Of a DNA stretch of 52,513 nt, positions 1 through 52,513 are shown in pieces. Numbering within the stretch: the stretch's first letter is position 1; each line of letters begins with the position of its first letter. Below the pieces are notes generated by a model that was given only the letters and a program-made list of their open reading frames with translations, was not told where the DNA came from and ran no database searches. The position numbers were made by a program, and so were the translations under genes. Source of the stretch: Terriglobia bacterium (lineage in GTDB: Bacteria > Pseudomonadota > Alphaproteobacteria > Acetobacterales > Acetobacteraceae). Location: NCBI GenBank assembly GCA_023511585.1, contig JAIMBF010000013.1, forward strand, positions 1 through 52,513, written 5' to 3'.

Positions 1-318
1 GGCGGGCTCTACACATTCCACGAAGGGTTTGTTTGGCCCAACATGGTCGGAGTGATCCTCTCCACTCAGATCGTACTATATGCGTTGTTTGGCGGCGTCG
101 GCACACTGATCGGCCCGGTGATTGGCGTCATTGCGATCGAGAGCGCAAGCTATGCGCTTTCCGACAGCTTCCAACGGGTCTGGCCGATCGTTTTGGGCTG
201 CCTGTTGTTGGTTGTGATCCTATTGCGCCCGAGTGGTTTGATCAGCTTGATCGTTTCACCGGAACAACGCGTGGGAAGTTTCGGCCGCGAAGGTTCGCGC
301 AAGAAGCGCGAGGGCTGA
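1..318 (+). CDS. Branched-chain amino acid/urea-type ABC transporter permease, LivM family (5'-truncated)
   Basis: This is the C-terminal 105 residues of an inner-membrane permease; the start lies before the window. The frame is open from base 1 and closes with TGA just before the next ATG. The fragment shows the LivM-type end: a loop with a GGVGTLIGP motif followed by a hydrophobic helix (roughly residues 60-80) and a basic cytoplasmic tail. In the family, LivM pairs with LivH to form the translocation channel for amino acids, urea or amides. It is separated by one base from an ATPase gene, so this is the end of a permease-ATPase-ATPase operon whose binding protein and LivH are presumably upstream. 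The substrate cannot be told from the fragment. Confidence 0.85.
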   Translation, partial: GGLYTFHEGFVWPNMVGVILSTQIVLYALFGGVGTLIGPVIGVIAIESASYALSDSFQRVWPIVLGCLLLVVILLRPSGLISLIVSPEQRVGSFGREGSRKKREG

Positions 319-319
319 C

Positions 320-1054
320 ATGGCGTTATTGCAAGTTCGCAGCCTGACGAAGCGTTTCGGCCAGTTGGTGGCGCTGGATCACGTCGATTTTTCCGTCGAG
401 ACGGAGCAGTTCCACGGCCTGATCGGTCCGAACGGTTCGGGCAAGAGTACGCTGATGAAATGCATCGCCGGAGCCGAGCGCCCGACGGCTGGCAGCATCT
501 CTTTCGATGGTCGCGATATCACTGCGCTGCCGGCCTCCGAACGCGCGCGCGCCGGGCTCTCGATCAAGTTCCAGATCACGAGCGTGCTCCCGTCGTTGAC
601 CGTGTATGATAACATCCTGTTGTCATTGCAGGCGCACGGGACGCTTGCTTCGCTTGTATTTTCTCGCACACGCGGCGAATTGCATGATGAAGTGATGGCG
701 GCGTTGGCGCAGTTTCATCTTGCCGACCGCGCCCGCGAACCGGCGGCGATCCTCTCGCACGGCGAGCAGCAATGGCTGGAGATCGCCATGGCGCTGGCCC
801 AGAGACCGCGGATCTTGCTGCTCGATGAACCGACGGCCGGCATGAGCTTAGAGGAGCGGCGGATCACCGGTGAATTGCTGATGCCGATCCGCAAACGTTG
901 CTCACTCATCATCGTCGAGCACGATCTCGATTTTATTCGCGATGTCTGCGACGTGCTAACGGTGCTCGATCAAGGCCGTGTGCTTGACAGCGGAACGGTC
1001 GATCACATCCAGAACAGCCGCAAGGTGCAGGAGGTTTATCTGACCCGTGTCTGA
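320..1054 (+). CDS. ABC transporter ATP-binding protein, LivG/UrtD type
   Basis: Cytoplasmic ATPase that powers the permease pair encoded upstream. Visible motifs in the 244-residue product are Walker A GPNGSGKST (36-44), Q-loop Gln85 in an IKFQ context, the signature LSHGEQQ (145-151), Walker B ILLLDE (165-170) and the H-loop histidine (201). The LSHGEQQWLEI form of the signature and the EPTAGMS segment are typical of the LivG/UrtD branch used for urea, amides and branched-chain amino acids. It starts one base after the permease stop, and its 3' end overlaps the next ATPase start by 8 bases, so translation is probably coupled. The exact substrate is unknown. Confidence 0.9.
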   Translation: MALLQVRSLTKRFGQLVALDHVDFSVETEQFHGLIGPNGSGKSTLMKCIAGAERPTAGSISFDGRDITALPASERARAGLSIKFQITSVLPSLTVYDNILLSLQAHGTLASLVFSRTRGELHDEVMAALAQFHLADRAREPAAILSHGEQQWLEIAMALAQRPRILLLDEPTAGMSLEERRITGELLMPIRKRCSLIIVEHDLDFIRDVCDVLTVLDQGRVLDSGTVDHIQNSRKVQEVYLTRV

Positions 1055-1751
1055 CGCCGGGACACTGCTCGCGGTGCACGACTTATGCGTGGCCTATGGT
1101 CGGAGCCAGGTGTTGTTCAATGTCGGCCTTACCGCCCCGCATCGCGGCGGCGTTGCCGTGCTCGGCCGCAACGGCGCAGGCAAGACCACGCTGATGAAGA
1201 CCATCATCGGCGAATTGCGAAACAAAAGCGGTTCCGTCCGCTTCGCCGGTCGGGAGATAACCCAGCTTGCGACCGAGCAACGCGTGCGTCTCGGCCTCGG
1301 CTATGTGCCTCAGGAACACGGCGTGTTTGCTCGGCTCTCGGTCCGCGACAATCTTACGGTCGGCGCGCTCGGAGGGCGCCGGCACGACGGCATCGAGCGT
1401 GCGCTTGCGATTTTTCCCAAGCTTGGCCAGCGGCTCGGCCAGACGGCCGGCACGCTATCGGGTGGTGAGCGCAAGATGCTGGCGATCGGCCGCGCGCTGC
1501 TGGGGGAGCCGAAGTTGTTGCTGCTCGATGAGCCGACGGAGGGTGTGTGGGTCGGCGTTATCGACGAAATTGCCGACCGCTTGCGTGCTCTGGCGCAGGA
1601 AATCGCCGTCGTTATTGTAGAACAACATTTGCAATTGGCGCTCAGTGTCGCCGATCAAGCCTATGTGCTCGATCGCGGCCGTGTTGCCCTAGTTGGGCCA
1701 TCCGCCGAAATCCGCGATGATCCACGGCTGTTGCAGTATCTCGCGCCGTAG
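1047..1751 (+). CDS. ABC transporter ATP-binding protein, LivF/UrtE type
   Basis: Second cytoplasmic ATPase of the first transporter operon (234 residues, GTG start overlapping the preceding gene by 8 bases). Walker A GRNGAGKTT (40-48), signature LSGGE (137-141) and Walker B LLLLDE (157-162) are intact. LivF proteins normally carry a TEGLAP or TEGIQP-like stretch straight after Walker B; here residues 167-170 are VWVG, so the proline is missing. The tail motif 'VEQHLQLAL' is as expected for the family. It is the last gene of this operon; about 240 non-coding bases follow before the second transporter operon. Confidence 0.9.
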   Translation: MSDAGTLLAVHDLCVAYGRSQVLFNVGLTAPHRGGVAVLGRNGAGKTTLMKTIIGELRNKSGSVRFAGREITQLATEQRVRLGLGYVPQEHGVFARLSVRDNLTVGALGGRRHDGIERALAIFPKLGQRLGQTAGTLSGGERKMLAIGRALLGEPKLLLLDEPTEGVWVGVIDEIADRLRALAQEIAVVIVEQHLQLALSVADQAYVLDRGRVALVGPSAEIRDDPRLLQYLAP

Positions 1752-1824
1752 AGGGAGAAGATGAAGGATCGGCATGCCGCGCTCTGCGCGGACCACGGCA
1801 ATGATTGGAGATGGGCATACTGCT

Positions 1825-1849
1825 TACCAACCACGCCGCGCTATTGGTA
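1825..1849. promoter_or_regulatory. Inverted repeat upstream of the sigma-54 promoter, possible activator site
   Basis: TACCAA (1825-1830) and TTGGTA (1844-1849) form a 6-base dyad with a 13-base spacer. It lies about 45 to 70 bases upstream of the -24 element, where enhancer-binding activators of sigma-54 promoters can bind. It does not match the NtrC consensus (GCAC/GTGC arms) well, so the factor is unknown. The arms are short and the dyad could be fortuitous. Confidence 0.3.
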
Positions 1850-1891
1850 CTGTTTTTTGCTGCGGTTTTGCTTCGTCTCTTGACATTTGTG

Positions 1892-1910
1892 TTTGGCACG
1901 CACATTGCGT
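1892..1910 (+). promoter_or_regulatory. Sigma-54 (RpoN) -24/-12 promoter
   Basis: The sequence TTGGCACGCACATTGCGT matches the RpoN consensus TGGCACG-N4-TTGCW except for its last base. The invariant GG (1895-1896) and GC (1907-1908) are separated by exactly 10 bases. Transcription would begin near 1920, about 70 bases before the ATG of the binding-protein gene at 1992. Sigma-54 control is usual for nitrogen-scavenging transporters, which fits the urea/amide-like operon downstream. Confidence 0.7.
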
Positions 1911-1991
1911 GCAAAATGCTGAACGTTTCGTACGATGGTTTGTTGAAGTTCCAACCATAATGCAACCAGCTGCCCGAAGAGGAGGGATGCG

Positions 1992-3242
1992 ATGAAACAC
2001 CTGCAAAGTCCGGCCAACAAATTTTCCCGCCGTGCGGTTCTGCGATACGCGGCGGCCGGCAGCCTTGCATCCTTGGCAGCGCCGGCAATTGTGCGGGCGG
2101 CCGGAGAGCGGCCGATCAAGGTTGGACTGATCTCGCCGTTGACCGGCGCCTGGACGGTTTACGGCAAGGCCCACAGCGCCGGTTTTTTGCTCGCGGTGGA
2201 TGAAATCAATGCCGCGGGCGGCGTGCTCGGGCGAAAGATCGAGGTCGTGGTTGCCGATTCCAAAACCGAGCCGCGCATTGTCGTGGAGCAGGCCAATCGG
2301 CTGGTGCGCGAAGAGCGTGTTGATTTTCTTGCCGGCACGTTCAGCAGCGCCGAGCGCAATGCCGCCGGGCCGGTTGTGACGGCGGCTAAGAAAGTCTTGC
2401 TGTATCCGACCTTTTACGAAGGACAAGAGCAGAAATATTATCCGGGTGTCTGCAACCCCGATATTTTCATGTTCGGGCCGGAACCGACGCAACAGGTTTG
2501 GCCGCATATGGAATATATGATGAAGAATTTCGGCAAGAAGTTCTTCATGATCGGCTCCGATTACGTTTGGCCGCGCGTGACCAACGAATTCACGAAGGAA
2601 AAGCTGAAGGAGCTTGGCGGCAGCGTGGTCGGCGAGCTTTATATTCCGTTCAATACGCCGCAGTATGATTCCGCCTTGCGCCAGATTCGCGAATCGAAAG
2701 CCAACATCATCTTTCATACGTTGACGGGAAGCGATACGGTCAACTTCCGCAAGCAGTTCGTTGCCGCCGGGATGAACAAAGATTTCACGCTCTGGACGGT
2801 CGATGACGAAGAGGTGGTGACGTCCGGCCTCGGGCCCGAGGTTTCGGCCGGCGCCTATGTGAGTTTCGATTATTTCATGACCATCAAGAACCCGAACAAC
2901 GGGCCGTTCTTGGAGCGTTTCCGCGCCAAATTCGGCAAAGACGCGCTGATGAACACGGTCGGCGTTGCCATGTATAACGCCGCACACATGGCGGCATTGG
3001 CGCTGACCAAGGCCGGCAAAGTCTCCACCGAGGCCTTGCGCGATGGGCTGCGGGATCTTGCATTCGACAAAGCCCCGCAAGGCACCGTGACCATGCGCGG
3101 GCGCGACAATCAGATGGTGCTGCCGTCCTATTTAATGCGGGTGCGTTCCGGATGGACCGGTGTGAACGACATGTTTGAAGAGATTCAACATTTCGATTCG
3201 GTTACGCCGGTGGATGCACGCTGCAAGAAATTGCCGCTTTAA
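1992..3242 (+). CDS. Urea/short-chain-amide-type ABC transporter substrate-binding protein (UrtA/AmiC-like)
   Basis: Exported solute-binding protein of 416 residues that would deliver its ligand to the permeases encoded next. The N-terminus has a Tat-like signal (SRRAVLRYAAAG, near residues 15-26, then a hydrophobic stretch ending AIVRAAG). The mature part is a Peripl_BP_5/UrtA-type fold: it starts IKVGLISPLTGAWTVYGK and contains LLYPTFYEGQEQ, a PTQQVWPHMEY segment and KKFFMIGSDYVWPR, all resembling UrtA and the amide sensor AmiC. The ATG follows a GAGGAGGGATGCG ribosome site. A sigma-54 promoter lies upstream. Urea or a short-chain amide is the likeliest ligand by family; no urease or amidase gene is present in the window to confirm it. 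Confidence 0.88.
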   Translation: MKHLQSPANKFSRRAVLRYAAAGSLASLAAPAIVRAAGERPIKVGLISPLTGAWTVYGKAHSAGFLLAVDEINAAGGVLGRKIEVVVADSKTEPRIVVEQANRLVREERVDFLAGTFSSAERNAAGPVVTAAKKVLLYPTFYEGQEQKYYPGVCNPDIFMFGPEPTQQVWPHMEYMMKNFGKKFFMIGSDYVWPRVTNEFTKEKLKELGGSVVGELYIPFNTPQYDSALRQIRESKANIIFHTLTGSDTVNFRKQFVAAGMNKDFTLWTVDDEEVVTSGLGPEVSAGAYVSFDYFMTIKNPNNGPFLERFRAKFGKDALMNTVGVAMYNAAHMAALALTKAGKVSTEALRDGLRDLAFDKAPQGTVTMRGRDNQMVLPSYLMRVRSGWTGVNDMFEEIQHFDSVTPVDARCKKLPL

Positions 3243-3334
3243 CGGCGGCATGCGCAGAGTGGCGCTGGGGGCGGCAAGGGGCTTTCACAAGCGAAAGATG
3301 TAACCCGCAGACGAAAATAACACGTAGAGAAAAG

Positions 3335-4189
3335 ATGCAAACCGCCCTCAGCGTGCTTGTCGATTCGATGCTGATTACCTTTGTCTTTGCGCTTGCCGCG
3401 CTTGGGCTTGCGATCATTTTCGGTTTGATGGGCGTCATCAATATGGGGCATGGGGCTATGCTCACCCTCGGCGCCTATTTCACTTGGTTCGCAACCACCA
3501 AGGGCGTCCCCTTCGTTGCCGCCGTGCTTCTTGCCGCCGCCGGCGTGGGTTTGATCGGCTTGTTGCTGGAACATTTCATCATCCGCCATTTCTACGATCG
3601 GCCGTTTGAAACGCTGCTGCTGACTTGGGGGTTTTTCTTGATCAGCACGGAGCTTATCAAAATCGCTTTCGGCACCGATTTGCGCACGGTGACCAACCCT
3701 TTACCCGGGGCCGCGCATTTCGGCTCTTTCGTCTTGCCGGCTTATCAAAGTGTTGTCGCGCTGATCTCGCTCGCTCTGATCGTCGGCCTCGGGGTGATGC
3801 TGTATCGCACCGGGCTCGGGATCAAAATTCGTGCGTTGGTGCAAAATGCCGAGGTGGCCAGCCTGCTCGGGCTGAATGTTGCCAGGGCTTATAAGCTGGT
3901 TTTCGTTGCCGGGTCTGCCGCGGCGGGCCTGGCCGGCGCGTTGATCAGCCCGATGCTTTCGGTTGACCCCTATATCGGCAATATTTTTCTGGTGCGTTCG
4001 TTTTTCGTCGTTATCGTGGGCGGGATCGGGCAAGTGCTGGGCGGCACGCTCGTGGGCAGTTTCCTGATCGGCGGGTCGGAAACCTTCTTCGCGCTGTTTT
4101 CCGGGCAGGTGGTTGCGCAAACGATCGTCTTTATGCTGGCGATTCTGGTTCTGCGGTTTCGCCCCGCCGGCGTGCTGCGTGCGCAATGA
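3335..4189 (+). CDS. ABC transporter permease, LivH/UrtB type
   Basis: Inner-membrane permease of 284 residues with about eight hydrophobic segments. Family hallmarks are the N-terminal GLAIIFGLMGVINMGHGAMLT stretch (the NxGHG element seen in LivH/UrtB proteins) and the C-terminal GGIGQVLGGTLVGSFLIGG loop. It forms the channel with the LivM-type permease whose gene overlaps its stop by 4 bases (ATGA). A 92-base gap separates it from the binding-protein gene, but direction and gene order support one operon. Confidence 0.92.
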   Translation: MQTALSVLVDSMLITFVFALAALGLAIIFGLMGVINMGHGAMLTLGAYFTWFATTKGVPFVAAVLLAAAGVGLIGLLLEHFIIRHFYDRPFETLLLTWGFFLISTELIKIAFGTDLRTVTNPLPGAAHFGSFVLPAYQSVVALISLALIVGLGVMLYRTGLGIKIRALVQNAEVASLLGLNVARAYKLVFVAGSAAAGLAGALISPMLSVDPYIGNIFLVRSFFVVIVGGIGQVLGGTLVGSFLIGGSETFFALFSGQVVAQTIVFMLAILVLRFRPAGVLRAQ

Positions 4190-5196
4190 AATATCCGCCT
4201 GCCCTGTCTCGCCTTTCCTTTTCCTGGTATTCGGAAAATGCGGTTGCGACCGTTATTTTTGCCGTGCTCGCGCTGCTGCCGGCGTTCCTCTCCGGCTATG
4301 TGATCTATATCGTGCCGCAATATTTGCTCTACGGCGTGTTGGCGATGTCGCTGGCGCTGCTTTGGGGGGTTGCGGGGATTTTGAGCTTCGGCCAAGCGGC
4401 GTTCTTCGCGCTCGGCGCTTATGCGATGGGGCTTGCGCCGCACTGGACGAGCAGCGTCGATCCGTTTTATCTCGCGCTGCTTGTCAGCCTTCTCATCGGT
4501 GCAGTGCTCGCAGGGGTGGTGGGATATTTCCTGTTTAGCGCCGGCGTGCGTGATGTTTACTTTGTTTTGGTGACGCTCGCGCTCTCCATCATGACGGAGC
4601 AGATCACCGTGAGCCAGTCCGACATCACCGGCGGCTATAACGGCATGTTTATCCCGCGCGCGCAATTGAGCTTCGGCGGTGTGAGCCTCGATCTCTCGGC
4701 GGACGTGCCCATGTATTACACGATCTTGCCGATCGTCATCGGAATTTACGTGCTGCTGCGTCTGGTGGTGGCATCGCGCTTCGGCAAGGTGCTGGTCGGC
4801 ATCCGCGAGAACGAGGATCGCGTGCTTTCGCTTGGTTTTCGCACATCGCTTTACAAAACCGCGGCCTTTGCCCTCTCGGGCGCCGTTGCCGGCCTGGCCG
4901 GGGCGCTCTATGGCACGCATGCCAGTTTTGTTTCGCCGTCGCTCGCCGGCGTTTTGTTCTCGACGCAGGTGGTCGTTTGGGTTGCCATCGGCGGGCGCGA
5001 ATCTTTGCTCGGCGCTTTACTCGGCGCCGTCGGGGTGGCGGCTTTGTCCAACTACCTCACCGCGATCACACCGGAATATTGGCAGTTGGTCGTGGGGATC
5101 GTGTTCGTTATCGTGATTATGGCCTTCCGCGGCGGCGTCGCCGGCGCACTGATTCGCCTCGGGAGCCGACCCCCGATGGAGCCGGAACGTGGCTGA
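4186..5196 (+). CDS. ABC transporter permease, LivM/UrtC type
   Basis: Second channel subunit, 336 residues, with around nine to ten hydrophobic segments. The N-terminal part shows LLYGVLAMSLALLWGVAGIL and SFGQAAFFALGAYAMG, the standard LivM/UrtC elements. The central loop VLVGIRENEDRVLSLGF is the coupling-helix (EAA-like) region that contacts the ATPases. The start codon overlaps the LivH-type gene by ATGA, and its 3' end overlaps the following ATPase by 8 bases, so the whole cassette is tightly coupled. Confidence 0.92.
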   Translation: MKYPPALSRLSFSWYSENAVATVIFAVLALLPAFLSGYVIYIVPQYLLYGVLAMSLALLWGVAGILSFGQAAFFALGAYAMGLAPHWTSSVDPFYLALLVSLLIGAVLAGVVGYFLFSAGVRDVYFVLVTLALSIMTEQITVSQSDITGGYNGMFIPRAQLSFGGVSLDLSADVPMYYTILPIVIGIYVLLRLVVASRFGKVLVGIRENEDRVLSLGFRTSLYKTAAFALSGAVAGLAGALYGTHASFVSPSLAGVLFSTQVVVWVAIGGRESLLGALLGAVGVAALSNYLTAITPEYWQLVVGIVFVIVIMAFRGGVAGALIRLGSRPPMEPERG

Positions 5197-5908
5197 GCTG
5201 CTGCGCACGGAGGGCCTGAGCAAACGCTTTCGCGGGCTGGTCGCCAACGACGCAATCGATTTCACCTTGCAAGAAGGCGAGGTGCGTTGCGTGATCGGCC
5301 CGAACGGGGCGGGAAAAACCACTTTTATCAGCATGGTTTCGGGCCATCTGAGCCCTTCCTCCGGCCGCATCGTCTTCCGCGGCCGCGATGTGACGCACAC
5401 TTCCGTGCCGGCACGGGCCCAGATGGGGATTGCGCGCAAGTTCCAAACCCCCTCGGTCTTCGATCGCCTCAGCGTTTATGCCAATCTGGAGCTGGCCTCT
5501 TTCGGCAAACCCGCGAGCGCAGCGGAGCGGGAAAGACGCATCGCCGAGGCATTGGAACTGACCCGGCTTGTCGAGCTTCGCGCGCTCCCGGCTTCCGCGC
5601 TTTCGCACGGGCAGCGGCAATGGCTGGAAGTAGGCATGCTGCTTGCCAATCGCGCCGAGCTTTTGCTGCTGGATGAGCCCACCGCCGGCATGACGGCGGA
5701 AGAGACGCGCGCAACCGGGGAGCTCATCCGCACGCTGGCCGATACGCATCGGCTCAGCGTGATTATCATCGAGCACGACATTGCGTTTATCCGCGAGCTT
5801 AAGGCGCCCGTGACGGTTCTGCATCTCGGCCGCGTTTTAATGACGGGGCCGTTTGAGGCGGTCGCCCAAGACGAACGGGTGCGCAGCGTCTATCTGGGTA
5901 AAGAATGA
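5189..5908 (+). CDS. ABC transporter ATP-binding protein, UrtD/LivG type
   Basis: Cytoplasmic ATPase of 239 residues; GTG start overlapping the permease gene. It carries Walker A GPNGAGKTT (37-45), the UrtD-like IARKFQTPSVF segment with the Q-loop near 86, signature LSHGQ (138-142) and Walker B LLLLDE (158-163). The KFQTPSVF element and EPTAGMT after Walker B favour the urea/amide subgroup over classic LivG. It is paralogous to the ATPase at 320-1054, consistent with two related transport systems side by side. Confidence 0.92.
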   Translation: MAELLRTEGLSKRFRGLVANDAIDFTLQEGEVRCVIGPNGAGKTTFISMVSGHLSPSSGRIVFRGRDVTHTSVPARAQMGIARKFQTPSVFDRLSVYANLELASFGKPASAAERERRIAEALELTRLVELRALPASALSHGQRQWLEVGMLLANRAELLLLDEPTAGMTAEETRATGELIRTLADTHRLSVIIIEHDIAFIRELKAPVTVLHLGRVLMTGPFEAVAQDERVRSVYLGKE

Positions 5909-6609
5909 TGCTCCTGGAGCTCAAGGAAATTCACGCGGGCTACGGCCCGGTGCCGGTCTTGCGCGGGGTTTCGCTACAGCTGGGCGAAGGCGAAATCCTT
6001 GGCGTGCTCGGCCGCAACGGCATGGGCAAGACAACGCTGATCCGCTGCATCGCGGGGACGCTGCCTCTGACGCAAGGAAGCATTCACTTTGCCGGGCAGG
6101 AGATCACGCGGCTTGCCCCGCATGAGCGCGCGCAGCTTGGGCTGACCACCGTGGTGCAGGGCCGCGGCGTTTTTCCCCGCTTGAGCGTGTGGGAAAATTT
6201 GGAGATGGGCCGCATTGCCGCGGGCGGGGGCAAGAGAAGCCGGCTTGATGAAGTGATCGGCTATTTCCCCCGCCTGGGCGAGCGGCTGCGCCAGCCGGCC
6301 GGCACGTTAAGCGGCGGGGAGCAGCAAATGCTTGCGATCGGCCGCGCGCTGATGACGCATCCGAAACTGATTCTGCTGGATGAACCCTCCGACGGTATCA
6401 TGCCGATCCTGGTGCACCAGATTGCGGAGATTCTGCTGCAGATCAACCGGCGCGAGGGCGTTGCCATTGTCATTGTGGAACAAAACGTGCCGATGGTTTT
6501 CGCGCTCACCGACCGCTGTGTGATTTTGGAGAAAGGCCGCGTGGTGGCCGAAGGCACGCGCGAACAGGTCTCGCAAAGCGCAGTCATGCGCGAATATCTG
6601 GCGATTTAG
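5905..6609 (+). CDS. ABC transporter ATP-binding protein, UrtE/LivF type
   Basis: Last gene of the second transporter cassette, 234 residues, starting in an ATGA overlap. Walker A GRNGMGKTT (36-44), signature LSGGE (135-139) and Walker B LILLDE (155-160) are intact, followed by PSDGIMP, the expected LivF/UrtE form with its proline. With the UrtD-type partner it makes the heterodimeric motor. No clear terminator follows; about 130 bases of non-coding sequence precede the iron-regulated promoter of the next operon. Confidence 0.92.
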   Translation: MMLLELKEIHAGYGPVPVLRGVSLQLGEGEILGVLGRNGMGKTTLIRCIAGTLPLTQGSIHFAGQEITRLAPHERAQLGLTTVVQGRGVFPRLSVWENLEMGRIAAGGGKRSRLDEVIGYFPRLGERLRQPAGTLSGGEQQMLAIGRALMTHPKLILLDEPSDGIMPILVHQIAEILLQINRREGVAIVIVEQNVPMVFALTDRCVILEKGRVVAEGTREQVSQSAVMREYLAI

Positions 6610-6742
6610 TTCTTGTCGAACGCGTTGTTCCGGGCATAGAGGGCCCGCTCAGCCGAGTCAGCGTCAAAGAGGGCTATCGATGTTCTGCCGAGACCACCTA
6701 TGGGGCCCGGGCATGTCTCTTCGTGCCTCGGGCCGTGCGCCC

Positions 6743-6772
6743 TTGACGCCGGGCGAGGGCGGAAGCTAATAA
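6743..6772 (+). promoter_or_regulatory. Sigma-70-type promoter of the porin/propeller/peroxidase operon
   Basis: A -35 hexamer TTGACG (6743-6748) and a -10-like TAATAA (6767-6772) are 18 bases apart, 55 bases ahead of the porin ATG chosen at 6828. The -10 runs directly into the Fur-type box, the arrangement expected for repression by steric block. Confidence 0.55.
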
Positions 6773-6789
6773 TGCAAATCATTCGCATT
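6771..6789. promoter_or_regulatory. Fur-type operator
   Basis: AATGCAAATCATTCGCATT is a 9-1-9 inverted repeat with a single mismatch between its arms, the geometry and base content of Fur boxes (reference GATAATGATAATCATTATC). A longer view, TGCAAAT-N7-ATTTGCA (6773-6793), is also perfectly symmetric. It overlaps the -10 element. Irr, another Fur-family iron regulator of Alphaproteobacteria, is an alternative binder. Confidence 0.65.
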
Positions 6790-6827
6790 TGCAGATTCGA
6801 AAATCGCCGGTATGGGAAGACGAGGAC

Positions 6828-8402
6828 ATGAAAAAACAAAAGCTTTGGACACCACCGGCGCGCGGCTGCCCGCACAGCGCGCGCCATCGCAGCGGGATAG
6901 GGATCGGTTTGGCCGCGGTGCTCGCGGGGATGATGCTCGGGCGGGCGGAGGCGCAAACCGCTTCTCCGCCCGGCGCGGAGACGTCTCCGCCTGCTCAAGC
7001 CGGCACGCCTCCGGCAGCCTCCACCGAGACCTCGGCCGCAACGACATCCTCGGCTCCGGGAGAGACGGGGTTTTTCACCGGCCTGTTTTCGCCCTCGCGC
7101 AGCAACCTTCTGGGCGATATGGGGGGGCTTCGGAGCTTTCTCGGCAATTACGGCATTTCGCTCGGCCTTTCTGAAATCAGCGAAGTTTTGGGCAACGTCA
7201 CCGGCGGCGTGCACCAGGGCTTCGATTACGACGGGGTTACCATCATGAGCATGGGCCTCGATACTCAGAAGGCGTTCGGTTGGGACGGCGGCATTTTCAA
7301 TGTCAGCGCGTTACAGATTCACGGCCGAGATCTCACCACCGACAACCTCTATGTGCTGCAACTGGCGAGCAGTATCGAGGCGGAACGCACCACACGGCTT
7401 TGGGAACTCTGGTTTCAGCAATCCTTCTTTGCCGGCAAAATAGATCTCAAAATCGGCCAGCAAAGCATTGACCAAGAGTTCATGGTCGATCCCTATTCCT
7501 CGGCTTTGTTTATCAATGCGGTGATGGGCTGGCCGGCGCTGCCCACGGTCGACTTCTATGCCGGCGGCCCGGTCTATCCGCTTTCCTCGCTCGGTGTTCG
7601 CCTCCGCGCCCAGCCCACCAACAACATCACGGTGCTTGCGGGCGTGTTCGACGACAACCCGCCCGGCGGACCGTTCAACAATGATTCGCAGCTCCGCGGC
7701 GCCGAAGCGGCGGGTTTGGCGTTCAACCTCAATACCGGCGCGCTCTGGATTGCCGAGATTCAATACGCGCTCAATCAGCCCGCGGTGGGCGATATGGTCT
7801 CCCCCAATGCGCCTCCGCCCGGCTTGCCCGGCCTTTATAAGCTCGGGTTTTGGTATGATTCGGGGGCGTTTCCCGATCAACGCTTCGACACCAGAGGCAT
7901 TTCGCTTGCCAGCCCGGCAAGCAACGGGCTTCCGTTCATGCACCAGGGCAATTGGGGCGTTTATGCGCTGGGCGATCAAATGATTTGGCAGCCCGACCCG
8001 AAGGGGCCGCAATGGCTGGGTGTTTTTGCCCGCGCCATGGCCGCGCCGCCCGATCGCAATTTGGTATCCTTCAGTGCCGACGCGGGCTTGGTGCTGAAAG
8101 CGCCGTTTTCGGGGCGCGACAACGACACCGCGGGCATCGGCTTCGGCGTGGCCAAAATCAGCAGCGCGGCGGCAGCGCTGGACACCGACATCGCCTTCTA
8201 CACCAAGAGCAATTATCCCGAGCGCACGGCAGAGACCTTCATCGAAGCGACGTATCAGGTGCAGATCGCGCCGTGGTGGCAGGTGCAGCCGGATTTTCAA
8301 TATTTCATCCGGCCCGTCGGAGGAATTCCGAACCCGCTGCAGCCGGGCAAAGTGATCGGCAATGAATTCGTGCTCGGCGTGCGCACCAATGTCGTTTTCT
8401 AA
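6828..8402 (+). CDS. OprB-family carbohydrate-selective-type porin
   Basis: Outer-membrane channel of 524 residues. I place the start at ATG 6828, after GAAGACGAGGAC, rather than at a TTG at 6789 that falls inside the operator. A signal peptide is evident (KK near the start, hydrophobic GIGLAAVLAGMMLGRAEA), then a Pro/Ala/Ser/Thr-rich linker, then the OprB-like barrel beginning LGDMGGLRSFLGNYGISLGLS. Typical OprB landmarks are WELWFQQSF, LKIGQQSIDQEFM, and a C-terminus ending in phenylalanine (RTNVVF) for barrel assembly. OprB porins admit sugars, but members of this family serve other small solutes too. Being first behind a Fur-type box suggests a role under iron limitation. Confidence 0.85.
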   Translation: MKKQKLWTPPARGCPHSARHRSGIGIGLAAVLAGMMLGRAEAQTASPPGAETSPPAQAGTPPAASTETSAATTSSAPGETGFFTGLFSPSRSNLLGDMGGLRSFLGNYGISLGLSEISEVLGNVTGGVHQGFDYDGVTIMSMGLDTQKAFGWDGGIFNVSALQIHGRDLTTDNLYVLQLASSIEAERTTRLWELWFQQSFFAGKIDLKIGQQSIDQEFMVDPYSSALFINAVMGWPALPTVDFYAGGPVYPLSSLGVRLRAQPTNNITVLAGVFDDNPPGGPFNNDSQLRGAEAAGLAFNLNTGALWIAEIQYALNQPAVGDMVSPNAPPPGLPGLYKLGFWYDSGAFPDQRFDTRGISLASPASNGLPFMHQGNWGVYALGDQMIWQPDPKGPQWLGVFARAMAAPPDRNLVSFSADAGLVLKAPFSGRDNDTAGIGFGVAKISSAAAALDTDIAFYTKSNYPERTAETFIEATYQVQIAPWWQVQPDFQYFIRPVGGIPNPLQPGKVIGNEFVLGVRTNVVF

Positions 8403-8433
8403 CAAACAGGCTCGCAACTTGCGGAGGAATGCG

Positions 8434-9549
8434 ATGTTACGCTCTTCGTTGTTTGCTTCTCTCACACTCGCGGCAAGTCTTTTGCCGCTTTCGGGGTTTG
8501 CGGATCCGGCAGGATTTCTGGAAACCGTCCATCACCACGATATGCTGACATCCACCGTGCCGGAAAACGGCGATCAAAACCCCTATGCAGTGATCGTTGC
8601 GCCGGTTTCATCCGGCAAAATTCAGAAAGACGATGTGCTGGTCGACAATTTCAACGACAAAAACAATTTGCAAGGGTTGGGCACGACCATCGTGGATTAC
8701 CGCCCTTCGACCAAAAAACTTTCACTTTTTGCCGCCATCCCGCGCCACCTGGCCTCCTGCCCCGGCGGGGTGGGATTAACCACGGCGATGGCCATGTTGA
8801 AAACGGGTTGGGTGATTGTCGGCAGCCTGCCGAGCAACGACGGCACCACCGCAACAAAGGGCCAGGGCTGTCTGATTGTATTGGATTCACAGGGCAATGT
8901 TGCAAAAACGATCACCGGCCCGAACATCAACGGGCCGTGGGGAAATATGGCGCTGATCGATAACGGCGCCACCGCAACGGTGTTTGTCAGCAATACGGGG
9001 TTTGATGTCGGCGCCCCCGTGGATGATGCGCCGGTGGTGCGCAAGGCGAACGTGCTGCGGATCGAGCTTGCCATTGAACCGGGCAAGCAGCCTGTGGTGA
9101 CCAAAGAAACGATTATCGCCGACGGCTTCGGCGAACAGGCCGACAAGAGCGTGTTCATCATCGGACCGACGGGGCTTGCGCTGGGTCAAGACGGCACGCT
9201 TTATGTTTCGGATGCGATCGATAATCGTATCGTTGCCATTCCGAATGCGACCACGCGAACCGAGAGCGCCGGCACCGGCAAGGAAGTCACCAAAGACGGT
9301 TTGCTGCAGCGGCCGCTGGCTTTGTGTATGACGCCGAACGGGCACCTTTTGGCGACAAACGCCTTGAACGGGCAGGTGGTGGAGATCGATCCCGTTTCCG
9401 GCAAGCAGATTTATGCGCAATGGATCGACGCGAATAAGGCGCAGACGCCGCCCGGCAGCGGAGATCTCTTCGGCATCGCCATGACCCCGGACGGCAAGGG
9501 GTTTTATTACGTCGAAGACGACGTGAACGCGCTGGTTTTGGCACATTGA
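8434..9549 (+). CDS. Exported beta-propeller (NHL/SMP-30-like) protein
   Basis: Predicted periplasmic protein of 371 residues. The start at ATG 8434 is chosen because GGAGGA sits 5 bases upstream and a clean signal peptide follows (hydrophobic residues up to SGFADP). A longer frame would begin inside the porin. The mature protein shows repeated propeller-blade elements such as LGQDGTLYVSDAIDNRIVAI, MTPNGHLLATNALNGQVVEI and MTPDGKGFYYVEDDVN. A HHHD cluster occurs just after the signal peptide and might bind metal. It lies 31 bases after the porin and 25 bases before the peroxidase, so probably one transcript. The specific function is unknown. Confidence 0.72.
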   Translation: MLRSSLFASLTLAASLLPLSGFADPAGFLETVHHHDMLTSTVPENGDQNPYAVIVAPVSSGKIQKDDVLVDNFNDKNNLQGLGTTIVDYRPSTKKLSLFAAIPRHLASCPGGVGLTTAMAMLKTGWVIVGSLPSNDGTTATKGQGCLIVLDSQGNVAKTITGPNINGPWGNMALIDNGATATVFVSNTGFDVGAPVDDAPVVRKANVLRIELAIEPGKQPVVTKETIIADGFGEQADKSVFIIGPTGLALGQDGTLYVSDAIDNRIVAIPNATTRTESAGTGKEVTKDGLLQRPLALCMTPNGHLLATNALNGQVVEIDPVSGKQIYAQWIDANKAQTPPGSGDLFGIAMTPDGKGFYYVEDDVNALVLAH

Positions 9550-9574
9550 ACCTGCCGAAGGAGAGGAGGAACCC

Positions 9575-10966
9575 GTGAGCGGCTGTCCATTTTCCACACG
9601 GCGCGGATTGCTCGGCGGGGCAGGCAGCGTGCTAGCCGCCGCAGCCTTTGGCAAAAGGGCGCGGGCCGAGGCCGATAGCGCCGGCACCGCCGACACCGCC
9701 GCGCAGACGGCGCAGATCCCGTTCTACGGCCGTTACCAGGCCGGCATTTCCACGCCGCAACAAACACATGTTGTTTTCGCCTCCTTCGATCTCATCGCCA
9801 AGAAAGCGGGCGAGATTGTCGCGATGCTGAAGGCCTGGACGGAAGCCGCGGCGCGCATGACGGCGGGGCAAACCGCTGCGCCGCTGGGCGCCGACCCCGC
9901 CGCCGCCCCGGCCGATAGCGGCGAGACGCTGGGGCTTTCGTCCCGCCGCCTGACGCTGACCTTCGGTTTCGGACCCGGCTTGTTCGAAAAGGACGGCAAG
10001 GATCGTTACGGGCTTGCGGCAAAACGGCCGGAGGCGTTGGTGGACTTGCCGCGGTTTGTCGGCGATCAGCTGGATCCGCAACGAAGCGGCGGAGACCTGT
10101 GCATTCAAGCCTGTGCCGATGACCCGGTAGTGGCTTTTCACGCGGTTCGCCAGCTGGCCCGCATCGCCGCGCCCGATGACGCCGCCATGGGATACGGCGG
10201 CAAGCGGCCCGGCGCCTATCGGGCCGAGAACGCCAAACGCGGTGTTGCGGTGCTGCGTTGGATGCAAACCGGCTTTCTGCCGGAAGGTCCTGCCGGGGAG
10301 ACGCCCCGGAACCTGCTCGGCTTCAAAGACGGCACGCAAAACCCCGGCAGCCCTTACCCGGCCGAGCGCGCGGGGGGCAAGCTGATCGACAACGGCAGCC
10401 TGGAAGAGGTGGTCTGGGTGGGGCAAGAGGGCCCGGATTGGATGCGGAACGGAAGCTACATGGTGGTGCGCCGCATCCGCATTTCGCTTGAGCATTGGGA
10501 CCGCACCGAGCTTGATTTTCAAGAGCAGGTGATCGGGCGCAAAAAGATCAGCGGCGCGCCGCTTTCGGGCGGCGATGAATTTGCGCCGCTTGATCTCGAT
10601 GCCGTCGATAAAGACGGCAACCCCGTGATTCCGGCGAATGCGCATGTTCGGCTGGGGGCCGCGTCCAGCAATGACGGCGCGCGCATCTTGCGCCGGAGCT
10701 ATTCCTACCATGACGGGCTTGCTATGATCGCCGAACGTTGGCCGCCCTGGCGGCAGGGTTTGGAATACGATGCGGGGCTTTTGTTCATTGCGTATCAGAG
10801 GGATCCGCGCCGCGGCTTTATCAAGATTTTCGAGAATATGGCGAAGCTTGATTTGCTCAACCAGTACACCACGCATGTGGGCAGCGGCATTTTTGCCTGT
10901 CCGGGCGGGGTGAAGCCCGGCGAATTTATCGGGCAGGCGTTGTTTCGTGACACCGCCGCCGGTTAG
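9575..10966 (+). CDS. Tat-exported DyP-type heme peroxidase (EfeB-like)
   Basis: Heme peroxidase of 463 residues, GTG start after GGAGAGGAGG. The N-terminus is a Tat signal (STRRGLLGG at 7-15, then a hydrophobic Ala-rich stretch), so the folded, heme-loaded enzyme would go to the periplasm. DyP hallmarks: GFKDGT (249-254) with catalytic Asp252, the proximal heme His357 in NAHVRL, and the distal arginine in ILRRSYSYHDG (371-381). EfeB-type enzymes belong to the EfeUOB iron-uptake system, but neither efeU nor efeO is present here. Iron control of the operon fits an iron- or heme-related role; peroxide-dependent dye/phenol oxidation is the general DyP reaction. Confidence 0.9.
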   Translation: MSGCPFSTRRGLLGGAGSVLAAAAFGKRARAEADSAGTADTAAQTAQIPFYGRYQAGISTPQQTHVVFASFDLIAKKAGEIVAMLKAWTEAAARMTAGQTAAPLGADPAAAPADSGETLGLSSRRLTLTFGFGPGLFEKDGKDRYGLAAKRPEALVDLPRFVGDQLDPQRSGGDLCIQACADDPVVAFHAVRQLARIAAPDDAAMGYGGKRPGAYRAENAKRGVAVLRWMQTGFLPEGPAGETPRNLLGFKDGTQNPGSPYPAERAGGKLIDNGSLEEVVWVGQEGPDWMRNGSYMVVRRIRISLEHWDRTELDFQEQVIGRKKISGAPLSGGDEFAPLDLDAVDKDGNPVIPANAHVRLGAASSNDGARILRRSYSYHDGLAMIAERWPPWRQGLEYDAGLLFIAYQRDPRRGFIKIFENMAKLDLLNQYTTHVGSGIFACPGGVKPGEFIGQALFRDTAAG

Positions 10967-11699
10967 CGCGCGCAACGCGGTTCCGGAGCTCGGGCCCGAG
11001 ATTTATGCCGGCTGGCGCGCCTCCGATATCGGTGTGATAACGGAACGGTTGGAACGCGCGCTGATTCTGAAACTTGCGGGAGAGGTGAGGGGCAAGAAAG
11101 TTCTCGATGTCGGCTGCGGCGACGGCGATCTGGCGCTGGCGCTTTGGCAGCAGGGAGCGCTTCCCACGGGCGTGGATCTTTCAACCGAGATGCTTGCAAC
11201 CGCTCGGGCGCGTGCAGAGGCGAAGGCCGCGGAAATCGGTTTCGTGCTAGCAGCGACGGAACGTTTGCCGTTCGGTGCCGCAACGTTTGATCTGGTGCTG
11301 GCCGTTACGGTTCTCTGTTTTATCGAGGATGCGGCGCCGGTGTTTCGGGAAATGGCGCGGGTGTTGCGGCCGGGCGGGAAGCTGGTGGTCGGCGAGCTCG
11401 GCAAATGGAGTTCTTGGGCGCTGGCACGCCGCGTGCGCGCGTGGTGCGGCTCGGCGCTCTGGGCGCGGGCGCGTTTTCGATCTCGGCGCGAACTGATCGG
11501 GCTTGCGCAACAGGCGGGCTTGGAAGTGGAAACGATACGCGGCGCGATCTATTATCCGCGCGTGCGTGTGTTGGCGCGGCTTTGCGCGCGGTGGGATGCA
11601 GCGCTCGGCCGGCTCACGACATTCGGTGCGGCTTTTCTGGCGCTGGCGGCGCGAAAGACGGCCGCAGAGCGTGCGGGTGGGGAATGGGCAATGCGATAA
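10947..11699 (+). CDS. Class I SAM-dependent methyltransferase
   Basis: Cytoplasmic methyltransferase of 250 residues with a UbiE/Methyltransf_11-like layout. Motif I VLDVGCGDGD (52-61) binds S-adenosylmethionine; LPFGAATFDLVLAVTVLCFIED and VLRPGGKLVVGELGKWS are later core strands. The GTG start overlaps the peroxidase gene by 20 bases, suggesting translational coupling and a shared role, but the substrate is not recognisable. It ends the iron-regulated gene group; the neighbouring genes lie on the opposite strand. Confidence 0.82.
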   Translation: MTPPPVSARNAVPELGPEIYAGWRASDIGVITERLERALILKLAGEVRGKKVLDVGCGDGDLALALWQQGALPTGVDLSTEMLATARARAEAKAAEIGFVLAATERLPFGAATFDLVLAVTVLCFIEDAAPVFREMARVLRPGGKLVVGELGKWSSWALARRVRAWCGSALWARARFRSRRELIGLAQQAGLEVETIRGAIYYPRVRVLARLCARWDAALGRLTTFGAAFLALAARKTAAERAGGEWAMR

Positions 11700-11733
11700 G
11701 CGGTGGTAGGACGGACGTCCGCCGGAGCAAGGC

Positions 11734-12567
11734 TTACGCCGGGTGATGTGCCTCCCTCTGCCGGGGCACCGGCAAATATTCCACGCCGCCGCCTTGGCGC
11801 CGCACGGGCTGCGGATAGAGCGTCATCAGCTCCAGGATTTCCGTGGGCATCTCCGTGTTCACAGGCAGGCCCAAGTCCCGCGCCTCGTCCGCAGAGATCG
11901 GGTAATCGTGGGTCCAGACTCCCGTTGCAAGCTTTTCCGCCAACGCGCGCGCGTGTTGCCTCTCCATGTGTTTGGCCAGAAGCTCGGTTGCGACGGCTTC
12001 GACCTGGGCAATCGCCTTGCGCCCGACATCGGCCATGACCAGTGTTTGATCGTCGACCTCGGCAATGGGTTTTTCCTCCGCAACCTTGATGATCGAGGCC
12101 GCCGGCATGCCGCCGAGTTGGGGGTCGATCGGGCCGAGCATGGAATGGCGGCACATCACGATCTCATCCGCCGCAAGCGCGATCAAGGTGCCGCCCGACA
12201 TGGCGTAATGCGGCACAAAAACCGTTACCTTCCCTTTGTGCCCCTGGATGGCGCGGGCGATCTGGGTGGCTGCCAGCACCAGGCCTCCCGGTGTATGCAG
12301 CACGATGTCGAGCGGCACATCGTCGTCTGTCATCTGGATTGCGCGCAAAACCTCTTCTGAGTCGTTGACGTCGATGTAGCGCATCACCGGAAAGCCGAGG
12401 AGGTTCATAGTCTCTTGACGATGAATGAGCAAAATGACGCGGCTGCCGCGCTTCTTCTCAATCTGGGCGATTTTCCGCGCGCGCATTGCTTCCAGATATC
12501 GGCGTTGCAGCACCGGTTGCAGCGCCGAAATGATGAAAAAGAGCCAAAAGAGCTGCATTATATCCAT
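11734..12567 (-). CDS. Membrane-anchored serine protease, SDH/ClpP-like (serine dehydrogenase proteinase family)
   Basis: 277-residue protein with one N-terminal membrane helix (LFWLFFIISALQPVL, about 6-20) followed by a basic linker and a ClpP/SppA-type crotonase fold. Visible elements are HTPGG (91-95, oxyanion-hole type), the nucleophile-like Ser124 in YAMSGGTLIA, and HSMLGPIDPQ (141-150) supplying candidate His/Asp. The start at 12567 is supported by AAGGAGGA shortly upstream and by the membrane helix directly following. That ribosome site is encoded within the last codons of the rhomboid gene, which overlaps the start by 10 bases, so the two are co-translated. Substrates are unknown; the family is implicated in membrane-protein quality control. 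Confidence 0.82.
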   Translation of the reverse strand: MDIMQLFWLFFIISALQPVLQRRYLEAMRARKIAQIEKKRGSRVILLIHRQETMNLLGFPVMRYIDVNDSEEVLRAIQMTDDDVPLDIVLHTPGGLVLAATQIARAIQGHKGKVTVFVPHYAMSGGTLIALAADEIVMCRHSMLGPIDPQLGGMPAASIIKVAEEKPIAEVDDQTLVMADVGRKAIAQVEAVATELLAKHMERQHARALAEKLATGVWTHDYPISADEARDLGLPVNTEMPTEILELMTLYPQPVRRQGGGVEYLPVPRQREAHHPA

Positions 12568-13307
12568 GGACCTGGTCCTCCTTCTCGACGCCCATCCGGC
12601 AAGAAGCCGTAGATGCCCTCGTCGCGGTAATACTGACGGTAAGCGGTGTCTGACCTGCGCAGCAACGGGGTGAGGAGCCATCCCGCGACAAACCCGCCGA
12701 TATGCGCCCACCAGGCGATGCCGCCCGAAGTCTCATTGCCCAACGAGAGAAGCCCGGGGATGACCTGCATGAGCAACCAGATCGTCGCGAACACGGCCGC
12801 GGGGATCTCGAAGAAGAGCGGAATAAAGAGGATGGGCACGATCACGATCAGCCGCGCCGCCGGAAACATCCGTGCATAACAGCCGATCACGCCCGCGATG
12901 GCACCCGATGCGCCGAGCGCCGGCACGATCGATTGAGGATTGGCAAGGGCATGGGCGAGCCCCGCCGCGAGACCGCAGATGAGATAGAAGAGGGCAAATC
13001 GCATCGAGCCCAACCGGTCCTCGACGGCCGGGCCGAAGATCCAGAGCGTCCACATGTTCAGGATGAGGTGCAGCCACCCCCCGTGCAGAAAGAGGTGCGT
13101 GAGGAAGGGGGTCCAGTCGGAGGGAGCGATCTGGCTGAGTGGCCCGAAGAAGCGCGAGGGCACCAATGCGTATGCGAACAGGAATCGATTGAGCTCCTGC
13201 GCGGGCAGGCTGATTTGGTAGAGGAACACGAGAACGTTCACGCCGATCAACGTCCAGACGACGACGGGCGGGTATCTTCGTGCGACCGTGTCCAAATAGG
13301 GGAACAA
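12558..13307 (-). CDS. Rhomboid family intramembrane serine protease
   Basis: 249-residue polytopic membrane protein, likely six or seven helices. The catalytic serine lies in GASGAIAG (Ser134) and the histidine in AHIGGFVAG (His202); the upstream HxxxxHxxxN element (His75, His80, Asn84 in HGGWLHLILN) is present. The start at 13307 is TTG, preceded by AAGG at good spacing; alignment with the usual rhomboid N-terminus (MFPxxD) supports it. Rhomboids cleave transmembrane segments within the bilayer. The 3' end overlaps the SDH-type protease gene, a pairing that suggests sequential membrane proteolysis. Confidence 0.9.
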   Translation of the reverse strand: MFPYLDTVARRYPPVVVWTLIGVNVLVFLYQISLPAQELNRFLFAYALVPSRFFGPLSQIAPSDWTPFLTHLFLHGGWLHLILNMWTLWIFGPAVEDRLGSMRFALFYLICGLAAGLAHALANPQSIVPALGASGAIAGVIGCYARMFPAARLIVIVPILFIPLFFEIPAAVFATIWLLMQVIPGLLSLGNETSGGIAWWAHIGGFVAGWLLTPLLRRSDTAYRQYYRDEGIYGFLPDGRREGGPGPWI

Positions 13308-13650
13308 TTGGTTAACCTTCGCGAGAGTTGTTTCCGGAGTGGGAATGATATCTCCTTACGTAAATCCGGATACGGGCACAACCCGTTAGCCCCGGCAAGA
13401 GGCAGTTTCGTTGCTTCCAATAGCAGCAACCATCCGGACCGGCTTTCGCCTATCGCCACGCCTGTTCCGGTCCGGAGGATCGGATGCTAGGGAAAGATCG
13501 GCATCGAGAAGACGCGGCTTGGCGCGCGGGCGGGGCGAGGGAGAGAAACAGCGTGAGAAGAGGTGACATGAAGCACGGCCCTTTCGTCAGGGAAGCCCGG
13601 CCTTCCCCTCGGGCGTTGGGCTCTGGTCAAAGCTGCCTCCGCTCGATACC
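13308..13650. other. 343-base intergenic region between divergent rhomboid and rlmB genes
   Basis: No protein gene is visible here. It holds a long inverted repeat (13433-13476) and, on the rhomboid side, a smaller hairpin formed by TTGCT/AGCAA-like arms near 13410-13429. An AAGGAGATATC sequence lies on the minus strand at about 13346-13356, some 40 bases before the TTG used for the rhomboid; the codon after it is not a standard start. I found no tRNA or known RNA class in it. It must carry the promoters of both flanking genes, but I see no convincing -35/-10 pair. Confidence 0.6.
13433..13476. repeat. Perfect 10-base inverted repeat with 24-base loop
   Basis: TCCGGACCGG (13433-13442) and CCGGTCCGGA (13467-13476) are perfect reverse complements, and each arm is internally near-palindromic. 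There is no T-run, so it is not a standard terminator. It could be a regulator site for either divergent gene or part of a leader RNA of the rhomboid transcript. Confidence 0.6.
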
Positions 13651-14535
13651 ATGAACATTATGGCCCAGACCCGACCACCCCACCCCCCGCAACCGCCGCA
13701 TCAGCGCTCCGAGCGAGAGGCAAGGCGGCACGAGAAGCCCCCGTTCAAGCCCGGGAAATCCGCCCCAACGCGGAACAACAGCCGGCCGAACCCAAACCCG
13801 AACCGTGGGGGTGAGAGCGCGGGCACGCGCGGCGGGATCTGGCTTTACGGCCTGCACGCGGTGCGCGCCGCCTTGGCCAATCCGCAGCGACGCGTGCGGC
13901 GGCTGATGGTGACCGAAGAGGCAGAGGCGGCGCTGGCCGAACGCCTGCCCCCGCCATGGCCGATCACTCCGGAGCGGGTGGAGCGGGCGCGAATCGATCA
14001 ACTGCTCGGCCGTCACATTGCGCATCAGGGCGTTGCGCTTCTGACCGATCCGCTCACCGTGCCCCCGCTTGCGCAAGTGCTGGAACGGCCCGGCCCGATT
14101 CTGGTGCTGGACCAGGTGACGGACCCCCGCAACGTCGGGGCCATTCTTCGCTCGGCCGCGGCCTTCGGCGCTGCCGCCGTGATCATGCAAGACCGGCACG
14201 CGCCGGAAGAGGCCGGGGCCCTGGCCAAGGCCGCCTCCGGCGCGCTGGAGATGGTGCCGCTGATGCACGCGGTGAACCTCGCGCGCACGCTGGTGGCGTT
14301 GAAGGCGGCGGGGCTCTGGACGGTGGGGCTGGTTCCGGGCGCTCCCGCACTGGTGGGCGCGGAATATGCGGGCCGGCGCGTAGCCTTGGTGCTGGGTGCG
14401 GAAGACGTGGGGCTCCGACGGCTGTTGCGGGAAACCTGTGATGAATTGCGCGGGCTTGCCGTAAGCGGCGCGATGGAGAGCCTGAACGTGGCCGCCGCGG
14501 CGGCGATTGCCCTCTACGAGCTTGCCCGCCGCTGA
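13651..14535 (+). CDS. rlmB: 23S rRNA 2'-O-methyltransferase, RlmB/TrmH (SPOUT) family
   Basis: Transfers a methyl group to a ribose 2'-OH in 23S rRNA (Gm2251 in E. coli RlmB). The 294-residue protein has a Pro/Arg/Asn-rich extension of about 65 residues, then the substrate-binding domain from GIWLYGLHAVRAALANP. The SPOUT domain shows LDQVTDPRNVGAILRSAAAFGA (motif 1), LVLGAEDVGLRRL (motif 2) and MESLNVAAAAAIALYE (motif 3, knot). The basic, low-complexity N-terminus is longer than in E. coli RlmB (about 243 residues) but common in Alphaproteobacteria. A sister member of the TrmH family acting on another site cannot be excluded. Confidence 0.88.
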   Translation: MNIMAQTRPPHPPQPPHQRSEREARRHEKPPFKPGKSAPTRNNSRPNPNPNRGGESAGTRGGIWLYGLHAVRAALANPQRRVRRLMVTEEAEAALAERLPPPWPITPERVERARIDQLLGRHIAHQGVALLTDPLTVPPLAQVLERPGPILVLDQVTDPRNVGAILRSAAAFGAAAVIMQDRHAPEEAGALAKAASGALEMVPLMHAVNLARTLVALKAAGLWTVGLVPGAPALVGAEYAGRRVALVLGAEDVGLRRLLRETCDELRGLAVSGAMESLNVAAAAAIALYELARR

Positions 14536-14543
14536 GGCTTGCC

Positions 14544-14559
14544 CCCCTACCGGCAGGGG
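14544..14559 (+). other. Short GC hairpin after rlmB
   Basis: CCCCT (14544-14548) and AGGGG (14555-14559) pair around a six-base loop nine bases past the rlmB stop. No T-run follows, so termination here is doubtful; it may be part of the folE leader structure described next. Confidence 0.35.
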
Positions 14560-14567
14560 CTGCCTCC

Positions 14568-14680
14568 GCGCTCGCCTCCGAAGGGAAGGGCAGGCTTGCC
14601 CGCCTTGTGCCCTTCGGCAAGAGCGCCATATCCCAAGAGGCATATCTCTTCTGCACCGTCGAACCAGAGAAGAAAGGAAG
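14568..14680 (+). promoter_or_regulatory. Structured 5' leader of folE (riboswitch candidate)
   Basis: A nested fold is visible: outer stem GCGCTC (14568-14573)/GAGCGC (14621-14626), internal loop, second stem CCGAAGGG (14578-14585)/CCCTTCGG (14610-14617), and inner hairpin GGGCA/TGCCC (14588-14592/14597-14601) with an unpaired 8-base GCCTTGTG strand. Downstream, CTCTT (14646-14650) can pair with AAGAG (14635-14639), while the overlapping TCTCT (14645-14649) can instead pair with AGAGA (14666-14670), next to the ribosome site AAAGGAAG. That gives two mutually exclusive arrangements. A tetrahydrofolate riboswitch class (THF-II, first called the folE motif) is known upstream of alphaproteobacterial folE genes; I could not match its consensus from memory. 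Confidence 0.5.
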
Positions 14681-14688
14681 ACTGTTCC

Positions 14689-15342
14689 GTGAGTGTGAGT
14701 GAAGGACCTGCGGCCCCGGGAGGGGGGCAAAACGGGAAGAGCGCGGTATTGCGTCCCTCGCGCGAAGAGGCGGAGGCCGCGGTCCGTGTGCTGCTGCGTT
14801 GGGCGGGGGATGATCCGGACCGCGAGGGTTTGGCCGAAACGCCGGCGCGGGTGGTGCGCGCGTTTGAGGAATTTTTCTCCGGCTACGAAATGGATCCTGT
14901 CTCGTTGCTGGAACGAACATTCGAGGAGGTGGACGGCTACGACGAGATCGTTCTCTTGCGCGATATCCGCCTCGAAAGTTTTTGCGAGCACCATATCGCG
15001 CCGATTATCGGGCGCGCGCATGTCGCCTATCTGCCCCACCGGCGCGTGGTGGGAATCAGCAAGCTCGCGCGCGTGGTGGAAGCCTATGCGAAACGTTTGC
15101 AAGTTCAGGAGAAACTGACCGCGCAGATCGCCAACAGTATCAACGATATTCTGCAGCCGCGCGGGACGGCCGTGATTATCGAGGCGGTGCATCAATGCAT
15201 GACAACGCGCGGCGTGCACAAACCGGGCGTGGTGATGGTGACCTCGCGTATGCTGGGGGCTTTCCGCGACGATGCCTCAACGCGGCGGGAGCTCTTGGCG
15301 ATGATCGGAAGCTCTCCCGGCCCCCTCTTTTCCGAAGGCTAG
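14689..15342 (+). CDS. folE: GTP cyclohydrolase I
   Basis: Converts GTP to 7,8-dihydroneopterin triphosphate, the first step of folate synthesis; cytoplasmic homodecamer. The 217-residue product carries the zinc ligands Cys99 and His102 in SFCEHHIAP and Cys170 in [13 protein letters not shown], with the conserved [20 protein letters not shown] helix between. I choose GTG 14689 because AGGAAG lies 9 bases upstream; a longer in-frame extension would translate the structured leader into an unrelated Pro/Arg-rich peptide. The size agrees with family members (about 200-222 residues). Folate-dependent control through the leader is plausible. Confidence 0.93.
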
Positions 15343-15371
15343 CGCCGGCCGTCGCCGGTGCGGCACAAGGG

Positions 15372-15411
15372 GGCGGATTGCGCTCGGCAATCCGCCGCTT
15401 GGTTTTTTTTT
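15372..15411 (+). terminator. Rho-independent terminator after folE
   Basis: GGCGGATTG (15372-15380) and CAATCCGCC (15388-15396) form a perfect 9-base stem with a 7-base loop, followed after six bases by nine T residues. It lies between the convergent folE and usg genes; the T-run supports termination on the plus strand only. Confidence 0.8.
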
Positions 15412-15423
15412 GAAACGAACGCC

Positions 15424-15711
15424 TCAGTGCAGCGAGAAGGTAAACTGGGAATGCCGCCAGCGGCCGGGGGTGATCACATCGGCCGAGGCCACGCGCACGG
15501 AGTGCAGCTTGCCGTCGAGCTCGCGTTGCCAGAACGCGAGAAAACGACGGAGAACCGGGTAATCCGGCACCAGGTCGAAATCTTGCCAGATGAAGCTTTG
15601 CAAGACACTGGGGTGGTCCGGCATATGGTAGAGGATTTCTGCGGTCGTCAGGCGGTAGCCCCGCAATTGTCGGCCGAGATGCATGGTGGCTTTGCTCTCC
15701 AACGGTTTCAT
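15424..15711 (-). CDS. usg: Usg family protein
   Basis: Small protein of 95 residues (86 if the internal ATG at 15684 is used, which has a GGAG 12 bases upstream). The stretch YRLTTAEILYHMPDHPSVLQ, then SFIWQDFDLVPDYPVLRRFLAFWQRELDGKLHSV, is the signature of the Usg family found in Alphaproteobacteria, first noted near tryptophan genes. The molecular function is unknown. It contains many aromatic residues and no signal peptide, so a soluble cytoplasmic protein is likely. It is transcribed divergently from groESL and converges on folE. Confidence 0.85.
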   Translation of the reverse strand: MKPLESKATMHLGRQLRGYRLTTAEILYHMPDHPSVLQSFIWQDFDLVPDYPVLRRFLAFWQRELDGKLHSVRVASADVITPGRWRHSQFTFSLH

Positions 15712-15781
15712 CTACGCATGAGAGGGACTATGCTGCCAAAAGCCGCTCCGGGTTTCAAGAAAAAGATGCAAAAACAAGCGC

Positions 15782-15808
15782 TTAGCACTCATCGGCCGAG
15801 ACTGCTGC
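15782..15808. promoter_or_regulatory. Degenerate second CIRCE element
   Basis: The left arm TTAGCACTC (15782-15790) is a perfect CIRCE half. Nine bases later GACTGCTGC (15800-15808) keeps 6 of 9 bases of the right arm GAGTGCTAA. It lies just upstream of the groES -35, so it could be a weak HrcA half-site or a decayed copy of the intact element 65 bases downstream. Confidence 0.45.
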
Positions 15809-15815
15809 CGGCCCC

Positions 15816-15844
15816 TTGACGGCAAAAACCGCCCTCCCTAGATT
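15816..15844 (+). promoter_or_regulatory. Sigma-70-type promoter of groESL
   Basis: TTGACG (15816-15821) and TAGATT (15839-15844) are separated by 17 bases. The CIRCE operator starts two bases after the -10, the classical arrangement for HrcA repression of groESL. Confidence 0.75.
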
Positions 15845-15846
15845 GC

Positions 15847-15873
15847 CTAGCACTCACCGGGCGAGAGTGCTAA
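15847..15873. promoter_or_regulatory. CIRCE operator (HrcA site)
   Basis: CTAGCACTC-N9-GAGTGCTAA differs from the CIRCE consensus TTAGCACTC-N9-GAGTGCTAA only at the first base. It spans the expected transcription start of groESL. HrcA binding here would hold the chaperonin operon off until heat stress titrates GroEL. Confidence 0.92.
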
Positions 15874-15925
15874 CAGGGCTCCCGTCCGGTCGGAGTTTTA
15901 TTGATCCAATTGGGGAGCAAATCTC

Positions 15926-16240
15926 ATGAATTTCCGTCCTCTGCATGACCGGGTCGTGGTTCGCAGGCTGACCGCCGAGGAGAAGACTGCGGGAGGGATC
16001 ATCATCCCGGATACGGCCAAGGAAAAACCGATGGAAGGTGAAGTCGTTGCCGTCGGCCCCGGCGCGCGCAACGACAAAGGCGAACTGGTGCCGATGGATG
16101 TGAAGCCGGGGGATCGGGTGTTGTTCGGAAAGTGGTCCGGCACCGAGGTGAAGCTTGAGGGGGAGGAACTCCTGATTATGAAGGAGTCCGACATCATGGG
16201 CATCATCGAGGGCGCCGCTGCGAAGAAGAAGGCCGCCTGA
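15926..16240 (+). CDS. groES: Co-chaperonin GroES (Hsp10)
   Basis: Heptameric lid of the GroEL folding chamber. The 104-residue protein begins with the standard [15 protein letters not shown] strand, carries the mobile loop [18 protein letters not shown] (about 19-36) that docks on GroEL, and contains [29 protein letters not shown]. The C-terminus has an alanine/lysine tail. It is first in the CIRCE-controlled operon, 79 bases before groEL, with a GGGAGC ribosome site. Confidence 0.97.
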
Positions 16241-16295
16241 GCAGGTTTTCCCACGCCGCAAGACGGGTCAACCAGGACCGAACGATCGACGATAG

Positions 16296-17957
<1,662 letters not shown>

Positions 17958-17986
17958 GTCTTGGGATCGGCAGATCTCTCTCCAGG

Positions 17987-18015
17987 GGGGCGAGTGGCGA
18001 CACTCGCCCCTTTTT
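17987..18015 (+). terminator. Rho-independent terminator of groESL
   Basis: GGGGCGAGTG (17987-17996) and CACTCGCCCC (18001-18010) form a perfect 10-base stem with a GCGA tetraloop, immediately followed by TTTTT. It closes the groESL transcript 30 bases after the groEL stop. Confidence 0.9.
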
Positions 18016-18218
18016 CTTCGGCAATGCTTGACCCGGCCGGTGTCATGGATCGGTGATTGACAATCGTCGCAGTTTCTGCGCAACTCAAGGCGCAATCGTA
18101 CTTTGGCTTGCCTTGCTGCGCTACCGTTGGACGGGATGCCTTCAAGACGTCCAATAGGCTCGGTTGTCCCACCGCCGCAGAAGGGTTTGCGGCACTTACA
18201 ACGGAGTGCAATACAGCA

Positions 18219-18422
18219 ATGGCTATCGGGACTGTAAAGTGGTTCAATACAACCAAAGGTTACGGATTCATTATGCCGCAGGACGGCGGAAAGGATGTGT
18301 TTGTTCACATCACCGCCGTGCAGGCAGCGGGTCTCCGCGGCCTGAATGAGGGGCAGAAAGTTGCCTACGAGGTTGCCACTGAGCGCGGCAAGGCTGCGGC
18401 AGTGAAACTGCGGATCGTTTGA
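18219..18422 (+). CDS. Cold-shock protein, CspA family
   Basis: Single-stranded nucleic-acid-binding protein of 67 residues, a complete cold-shock domain. RNP1 is KGYGFI (13-18) and RNP2 is VFVHI (27-31), with KWFN before them. The start at 18219 gives the canonical [10 protein letters not shown]; a longer upstream frame adds 54 residues unlike any Csp and is rejected. A long leader follows the groEL terminator: TTGACA at 18057-18062 is a possible -35, and CGCAG-TTT-CTGCG forms a small hairpin, consistent with the long 5' leaders typical of csp genes. Confidence 0.93.
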   Translation: MAIGTVKWFNTTKGYGFIMPQDGGKDVFVHITAVQAAGLRGLNEGQKVAYEVATERGKAAAVKLRIV

Positions 18423-18606
18423 ATTTTCAACCTTCGGTAGGTTAGGGCTTGGGGTTTCGCAGACAATGGCTCACGGCCTTGGCAATGCGATCCCCGGGCT
18501 TTATCCTTGTTCTCACAAATCCACCGTGTGCCAGGATCGATCAGGTAAGAACAACCCGCAAAAACGCGGCGGTGGTTTTGCAAGATGACTTGGGAGTAAA
18601 TGAAAA

Positions 18607-18810
18607 ATGCCGATCGGAACGGTCAAGTGGTTCAATCCAACCAAGGGATACGGCTTCATCGTGCCGCAGGATGGGGGGAAGGATGTTTTCGTTCATATCA
18701 CCGCCGTGCAGGCGGCCGGGTTGAAAAGCCTGAACGACGGGCAAAAGATTTCATACGAAATCACCAAGGAGCGCGGCAAGGACACCGCCACCAAGTTGAA
18801 ATTGCTCTAG
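18607..18810 (+). CDS. Cold-shock protein, CspA family (second copy)
   Basis: A second 67-residue cold-shock-domain protein, 50 of 67 residues identical to the one encoded at 18219-18422, with the same KGYGFI and VFVHI RNA-binding motifs. The ribosome site is GGGAG with the ATG 12 bases on. The 184-base gap before it has small hairpins (AACCT/AGGTT near 18430; CCGC/GCGG near 18557) and may be its own leader. Tandem duplication followed by drift, mostly in the C-terminal half, explains the pair. Confidence 0.93.
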
Positions 18811-18835
18811 CGCGATTTTTGCTTGGGACTACGGA

Positions 18836-18874
18836 GACCCGCAAGAGTCTCTCGGCTTTTGCGGGGTCCTGTTT
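18836..18874 (+). terminator. Terminator after the second csp gene
   Basis: GACCCGCAA (18836-18844) pairs with TTGCGGGGTC (18859-18868) with one bulged G, followed by CTGTTT. The T-tract is short, so the call is moderate. Confidence 0.5.
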
Positions 18875-19036
18875 AGGGGGCGAAACGGACGGCGCTTTCC
18901 GTTTTCGCCGGCCTGCCGTCTTTCGGAATCATCTCCGCCCATTCTTCACATGCCGAACGGCATCGGGTCGGTTACGGGCATGATCGCGGCACGCCGCGCT
19001 GTTGCCCGGAAGAATTTTCGCTTGCACTGAATTGCA

Positions 19037-19888
19037 ATGGATGTGCCGGCGGCATCTCTTCCGACGCTCTTTGCAATCTCCGTCGGCGCCAGCGCGCTCG
19101 GCGGGGCGCTCGGAATGGCGACCGGCATCTTCATTGTTCCGCTTTTGACCATTCTTGCGGGCATCGATGTCCGTATCGCGATCGGTGCCAGTCTTGTTTC
19201 GGTCATCGCCTGCTCCTGCGGAAGCGCCGCATCGTTTCTCAAGCAGCGGCTCACGAATGTGCGGCTGGCGCTCGTGTTAGAAACGGCAACAACCCTTGGA
19301 GCTGCAAGCGGCGTGGCACTTTCCGGTGCGGTTCCGGTTCCTTTTCTTTATGCAATATTTGCGGTGGTGCTTCTCGTCTCTGCCTGGCAGATGCTGCGGC
19401 GTCGAGAAGCCGCCATGGCACCTGCTCCGGCAGGGCGGTCCCGCAAATGGGTGCGCAAGCTTGATTCGGTCTATCCGGACCACACCGTGGGCAGCGAGGT
19501 GCGATATCGGGTAGACCGTCTGCCGGCGGGACTGGCGTTGATGTACGGCGCCGGGCTGCTCTCGGCGCTTCTTGGAATCGGCAGCGGAGTGCTGAAAATT
19601 CCCGCAATGGACACGGCGCTTCGCTTACCGATCAAGGTTTCATCAGCCACCTCGAACTTCATGATCGGCGTGACGGCCGCCGCCAGTGCCGGCTCTTATT
19701 TCATGCGCGGCGCAATCGTGCCGGAGATTGCCGGCCCGGTGGCTTTGGGCTCCGTTGTCGGAGCGGTTCTGGGGGCGCGCCTGCTCGCGTTCATTTCACC
19801 AGGCAAGCTTCGCGTGGTTTTCGTGGTCGTGCTTATTGTGTTAGCCGTCAAGATGGCGTTCATGGCGATCGGAATGCGCGGATTATGA
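19037..19888 (+). CDS. Sulfite exporter TauE/SafE family membrane protein
   Basis: Polytopic inner-membrane protein of 283 residues, about eight helices in two repeated halves. Each half has a TauE-like glycine-rich opening: GGALGMATGIFIVPLLTILAG near the N-terminus and GLLSALLGIGSGVLKIPAMD near 175. The family moves sulfite, sulfoacetate and other organic anions. The start ATG 19037 has no strong ribosome site, so the N-terminus is slightly uncertain. The next gene encodes a DUF1634 protein in ATGA overlap, a frequent pairing for this subfamily. Confidence 0.85.
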   Translation: MDVPAASLPTLFAISVGASALGGALGMATGIFIVPLLTILAGIDVRIAIGASLVSVIACSCGSAASFLKQRLTNVRLALVLETATTLGAASGVALSGAVPVPFLYAIFAVVLLVSAWQMLRRREAAMAPAPAGRSRKWVRKLDSVYPDHTVGSEVRYRVDRLPAGLALMYGAGLLSALLGIGSGVLKIPAMDTALRLPIKVSSATSNFMIGVTAAASAGSYFMRGAIVPEIAGPVALGSVVGAVLGARLLAFISPGKLRVVFVVVLIVLAVKMAFMAIGMRGL

Positions 19889-20205
19889 CCATGACGGTGT
19901 CCACATCGGATATTCCCGATCGTTTGAATAGCCACTTGATGCGGCTTTTGGGTTTTGGAACCTGGGTCTCTTGCGCGCTCATCGCCGCGGGAATGGTGTT
20001 GCAAGCGCTGGGCTTTCCCGCGCACGCGGGAGCCGGGCATTTGATCTCAGCCGGAATCGTGCTGCTGATCGCGCTTCCGACACTGCGCGTTGCGGTGATG
20101 GGGATCTGGTTTCTGTTGCATCGCGATCTCGAATTCACTGTGATCGCCGCGCTCGTTTTGGCGATTATCGCGGCATCGACTTTCTTCGGAGCCGGGGCGC
20201 ATTAA
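19885..20205 (+). CDS. DUF1634 family membrane protein
   Basis: 106-residue protein with three hydrophobic segments (about 25-43, 51-75 and 85-103). The HLMRLLGFGTWVSCALIAAGM opening and the LRVAVMGIWFLLHRDLEFTVIA segment match DUF1634 proteins, which are regularly encoded next to TauE/SafE exporters. The four-base overlap with the exporter gene suggests a small accessory subunit of that transporter. No enzymatic motif is visible. Confidence 0.75.
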   Translation: MTMTVSTSDIPDRLNSHLMRLLGFGTWVSCALIAAGMVLQALGFPAHAGAGHLISAGIVLLIALPTLRVAVMGIWFLLHRDLEFTVIAALVLAIIAASTFFGAGAH

Positions 20206-20220
20206 CGGGCAATATTGCGT

Positions 20221-20246
20221 GCCGGTTTCCGGAACTCGGAAACGGC
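20221..20246. other. Hairpin between convergent genes
   Basis: GCCGGTTTCCG and CGGAAACGGC pair (one bulge) around a GAACT loop, between the DUF1634 gene and argF that converge on it. No T-run follows on either strand. It may slow or end transcription from both sides. Confidence 0.4.
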
Positions 20247-20283
20247 CGATCACAGAACCGGCGCCCCGCGCCCTTCCGCCGCC

Positions 20284-21243
20284 TTAACGCAGCGCACCAA
20301 GCACCCAGGCCAGCACGCCTTTTTGCGCATGCAGCCGGTTTTCCGCTTCATCGAAGACCACCGATTGCGGGCCGTCGATCACTTCATCGGTGACTTCCTC
20401 GCCCCGATGCGCCGGCAGACAATGCATGAAAATCGCATCTTCCGCGGCGGCGGCCATCAACGCGCGGGTGACCTGATAAGGGGCAAGAAGATCGCGGCGG
20501 TTGGCATTCGGCGGATCCGACATGCTCACCCAGGTGTCCGTCACCACGCACCGGGCCCCTTGAACGGCGACGAAGGGATCCCGCATCAGCTCGATCCGCC
20601 CGCCGAGCGCTTGGGCCCAAGCTAGCACTTCGGGCCGCGGGGCAAGCTCGGCCGGGGTGGCGAGCCTCAAGGTGAAGCCGAAACGCACGGCTGCCTCGAT
20701 CCAGCTTTGCGCCACGTTATTGCCGGCGCCGCACCAGGCCACCACTTGCCCGGCGATCGGGCCGCGATGCTCCTCAAAGGTCAGGATATCCGCCATGACC
20801 TGACACGGGTGCGAGGTATCGGTCAGCCCATTGATCACCGGCACCGTGGCGTGCTCGGCAAGTTCATGCAATTTCGCCGCCCGATCCGTGCGCAGCATAA
20901 TGGCATCCACAAAGCGGGAGAGAACGCGCGCGGTATCCGCAACCGTCTCCCCTCGGCCCAATTGCATGTCGCGCCCGGCCAGCACCACCACCTCGCCGCC
21001 CAACTGCCGCATCGCCAGCTCGAAACTCACGCGGGTTCGGGTGCTGGGTTTTTCAAAAATGAGCGCGAGCGTGCGCCCGGTGAGCGGGCGTGAATTCAGC
21101 GTTCCGGCTCGCTTGAAACCGGCGGCGGCATCCAGCATTTGCCGCAGGGTTGCGGCATCGAAATCCTTCAAATCCAGGAAATGGCGCGGCGGCGGGCGCG
21201 AGACGGCGCTGCTTTCCGCATGCGTTGGCGTGACCTGGCTCAT
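20284..21243 (-). CDS. argF: Ornithine carbamoyltransferase
   Basis: Condenses ornithine and carbamoyl phosphate to citrulline in arginine synthesis; cytoplasmic trimer. The 319-residue enzyme shows the carbamoyl-phosphate site [13 protein letters not shown], the HPCQ motif ([11 protein letters not shown]) and the C-terminal [11 protein letters not shown] ornithine-site motif. The start at 21243 lies in an ATGA overlap with argD, marking one operon; a longer upstream frame merely runs into argD. The length matches the family. Confidence 0.95.
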
Positions 21244-22442
21244 GCAGCGGCGACTGCTCTCTTGTTTGCGGTTTTGTGAAGCCGCGCTGCCGCCGCGCGC
21301 AACATATCCAGCGCGGCATCGCATTCCGCGTCGGAAACGATCAACGGCGGCATCAGCCGCACCACATTTTCCGCGGCGTTGATGACCAATAGCCCCTCTT
21401 GAATAAGCGCCTCCTGCACCTCGGCTTGCGGAAGGGCGCATTTCAGGCCAAGCAACAGGCCTTGGCCGCGCGCCTCCGTAAACACGGTGGGGAATTTCTG
21501 CACAAGCGCCTCCAGGCCTGCTTTCAGCCGCGCCCCCTTGCGGACGACGTCATCGAGAAAGCCCGGGGAAAGGATCACATCCAAGACCGCATGCGCAGCG
21601 GCACATGCCAGCGGGTTGCCGCCGAAGGTGCTGCCGTGCGAGCCCGGGGTCAGATGCTTGGCCAAGCTCTCGCGTGCGAGGATCGCCCCCATGGGGAAGC
21701 CTCCCGCAATGCCTTTCGCCGCCGAGGCCACGTCCGGCGCCACCCCGGCCCATTCATGCGCAAACAACCTGCCGGTCCGTCCCATGCCGCATTGCACCTC
21801 ATCCATGGCAAGGATCAGACCGTGCTCATCGCACAGCGCGCGCAGTGCTTTCAGAAACGCCGGCGTGCAGGCGCGTATGCCGCCTTCTCCCTGGATGGGC
21901 TCGACAAGAATGCCCGCGGTCTGTGGGCCGATGGCCGCGCGCACGGCTTCGATATCGTTCAGCGGCACGTGGTCGAAGCCGTCCACCACCGGGCCGAAGC
22001 CTGCCAGGTATTTGGCATTGCCGGTGGCGGCAAGGGTTGCCAGCGTGCGCCCGTGAAAAGCCCCTTCGAAGCAAATCAGCCGATACCGCTCCGGCCGACC
22101 GGTCTCGGCCATGGCTTTGCGCACGATCTTAATCAGCCCTTCATTAGCCTCCGCCCCGGAGTTGCAGAAAAACACGCTATCGGCAAAGCTCGCGTCCACC
22201 AGCCTTTGGGCCAGCCGCTCGGCCTCGGGAATGCGAAAGACGTTGGAGACGTGAATCACGCGCGCGGCTTGCGCGGTAATCGCTCCAACCAGTTGGGGAT
22301 GATTGTGCCCAAGCGAGGAGGTTGCGACACCGCTGCCGAAATCCAGGTATCGTCGGCCCTGATCCGACCAAAGCCACACGCCTTCGCCCCGCTCGAACGC
22401 GATTGGGGCACGGCTGTAAGTCGGCATCAGGGCAGCAATCAT
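21240..22442 (-). CDS. argD: Acetylornithine aminotransferase
   Basis: PLP enzyme converting N-acetylglutamate semialdehyde to N-acetylornithine. The 400-residue product carries the PLP elements [32 protein letters not shown]-type Asp (here [13 protein letters not shown]) and the Schiff-base lysine in [14 protein letters not shown]. The start at 22442 is supported by a GGAG a few bases upstream and by the typical MPTY following. It is cotranscribed with argF and divergent from recX, with 116 bases between them. Confidence 0.95.
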
Positions 22443-22558
22443 CGGAGCTCCATGAACTTGGGACGAATCAAAAGAATAGCTTTGCGGAAGCTCTATCGCG
22501 AAGTCAAACACGCATAAAGCATGACGGGCAAAATCAGGGAGAATTTCTGCCAAAGGCC

Positions 22559-23176
22559 ATGAATACGCAAGCGAAGGGCAAACGAAGCAGCGAAAGAAGC
22601 GCGGGCGCGCCGCCGGACGAGGCTGTTCTGCACGAAGCGGCATTGTCTTACCTCGCGCGCTTTGCCACCACCCAAGCCAGGCTTCGGCAGGTTCTGGGGC
22701 GACGTATCGCGCGCTGGGCGAGGGTGGCAGAAAGGGAAGGAATGGCGGCGGAGGCGCGGGCAGATGCGGTGCGGCAGTCTTGGCAGGCGGTGGAACGCGT
22801 GGTCGGGCGCCTGGTTGAGTCGGGCTTGGTGAACGATCAAGCCTTTGCGCACACGCGCGCCGAGCGGCTGAGGCGGAGCGGCCACTCCCGCGCTTTCGTG
22901 GCGGCGCATTTGCTGGTTCGGGGGGTGGACCGAGAGACCGTGAAAGCGGCCGCGGTGACGGATCCCGAGATGGAGCTTGCCGCCGCAGCGGTGCTGGCGC
23001 GGCAGCGGCGGTTCGGTCCGTTTCGCGCGGGCTCCGGCGATGCCGGCAGGCTGAGGCGGGAACTCGGCGCTTTGGCCCGTGCCGGGTTCAGTGAAGACGT
23101 TTCCCGCCGGGTGCTGGCGCTGAGCGCCGAGGAGGCCGAAGCCTTGATTGCGCGGCTGAAGAGAGAGGCCGGATGA
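22559..23176 (+). CDS. recX: Regulatory protein RecX
   Basis: Modulates RecA filament assembly. The 205-residue protein is mostly charged helices with the RecX pattern: AALSYLARFATTQARLRQVLGRR, then VVGRLVESGLVNDQAFAHTRAERL (the 'D.xFA..' element) and a third repeat ending RRELGALARAGFSEDVSRRVL. The ATG 22559 is chosen because upstream in-frame sequence overlaps the argD start and is not RecX-like. It is slightly longer than E. coli RecX (166) at the N-terminus. Its stop overlaps the MFS gene start (ATGA). Confidence 0.85.
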   Translation: MNTQAKGKRSSERSAGAPPDEAVLHEAALSYLARFATTQARLRQVLGRRIARWARVAEREGMAAEARADAVRQSWQAVERVVGRLVESGLVNDQAFAHTRAERLRRSGHSRAFVAAHLLVRGVDRETVKAAAVTDPEMELAAAAVLARQRRFGPFRAGSGDAGRLRRELGALARAGFSEDVSRRVLALSAEEAEALIARLKREAG

Positions 23177-24387
23177 AACCCCGAGGAGGCGCCGGAATCG
23201 CCGCCGCTTCGCCGCCGGCCCACGCGGCTTCCGCCCGGGCGGGCTTTGCCATTCTCGGCGGGGTTGCCGCGACGTTTTTGGGGGTGGGGCTGCAGCGCTT
23301 CGCGTATTCGCCACTGCTGCCGGCCATGATTGCCGCGCACTGGGTGGGGGCGGGGGCGGGCGGTGCACTGGCCGGGGCAAATCTGGGCGGCTACCTTCTG
23401 GGCGCACTCGCCGCGCCGATGCTGGGAAGAATGCTCGGCGTGCGCCCCGCCTTGCGGCTCGCGATGCTCGGCGTTGCCGTGTGTTTTGCGTTATGCGCCT
23501 GGCCCGGAGGGTTTTGGTGGCTGCTCCCTTGGCGCGTTTTGGCGGGATTGGTGGGCGGCGTGCTGATGGTGCTGGCGGGCCCGGCGGTGCAGGTGATCGT
23601 GCCGCTTCGTTTGCGCGGGCTTGCTTCGGGGCTTACCTTTGTCGGGGTCGGGCTTGGGATTATGGCGGGCGCTGGGGTGGTGCCGGCACTGCTCCCCTCC
23701 GGCCTTTCCGCTGCCTGGCTCGCGCTTGCGGTGACGTCGTTAGCCATTGCCGGGGTGGCCTGGTGGGCTTGGCCACGAGACCTTCCCCCTCCCGCTGCCG
23801 CCGCGAGAACACAAAAGGGCGCAAACGCAGGGCGGTTGGACGGAGTCGAAAAACGCGCCACGGCATGGTTGCTGATTACGGTTTATGCTTTGGCGGCAAC
23901 GGCCTCGTCCGCGCATATGTTTTGGTGGCCAGACTTCATCGCCCGCGGCCTCGGCTGGGGCGCCAAGAGCGGCGCTTTCTTCTGGCTACTTTACGGGTTT
24001 GCAGGGGTGGCCGGAACGGCGCTCTGCGGCCGATTGGCGGATCTCTTCGGCACGCGGCGGGCGCTGCTCGGCGCCCTGTTTGCGCAGGCTGCGGCGCTGG
24101 CGCTCCCGCTTTTCAGCATAAGTGGGCCGGCTTTGTTGCTTTCGACGCTTTTGGCCGGCAGCACCATTATCGGGCTGACCGCCCTGGTGCTCATCCGAGC
24201 CCGAGAAATTGCGGGCGAAGGGGCGGCCCGGCTTTGGGGCATCAACACCGCTGCCTTCGGCGCCGCCCAAACCGCCGCTGGCTTTCTGTTTGCTTGGGTC
24301 TATGCCGTAAGCGGCAGCCATTTTCCGCTTTTTGGCATTGCCCTGATCGCCGCTCTGCTGGCCATTCCTTTGGCTTTCCGTGCTTGA
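23173..24387 (+). CDS. MFS transporter, YbfB/YjiJ-like family
   Basis: Inner-membrane transporter of 404 residues with about 12 hydrophobic segments. Features: LGVGLQRFAYSPLLPAM in the first helix, typical of the YbfB/YjiJ group, and a cytoplasmic loop with basic residues at about 200-225 between the two halves. The group is poorly characterised and thought to export or import small metabolites. Its ATGA overlap with recX is probably positional rather than functional. It converges on rsmA with only 7 bases between them. Confidence 0.82.
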   Translation: MKPRGGAGIAAASPPAHAASARAGFAILGGVAATFLGVGLQRFAYSPLLPAMIAAHWVGAGAGGALAGANLGGYLLGALAAPMLGRMLGVRPALRLAMLGVAVCFALCAWPGGFWWLLPWRVLAGLVGGVLMVLAGPAVQVIVPLRLRGLASGLTFVGVGLGIMAGAGVVPALLPSGLSAAWLALAVTSLAIAGVAWWAWPRDLPPPAAAARTQKGANAGRLDGVEKRATAWLLITVYALAATASSAHMFWWPDFIARGLGWGAKSGAFFWLLYGFAGVAGTALCGRLADLFGTRRALLGALFAQAAALALPLFSISGPALLLSTLLAGSTIIGLTALVLIRAREIAGEGAARLWGINTAAFGAAQTAAGFLFAWVYAVSGSHFPLFGIALIAALLAIPLAFRA

Positions 24388-24394
24388 GCCCGGA

Positions 24395-25222
24395 TTAAGC
24401 GAGCAGCGCGGCGAGTTGGGCAAACTCGGCAACCGAAAGGCTTTCCGCTCGTCGTTCCCCGGAAATTCCCGCCCGCGCCAGCAGCGCCTCTCCGCCGAGC
24501 GGCGCCAGCGTTCTCCGCAACATCTTGCGCCGCTGCCCGAAAGCCGCCGCGGTGAGCCGTTCCAAAGCCTCGCGCAGGCGGGTATCGGGTAAGGGGCGGC
24601 GGGGCCGCAATTGCACCACGGCGGAAGAGACTTTCGGCGGCGGCACGAAGGCCTGTGGTGAAAGCCGCAGCACCAGCCGCACATCGCATAACAACTGCGC
24701 CAGCACGGAAAGCCGCCCGTAGGTGGCGCTGTTCGGCGCGGCGATGATGCGCTGGGCGACTTCCTCTTGGAACATCAGCGTCATTTGCTCAAAGGCGTCC
24801 GCCTGATGAAGCCAGCCAATCAGCAGCGAAGTGCCGATGTTATAGGGCAAATTGGCGATGATCTGGCGCGGCGGCGGAACCAGCGCGGCAAGATCGAGCG
24901 CGCGCGCATCGGCGGCAAGAATTTGCAATCGGCCCGATGCATGAACCGCAAGTTCCTCCAGTGCGCCGACGGCGCGCGGGTCGACCTCGACGGCAAGGAT
25001 GCTTTCGGCCTCGCTGGCCAGCAAAGCCCGGGTGAGCCCCCCGGGGCCGGCGCCGATTTCGACGACATGCCGCCCGGTAAGCGGGCCGGCCGCGCGCACG
25101 ATGCGGGCGGCAAGAGCAGGGTCCAGCAAAAAATGCTGGCCGAGCGAGCGGCGTGCAGAAAGCCCGTGCCGGGCGATGACCTCTCGAAGCGGCGGCAGGG
25201 GCGCAAGGGTTGTCGTGTTCAC
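24395..25222 (-). CDS. rsmA: 16S rRNA (adenine1518/1519-N6) dimethyltransferase
   Basis: Dimethylates two adjacent adenines near the 3' end of 16S rRNA late in ribosome assembly. The 275-residue protein has the KsgA landmarks SLGQHFLLDP, SAM motif VVEIGAGPGGLT, and the catalytic NLPYNI motif, with a helical C-terminal domain containing FGQRRKMLRRTL. The ATG overlaps the surA stop by 4 bases, so translation is coupled. In many proteobacteria pdxA lies between surA and rsmA, but not here. Confidence 0.95.
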   Translation of the reverse strand: MNTTTLAPLPPLREVIARHGLSARRSLGQHFLLDPALAARIVRAAGPLTGRHVVEIGAGPGGLTRALLASEAESILAVEVDPRAVGALEELAVHASGRLQILAADARALDLAALVPPPRQIIANLPYNIGTSLLIGWLHQADAFEQMTLMFQEEVAQRIIAAPNSATYGRLSVLAQLLCDVRLVLRLSPQAFVPPPKVSSAVVQLRPRRPLPDTRLREALERLTAAAFGQRRKMLRRTLAPLGGEALLARAGISGERRAESLSVAEFAQLAALLA

Positions 25223-26628
25223 GCGCCTTGGTTGCGAATCTCGATCACGGCACGGCGATGCAAATCCCGCATGAGCTGCTGCGAGACCAGTTCGATCCTC
25301 TGCATCACCAACTGCTCGAGGATTTCATCTTTAGAGGGCATGCCGAGGTTGCGTTGCTGGCGTTCGCAAGGCAGCACCACGGTAATACCGGTTGGCGCCA
25401 CCAAGGGTTGGCTCGCTTTACCGTCCGGCAAATTGGCCAGCATGGTGCGAAGCTGCGGCGGGTTGACGTTTTCCAGCCGAATCACTTGCGGGGGTTGGGT
25501 GGGTAGCCCCATGCCTTTGGCCGCTTCCAGCAATTGGTCGCAACTGTGGGCGACTTCCCCGAGTTTTTTCGCCCGCTGCAATTGCTCTTTCTGCTGGTCG
25601 GTGGGGTTGCTCGGATCAAGCGGCGAGGTGAAAGGCAAGGTGACCACGGCCATTTTGATCAGGGTGGCCGGGTCATTGCCGATGATGCGCTTTTCCTTCA
25701 AGGTTGCGATGATAAAACCGCCGCTGACGCGGATTGCCCGGCTGATGGCGCCCGGAGGCATCGCCGCCACCACGCGCGCCACTTCCGGGTCGAGCTGATT
25801 GGGCTGCACCCAGCCGATATCACCGCCCCGCAACGCGCTTTGGCCTTGGCTGAATTGCGCGGCCACCACGGCAAACGGCGCACCTTTGCGGAGTTGCTCA
25901 ATCACGGTATCGGCAAAACGGCGGGCTTCCTCGACTTTGCTTTGATCTTCGACGGGAATGAAAATTTCCGCGACGTGATATTCCGGCTTGCCCGTTTGCG
26001 CTTTGATGGCCGCTTCTTCCGCTTCAACCATGGCCGGCGTTATGCGGCCCTGCTCGGTCATTTTCATGCGGAGCACACGCGACCATGCAAGCTGCGCGCG
26101 GAGTTGCGAGATCAGCGTGCTCATGGCCACGCCGTTGCTCTCCAACCTGCGGCGCAAGGTGCCGTGGGGCATGTTGTTGTCTTTCTCGATCGAGGCGATC
26201 GCTTCCGCCACTTGTGCATCGGAAACGGCGATTTTCCGCCGCTGCGCTTCCTGCAGGCGCAGCCGCTCGTCGATCAATTGCTGCAGCACTTGCGGGGTGA
26301 GGCGGTCCAGAATGTCTTTGGAAATGGGCAAGCCGGTGGAAAGCGCAAACAGGCGGCGTCGATTGTCGACATCGACATCGGTGATCACGCTGTTGTTGAC
26401 AACCGCAAGGATGCGCGTCACCGCCTGGCCGTTTTCCGCGATAGTTGCGGTTGTGTCGGCATGACCAACTTTTGGTTGCGACGCGTGCGCTGCGGGCGCG
26501 GGCGGCGTCGCGGCCCTGCTGGTTTGGACCAGCCCCAAGAGTGCTGCCAGCAAGCCGGAGGCGAGAATACGTGTTACGGCGGCAACCGCGTGCTGCCGAG
26601 AGGGGTGCAACAGCATCGCTCCATCCAT
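25219..26628 (-). CDS. surA: Periplasmic chaperone/peptidyl-prolyl isomerase SurA
   Basis: Escorts outer-membrane beta-barrel proteins, including LptD, across the periplasm. About 469 residues: signal peptide (hydrophobic ILASGLLAALLGLVQTSRA), an N-terminal chaperone domain (RILAVVNNSVITDVDVDNRRRLFAL), and one recognisable parvulin domain (YHVAEIFIPVEDQSKVEEARRFA to GGDIGWVQPNQLDPEV). The start is uncertain: AAGGAGG lies right after the lptD stop, 17 bases before ATG 26628, while a further ATG at 26673 would overlap lptD and lacks a ribosome site. It is linked to lptD upstream and rsmA downstream. Confidence 0.9.
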   Translation of the reverse strand: MDGAMLLHPSRQHAVAAVTRILASGLLAALLGLVQTSRAATPPAPAAHASQPKVGHADTTATIAENGQAVTRILAVVNNSVITDVDVDNRRRLFALSTGLPISKDILDRLTPQVLQQLIDERLRLQEAQRRKIAVSDAQVAEAIASIEKDNNMPHGTLRRRLESNGVAMSTLISQLRAQLAWSRVLRMKMTEQGRITPAMVEAEEAAIKAQTGKPEYHVAEIFIPVEDQSKVEEARRFADTVIEQLRKGAPFAVVAAQFSQGQSALRGGDIGWVQPNQLDPEVARVVAAMPPGAISRAIRVSGGFIIATLKEKRIIGNDPATLIKMAVVTLPFTSPLDPSNPTDQQKEQLQRAKKLGEVAHSCDQLLEAAKGMGLPTQPPQVIRLENVNPPQLRTMLANLPDGKASQPLVAPTGITVVLPCERQQRNLGMPSKDEILEQLVMQRIELVSQQLMRDLHRRAVIEIRNQGA

Positions 26629-26656
26629 TCCGGAATTTCTTCCGGCCTCCTTCTTG

Positions 26657-28945
26657 TCACAACGCGGGCACATGGAATTGCCCGAGCGTCTTAAACGTAA
26701 AACTGAAGTCGGCGACCGTGATATGACTTACACCATTATACGTCGTATAGAGCTGAAAGAGGTCAAACGCCAGAATAAAACACTCGTTTTCATATTGCGC
26801 GTGGCCGCCGATCAGCACCGGCTGGCCGGTATGCGCATTTTGGCGAATGTAGCCGCCTACCGTAAACGGGCCGTATTTCGTGTTCACGCCGAAGGTGACT
26901 TCGTTGCGTGGATACAAAAACGGCTGAGGCTGCGGCGTTCCGGGGGGACCGTCGAGGTAATAAAACGGCTCGACATTGCTGTAGAAATAGCCGAGGCTGA
27001 AGCGCAAGTTGCTTGGGCCGAAGCTGCTGACAAAGTCATCGAAATCCACGTTCATCGATCGGTGGTTCAAGCGAAACCGCTCGGTAAAATCGATCCATGA
27101 GGACGGGGCGAAATAGGCCCGCCCGACGATGTCCGAAATGGTGCCGTTAAGCCCAAGACCGGTCGGATAAAGCCCGGGCTCGGGCGCCGTGCGGTAGGAT
27201 TGTCCGATCAGACCATCAAAAATATGGTCGTTTTCGAGCCATGCGACATGCAAGCCGACATCGGCGCGAGGGCCGCTTTCAAAGCGATCAAGGCCGGGAA
27301 AGCGATTGAACGCAAACAAATTGGCATCGGTGAAAAACGGATCCAGCGCATCTTCGTTGGGCACGCCGTTGAAGTAGCGCGTGCCGTAGGTGGGCCGCAT
27401 GAGAAACTGTGTGATGGGCTCGACGATGATGCTGGAATCCCCGCTCTGGCGAATGAACGGCCAGTTCAGTCGCACGGCGGCGGTTGGAATTCCGATCACA
27501 CCGCTGCCGCGCGTTATGCCGGAGAAATCGGGAATAAGATTGAGCGCATAAGCGTTGTAAGCAACGCCGGCGAGATCGAAAATGAATGTCCACTGATCTC
27601 CATATGCTCCGTTCACAGGAAGTTGGTAACGAACATCGTTGCCGGCTTGCTCGCCGTTTGCCCCGTTTGGGCGAACCACATTGAAGGCTTGGAAATCCAG
27701 AGAAACCCGCCCGCCGAGGGAATCCGGTTGGCTCACGAAACTATATTCATAGCGGGGCAAGACCAGCGGCAATTCGCTATCGATAACCTGCTGAAGCAGC
27801 CCTTGGAAATAGAATGCATCGAGCCTGGCATAGGCGCCCTGGCCGAAGCCTTCGATATAGGGGGAGCTTTCTAAAATATCTTGGCCGTATGCGGGCGAGC
27901 GAAAATCGCGCAGATAGTTCGCAGAGGTTGCCAAATTGACATTGGCGCCATAACGCCAGTTTTCGTCCCAGTTGAAATTGGCGGTGCCGAACAACAAGCC
28001 TTGCAAGGAATGTTCGTCCTCGGCACCGGCGACCTCTACTTTCATGGTGCCCGAATTGAACGATTTACGATAAAGCAAATCGAGTTCCGGCCCCTGTTGC
28101 GTATCCACGGTGCCGGTGATGGTAAGGTCGGAACTTTTATCGATTACGTAATAATACGGCAAAATGAAGAAGGCGCCGAGAAACGTGGTGCTGCCGAAAT
28201 CGGGAACCAAAAAGCCGCTCGCACGCTTGACCGAGGGATCCGGCATGGAAAGATAAGGCGAATAGAAGATCGGCACGCCGAACAATTCCATGGTGACGTC
28301 TTCGAACTCGATCCGCTTGGCGGGGATATTTTGCACTCCCGAAGAAGCGAGAAGTTGCCAGAACGGTGGTGCGGTGGGATCGTTTTTACAAAGATTGCAA
28401 GCGGAATAAATCACCCGTGTCAACTCATTGACCTGGGCGGAGGTTCGCCGCGCGCCGTTGGCAACCAGCCGCCCGTTTTGGGTGAGAATAGTGCGCATCC
28501 CGCGCAGCACCGCCTCGCGCATGCCTTGCGTAAGCTCCGCGTGATCTGCAAACAGCACCTCCCCGTCCGGTTCCAGCAACACCACATTGCCTTCCGCCGT
28601 TGCAACGCCGGTGTTGCGATCAAACACAACGCGGTCCGCACGCAGCACGTGATCGTCTTGCCAGGCCTCGACACGGCCGCTTGCAATCACCAACGCATGC
28701 GCGCGATCGTAGGTGACGCTGTCTGCGGTGAAAGTAACGGGTTCTTCTTTTCGCAACGGGTGTTGACGCAGACTTTGGCCGGCCTGGATTCGCTGTTGGG
28801 GATGGCCGGGCAATGAGAGTATCGCAAGAAAGGCCGGAAGCAGCAGCGCGACTCGAAAGCAACGTCGAAGAAAGAAGCGAATGCGGCTTGTCGAACGTTC
28901 TGCTGGGGGCGGCGCGCTCGGTTCGCCGAGGGTCTGCTCAGCCAT
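26657..28945 (-). CDS. lptD: LPS-assembly outer-membrane protein LptD
   Basis: Inserts lipopolysaccharide into the outer leaflet of the outer membrane together with LptE. The 762-residue protein has an N-terminal signal (hydrophobic FRVALLLPAFLAILSLPG), the OstA/jellyroll domain (EPVTFTADSVTYDRAHALVIASG, EGNVVLLEPDG), and a C-terminal LptD barrel rich in alternating aromatic strands. A CNLC pair in the jellyroll/barrel junction and one C-terminal cysteine are candidates for the structural disulfides. The start overlaps the lptG stop by 8 bases. Its neighbours lptF, lptG and surA act in the same envelope pathway. Confidence 0.95.
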   Translation of the reverse strand: MAEQTLGEPSAPPPAERSTSRIRFFLRRCFRVALLLPAFLAILSLPGHPQQRIQAGQSLRQHPLRKEEPVTFTADSVTYDRAHALVIASGRVEAWQDDHVLRADRVVFDRNTGVATAEGNVVLLEPDGEVLFADHAELTQGMREAVLRGMRTILTQNGRLVANGARRTSAQVNELTRVIYSACNLCKNDPTAPPFWQLLASSGVQNIPAKRIEFEDVTMELFGVPIFYSPYLSMPDPSVKRASGFLVPDFGSTTFLGAFFILPYYYVIDKSSDLTITGTVDTQQGPELDLLYRKSFNSGTMKVEVAGAEDEHSLQGLLFGTANFNWDENWRYGANVNLATSANYLRDFRSPAYGQDILESSPYIEGFGQGAYARLDAFYFQGLLQQVIDSELPLVLPRYEYSFVSQPDSLGGRVSLDFQAFNVVRPNGANGEQAGNDVRYQLPVNGAYGDQWTFIFDLAGVAYNAYALNLIPDFSGITRGSGVIGIPTAAVRLNWPFIRQSGDSSIIVEPITQFLMRPTYGTRYFNGVPNEDALDPFFTDANLFAFNRFPGLDRFESGPRADVGLHVAWLENDHIFDGLIGQSYRTAPEPGLYPTGLGLNGTISDIVGRAYFAPSSWIDFTERFRLNHRSMNVDFDDFVSSFGPSNLRFSLGYFYSNVEPFYYLDGPPGTPQPQPFLYPRNEVTFGVNTKYGPFTVGGYIRQNAHTGQPVLIGGHAQYENECFILAFDLFQLYTTYNGVSHITVADFSFTFKTLGQFHVPAL

Positions 28946-30050
28946 CTTCCAAATGCAAAAGCAGCGTGATGGCCAGCATCAGCCCGGAAAGCGAGGGTGC
29001 CCAAGCGGCGAGCATTACCGGTAAAGTTCCGGTATTGCCGAACTCTTCCGCCACCTTGGAGACCAAAAAGAGCGCAAAGCCCGCGCCGACGCCGCTGCCG
29101 ATCATTTGCGCAACCCCGCCTTTGCGCGCCGGGCGCATGGAAAACCCGGCGGCAACCAGGGTCATGGTTGCGGCGAGCACCGGTAAGGCCAGCAGAGTTT
29201 GGAAATGCAACCGATGGCGTAGCGCCATGAAGCCGGAGCGCTCCATGAGCGCGATGAAGCCTGGCAATTCCCAAAACGAAACCGTATCGGGCGATGCAAA
29301 GCTTTCCTCGATTCGTTGCACGGTGAGATCCGTCGGCAGAGTTATCGTGCGGGGCGGGTCGGGGAGTTGCCCAGGCCGGATTGTACGTGCGTTCTTGAGC
29401 ACCCATTGATGCGCAACAAGCTCGGAGCTCTCGGCTTCGATGCGTTGCAAGAGCTGGTCATCAGCACTCAACCGAAACACGCTCATATTCAGCGCTTGCA
29501 AAGTTTTGCCGCGCCGTGAAACGTTGAGCGCGTGGAAAATCGCAACGCCGTTCGGCACCAATTCATGATCGGCCTGACGCACCCATAGCTGCCCTCCGGC
29601 AAGGCTGAGCGAGCCCGTATTCGTTTGCAAATAGAGGGTATCGAGAAATTGGGCTTGCTTGAGCGTGACTGCGGCAAGCGGGCTTATCAAACCGATGGCG
29701 ATCAACCCCAACGCCGCGGCAACCGCAAGAGGGGCTGCCAGGAATTGCCAGGCGGAAAGCCCTGCCGCCCGCGTGACAATCAGCTCGGAAGAGCGGGTGA
29801 GGCGCCAAAACGACAAGATTCCGCCGAAAAGAACGGCGAAGGGAAGAATTTGCATGGATTCCCAAGGCAGTTTCAGCGCAGCGATTTCGCTGACAAGACC
29901 GAAGCCGACATTGGGACGGCTTGCTGCCCTGCGGAGCAGCTCGAGAAAATCAAACAATGCGACAAGCCCGCTTAATGACGCGAGCATCACGAGAACCGCG
30001 CTTAAAAATTGCCGCGAGAAGTAGCGAGAAAGGGTAAGCGAAAAGACCAT
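28938..30050 (-). CDS. lptG: LPS export ABC transporter permease LptG
   Basis: Inner-membrane half of the LptB2FG extractor of LPS. 370 residues from ATG 30050, five bases after the lptF stop; a longer frame to 30119 would only translate the lptF tail. The N-terminus SRYFSRQFLSAVLVMLASL is the first helix; three helices lie before and three after a periplasmic beta-jellyroll domain of about 150 residues (LSLAGGQLWVRQADHELV). The C-terminal MRPARKGGVAQMIGSGVGAGF loop is conserved in LptG. It is cotranscribed with lptF and lptD. Confidence 0.93.
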   Translation of the reverse strand: MVFSLTLSRYFSRQFLSAVLVMLASLSGLVALFDFLELLRRAASRPNVGFGLVSEIAALKLPWESMQILPFAVLFGGILSFWRLTRSSELIVTRAAGLSAWQFLAAPLAVAAALGLIAIGLISPLAAVTLKQAQFLDTLYLQTNTGSLSLAGGQLWVRQADHELVPNGVAIFHALNVSRRGKTLQALNMSVFRLSADDQLLQRIEAESSELVAHQWVLKNARTIRPGQLPDPPRTITLPTDLTVQRIEESFASPDTVSFWELPGFIALMERSGFMALRHRLHFQTLLALPVLAATMTLVAAGFSMRPARKGGVAQMIGSGVGAGFALFLVSKVAEEFGNTGTLPVMLAAWAPSLSGLMLAITLLLHLEDG

Positions 30051-30055
30051 CGTCT

Positions 30056-31177
30056 TTAACTTGCCTGCAGCGCGTTTCGACCAAGGCGCTTGGTCCTTTT
30101 CGGGCCGAACAAAAGCCAAAGAGCGATCGGAATAGGCAGAATCGCGTGCACCCAGATCAGCGGCAAAAAGGCCGGCATGCGGGCGGCAAGATTGTCCACC
30201 AGCAATTCCAGCGCCAGCAATGCGGTAATCACAAGCACGGCCGCCGCCGGGCGCAGCACGCCGCCATAGCGGCGGAAGGTGCCGGTCAATGCCGCGACAA
30301 GTCCAACCAATGCAAAGGAGAGGACAGTCAACGGCGTGGCCATGCGTTTGTGCGCTTCTGCCCGAAGCTTCGGGAAATCCTGCGGAAGAACCACAGCAGG
30401 ATTGGGATGCAAGAGTTCGGAAAGCGACATTTCCGTAGCATCACGGTAGCGCTGCGCGGCACCCTTGCCGGACGAGCCGAGCTCGATCAGGTTTTGCGCA
30501 AATGTCAAAACATTCAGCCGTCCGGTGCGATGATCGATTTCCTCGCGCGAGCCGTCGAACAGCAGCGCATGCGGCGTATCTCCCGAAGGGATCAGCCGGC
30601 CGCTGCGGGCAAGAATGGTGGCGTGGCTGTCTTTCTGCCGCGCATCGTCGATCAGAATGCCGCGGAGCGTACCGTCTTTGTCGCGGGCGCGAACATAAAT
30701 GGTCAGATCGTCGGAGACTGTGTTAAACACGCCTTCTTGCAGCAGAAAAGCGGCAATCCGGTTACGGATCTTGAATTGCTCCTCGCGGAATTTAGCAGAC
30801 GCCGCGGGCACAATCCAAAGATAGAGCAAAGACGTGAGCGCCGTTACGAGCAAGGCAAGCACCAATGCGGAGCGTGCGAGGCCGAAATTGGAAAGCCCGG
30901 CCGCGCGCATCACCACCAGCTCGCGGTCGGTATCGAGCCGTTGATAGACAAATTGCACGACGACATACGTCGTAATCGGCAAAATCACCGCAACGAAACT
31001 TGGAATGAGGAGGCTGGTCAGCCGCAAGAACACAAAGGTAGAAAGCCCGTGATTGATCACGAGCTCAAGAAACCGGAGCGATTGGGTGATCCAGATCAGC
31101 GCGACAAGGCCCCCGGTTGCCGCCGCCAACGCCACCACAAGCTGCCGGAAGATATAACGGTCAAGCAACGGAAACAT
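30056..31177 (-). CDS. lptF: LPS export ABC transporter permease LptF
   Basis: Partner permease of LptG, 373 residues. It begins with the standard MFPLLDRYIFRQLVVALAAATG helix, followed by the coupling-helix region YQRLDTDRELVVMRAAGLSN. A periplasmic beta-rich domain spans about residues 130-250, and three C-terminal helices follow, with ATPLTVLSFALVGLVAALTG. It is the first lpt gene in the run; its promoter should lie in the 129 bases before it (31178-31306), where I see no convincing elements. Confidence 0.93.
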   Translation of the reverse strand: MFPLLDRYIFRQLVVALAAATGGLVALIWITQSLRFLELVINHGLSTFVFLRLTSLLIPSFVAVILPITTYVVVQFVYQRLDTDRELVVMRAAGLSNFGLARSALVLALLVTALTSLLYLWIVPAASAKFREEQFKIRNRIAAFLLQEGVFNTVSDDLTIYVRARDKDGTLRGILIDDARQKDSHATILARSGRLIPSGDTPHALLFDGSREEIDHRTGRLNVLTFAQNLIELGSSGKGAAQRYRDATEMSLSELLHPNPAVVLPQDFPKLRAEAHKRMATPLTVLSFALVGLVAALTGTFRRYGGVLRPAAAVLVITALLALELLVDNLAARMPAFLPLIWVHAILPIPIALWLLFGPKRTKRLGRNALQAS

Positions 31178-31306
31178 GCGGCAAAACCCAAGAAACGATT
31201 ATATCGACTCCGAAAAGCCTATTGCGGCCCTTATCCTTCTTCCACGCTGCATTCTCTTTGCCGATGTTCGGGATGGGAAGACCTCAGGCATCAACGATCA
31301 TCAGCA

Positions 31307-32728
31307 TTACGGCAAAACTTTGCCGGGGTTCATAATCCCCAACGGATCGATGGCTTGCTTGATCCGGCGCATCAGGTCAAGCTCCGCTCCACCTCGCCAT
31401 TCGGGCATCAGATAGGTTTTCAACCGGCCGACACCGTGTTCCGCGGAAAAACTGCCATCAAGCCTGCGCACGACGGCATTCACCGCATCCATCAGCGCAT
31501 GCTGCTGCGCCAGAAACGCGGCCCGGCTCATCCCTTCCGGGTTGAGCAGATTGAAGTGAATATTGCCGTCGCCCATGTGCCCGAATGCGACAATGCGAAC
31601 GCCCGTGATCAATGCTTCGCAGGCGCGCGCAGCTTCTTCCAGAAAGCGAGGGACGTGGGAGACGGGCACGGAAACATCGTTGCGCACCACCGTGCCGGCA
31701 AGACGTTGCGCCTCGGCGTGGGATTCGCGCAGCTTCCAGATCGCGTCCTGCTGCGCCACACTTTCGGCAATGACGGCGTCCTGCACCAGGCGATCCGCCA
31801 TCGCTTGTTCCAACACGCTTTCCATAAGCTCACGCAAACGTGCGCCCAGCCGCGGCGTGGCCAGTTCCACCAGCGCGTAATGCGCGGCAACACGCGCGAG
31901 CGGCAAAGACGTTTGCGGAATGTGTTGCAACACCAGTGCCACCCCGGTGTGGTTCATGTATTCAAAGGCTTGCACGGAAGCTGGATCCGCGCGCCGAAAC
32001 CGGTTGAACAGAGAGAGTGCGGCCTCGGGGCTTGCGACCGCACAAAAAGCGATTTCCTTTTCGCGCGGCCGCGGGCGAAGCCGCAACACCGCCGCGGTAA
32101 TGACGCCGAGGGTGCCTTCCGCCCCAACGAAAAGGTGCCTTAACGCATAACCGGTATTGTCCTTGCGCAAACGCCTGAGCCCGTTCCAAATGCGTCCGTC
32201 CGGCAAGACCACCTCAAGGCCGAGCGTCATTTCCCGCGCATTGCCATACCGAACGGTGTGGTTGCCCCCGGCATTGGTGGAGAGAATGCCCCCCACCTGG
32301 GCCGTGCCTTCCGAGCCGATCGAAAGCGGCAGCAAGCAATCCGCCCGTTCGGCGGCTTCCTGCGCGGCGCGCAATGTGGCCCCCGCTTCGATAGTCAGCG
32401 TCATATCCACGGGGTCGAGCGCCCGAATCCGATCAAGCCGCGCCAGCGAAAGGACGAGCGCCGTACCGTCTTCGAACGGCACCGCCCCACCCACCATGCC
32501 GGTGTTGCCGCCTTGCGGCACGAGCGGCACTTTTGCTTGCGCGCAAAGACGCACCACCTCCGCCACTTCTTCCGTATTCGCCGGGCGTAAGACCGCGGCG
32601 GTTTTGCCGTGATAGAGCCCGCGCCAGTCCACCACATAGGGGGCGAGTTCCTCCGGGGCGGTGAGCATTCCACGCGGGCCGAGCACGGCGCGAAGCTGAT
32701 CGAGCAGAGCAGCAGGGGGTTCAGGCAT
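31307..32728 (-). CDS. FAD-linked 2-hydroxyacid dehydrogenase (GlcD/D-2-hydroxyglutarate dehydrogenase-like)
   Basis: Flavoprotein of 473 residues in the VAO/PCMH class. The FAD-binding domain contains VPLVPQGGNTGMVGGAVP and GSEGTAQVGGILSTNAGG; the C-terminal domain has HMGDGNIHFNLL and ends AIDPLGIMNPGKVLP, both typical of GlcD and D-2-hydroxyglutarate dehydrogenases. It would oxidise a D-2-hydroxyacid and pass electrons to a quinone or flavoprotein. D-lactate, glycolate and D-2-hydroxyglutarate cannot be told apart from sequence alone. Its start overlaps the tsaC stop by 8 bases. Confidence 0.88.
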   Translation of the reverse strand: MPEPPAALLDQLRAVLGPRGMLTAPEELAPYVVDWRGLYHGKTAAVLRPANTEEVAEVVRLCAQAKVPLVPQGGNTGMVGGAVPFEDGTALVLSLARLDRIRALDPVDMTLTIEAGATLRAAQEAAERADCLLPLSIGSEGTAQVGGILSTNAGGNHTVRYGNAREMTLGLEVVLPDGRIWNGLRRLRKDNTGYALRHLFVGAEGTLGVITAAVLRLRPRPREKEIAFCAVASPEAALSLFNRFRRADPASVQAFEYMNHTGVALVLQHIPQTSLPLARVAAHYALVELATPRLGARLRELMESVLEQAMADRLVQDAVIAESVAQQDAIWKLRESHAEAQRLAGTVVRNDVSVPVSHVPRFLEEAARACEALITGVRIVAFGHMGDGNIHFNLLNPEGMSRAAFLAQQHALMDAVNAVVRRLDGSFSAEHGVGRLKTYLMPEWRGGAELDLMRRIKQAIDPLGIMNPGKVLP

Positions 32729-33731
32729 GCAGGGCTACTTCCATTCTTCGCCCAAGCGGGCGCGGTGCCGCGGCCCGGCGAAGCCGGTCATTGATGGCCT
32801 CGCCAAGCCCTTCTTCGGGAATGGGCATAGCGGCAATTCCGGCAAGGTCAAGCCGCGCAACTTCCTGATCCAACCAACGGAGCCCGGAAAACAGCCGGGC
32901 GGCCGCTTCCACGAGATCGCCGCGAGAGGAGAGAGAGAAGGTCACGGCGGCGCCGGCAAGCGGCGGGCCGAAGGCGAGCAAAGCTTCGTTTGCAGCAACC
33001 TCGCGCGCTTCCAATCGCAGCTTGGCGCGCGGCGCATAATGCGAGGCAAGCTGCCCGGGGGAGCGCAGCGCCTGCGGGGCGCGAGCCTCATGCGGCAGAG
33101 GACCGGCGAGGGGGCCGGTGAAGGCTTCGATTGCCTTCCGCGGGAGCCCGCCGGGCCGGAGCAGGCGCGGGGGCATCTCAGTGAGGTCGATGACGGTCGA
33201 TTCCACCCCGATCGGGCAAGCCGGGCCGTTGAGAACGGCGGCGATTCGCCCGCCAAGCTCGGCCAGCACGTGAGCGGGCTCGGTGGGGCTGACCGCGCCC
33301 GAACGGTTCGCCGAAGGGGCTGCGAGAGGGCGGGACAGCGCACGCAGCAAGGCGAGCGTCAAAGCTGTCTGCGGCACACGCACCGCTAAGGTTTCGAGCC
33401 CCGCCGAGACAAGCAACGGCAAAGGGCAATCCGGCTTGCGCGGCAGCACCAGAGTGAGCGGGCCGGGCCAAAACGCTTTTGCCAACTGCAGCGCCAAGGC
33501 AGAGGCTTCAACATGCGCGAAAGCAGCCTCGGCATCAGGGTAATGGCAGATCAACGGGTTGAAACGCGGTCTTTCCTTCACCGCATAGATGCGCGCGACC
33601 GCTTCCGCATTGGTTGCGTCCGCGCCGAGGCCGTAAACCGTCTCGGTCGGCAGGGCGACGAGCTCGCCCTCCAAAAGCAGGGCGACGGCGCGCGCAATTC
33701 CGGCGGAATCGGGGGGAAGAAGCTCGGTCAT
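32721..33731 (-). CDS. L-threonylcarbamoyladenylate synthase (Sua5/TsaC type)
   Basis: Makes threonylcarbamoyl-AMP from threonine, bicarbonate and ATP, the first step of t6A modification of ANN-reading tRNAs. 336 residues: the YrdC domain (GELVALPTETVYGLGADATN, KERPRFNPL, PLAAPSANRSGAVSPT) followed by a C-terminal Sua5 domain (about 230-336, beginning PGQLASHYAPRAKL). The two-domain architecture is the Sua5/YwlC (TsaC2) form rather than the short E. coli TsaC. It sits in overlap with both cysQ and the dehydrogenase gene. Confidence 0.93.
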   Translation of the reverse strand: MTELLPPDSAGIARAVALLLEGELVALPTETVYGLGADATNAEAVARIYAVKERPRFNPLICHYPDAEAAFAHVEASALALQLAKAFWPGPLTLVLPRKPDCPLPLLVSAGLETLAVRVPQTALTLALLRALSRPLAAPSANRSGAVSPTEPAHVLAELGGRIAAVLNGPACPIGVESTVIDLTEMPPRLLRPGGLPRKAIEAFTGPLAGPLPHEARAPQALRSPGQLASHYAPRAKLRLEAREVAANEALLAFGPPLAGAAVTFSLSSRGDLVEAAARLFSGLRWLDQEVARLDLAGIAAMPIPEEGLGEAINDRLRRAAAPRPLGRRMEVALHA

Positions 33732-34501
33732 GTCTCGCTGAGGCGGCCGGTGCAGACGAAAGGCGGGTTCTCCCAGCCGGGCTTGCCGTAGCGCAGCGGG
33801 CTACCATCCAGAAGGCGTACCGTTCCCCCGGCGGCTTCCAAAACGGCCTGCGGCCCGGCGGTATCCCATTCCATCGTGCGGCCGAAACGCGGATAGAGAT
33901 CCGCCGCACCCTCGGCCAAGCGGCAGAATTTCAAAGCCGAACCCGAATGGATAATGCGCGCGACTTTTCGCCCTTCGAGAAAAGCGGTAAGCCTCTCGTC
34001 GCTGCCGTGGTGGCGGGAAGCCATGACGGAAAGCCCCTCCGGCGGCGGTGTGCGGGCAGAAATGGCCTGCCAGCCCGCGCGCGTGCGTTTGCGCGCGCCG
34101 TCGCTGCGAAGCCCGGTGAACAACTCGTCCGTCGCCGGCAGATAAACCACGCCGAGCACCGGCTCGCCCTTGCGCACCAGCCCGATATTGACGGTGAACT
34201 CATCGCGGCCTTCGGTAAATTCGCGCGTGCCGTCCAATGGATCCACGAGCCAAAACACGTCCGTCCTTTCGGAGGTGATTCCGGCGGCGATTTCTTCCTC
34301 CGCGATAATCGCAATGGCGGGAACGGCCGCCCGCAGGCCCCCGACAATCAGCGCTTCGGAAGCGTGGTCGGCATTCGTCACTAGGGTTTTGTCAACTTTT
34401 CGTCGTTCCCCGAGCGCGCCCTCGGCGCGGATTTCGAGAATGCGCTTTCCGGCGGCTTCCGCAAGCTCGGCAGCAAGCGCGAGCAGTTCTTGATCGGTCA
34501 T
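33728..34501 (-). CDS. cysQ: 3'(2'),5'-bisphosphate nucleotidase CysQ (inositol-monophosphatase family)
   Basis: Hydrolyses 3'-phosphoadenosine 5'-phosphate, the by-product of PAPS use in sulfur metabolism. The 257-residue protein has the metal-binding IAEEE (66-70), the DPLDGTREFTEGRDEF motif (from 87) typical of CysQ rather than SuhB, and the C-terminal EWDTAGPQAVLEAAGG. I choose ATG 34501; a longer frame needs a TTG. The 86 bases to the divergent pepA must carry both promoters. The stop overlaps the tsaC start (ATGA). Confidence 0.9.
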   Translation of the reverse strand: MTDQELLALAAELAEAAGKRILEIRAEGALGERRKVDKTLVTNADHASEALIVGGLRAAVPAIAIIAEEEIAAGITSERTDVFWLVDPLDGTREFTEGRDEFTVNIGLVRKGEPVLGVVYLPATDELFTGLRSDGARKRTRAGWQAISARTPPPEGLSVMASRHHGSDERLTAFLEGRKVARIIHSGSALKFCRLAEGAADLYPRFGRTMEWDTAGPQAVLEAAGGTVRLLDGSPLRYGKPGWENPPFVCTGRLSET

Positions 34502-34587
34502 GAGAGTTGAGATAGCCCCGCTTGAGGGTCTGGCCAAGTCATTATCCGCTGCTAGTGTGAAGATCGGAAAAATTGAGGAGCAAAGAG

Positions 34588-36084
34588 ATGCTCGAGATTG
34601 AATTCATCGAACCGCGCCTGCCTGCTCGCGGCGCGCTGATTTTGCTCGTGGGGGAGGGGGAAAAGCCCTCGGGCGTCTGGCAAGCGGCTGAAGAAGCCAC
34701 CGCGGGTGCGATCGGACGCGCACTGGCTGCAGCGGAATTCAAGGGCAGCAAAAACCAGATATGCACGATCCTGGCGCCCGGCGCGGGGTTGACGCGGGTG
34801 GCGGTGGTCGGTTTGGGCAGCCGGGAAGGAGATGCAGCGAAAGCGACGATGCTTGCGGCCGAAGAGGCCGGGGGCACGGCGATCGGCGCGCTCTTGCGGG
34901 AAGAAGCGGTGGCCCTTGCCGCGCCCTCCTTGAGCCCGGCGGAGCTTGCCGCGGCCGCATTCGGCGCGGTGCTGCGGAGCTATCGATTCGATCGCTATCG
35001 CACACGCGAAAAAGAAGAAGAAAAACCCCGCCTTGCCCGTCTTTCCGTGCTGACCGACAAGCCGCAAGCAGCGGAAGCCGCATACGCCCCACTCCGCGCC
35101 GAGGCGGAAGGCGTTTACCTGACGCGCGATCTGGTGAGCGAACCGGCGAATGTCTTAACCCCGGCCGAGTTGGCGCAGCGCGCCGAGCAGGCGCTTTCCA
35201 CCCTGGGTGTGACGGTGGACGTGATGGGACCGGAGCGGTTGCGTGAACTCGGGTTCGGCGCCTTGCTCGGGGTTGCGCAAGGCAGCGCGAACGAGCCGCG
35301 CGTGGTGGTAATGCGCTGGTCGGGGGCGGGGCCGACAACCCAGCCGGTGGCCTTTCTCGGCAAAGGCGTCACCTTCGATAGCGGCGGGATCAGCATCAAG
35401 CCCGCGTCGGGGATGGAAGACATGAAATGGGACATGGCCGGGGCCGGCACGGTGATCGGCTTGATGGCCACGCTCGCGCGGCGCAAAGCGCGCGTGAATG
35501 CGGTGGGGCTGGTGGGCCTGGTGGAGAACATGCCCTCTGGCACGGCGCAGCGGCCGGGCGATGTGGTGAAAAGTTATTCCGGGCAGACGATCGAGGTGAT
35601 CAACACCGACGCGGAAGGGCGGCTGGTGCTGGCGGATTTGCTTTGGTACTGCCAGGAACAGTTCAATCCGCAATGGATGGTGGATCTGGCGACGCTGACG
35701 GGAGCCATTATCATCAGCTTGGGGCATGAACAGGCGGGCTTGTTCAGCAACAACGACGAGCTGGCAGAGCGGCTGATTGCCGCCGGGAAAAAGACCGGAG
35801 AGCGGGTTTGGCGCATGCCGCTCGGGGAGGAATATAACCAACAGCTGAAATCCGACATCGCCGATATGAAAAACGTCGGCGGCCGCCCGGCCGGGGCGGT
35901 AACGGCGGCGCAGTTCCTGCAGCGCTTCACCAACGACAAACCTTGGGCGCACCTGGATATTGCGGGCGTTGCCTGGAACACCAAGGACAGCGCCGTAGTG
36001 CCCAAAGGCGCCAGCGGGTTCGGCGTGCGGCTTTTGGATCAGTTGGTGGCCGGCTATTACGAAGAGCGGCCGGAGCAAGGATGA
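34588..36084 (+). CDS. pepA: Leucyl aminopeptidase (cytosol aminopeptidase, M17)
   Basis: Dizinc aminopeptidase that trims N-terminal residues from peptides; cytoplasmic hexamer. 498 residues: a variable N-terminal domain, then the catalytic domain with FLGKGVTFDSGGISIKP, the KWDMAGAG segment and the signature NTDAEGRLVLADLL. These supply the lysine, aspartate and glutamate metal ligands of M17 enzymes. ATG 34588 is chosen because GAGGAG lies 9 bases upstream. holC follows closely, a common pairing in proteobacteria. Confidence 0.95.
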   Translation: MLEIEFIEPRLPARGALILLVGEGEKPSGVWQAAEEATAGAIGRALAAAEFKGSKNQICTILAPGAGLTRVAVVGLGSREGDAAKATMLAAEEAGGTAIGALLREEAVALAAPSLSPAELAAAAFGAVLRSYRFDRYRTREKEEEKPRLARLSVLTDKPQAAEAAYAPLRAEAEGVYLTRDLVSEPANVLTPAELAQRAEQALSTLGVTVDVMGPERLRELGFGALLGVAQGSANEPRVVVMRWSGAGPTTQPVAFLGKGVTFDSGGISIKPASGMEDMKWDMAGAGTVIGLMATLARRKARVNAVGLVGLVENMPSGTAQRPGDVVKSYSGQTIEVINTDAEGRLVLADLLWYCQEQFNPQWMVDLATLTGAIIISLGHEQAGLFSNNDELAERLIAAGKKTGERVWRMPLGEEYNQQLKSDIADMKNVGGRPAGAVTAAQFLQRFTNDKPWAHLDIAGVAWNTKDSAVVPKGASGFGVRLLDQLVAGYYEERPEQG

Positions 36085-36100
36085 ACCAAACAAACGCTTG

Positions 36101-36547
36101 ATGGCGGAGATCGGGTTTTATCATCTCACGCGGAGCAGAACCGAAGAGGCCTTGCCGCGTTTGCTTGGCCGCACCTTGGAGCTCGGCGAGCGCGCGGTGG
36201 TGATTTGCGGCAGCGAGGAGCGGCTTGCGGCGCTGGACGCGGCGCTCTGGCTCTGCACGGAGCCGGACTGGTTGCCGCACGGCACGCGCGCGAGCGGGGC
36301 GCCGGAATTGCAGCCGATTTGGCTGACCACGGAAGATGAGGCGCCGAACGGCGCGCGTTTTCTGTTCCTGATCGACGGCGCAACTAGCGCGCGCTTAGCC
36401 GATTTCGTGCGCGTGTTTGATTTGTTCGACGGCAGCAATGAAAACGAGGTGGCAGCGGCCCGTGCGCGCTTTGCCGCTGCCAAAGCCGCCGGCCATATCG
36501 TCACGTATTGGCAGCAAGATCATCGCGGATGGAAACGGATATCATGA
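36101..36547 (+). CDS. holC: DNA polymerase III chi subunit
   Basis: Accessory protein of the clamp-loader complex that contacts single-strand-binding protein. The 148-residue product shows the family pattern MAEIGFYHLTRSRTEEALPR at the N-terminus, LGERAVVICGSEERLAALDAALW, and the tail TYWQQDHRGWKRIS. The start is ATG 36101, 16 bases after pepA; a TTG one codon upstream is also open. The ribosome site is weak, so it may depend on translation of pepA. Confidence 0.9.
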   Translation: MAEIGFYHLTRSRTEEALPRLLGRTLELGERAVVICGSEERLAALDAALWLCTEPDWLPHGTRASGAPELQPIWLTTEDEAPNGARFLFLIDGATSARLADFVRVFDLFDGSNENEVAAARARFAAAKAAGHIVTYWQQDHRGWKRIS

Positions 36548-36609
36548 AGGAGTCCCGTGAGGGCTCTCGTTCCCGGAGAGATTTCAAGGGTTGATTGTTT
36601 CCGGCAGCG

Positions 36610-36653
36610 TTGTCATCATTCCGTCATATAGCCTTCACAACAACATCATAAAC
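36610..36653 (+). promoter_or_regulatory. Four-unit PhoB-box-like array
   Basis: Four 7-base units spaced every 11 bases: TTGTCAT (36610), CCGTCAT (36621), CCTTCAC (36632) and ACATCAT (36643). Units one and two match the Pho-box half CTGTCAY at 12 of 14 bases, and TCAY is kept in all four. PhoB binds as tandem dimers to exactly this 7+4 period. It lies 78 bases before the porin start. A good -10 is not obvious; CTATGA at 36671-36676 is a weak candidate. Confidence 0.6.
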
Positions 36654-36730
36654 AAAACGTTCCTATCCCTCTATGAGCCCTGCGTCGCTTACCCCGCACG
36701 GGGTGGTTCCAAATCAGACGCACGAGGGAA

Positions 36731-38551
36731 ATGGTGGAACGGAATATTTTTCGTTCGGTGTTGCTTGCCGCAACAGCGTTGTCTTTTTGCGCGTTCAACG
36801 CAACTGCCGCATCGGCTCAGGCGGCAGGAGATCAAGAAATAAATACGATTGAACAACAAATACGGCAATTGCAGCGCGAGCTGCAGGCCATGAAGAAGGA
36901 GCTCGCGCGGCGCGCTGCCGAGGCCAAGCAAGCGCAAGCCCAGGCGGCGGCGGCGAAAGCGGCGGCGGCCAAGGCGCAAGCCGCAGTGGCTGCGGCGCCG
37001 GTCGCCGGAGCAGTGGGCGGAGCGGCTGCTGCGACTTCGGTGGCCCAGGGCGGCGCGGCTCCTCCGTTGGTGCCGCAACAGCTCCCGCCCGGAATGGCTC
37101 CTCCGCCGGCCCCTGGTGTGACGGTCAACCCGGCCCCGCCGCCCTCAGGGGAGTTCTCGATAACCACCGTGCCACCGCCGCCCGGCTCCGATTCGCTCTA
37201 TTCCGCAAGCCCGGGCATTATTACGCAACTTGCGCCCGGTTATTCGTTACGCGTGGGCGGGTTGACCATTACGCTCGGGGGCTACGTAGAATCGGCATGG
37301 GTCTATAGGAATCATAACGAAACAGCGGGCATCGGCTCCGGCTTTAACACCGCGATCCCGATGGGCAACGTGCCCAGCTATTATATGTCGGAAATTCGCG
37401 GGGATGCCCGGCAGAGTCGCTATGCCGCGCTGGCGCAGGGGAATGTCTCTCCGACCATATCGGTTGCCGCCTATCTCGAAGGCGACTTCCTCTCCACCAC
37501 GCCGGTTGCGAACTCGGTGGAAAGCAGCAGCTATAACCCGCGCTGGCGGCTTTACTATGCGCAGCTTGACGACTCCGATCTCGGCTTGCATGGCCTCTTC
37601 GGCGAGTCGTGGAGCCTGGCGACAATGTTCAAATCCGGCTTGACGCCGCGCCAGGAACTTATCCCGATCGACCCCGAAGCGCAGTATATCGTGGGCTTCA
37701 CCTGGACGCGGAATATGACCTACCGCATCGTCAAAAGCTTTGACGACAACAAGATCAATATCGGCCTTGCGCTGGAAAATCCGGAAACGGTTTATTTTGT
37801 CGGCCCCAACGGCACCGGCGTGCCCGGGACCACGAGTTACTATTTTCCGGGCGGGCCGCTTTACGCTTCCACCACCAACTACACCGTGGATTACGCGCCG
37901 GATGTCATCCTAAAAGCCGCCTTCGACCCCGGTTTTGGGCATTATGAGCTTTATGGCCTTGGCCGCTTCATGCAAACCCGTACCAGTGTCGGCAACGGCG
38001 GCAACAATCATGTCACCATGGCAGGCGGGATCGGCGGCGGCGCGCTGGTAACGGTGCTCGATCAAGCGCTCGATCTTTACACGAGTTTCCTCGTGGGCGA
38101 CGGCATCGGCCGCTACACCACCTCCGGCTTGCCCGATGCGGTGATCGGCCCCAACGGCAACCCCGTGCCGATCCCGGGCTTTCAGGTGCTGACGGGCGTG
38201 ATCGGGCATCCGAACGATGCGATCGATGCCTATCTTTATATCGGCACCGAGCAGGTGAGTGCCAAATATTTCAACCTCGGCGGCAAAGGTTACGGTTACG
38301 GCAGCCCGCTTTATTCCAATGCCGGGTGCTGGACCCAAAACAGCCCGGTCTGCGCGGCCAATACCTCCGGCGTAACGGAAGGCTCGATCGGGGCGTGGTG
38401 GCGGTTCTTCGAAGGCCGCAATATCGGCGTATTTCTTGTCGGTCCACAATATGAATATGTCAGACGCGTAACCTTCAAGGGGATCGGCGGCGCGCCCAAA
38501 GTGAACGAGCAGATTTGGATCTTGAGCTTGCGCTACTATCCTTTCCAGTAA
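36731..38551 (+). CDS. Outer-membrane porin with N-terminal coiled coil
   Basis: 606 residues. A signal peptide (to about residue 29, ending ASAQA) is followed by a coiled coil (about 35-80, INTIEQQIRQLQRELQAMKK), a repetitive Ala/Lys/Gln stretch, a Pro/Gly-rich linker (about 110-155) and then a beta-barrel starting near YSLRVGGLTITLGGYVES. The C-terminus ends in phenylalanine-glutamine (LRYYPFQ) with alternating aromatic residues as in porins. The coiled coil plus linker resembles porins whose trimeric stalk reaches toward peptidoglycan. The upstream PhoB-like array suggests phosphate-starvation control, as for anion-selective OprP/OprO porins, but the barrel itself is not clearly OprP. Confidence 0.75.
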   Translation: MVERNIFRSVLLAATALSFCAFNATAASAQAAGDQEINTIEQQIRQLQRELQAMKKELARRAAEAKQAQAQAAAAKAAAAKAQAAVAAAPVAGAVGGAAAATSVAQGGAAPPLVPQQLPPGMAPPPAPGVTVNPAPPPSGEFSITTVPPPPGSDSLYSASPGIITQLAPGYSLRVGGLTITLGGYVESAWVYRNHNETAGIGSGFNTAIPMGNVPSYYMSEIRGDARQSRYAALAQGNVSPTISVAAYLEGDFLSTTPVANSVESSSYNPRWRLYYAQLDDSDLGLHGLFGESWSLATMFKSGLTPRQELIPIDPEAQYIVGFTWTRNMTYRIVKSFDDNKINIGLALENPETVYFVGPNGTGVPGTTSYYFPGGPLYASTTNYTVDYAPDVILKAAFDPGFGHYELYGLGRFMQTRTSVGNGGNNHVTMAGGIGGGALVTVLDQALDLYTSFLVGDGIGRYTTSGLPDAVIGPNGNPVPIPGFQVLTGVIGHPNDAIDAYLYIGTEQVSAKYFNLGGKGYGYGSPLYSNAGCWTQNSPVCAANTSGVTEGSIGAWWRFFEGRNIGVFLVGPQYEYVRRVTFKGIGGAPKVNEQIWILSLRYYPFQ

Positions 38552-38663
38552 AGCAACGAAATATTCCGAGCGAATGCGACGCTTAGCAAATGAGAATTCA
38601 TGAAAGTGAAACACTTCCCGGATGGCGTTTGCCGTGCGGCCGCATTAGCTAAAACGCAAAATC

Positions 38664-38685
38664 GCTTTCCGGTTTTTCGGAAAGC
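38664..38685 (+). other. Perfect hairpin before the Rap1a/Tai-like gene
   Basis: GCTTTCCG (38664-38671) and CGGAAAGC (38678-38685) pair around a six-base GTTTTT loop. No T-run follows. It lies 27 bases before the ATG and might be a leader hairpin or a weak terminator for the porin. Confidence 0.4.
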
Positions 38686-38712
38686 CTCTGGATGAAGCAG
38701 GAGAGAATGCCG

Positions 38713-39186
38713 ATGCGTCTTGCCATTCTTGGTTTTGTTGGTTTGCTTGCTGCCGCTTCCCCGGTGCTTGCCGAAACACCACAACAAGTGGCAGCCACGA
38801 GCGCGGTGCCTGTTGCCGCAGCGCCGGTGATCACCGGTTCGCCTTTGGAGATCCGCACGCTTAAGGATGTGGTTGACGCATGCAGCGTGCGCAACGATAG
38901 CCCTTACTACATTGCCGCAACCAGTCTTTGCGCGGGTTATGTGCAAGGCGTGCTGGATTTTCACCTCTTGGACACGATCGGCCCGCGCCAGAACAAGCGA
39001 AAGGTCTGCCTACCCACACCGACGCCGACGCGGCGTGCCATCCTTGCCGATCTGGTAAGCTGGTCGCGCAGCGCCCCGCAATATATGGATGAGCCGGCAG
39101 CAAGTGCGGTCTTGCGCTATTTCATCAATACCTATCCGTGCCATCGCCGGACCTTCCAATGGTCTCCTCCCGGCCCCATGCAATAA
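38713..39186 (+). CDS. Rap1a/Tai-type immunity-like exported protein
   Basis: 157-residue protein with a signal peptide (MRLAILGFVGLLAAASPVLA). ATG 38713 is preferred because AGGAG lies 9 bases upstream; in-frame ATGs at 38692 and 38707 also exist. The mature part shows the Rap1a/Tai pattern: DACSVRNDSPYYIAATSLCAGYVQGVLD, then KVCLPTPTPTRRAILADLVSW and a C-terminal FINTYPC. The cysteines would form disulfides in the periplasm. Characterised members neutralise type VI secretion amidase effectors, but no amidase or T6SS gene is in the window, so this may be an orphan or a protein with another role. Confidence 0.68.
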   Translation: MRLAILGFVGLLAAASPVLAETPQQVAATSAVPVAAAPVITGSPLEIRTLKDVVDACSVRNDSPYYIAATSLCAGYVQGVLDFHLLDTIGPRQNKRKVCLPTPTPTRRAILADLVSWSRSAPQYMDEPAASAVLRYFINTYPCHRRTFQWSPPGPMQ

Positions 39187-39222
39187 GCCTGGCCATCGCA
39201 TCTGATATCCGTATTCGGCTTC

Positions 39223-39263
39223 GCGCCCTTGGTTTACGGCAAAGCGCCGTGGGCCAAGGGCGC
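39223..39263 (+). terminator. Strong hairpin, probable terminator of the Rap1a/Tai-like gene
   Basis: GCGCCCTTGG (39223-39232) and CCAAGGGCGC (39254-39263) are perfect complements, and inside them ACGGC and GCCGT also pair. Only a weak ATTATTG tract follows, so termination is likely but not certain. Confidence 0.5.
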
Positions 39264-39358
39264 ATTATTGTGCAGGTTCTTGCCGAGCCGTTTTATGCTT
39301 ATCTTTTAAGTCGACGCATTTTTTCGTATTCTGCTTGAGGATCGTGGAATTCAAAACA

Positions 39359-40297
39359 ATGGCCATTCGCGGACGCGGAGTACAATCGGTCGAAATTGCG
39401 GGCCGGATTCTGGCGGCGTTAACCAGCCATGCCGGGCCGATGATGCTTCGGGATCTCGCCGCCGCGGCGGGCATTCTTCCCGGCCAGGCCCATGCCTATC
39501 TGGTCAGTTTGCGAAAGCTTGACTTGGTCGAGCAAGACCAGGCCACGGGCCGCTATCGGCTGGGCCCGTTTGCGCTCCGCATGGGGCTTGCGCGGCTGCG
39601 CGTTTCCGACCCCTTGCGCATGGCTTCCGAAACAATCGGCCTTCTTTCCGAACGGCTCGGGCTGATGGTGACGATCGCCGTCTGGGGCGATCACGGTCCC
39701 ACCGTGGTGCGGATTCACGAATCGGCAACGCAAGTCCACGCAAACCTGCGCGCCGGAACGGTTTTTTCCTTGACCGGCACGGCGACGGGGTGGGTGTTTG
39801 CCGCCTTCGCTCCGCCCGAGCTTGTGGAAGCGATGATTGCGGCGGAAATGGCCAATCCGCGCCACAGCCAACGCGTGGCCGCCGGCATGAGCCTTGCCGA
39901 TGTCCGCGCCGAGATCGCCAAAGCGCGGGCGCAGGGCTATGCCGTCACGGATGGAAAGCCCGTTCCGGGTGTGGCCGCGATTGCCGCCCCGGTGTTCGAC
40001 CATTCCCGCCAGCTGCAATTGGTGATCACCGCGATCGGCCCCTCCGGGCTTGTGGACCAGCGAGCGGAAAGCGCGCAAATCGCCACCGTGCTGGCCTATA
40101 CCAGGGATCTCTCGGAGCAGCTCGGCTATACGCCCAGCCAACCGGGCAAGGATGCGGAGCCGAAGCTGCGCGCCGCCGAGGCTGCAGACGGCGCCGTTCG
40201 CAACAGCCGCAGCGAAAAGCGGCAGGGCGAGAGCGCCGCATCCTCGGAATCGGCAGACGGGTGCTGCTCACTCGGTCTGGACGCAAACGGGATGTGA
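39359..40297 (+). CDS. IclR family transcriptional regulator
   Basis: 312-residue regulator: winged-helix domain (about 8-70, SVEIAGRILAALTSHAGPMM, then PGQAHAYLVSLRKLDLVEQD as recognition region) and the IclR effector domain (about 80-260, TVVRIHES, FSLTGTATGWVFAAF, GVAAIAAPVFDHS). IclR proteins often control aromatic catabolism; HmgR of Pseudomonas putida controls homogentisate genes. A Ser/Glu/Ala-rich tail of about 45 residues extends beyond the usual end and overlaps the convergent flavoprotein gene by 30 bases. ATG 39359 is chosen over GTG 39344 and TTG 39335. Its likely targets are the flanking operons. Confidence 0.9.
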   Translation: MAIRGRGVQSVEIAGRILAALTSHAGPMMLRDLAAAAGILPGQAHAYLVSLRKLDLVEQDQATGRYRLGPFALRMGLARLRVSDPLRMASETIGLLSERLGLMVTIAVWGDHGPTVVRIHESATQVHANLRAGTVFSLTGTATGWVFAAFAPPELVEAMIAAEMANPRHSQRVAAGMSLADVRAEIAKARAQGYAVTDGKPVPGVAAIAAPVFDHSRQLQLVITAIGPSGLVDQRAESAQIATVLAYTRDLSEQLGYTPSQPGKDAEPKLRAAEAADGAVRNSRSEKRQGESAASSESADGCCSLGLDANGM

Positions 40298-42007
40298 CGT
40301 ATCGGAGGTTTGGGCGGCAGCGATGTGGCGGGCGGCGATATACCCGAAGGTCATCGCCGGGCCGAGGGTTATTCCTCCGCCCGGATAATTTCCGCCCATG
40401 ATCGAGGCCAAATCATTGCCCGCGGCATAAAGCCCCGGGATGGGATTCCCGGCAGCATCCAAAACGCGGGCATGCGCATCCGTGGCAAGCCCGGCAAAGG
40501 TGCCAAGCTCGCCGGGGACCACCCGCACGGCATAAAACGGCGCTTTCTCGAGCGGCGCGACATTGGGGTTAGGGCGGTGGGCGGGATCGCCGAGGTAACG
40601 ATTATAAGCGGTGCTGCCGCGGCCGAATTCCGGATCTTCGCCCCGCCGCGCCGCTTCGTTGTAACGCGCAACCGTCTCCGCCAGCGCCTTCGGATCGATC
40701 CCGGCCTTGGCGGCGAGTTCTTCCAGGCTTCGGCCGCGCAGCAAATAGCCCGAACGCACATAGAGCCCAATTGGCACCGGGGCCGGCTTGGCAAACCCGA
40801 GTCCATAGCGGCGGATGGTGGCATGATCGCAGAGCAGAAAGGCCTCCGGCTCTGCCTTGCCCTCGGTGGCGCGAAACAAGCCTTGGATGAAATCGTGATA
40901 GGAGTTAGCCTCATTCACAAACCGCCGGCCGGCGCGGGTGACCGCGATCACGCCCGGCTTGGCGCGGTCGATGAAATGGGGAAAGGCGCCGGCATGGCCG
41001 TCTCGCCAGGGCACCCGAGAGATGGGAACCCAAGCCGCGGGGTTGGGGTATCCTTCCACCACCGCAGCACCCGCCTGCTCGGCAAGACGCAAACCATCGC
41101 CGGTATTGCCGGCAGGGGTGGGCGAGAAAATTTCCTCACTTTTCTGTCCATGCGGATAGAGGCGGGCGCGCCGGACCGGGTCATGCGGAAAACCGCCGGT
41201 GGCCAGCACCACGGCGCGGCGGGCAAAAACTTCTACCGGGATTCCCTGGCGTTGCACGATTGCGCCGCGCACCGCACCTTTTTCCACAATGAGCGCGGTT
41301 GCCGGCGACTCGGTCCAGATCGGGATGGAGAGATCCGAGGCGGATTTCAGCAGCCTCGCCGCCAGCGCATTGCCGTTGGTCAGCCGCATGCCGCGCCCAT
41401 AGAACATCCGGTCGCGGGCATAGCGGGCGAGGAGCAACGAAACATAAGCGGCCGAGCGAGGAGAGCGGGTCACATTGAAAAAATGCAGAAGCTCTTTGCC
41501 GGAGCCGATCATCATCCCAAGAAAAGTGATTTCCGGCAAAGGCGGGGCAAGCCTCTTGATTTCCGGGCCCAATACCCGCGCATCGAAAGGGGCGGCGCAA
41601 ATCGACCGCCCGCCCGGGAGCCCGCCGGGCGCGTTGGGGTGATAATCGGAAAATTCCGGGCCAAGGACGAATTGCACCGCGGTTTCCCGCGTGAAAAAAT
41701 CGACCATCTCCGGGCCATACCGGAGAAACGCATCCACCCGCTCGGCATCGAAGTGGTTGCCGGCTTCGTGCTGCAGATAGCTGCGCGCGGCTGCGACACT
41801 GTCGGCAATCCCGGCCGCTTTGGCGAGCGGATTGTTGGGGATCCAAAGCCAGCCACCCGAGCGCGCCGTGGTGCCGCCGATGCGTTTTTCTTTCTCGGCA
41901 ACCAGGACATCAAGGCCGAGTTTCCGCGCCGTGACGGCGGTGGAAAGGCCGCCTGCGCCCGAACCCAGTACAAGAACATCGCAAAAATGCTGATTGCGTT
42001 CGGTCAT
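40268..42007 (-). CDS. FAD-dependent oxidoreductase, 3-ketosteroid-delta1-dehydrogenase/fumarate-reductase-flavoprotein-like
   Basis: 579-residue flavoprotein. N-terminal FAD site VLVLGSGAGGLSTAVTARKLG (near 11-31) followed by the GGTTARSGGWLWIPNN segment; the C-terminal flavin contact GLYAAGNDLASIMGGNYPGGG and FGYIAARHIA end the fold. This pattern fits the FAD_binding_2 group that includes 3-oxosteroid 1-dehydrogenases and fumarate-reductase-like enzymes, which desaturate alpha-beta bonds next to a carbonyl. No Tat signal is present. It is divergent from the catabolic operon and probably controlled by the same IclR regulator. The real substrate is unknown. Confidence 0.85.
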   Translation of the reverse strand: MTERNQHFCDVLVLGSGAGGLSTAVTARKLGLDVLVAEKEKRIGGTTARSGGWLWIPNNPLAKAAGIADSVAAARSYLQHEAGNHFDAERVDAFLRYGPEMVDFFTRETAVQFVLGPEFSDYHPNAPGGLPGGRSICAAPFDARVLGPEIKRLAPPLPEITFLGMMIGSGKELLHFFNVTRSPRSAAYVSLLLARYARDRMFYGRGMRLTNGNALAARLLKSASDLSIPIWTESPATALIVEKGAVRGAIVQRQGIPVEVFARRAVVLATGGFPHDPVRRARLYPHGQKSEEIFSPTPAGNTGDGLRLAEQAGAAVVEGYPNPAAWVPISRVPWRDGHAGAFPHFIDRAKPGVIAVTRAGRRFVNEANSYHDFIQGLFRATEGKAEPEAFLLCDHATIRRYGLGFAKPAPVPIGLYVRSGYLLRGRSLEELAAKAGIDPKALAETVARYNEAARRGEDPEFGRGSTAYNRYLGDPAHRPNPNVAPLEKAPFYAVRVVPGELGTFAGLATDAHARVLDAAGNPIPGLYAAGNDLASIMGGNYPGGGITLGPAMTFGYIAARHIAAAQTSDTSHPVCVQTE

Positions 42008-42041
42008 GCGCGATCCTCGCCGTAGGGGATGAGAACGTGTT

Positions 42042-42080
42042 TATTCGTCTATTGCAAATCTATTCGTTATTGTCTAGAAT
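42042..42080 (+). promoter_or_regulatory. Promoter and candidate IclR operator of the homogentisate operon
   Basis: TTGCAA (42053-42058) and TAGAAT (42075-42080) form a -35/-10 pair with 16 bases between. Two copies of TATTCGT (42042-42048 and 42061-42067) lie 19 bases apart, one before and one inside the promoter, suiting a regulator site. The stretch is AT-rich compared with its surroundings and sits between divergent genes. Confidence 0.5.
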
Positions 42081-42175
42081 GGCAACCCGCAAAGGCTCGG
42101 AAAGCATGAGGCCTGGGTAGCAGGGCGTGAGGCAAAAAGAACGCAAGAGGAACCCCACATCAGGAGGGCTTAGGG

Positions 42176-43429
42176 ATGAAGCGTGAAGAAACCGGGGCGC
42201 GGTTTGGCGGCGGAGTGAAGCGGCGGAACCTGTTGGGTGCGGCAGCCGGGGCTTCGTTGCTGGCTGCGCCGTGGGTGCGCAGGGCTGCAGCGGCAGAGCC
42301 GATCCGGCTTGGCGTGCTCGTGGATATGTCGAGCTGGGGGCGCGATACCGGCGGGCCGGGCTCGGTGGTGGCGGCGCAAATGGCGGCCGAAGAAATGGGC
42401 GGGCAAATTGCCGGCCGGCCGATCGAGATCTTGGGCGGCGACCATCAGATGAAAACCGATGTCGGGCTTGAGATCGCGCGCAACTGGATCGACACGAAAG
42501 ACGTGCTGGCGATTGTGGATGTGCCGAATTCCGCCGTCGGCATTGCGATCAGCGGCTTGGCCAAGCAAAAGAATCGGCTGGCTTTGCTCTCGGGGGCGGG
42601 CTCTTCGGCGATTACCGATAAGCTTTGCAACGCCAACACGGTGCAATTCACCTACGATACGTATGCTTTGGCAAAAGTCACCACCCAGGCGCTTTCGGCG
42701 CAGGGGGTGAAGACCTGGTATTTCATCACCGCGGACTACTCTTTCGGCCATCAATTGCAGGGGGATGCCACGCGTTTCATTCAGGAAGCCGGCGGGCGCG
42801 TGCTGGGGGCGTCATTGCACCCCACCGGCACTTCCGATTTTTCCTCGCAGCTTTTGGCGGCGCAGGCTTCCAAAGCGGATGCGATTGCATTGGCCAATGC
42901 CGCATCCGACACGGTGAATACCATCAAGCAGGCGGCGGAATTCGGCATCGGAGCGACGCGCAACGGCCAGCGCGTGGCCGCGCTGTTGATGTTTCTCTCC
43001 GATGTGCATGGGCTTGGGCTCGAGACTGGGCAAGGCACGCTGATGACCACGGCCTGCTATTGGAATATGAATGCGCGCACGCGGGAATGGTCGGAGCGTT
43101 TCTTTGCGCGGGCCAAGGTGATGCCGAATATGGAGCAGGCCGGCACCTATGGCGTGGTGCTGCATTATCTGAAGGCGGTGGCGAAAGTGGGAACGGATCC
43201 GCAGGCGGCGATGCGCCAGATGCAGGCGATGCCCATCAACGACGTTTTCTTCAAAGGCACGCTGCGTGCCGATGGCCGCGCCATCCATGATATGTATTTG
43301 GCGCAAATCAAGCGGCCTTCGGAATCGAAAGAAGCATGGGATTACTTAAATATTCTCAAAACCGTGAGCGGCGAGCAAGCATTCCGCCCGGTTTCCGAAT
43401 CAAGCTGCCCCTTGCTGCACAAGGCCTAA
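42176..43429 (+). CDS. ABC transporter substrate-binding protein (Peripl_BP_6 type) of the aromatic catabolic operon
   Basis: Exported binding protein of 417 residues. A Tat-like signal KRRNLLGAAAG precedes a hydrophobic stretch ending AAAAEP. The mature part begins IRLGVLVDMSSWGRDTGGPG and follows the LivJ/branched-chain fold, with GDHQMKTDVGLEIARNWIDT and YFITADYSFGHQLQGDATRFI. A strong AGGAGG site precedes it. No permease or ATPase gene accompanies it, so it must share membrane components from elsewhere. Being first in an operon with an aromatic hydroxylase and homogentisate enzymes, an aromatic acid is the likely ligand. Confidence 0.88.
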   Translation: MKREETGARFGGGVKRRNLLGAAAGASLLAAPWVRRAAAAEPIRLGVLVDMSSWGRDTGGPGSVVAAQMAAEEMGGQIAGRPIEILGGDHQMKTDVGLEIARNWIDTKDVLAIVDVPNSAVGIAISGLAKQKNRLALLSGAGSSAITDKLCNANTVQFTYDTYALAKVTTQALSAQGVKTWYFITADYSFGHQLQGDATRFIQEAGGRVLGASLHPTGTSDFSSQLLAAQASKADAIALANAASDTVNTIKQAAEFGIGATRNGQRVAALLMFLSDVHGLGLETGQGTLMTTACYWNMNARTREWSERFFARAKVMPNMEQAGTYGVVLHYLKAVAKVGTDPQAAMRQMQAMPINDVFFKGTLRADGRAIHDMYLAQIKRPSESKEAWDYLNILKTVSGEQAFRPVSESSCPLLHKA

Positions 43430-43453
43430 TGGAACAATGAAGGAAGATATCCG

Positions 43454-44428
43454 ATGACGGCGTTTGCCAGCACTGCCGATTTAACCGAAAAACAAGTGTC
43501 TTTCGACGAATTGGGGCCCGGGCTTTATGGCTATACCGCCGAGGGGGATCCGAATTCCGGCGTGGTGATCGGCGATGAGTCCGTGTTGGTGGTGGATGCG
43601 CAAGCCACGCCGCTTTTGGCCAACGACGTGATTGCGCGCATCCGCAGCGTGACGGACAAACCCGTTCGCTACGTGGTATTGAGCCATTACCACGCCGTGC
43701 GGGTATTGGGTGCCTCGGCCTATAAGGGCGCGGAAATCATCGCTTCCGAGGTAACGCGGAAGTTGATTGCCGAGCGCGGGGCAGAGGATATGGCCAGCGA
43801 GATCGGGCGGTTCCCCCGCCTGTTTCGCGGCAAAGAGACCATTCCCGGCCTCACCTGGCCGAGCATTACGTTCGAAAAACGGATGACGTTATGGCTCGGC
43901 GCGCGCGAGGTGCAGATTATTCATATCGGCCGCTCGCACACCGCCGGCGATACCGTCGTGTGGCTGCCCAAAGAACGCGTGGCCTTTGCCGGCGATACGG
44001 TGGAATACGGTGCAACGCCCTATTGTGGGGATGCGCATTTCACCGATTGGGGGGCAACGCTGGATGCGTTAGAGCAACTCGGCGCCGAACGGTTGGTGCC
44101 GGGGCGCGGGCGTAGCCTGATGAACAAGAAAGAAGTTGCGGAGGGGATTGCCGGAACGCGGGCATTCGTTACCGATTTGTTTGCGCTGGTCAAAAAGGGC
44201 GTGGCGCGCGGCGCGACATTGAAACAAATCTATGATGAAGCCATGGCGACATTGCGGCCGCGTTACGGGCATTGGGTGATATTCGAGCACTGCATGCCGT
44301 TCAATGTCAGCCGCGCGTATGACGAAGCAAACGGCATCGATTGGCCGCGCATCTGGACCGCTGCGCGCGATCTGGAGATGTGGCAAGCGCTGGAACAAGC
44401 GGCACCCGAGCCAAAAGCAAATCCATAG
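43454..44428 (+). CDS. MBL-fold protein with degenerate metal site
   Basis: 324-residue metallo-beta-lactamase-fold protein, no signal peptide. The canonical HxHxDH is HYHAVR (78-83), so Asp and the last His are replaced by Val and Arg. His162 (GRSHTAGD) and Asp181 (FAGDTVE) are kept, but the final His of the usual VPGHG is Arg218 (VPGRGRS). Four of seven usual ligands remain, so at most one metal ion could be held in a normal way. It lies 24 bases after the binding-protein gene and 7 before the hydroxylase gene. The role may be lactone/thioester hydrolysis by another mechanism, or ligand binding. Confidence 0.85.
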   Translation: MTAFASTADLTEKQVSFDELGPGLYGYTAEGDPNSGVVIGDESVLVVDAQATPLLANDVIARIRSVTDKPVRYVVLSHYHAVRVLGASAYKGAEIIASEVTRKLIAERGAEDMASEIGRFPRLFRGKETIPGLTWPSITFEKRMTLWLGAREVQIIHIGRSHTAGDTVVWLPKERVAFAGDTVEYGATPYCGDAHFTDWGATLDALEQLGAERLVPGRGRSLMNKKEVAEGIAGTRAFVTDLFALVKKGVARGATLKQIYDEAMATLRPRYGHWVIFEHCMPFNVSRAYDEANGIDWPRIWTAARDLEMWQALEQAAPEPKANP

Positions 44429-44435
44429 GCGCGCC

Positions 44436-46103
44436 ATGCCGTACACATATCCGCGCTACGCTTACCAACGTCCTGCCGAATTTGCCTCCGGCTTCGGCGA
44501 ACATCGCGTGGTTGTGGCGGGGGGCGGGATGGTGGGGCTCACGATGGCGCTTGCGCTTGCGCATGAGGGCCTCAAAGTGGTGCTGCTTGATGAAGACGAT
44601 ACCGTTTCGGAAGGTTCGCGCGCAATCTGCATCGCCAAGCGTTGCCTGGAGATTTACCAGAGGCTCGGCCTCGGGCGGCGGCTTTTGGCAAAAGGCGTAA
44701 CCTGGAACACCGGGCGCGTGTATTTCCGGGATCGACAAATCTACAGCTTCAACCTTCTGCCCGAAGAGGGGCACGAATACCCCGCTTTCATTAACATACA
44801 GCAATATTATTTGGAAGAATATCTCGTTGATGCGTGCCGAGAAGCGGGCGTGGAGTTGCGTTGGCGCAACCGTGTTGTCGGCGTGGAGCAGCATCCCGAT
44901 CATGTTTTGTTGAGTGTGGAAACGCCGGAAGGGCGCTATCGCATTGCCGCGGAATGGCTGCTCGCCTGCGACGGCGCGCGATCTTTCATTCGCGAATCGA
45001 TGGGCTTGCCGTTCAGGGGCAAAGTGTTTCGCGATCGTTTCTTGATTGCCGACGTGCGCATGCATGCCTCATTCCCCAACGAGCGTTGGTTTTGGTTTGA
45101 TCCGCCGTTTCATCGTGGCCAATCGGTGTTGCTGCATCGGCAGCCCGACGACGTTTGGCGCATTGATTTCCAGTTGGGCATGGAAGCGGATCCCGAGGTC
45201 GAACGCAGGCCGGAGCGCGTGATTCCCCGCGTGCGTGCCATGCTCGGCCCGGATGTTCCTTTTGAATTGGAATGGGTCAGCGTCTATACGTTCCGCTGCC
45301 GCCGGCTTCAGCGTTTTGTGCATGGGCGGACCATTTTTGTCGGCGATTCGGCCCACCAGGTGAGCCCTTTCGGGGCACGCGGCGGCAATGCCGGAATTCA
45401 AGACGCCGACAATCTGGCCTGGAAATTGGCCGCGGTGCTTTCCGGCAAAGCGCCCGAGGCGCTGTTGGAAAGCTACAACGCGGAACGGGTCGCCGCTGCG
45501 GATGAGAACATTTTGAACTCCACGCGCAGCACCGATTTCATCACGCCGAAATCGGAGGCGGCGCGCGCGTATCGCGATGCGGTGTTGACCCTTGCCGAGC
45601 ACTATGCGTTTGCGCAGCCTTTCGTGAATTCCGGCCGGCTTTCGCGCCCCGCGATTTTAAGCGAAAGCCCGCTGAATTACCCGAAAAGCGCGCATTGGGC
45701 CGGAGGGCTTCCCCTCGGCGCACCGGCAACGGATGCGCCGGTACAACACAACGGCAAACCGGACTGGCTGCTGCACCACCTCGGCGATGCATTCACCTTG
45801 CTGTGTTACGGGGATCCCAAAGACTTTGCCGAAGCCAAAAAATTTGCGCGTGCGAATGGTCTCCGGTTAACCATTATAACACCCGAACCGTCGGCATCGG
45901 TATCCGGGAACGGCGAAACGCACCTTCATGACTCGGAGGGGCTGGTGCAGCGTCGCTACGCTCTGCCCGAGGGCGGCGTGATCCTGTTTCGGCCGGATCA
46001 GCATGTTTCCGCGTTGTTTGATCGTTTTGATACCGATGAGGTTGGCGCGGCACTCTCGCATGCACTGGCGAACCCGATGATGAACATGGAAAACGTGCCA
46101 TGA
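44436..46103 (+). CDS. FAD-dependent aromatic hydroxylase (PheA/TfdB/MhpA-like)
   Basis: Class A flavoprotein monooxygenase, 555 residues. The dinucleotide site is VVVAGGGMVGLTMALALAHEGLKVVLLDED (33-62 region), the DG motif is LLACDGARSFIRE, and the GD motif is FVGDSAHQVSPFGARGGNAGIQDADNLAWKL. A C-terminal thioredoxin-like region (about 430-550) completes the PheA/MhpA-type architecture. Such enzymes use NAD(P)H and O2 to hydroxylate phenols. Position before hmgA and fahA suggests that it produces homogentisate or a close analogue, for instance from a hydroxyphenylacetate; this is inference. ATG 44436 is chosen just after the MBL stop. Confidence 0.88.
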   Translation: MPYTYPRYAYQRPAEFASGFGEHRVVVAGGGMVGLTMALALAHEGLKVVLLDEDDTVSEGSRAICIAKRCLEIYQRLGLGRRLLAKGVTWNTGRVYFRDRQIYSFNLLPEEGHEYPAFINIQQYYLEEYLVDACREAGVELRWRNRVVGVEQHPDHVLLSVETPEGRYRIAAEWLLACDGARSFIRESMGLPFRGKVFRDRFLIADVRMHASFPNERWFWFDPPFHRGQSVLLHRQPDDVWRIDFQLGMEADPEVERRPERVIPRVRAMLGPDVPFELEWVSVYTFRCRRLQRFVHGRTIFVGDSAHQVSPFGARGGNAGIQDADNLAWKLAAVLSGKAPEALLESYNAERVAAADENILNSTRSTDFITPKSEAARAYRDAVLTLAEHYAFAQPFVNSGRLSRPAILSESPLNYPKSAHWAGGLPLGAPATDAPVQHNGKPDWLLHHLGDAFTLLCYGDPKDFAEAKKFARANGLRLTIITPEPSASVSGNGETHLHDSEGLVQRRYALPEGGVILFRPDQHVSALFDRFDTDEVGAALSHALANPMMNMENVP

Positions 46104-46339
46104 GTCTTCGCACCGAACCTCGCCTCTCTCGGCACGATGATATCTTCGCCGCCTTGATGGATGCGCATCGCGACTTGGATCCCCAAGAATCGCGCAGGCT
46201 GGATGCCGAGATCGTGTTATTGCTGGCCAACCATATCGGGGATGCCGAAGTGGTCCTGCAGGCCATTACGCTTGCGCGTTCGTTGCATGGCGAAAAATCA
46301 CGGAAACCCGAGGACGCAGAGCAAGGAGAGTTTTCATGA
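46100..46339 (+). CDS. DUF2783 domain protein
   Basis: 79-residue, highly acidic/helical protein with no signal peptide. The core [21 protein letters not shown], then [27 protein letters not shown], matches my recollection of DUF2783, whose members are encoded beside aromatic hydroxylases. Both ends are in ATGA overlap, with the hydroxylase before and hmgA after, implying fixed stoichiometry and possibly a small partner of the hydroxylase. No catalytic residues are evident. Confidence 0.75.
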
Positions 46340-47658
46340 ACGTGGTCACGAAAGCAACCGAGGCCGAAAGCGCCGCCGGCCTGAACTATCTCTCCGGTTT
46401 TGGTAACGAGTTCGCGACCGAGGCGATTGCCGGAGCATTGCCGGTCGGCCAAAATTCCCCCCAGCGCCCGCCTTTTGGTCTTTACGCGGAACAATTCTCC
46501 GCAACCGCTTTCACCGTGCCGCGAAAAGAAGCGCGCCGGACTTGGTTCTATCGGATCCGACCCTCGGCCTTGCACGGCCCGTATCGGCGCATCGCGCAAG
46601 GCGTTTTTGCCGGCCCGCTGGCGGAACCCAATCCCAACCGGCTGCGCTGGAACCCGTTGCCGATTCCCGATGCGCCGACGGATTTTCTCGACGGGCTGCA
46701 TAGCATGTGCATGAACGCTCCGGCGACGAGCCCGCAGGGCATCAGCGTGCATGTGTATGTGGCCAACCGGTCCATGGAGCGCGTTTTCTTCGATGCCGAC
46801 GGCGAGTTGCTCCTGGTTCCGCAATTGGGCCGGCTCCGGCTGTTCACCGAATGCGGCAGGCTGGACGTGGATCCGGGCGAAATTGCGGTGATCCCGCGCG
46901 GCATGCGTTTCCGTGTCGCCCTACGCGACAGCGCCGCACGCGGTTACGTGTGCGAAAATCACGGTGCGGCGTTAAGGCTTCCCGATCTCGGTCCGATCGG
47001 CGCGAACGGGCTTGCCAATCCGCGGGACTTTCTTGCGCCTGTCGCATGGTATGAGGATCGCGACGAGCCCACGGTGCTTGTTCAGAAATATCAAGGCACG
47101 TTGTGGGAAACCACGCTCGATCATTCGCCGTTCGATGTCGTGGCCTGGCACGGCAACGCCGCGCCGTACAAGTACGATCTCTCGCGGTTCAACACGATCA
47201 ACACGGTCAGTTTCGATCATCCCGATCCTTCCATTTTCTGTGTCTTGACATCGCCGACGCCCGTTGCCGGGGTTGCCAATTTGGATTTCGTCATCTTTCC
47301 TCCGCGTTGGATGGTGGCCGAGAACACCTTCCGCCCGCCCTGGTTCCACCGCAATGTCATGAGCGAATGCATGGGTTTGGTTTACGGTGCTTACGATGCA
47401 AAAGCGGAAGGATTCGTTCCCGGCGGTATGTCGCTGCACCCGTGTATGAGCGCCCACGGCCCGGATGCCGCCACCACCGAGCGCGCCATGGAAGCCGAGC
47501 TCAAGCCCATGAAAATCGAAAACACGCTCGCCTTTATGTTCGAAGCGAGCATGGTCTTGCGTCCGACGGAGTTTGCGCTGCAAACCGATGCATTGCAGCA
47601 TGATTACGATTCGTGCTGGAATGGACTTCGCAAATTCTTTAAAGGCAGCCCGGCATGA
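46336..47658 (+). CDS. hmgA: Homogentisate 1,2-dioxygenase
   Basis: Non-heme iron enzyme that opens the ring of homogentisate to maleylacetoacetate. The 440-residue protein starts with the family's [15 protein letters not shown] and contains [18 protein letters not shown]. The iron ligands are His338 and Glu344 ([12 protein letters not shown]) and His374 (SAHGPD), offset by three from human His335/Glu341/His371. The position usually occupied by Phe in MSEFMG is Cys here. Overlaps with the DUF2783 gene and fahA show one operon. Confidence 0.97.
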
Positions 47659-48944
47659 TGGATGGAGTCATTGCGCCGGAGCGGAAGAGCTGGGTTCCAT
47701 CTGCCAACGGGCATCCGGATTTTCCTATCCAGAATCTTCCGCTCGGCGTCTTTTCCCCACCAGGGAAAGAACCGCGCGGCGGCATCGCTATCGGAGAGAT
47801 GATTTTTGATATCGCCGCTGCTCTCGAGGCATCGGTTTTTACCGGTGCGGCGCGCGAGGCGGCGGAGGCCGCAAGTGCCGCAACGCTGAACAAATTTTTG
47901 AGCTTGCCTGCAAGCGCGCGGCGCGCGTTGCGAAGCGCGGTTGCGGATGTCTTGGATATCAATCATAAACAGCGGCCGGAGCTTTTGCACCGCGCCGATG
48001 AATGCACGCTTCATCTTCCGGTGGAAATCGGCGATTACACCGATTTTTTCGCCGGCATTCATCATGCCACAAACACGGGCCGACAATTCCGCCCGGATAA
48101 CCCGCTGCTTCCCAATTACAAATATGTTCCCGTTGCGTATCATGGACGCGCCTCTTCGGTAGTGGTTTCCGGCACAGAAGTGCGTCGGCCCAACGGGCAA
48201 CGCAAACCTGCGGCGGAAACGGTGCCGAGCTTCGGCCCGAGCCGAAATCTTGATTTCGAGCTTGAACTCGGCATCTGGATGGGGCCCGGCAATGCGCTCG
48301 GTGAGCCGATCCCGATCGCTGGTGCCGCAGAGCATATCGCCGGGTTTTGCCTGCTGAACGATTGGTCCGCGCGCGATATTCAGGGCTGGGAGTATCAGCC
48401 GCTCGGCCCGTTTTTGGCGAAGAATTTTGCCACCACCGTCTCGCCCTGGATCATTATGCCCGAAGCCTTGGCGCCGTTTCGGATTCCGCAACCGCCGCGC
48501 CCGGAGGGCGATCCGCAGCCGCTTGCGTATCTATGGGATGAGAACGATCAACGCTCCGGGGCGTTGGCGATTATGCTCGAGGTGCTGTTGCTTTCTCCGG
48601 GAATGCGGGAGAAAGGCATGGCGCCGCAGCGCATTTCAGTGAGCAACACCAAATATCTTTACTGGACCGTGGCGCAAATGGTCGCACACCATACCTGCGG
48701 GGGTTGCAATTTGCGTCCGGGAGATTTGTTCGGATCAGGAACAATCTCCGCGCCCACCCCGGACGGGTTCGGCAGTCTTTTGGAAATCACCGAAGGAGGA
48801 CGAAAGCCGCTTGCGCTTTCTTCGGGCGAACAGCGGCGGTTTTTGGAAGACGGCGACGAAGTGATCTTTCGCGCCTATTGCGAAAAAGACGGTTACCCGC
48901 GCATCGGCTTCGGCGAGTGCCGCGGTATCGTTCGCCCGGGGTAA
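47655..48944 (+). CDS. fahA: Fumarylacetoacetase
   Basis: Hydrolyses fumarylacetoacetate to fumarate and acetoacetate, ending the homogentisate pathway. 429 residues: an SH3-like N-terminal domain ([25 protein letters not shown]) and the catalytic domain with [16 protein letters not shown] (metal Asp and catalytic His), [16 protein letters not shown], and LGIWMGPGN with the metal glutamates. [21 protein letters not shown] is the third signature. It overlaps hmgA by ATGA. No maleylacetoacetate isomerase gene lies nearby, so isomerisation must be done by an enzyme encoded elsewhere or spontaneously with glutathione. Confidence 0.97.
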
Positions 48945-48964
48945 GGATTATTCATCAGCCGGCA

Positions 48965-50416
48965 TCAACCCAGCTTGTGCTTCAAGATTTCATTAACCAG
49001 CGCAGGGTTCGCTTTGCCGGCCATGGCCTTCATCACCTGGCCGACGAAAAAGCCGAATAATCTTTCTTTGCCTGCTTTGTAGGCCGCAACTTCCTTGGGA
49101 TGCGCGGCAAGCACGGCGGTCACGGCCTGTTCGATCGCGCCCGTGTCGGTCACTTGGCGGAGACCTTTGCGCTCCACAATGACGGCCGGAGCCTCGCCGG
49201 TTTCCACCATGATCTCAAAAACGTCTTTGGCAATGCGCCCGCTGATGGTGCCGTCGGCCAACAAATCCAAAAGTTCGCCGAGCGCTTGGGCGGAAACCGG
49301 GCTTTGTTCTATGGAACGCCCGGTTCGATTGAGCACGGCAAAAAGCTCGCCCATCACCCAATTGGCAGTAAGCTTGGCATCGCGGCCTTTGGCCACTTCT
49401 TCGAAATAATCCGCGGTTGCTTTTTCGCTCACCAGCAATGTCGCATCGTAAGCGGAAAGCCCATAGTGCTGCATGAAGCGGCGCTTTTTGGCATCCGGCA
49501 ATTCCGGCAAGTTGGCGCGGAGCTCCTCAAGCCATGCCTCGTCGATAACCAGCGGCAAAAGATCCGGGTCCGGAAAGTAACGATAATCGTGCGCTTCTTC
49601 CTTGCTGCGCATCGCGCGCGTCACACCGCGTTGCGGATCAAACAAGCGCGTTTCCTGCTCGACCACGCCGCCCGATTCCCAAACCTCTACCTGACGCCTG
49701 GCCTCCGCCTCGATCGCCTGCATGACAAAGCGGATGGAGTTCACGTTTTTCACTTCGCAACGTGTGCGAAACGGCTCACCCGGCTTCCGCACGGATACGT
49801 TGATGTCGGCCCGGAGCGAGCCTTCCTCCATATTGCCGTCGCACGTGCCGAGATAGCGCATAATGCTGCGAAGTTTGCGCAAATACGCGCCGGCTTCCTC
49901 GGGGCTGCGCATATCCGGTTCGCTGACGATTTCCATCAACGCCACGCCCGCGCGGTTAAGATCGATATAAGATTTGGTGGGATGCTGGTCGTGCAGCGAT
50001 TTGCCGGCATCTTGTTCCAAATGCAACCGCGTGATGCCGATGGTTTTGGTCGTGCCGTCGGCAAGTTCGATTTCAATGCTGCCATGGCCGACAATCGGAT
50101 GCTGATATTGGCTGATTTGATAGCCGGCGGGAAGATCGGGATAGAAATAGTTTTTGCGATCGAAACGGCTGACCAGATTGATATGCGCGTTCAAACCAAG
50201 CCCGGTGCGCAGCGCTTGCGCGACGCATTCGCGGTTGATCACCGGCAACATGCCGGGAAAGGCGGCATCCACGAAGCTCACCTGCGTGTTCGGTTCGGAT
50301 CCGAAATGTGCAGCCGCCCCGGAAAACAGCTTGGCTTTGCTGATAACCTGGGCATGCACCTCGAGGCCGATGACAACCTCCCAAGGCCCGGTTTCGCCCT
50401 CGATCATATAGCCCAT
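48965..50416 (-). CDS. gatB: Asp-tRNA(Asn)/Glu-tRNA(Gln) amidotransferase subunit B
   Basis: Binds misacylated tRNA and activates the glutamyl/aspartyl side chain with ATP. 483 residues: the N-terminal cradle domain begins [22 protein letters not shown], contains [20 protein letters not shown] and [19 protein letters not shown], with the [14 protein letters not shown] segment; the C-terminal YqeY-like tail ends [14 protein letters not shown]. It is three bases after gatA, with gatC upstream in the order gatC-gatA-gatB. It converges on fahA with only 20 bases between. Confidence 0.97.
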
Positions 50417-50419
50417 GGT

Positions 50420-51901
50420 TCAGACCCCCGCGCGGATTTGCGGCAGATGCGTGAAACCGGCCGCGCGCTCCAGCGCCGCGGCAACGGCAAAAACGGTCTC
50501 TTCATCGAACGGCCGCCCGATCAACTGCAAACCCAGCGGCAAGCCCTGGGCATCGAGCCCGGCGGGCACCGAGATAGCGGGAAGGCCCGCCATGCTGGCG
50601 GGAACGGTGAAAATATCGTTGAGATACATCTGCACGGGATCATCCATCTTCGCACCTTGCTCGAACGCGGCAGATGGCGCGGTCGGCGTCAGCAACACAT
50701 CCACGCGGGAGAAGGCTTCCGTGAAATCGCGCAAGATCAAGGCGCGGACTTTCTGCGCCCGCAGGTAATAGGCCTCGTAATATCCGGCCGAAAGCACGTA
50801 GGTGCCGATCAAAATTCGGCGTTTCACTTCCGGGCCGAAACCTTGCGCGCGGGTGCGTTCGTAAAGCTCCAGCAAATCATCGCTCTCCACCCGCATGCCG
50901 AAGCGCACGCCGTCGTAGCGTGCCAGGTTGGAAGAAGCCTCGGCGGGCGCGACGATGTAATAGGTGGCAAGACCGTATTTGGTGTGCGGCAGCGAAACTT
51001 CCTGGGCATCGGCGCCGGCATCTTTCAGCCAGGCCATGCCCCGTTCCCAAAGCTCTTCGATCTCGGCCGGCATTCCCGGCGCGCGGTATTCGCGCGGAAT
51101 GCCGATTTTCAACCCCTTGATGCTGCGCCTGCACGCGGCTTCGTAGTCCGGCACGGGCCGGTCGGCCGAGGTGCTGTCTTTCGGGTCATGCCCGGCCATG
51201 GAGCGGAGCAGAATGGCGCAGTCTTCCACGGTGCGGGCAAACGGGCCGGCTTGATCGAGCGAGGAGGCGAAGGCCACAATGCCCCAACGGCTGCAGCGGC
51301 CATAGGTGGGCTTGATGCCGGCAATGCCGCAAAAAGCCGCCGGCTGGCGAATGGAGCCGCCGGTATCCGTGCCGGTGGCGCCGAGCGCGAGCTGCGCCGC
51401 TACCGCTGCGGCGGAGCCTCCGGAAGAGCCGCCGGGAACGAGCTTTGCCGCCTCCGCGCCTTTTCTTTTCCAAGGGTTCTCCACCGGGCCGAAGGCCGAA
51501 GTCATGTTGGAAGAGCCCATGGCGAATTCGTCGAGATTGGCTTTGCCGAGAAACACCGCCCCGTCGCGCTTGAGCTGGGCGGTGACGGTGCTTTCATAGG
51601 GCGGCACGAAAGGGGCAAGGATGCGGCTTCCCGCCGTGGTGCGCACGCCTTCGGTGCAGAAAAGATCCTTGATGGCAAGCGGAATGCCGGCAAGCGGCCC
51701 GGCATCGCCGCGGGCAAGCGCTTGATCGGCGGCTTCGGCTTGGCTCTTGGCGAGCTCTTCGGTGACGGTGATATAGGCATTCAGCCGCGGATTGAGCGCG
51801 GCAATCGCCTCCAAATGGGCCTCCGTCAGCTCGGCGGCGGAAAACTCCCGCCCGCGCAGGCGCTTGCGGGCCTCGGCAAGGGTGAGTTCGGTGAGCCGCA
51901 T
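50420..51901 (-). CDS. gatA: Asp-tRNA(Asn)/Glu-tRNA(Gln) amidotransferase subunit A
   Basis: Glutaminase subunit that supplies ammonia for the amidation. The 493-residue amidase-signature protein has the catalytic Lys in [11 protein letters not shown] (near 78), and the cis-Ser and nucleophile Ser in [33 protein letters not shown]. The [16 protein letters not shown] opening is typical. Its start shares one base with the gatC stop, so the two are co-translated. Confidence 0.97.
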
Positions 51902-52188
51902 TATTCCACCACCTTGGGAACGGCGAAATAATCGCCCGCCCGATCCGGCGCGTTGGCCAAAATCTGCTCGCGGATATTGCCGTCCGTGACCAGATCTTCG
52001 CGCATTTTCAGTGCCATTTGGGTAGGACCGGTGAGCGGCTCCACATGGGTTACGTCCAGTTCGTTCAACTGCTCGATCCAGCCGAGAATGCCGTTCAGCT
52101 CCGCTTGCAGGCGGGGCAGTTCGGCCTCTTCGAGGTGGATCCGGGCAAGGCGGGCAATGCGGCGCACGGTGGCGGAATCAAGAGACAT
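51901..52188 (-). CDS. gatC: Asp-tRNA(Asn)/Glu-tRNA(Gln) amidotransferase subunit C
   Basis: Small scaffold that wraps GatA and helps it join GatB. 95 residues with the typical [23 protein letters not shown] opening, [15 protein letters not shown] helix, [21 protein letters not shown] and the C-terminal [10 protein letters not shown]. It is the first gene of the gatCAB run; 39 bases separate it from the divergent ruvX start. Confidence 0.96.
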
Positions 52189-52227
52189 GGATCATCCTTG
52201 GCGAAAACGGAGAGCCGGACCATAACG

Positions 52228-52513
52228 ATGCGCATGCCGGTCTTCAACCTCGATGAATTCGCAGCTGGGCTTGCACCGAACCAACGTCTGATCGGGCTTG
52301 ACTTGGGCGCCAAGGTGATCGGCGTTGCGTTGTCCGATGTCGGCCGGTTGATTGCAAGTCCTTACGGCGCGTTACGGCGAAAAAAGCTCAAGGAGAATGC
52401 GGCCGAGATTGCGGCCATTGCGGCGCGGGAAGGGGCGGGCGGGCTGATTGTGGGTTTGCCGCTTTCCATGGACGGAACCGTGGGCCCGGCCGCCCAGGCG
52501 GCGCGGGACTGGG
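52228..52513 (+). CDS. ruvX: Holliday junction resolvase-like protein RuvX/YqgF (3'-truncated)
   Basis: The first 95 residues of a RuvX/YqgF protein, open to the window end. The RNase H-like fold begins RLIGLDLGAKVIGVALSDVGRLIASPYGALRR, with the catalytic Asp in GLDLG, and continues GAGGLIVGLPLSMDGTVGPAAQAAR, the second family motif. RuvX acts in pre-16S rRNA processing in E. coli. ATG 52228 is chosen; an ATG two codons later is an alternative. The gene is divergent from gatC. Confidence 0.9.
   Translation, partial: MRMPVFNLDEFAAGLAPNQRLIGLDLGAKVIGVALSDVGRLIASPYGALRRKKLKENAAEIAAIAAREGAGGLIVGLPLSMDGTVGPAAQAARDW

Follow-up and report, generated by a model that had tools for sequence, protein, structure and literature searches.

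Little is known about how iron crosses the outer membrane of aerobic, often acid-loving bacteria without TonB receptors. ABC importers of the FbpABC/HitABC/SfuABC type receive their iron, to our knowledge, from receptors or siderophores and not from a co-encoded porin, propeller or DyP peroxidase. In the FtrABCD system of Bordetella and Brucella, a cupredoxin oxidises Fe(II) ahead of import (PMC5681537); the main text of that paper does not contain the word peroxidase and, in the part covered here, does not mention a co-encoded porin or propeller. In Acidithiobacillus, the OprB-family porin-like protein FeoP, which has a predicted Fur box, is tied to an iron importer (PMC2631029), but its partner is FeoABC, and the part of the paper covered here mentions neither a propeller nor a DyP.

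The locus described here resembles each of these systems in part. Like EfeUOB (YcdNOB), it features an EfeB-like, Tat-exported DyP and a site for an iron regulator, and an FTR1 permease is found in the source genome or, in relative L107, inside the cluster itself. Unlike EfeUOB, it has no EfeU and no recognised EfeO, adds a porin and a propeller, and in 48 of 80 relatives (the best 80 of 555) is instead accompanied by a ferric ABC importer: a binding protein, a double permease and an ATPase of the FbpABC/HitABC/SfuABC type follow or precede the trio, although the permease has no close counterpart in the source genome. The FTR1 and cupredoxin of the source genome recall FtrABCD (Bordetella, Brucella, Burkholderia) and EfeU-cupredoxin systems, but this pair is unlinked to the trio. 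The reading we favour, and hold to be reasonably probable, is that porin, propeller and DyP form a Fur-controlled, siderophore-independent front end for iron import that feeds an exchangeable inner-membrane importer.

A sequence-only reading of the window, the whole analysed stretch of 52,513 bases, had described four co-directional genes, the first three separated by 31 and 25 bases and the last overlapping its neighbour by 20, and the coordinates agree exactly (Table 1). The conserved unit, however, is three genes: the OprB porin, the propeller and the EfeB-like DyP. The porin is placed well inside its family, whose members are usually sugar channels, a point that counts against the passage of iron.

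Table 1. Features of the porin-propeller-DyP locus (positions in the window)
Feature	Position	Strand	Remarks
Fur-box-like 7-1-7 palindrome TGCAAATCATTCGCA	6773..6787		40 bases 5' of the porin ATG; a further repeat extends to 6793
OprB-family outer-membrane porin	6828..8402	+	524 aa; PF04966 3.1e-97, 326.7 bits (cut-off 22.9)
Exported six-bladed beta-propeller	8434..9549	+	371 aa; a single NHL repeat at 24 bits (cut-off 20)
Tat-exported EfeB-like DyP heme peroxidase	9575..10966	+	GTG start; Dyp_perox_N and Dyp_perox_C
Class I methyltransferase	10947..11699	+	Methyltransf_11 7e-26; probable passenger outside the conserved unit

Scanning 84,980 species genomes gave 555 propeller-related stretches, the best 80 of which, with Paraburkholderia numerous among them, were compared as named relatives. 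In these 80 loci, the porin lies directly upstream of the propeller in 74 and the DyP directly downstream in 72, with five others stopping at a contig edge. The adjacency recurs across numerous genera belonging to at least two classes, and the trio is therefore not peculiar to the source genome; its hosts, many of them soil bacteria, include Acetobacteraceae, Burkholderiaceae and Pseudomonas. The deposited annotation of Paraburkholderia largidicola lists, in order, a porin, a hypothetical protein, efeB, an iron ABC substrate-binding protein (SBP), a permease and an ATPase. In the open-access literature, judged by titles and the openings of abstracts and covering few subscription journals, we found no description of the trio among the papers listed, and the main text of a Gluconacetobacter Fur study (PMC9368920) contains neither 'porin' nor 'EfeB'. 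The methyltransferase, which had been counted as a member of the module, does not recur with the trio: none of 24 loci has a match (8 of these share their contig with one of the 80), and the best 80 of 555 loci contain a single one (L076), which is 31% identical and lies 5.4 kb away from the porin on the other strand. We therefore reject it as a fourth component, even if it may be co-transcribed with the trio in the source genome.

The iron-type promoter claimed from the sequence corresponds to the 7-1-7 palindrome, the classical form of a Fur box, that precedes the operon. It is the only 10/10 match to TGNNAATNATTNNCA in the window, which contains no 9/10 match. By pattern search, no sigma-70-like promoter was found upstream of the porin, and a pattern scan for promoters and terminators gave nothing exceeding chance. 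Among the porins of the best 80 of 555 loci with at least 100 free upstream bases and enough sequence, 39 of 54 have a 7-1-7 box of at least 9/10 upstream, compared with 29 of 330 other genes and with 21 of 85 control regions whose G+C is no higher (P = 4e-8), for genes called by a home-made rule and a pattern picked after inspecting sites from an earlier scan with a 19-mer consensus. That E. coli-like 19-mer was matched in 53 of 71 cases versus 127 of 1331 random windows and 60 of 355 shuffles; against controls of no higher G+C, its enrichment is much weaker (29/54 vs 23/85, P = 0.002). The box moves with the first gene of the operon: it precedes the SBP gene where this comes first (L129, L127) and the propeller where that does (L058), and in L068 and L072 a single Fur-type site serves two divergent genes. 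The source genome encodes two FUR-family proteins, and control of the operon by Fur is the likely meaning of these sites.

The partner genes of relatives point in the same direction. All three ferric ABC genes occur in 48 of the best 80 loci within fetched flanks of up to 10 kb, and in most beta- and gammaproteobacterial relatives they follow the trio in the same order; in 30 of the 80, no ABC gene of the FbpABC/HitABC type is nearby. The nearest solved relatives of the SBP are HitA, a ferric ABC binding protein, SfuA, YfuA and FbpA-type proteins (best E 3e-76), and its residues H34, E82, Y218 and Y219, which we take to be the FbpA iron ligand positions, are kept in 100, 96, 100 and 100% of an alignment of 56 sequences, of which 54 are distinct. 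We assign iron specificity to the transporter because of this structural match and the His-Glu-Tyr-Tyr set, the mark of a ferric-binding SBP; phosphonate, molybdate, polyamine and other identities offered by NCBIfam names all scored under cut-off. The sequence-only reading of an iron or heme module thus stands in its link to iron, which is well supported, and the FbpABC/HitABC-type partner points to iron rather than heme.

In the source genome, no permease of this type reaches 1e-40 (best match 25% identical, 2.7e-9). The earlier statement that the locus is not the known EfeUOB, with EfeU and EfeO missing, holds in that there is no local EfeUOB operon, but a single FTR1 match lies outside the window on contig C69, with a cupredoxin alone beside it that has an 8-of-10 Fur-like site at its start. 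Among the best 80 of 555 loci, a cupredoxin is a neighbour in seven and FTR1 in one (L107), all among those without the full ABC set, and a bacterioferritin-like gene adjoins 3 of 34 loci compared (one of them scanned), likewise without the full set. A general partnership with FTR1 is unsupported by co-occurrence: FTR1 is over the cut-off in 18 of 62 propeller-positive and 6 of 18 propeller-negative Acetobacteraceae genomes. The ABC permease reaches 1e-40 in 22 of the 62 (in G041 and G052 at only 43-44% identity), and 24 have neither permease nor FTR1; 12 of these 24 are also without a FeoB match at 1e-30, using an E. coli-type model whose own cut-off no match reached, so that some hosts yielded no importer of any of these kinds. 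FTR1, ABC and FeoB rarely co-occur, either in positives (G599, G640 and G707 of 62) or in negatives (G024 alone of 18), and this rarity is therefore uninformative about the module.

The DyP falls just short of the EfeB model TIGR01412 (427 bits, cut-off 428), which a Paraburkholderia relative passes with 465. Its RR motif and residues D252, H307, H357, R373 and R374 are identical in 90 aligned sequences (85 distinct), and the predicted catalytic residues are intact. His307 appears to set the module enzymes apart: it is present in 90 of 90, whereas seven other EfeB-type sequences (four similar PDB entries, 8olp, G011 and G590) have V, I, T or R by eye. EfeUOB-like DyP-FTR1 pairs do occur in Acetobacteraceae (G011, L136), but lack matches to porin and propeller. 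Dyes and aromatic compounds are substrates of DyP peroxidases, and the trio could accordingly be a stress or detoxification module, with a periplasmic peroxidase directed against H2O2 or aromatics under iron stress and the ABC genes adjacent merely through shared Fur regulation. The 30 loci without nearby ABC genes would suit this, but we consider it improbable: the DyP (1e-40) is nearly confined to propeller-positive Acetobacteraceae genomes (59/62 vs 1/18), the ABC order after the trio is constant in most beta/gamma relatives, and FTR1, cupredoxin or bacterioferritin adjoin some of the loci lacking the ABC genes.

The propeller, at about 370 residues, is a family of its own. Its predicted structure (pLDDT 88.7, pTM 0.87) is six-bladed, with matches listed at Z 26.5-29.9 and rmsd 2.3-3.4 over 248-297 residues, and in fold it comes closest to lactonase, DFPase, SMP-30-like and NHL propellers. 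The fold likeness is unspecific, as NHL and designed propellers score like SMP-30/gluconolactonase/DFPase. An HHHD cluster had been proposed, and residues 33-36 do read HHHD in the window, but the set is not conserved and we reject it as a metal cluster: among 36 aligned homologues, D36 occurs in the window sequence only, H34 in 9, H33 in 23 (K or R otherwise) and H35 in 30. No histidine is invariant among the 36, and no recognised catalytic residue set was found; H35 and H304 are each common (30/36), and a single histidine may therefore still matter. These two residues, the Fur link and the deferrochelatase annotation of EfeB-type DyPs would agree with a heme or porphyrin module, in which heme enters by the porin and is carried by the propeller, after which the DyP removes the iron and ABC or FTR1 imports it. 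We find this unlikely, since the accompanying transporter belongs to the free-ferric FbpA/HitA type, the propeller has no invariant histidine, the deferrochelatase activity of EfeB is disputed, and no heme-transport-like cluster was seen among those common to at least 3 of 34 loci, judged by eye with most neighbours unnamed and a reference set without heme-transport genes.

Its close fold relatives being lactonases and phosphotriesterases, the propeller may instead have a metabolic job, which counts against the favoured reading. In a further alternative, the porin could admit ferric gluconate-like complexes made outside by the host, the gluconolactonase-fold propeller bind or open the sugar acid, and the DyP help to free the iron. 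The OprB membership of the porin, the propeller folds and the hosts, known sugar oxidisers, fit this importer, but it draws on fold likeness at 18% identity to the lactonase (Z 29.9, rmsd 2.3 over 267 residues, the best of the matches listed) and 11-14% to DFPase and Drp35; the SGL Pfam stays under cut-off (19.4 bits versus 26.3), and, as described, the propeller shows no invariant histidine or recognised catalytic set. We give it little credence, and hold equally doubtful the wider version of a TonB-receptor-independent front end for ferric sugar-acid complexes, with a carbohydrate-type porin, a propeller recognising the complex, a dedicated EfeB-type peroxidase marked by the module-specific H307 and exchangeable HitABC-type or FTR1 pumps.

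On the favoured reading of an iron-import front end, low iron would release Fur from the box and allow expression of the operon, and iron, uncomplexed or in a small chelate, would cross the outer membrane by way of the porin. Once in the periplasm, it may be oxidised from Fe(II) or stripped of a ligand by the heme peroxidase, the direction of this redox step being suggested by the likeness to EfeB, and the propeller would be the dedicated partner of the peroxidase, either binding the incoming iron complex or docking the enzyme close to the pore. The resulting Fe(III) would be handed on to an inner-membrane importer that depends on the host: a HitABC/FbpABC-type transporter in most beta/gamma relatives seen, and in the source genome probably the FTR1-cupredoxin pair, which is unlinked to the trio.

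The trio is widespread. By connecting EfeB and two different iron pumps with a dedicated porin and a so far nameless propeller family, it makes the question of TonB-receptor-free iron passage directly testable. A family of hypothetical proteins gains a working role, and EfeB is suggested to serve an ABC importer, beyond EfeU alone.

ORF and domain searches confirmed the four genes proposed by the sequence-only reading, with the families assigned to them, the spacings of 31 and 25 bases and the overlap of 20 bases. The window is contig C167 of its host genome, which is 3.14 Mb in size, 96% complete and taken to belong to the Acetobacteraceae. Upstream, a branched-chain/urea-type ABC transporter ends 218 bases before the porin, with its permease and last ATPase falling under the Urt cut-offs; an ATPase gene resembling this urea-type one also lies close 5' of the porin in L110, a locus on the same contig as L031. 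On the other side, two protease genes, overlapping as listed, converge on the methyltransferase.

Features of the window around the porin-propeller-DyP trio
Feature	Positions	Strand
Branched-chain/urea-type ABC transporter, three co-directional genes (permease and two ATPases)	4186-6609	
Perfect match to the 7-1-7 pattern	6773-6787	
OprB porin	6828-8402	+
Exported propeller	8434-9549	+
EfeB-like DyP	9575-10966	+
Methyltransferase	10947-11699	+
SDH-type ClpP-like serine protease and rhomboid protease	11734-13307	-

The adjacency of porin, propeller and DyP recurs, a point that the sequence-only reading had suggested checking. With the host genome always counted, 18 of 100 relatives have the propeller, as do 62 of 298 sampled genomes and 32 of 96 genera within the host's own family, and 4 of 397 genomes from a sample of the phylum. 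Searching 84,980 species genomes yielded 555 stretches related to the propeller; our locus set comprises the best 80, many from Paraburkholderia, and its counts are biased to close relatives because only these were kept. Among these best 80, the porin lies directly 5' of the propeller in 74 and the DyP directly 3' in 72. The upstream porin is absent from six (L058, L065, L068, L073, L127 and L129), with L129 placing it after the DyP. The DyP is absent from eight, five of which reach a contig edge; even a relaxed search found no downstream DyP in L059, L067 and L083, and the genome of L059 carries one on a separate contig (G041:C25). In L067, a partial second propeller gene (4793-4957) follows the first at the usual place of the DyP, where the contig ends. 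Within the host's family, a DyP was detected at 1e-40 in 59 of 62 propeller-positive versus 1 of 18 propeller-negative genomes, the latter taken from 20 listed among 236 negatives.

The propeller family extends past the module, since distant propellers (33-36%) on plasmid-collection records of Burkholderia arboris (L023) and B. stagnalis (L044) have neither a porin nor a DyP match nearby. Modules of the Proteobacteria type also appeared on contigs labelled Solirubrobacterales (L055), Planctomycetota (L079), Verrucomicrobiales (L101) and Oligoflexia (L073); the label is likely wrong at least for L055, as this is contig G027:C225 of the window's own family. The methyltransferase, initially taken for a fourth member, had to be dropped: the best 80 loci gave a single match, a distant ORF on the opposite strand, and none for the SDH protease downstream of it, and neither gene was matched in 24 loci fetched earlier (eight on contigs also among the 80). 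The genes following the DyP in the window thus lie outside the recurrent unit.

The 7-1-7 Fur-type pattern TGNNAATNATTNNCA has one perfect match in the window, 40 bases 5' of the porin ATG, and no other match there at 9 of 10. Matches at 9 or 10 of 10 precede 39 of the 54 related porins having free upstream sequence versus 29 of 330 other upstream regions, or 21 of 85 regions of no higher G+C (P = 4e-8); for perfect matches, the numbers are 17/54, 11/330 and 9/85. An older 19-mer Fur consensus gave a weaker contrast. Where another gene comes first, the box stands before that gene, namely the substrate-binding protein (SBP) of a ferric ABC transporter in L129 and L127 and the propeller in L058, while in L068 and L072 two divergent genes share one site. 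The host genome encodes two FUR-family genes.

A complete three-gene set for this ferric ABC transporter is found inside the fetched flanks of 48 of the best 80 loci, and L102 and L106 show the SBP gene alone, close to contig edges. In most beta- and gammaproteobacterial loci the ABC genes lie 3' of the DyP; in L055, L060, L068, L102, L127 and L129 they are ahead of the trio or divergent. The deposited order in Paraburkholderia largidicola reads carbohydrate porin, hypothetical protein, efeB, iron ABC substrate-binding protein, permease, ATPase. Among solved ferric-binding proteins, the SBP is closest to those of the HitA, SfuA, YfuA and FbpA kind, and across 56 sequences (54 distinct) H34, Y218 and Y219 are conserved at 100% and E82 at 96%, at the positions of the FbpA His-Glu-Tyr-Tyr ligands. 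Loci without the transporter have a cupredoxin neighbor in 7 of the best 80 cases, and L107 has an EfeU-type FTR1 permease after the DyP. Also without the transporter, three of the 34 loci that were compared to find common neighbors have a bacterioferritin-like gene, with L030 and L088 being one contig; the L094 copy exceeds the TIGR00754 cut-off.

And what about the host of the window itself? Its genome gave no ABC-type permease at 1e-40 and no FeoB match at 1e-30. Its one FTR1 permease lies on contig C69, and 31 bases 5' of it, on the same strand, is a cupredoxin gene. An 8-of-10 Fur-like site, one of two such in 16 kb, overlaps the beginning of the cupredoxin ORF as listed, ahead of a possible internal ATG. 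The trio may feed this FTR1-cupredoxin pair, an idea helped by the FTR1 of L107 and the cupredoxin neighbors of some loci. Co-occurrence gave no support for FTR1 as a general partner of the trio.

Each of the 90 DyP sequences aligned, 85 of which are distinct, keeps the twin-arginine motif and the residues D252, H357, R373 and R374, and also has H307 within LEHWDR. By eye, the H307 place holds V or I in four similar EfeB PDB entries, T in 8olp, and Arg in both an EfeUOB-like DyP of G011 and an unlinked paralogue of G590; H307 marks the module DyP among the sequences compared. The G011 protein belongs to a DyP-FTR1 pair (L136, contig C6) in a genome of the host's family that is propeller-negative, and can serve as an outgroup to the DyP of the module; the G590 paralogue (L138, contig C87) is a second DyP, 47% identical, with no propeller near. 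Residues 199-222 of the window DyP are a 24-residue insertion, missing from 88 of the 90 and shared by Acidocella aminolytica (L068).

The propeller was modelled confidently (pLDDT 88.7, pTM 0.87), and by Foldseek and VIA-align its fold falls with the six-bladed propellers of the NHL, SMP-30, DFPase and lactonase kinds. The best of the 50 fold matches listed, which reach down to Z 26.5, is lactonase RPA3624 (Z 29.9, rmsd 2.3 over 267 residues). Cys109 is the same in all of 36 homologues and Cys146 in nearly all, alongside many conserved G, D, N and W. No histidine is invariant, H35 and H304 coming closest at 30/36 each. These counts argue against the previously proposed HHHD motif (residues 33-36) acting as a set, and likewise against an enzyme that depends on a histidine, leaving H35 as a candidate.

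There is good support for the trio being a real and recurrent unit of iron acquisition linked to Fur, as gene order, regulator site, a ferric transporter with intact ligands and iron-gene neighbors are independent lines of evidence. We see in it a novel variation on iron uptake with EfeB, not a system of a new type.
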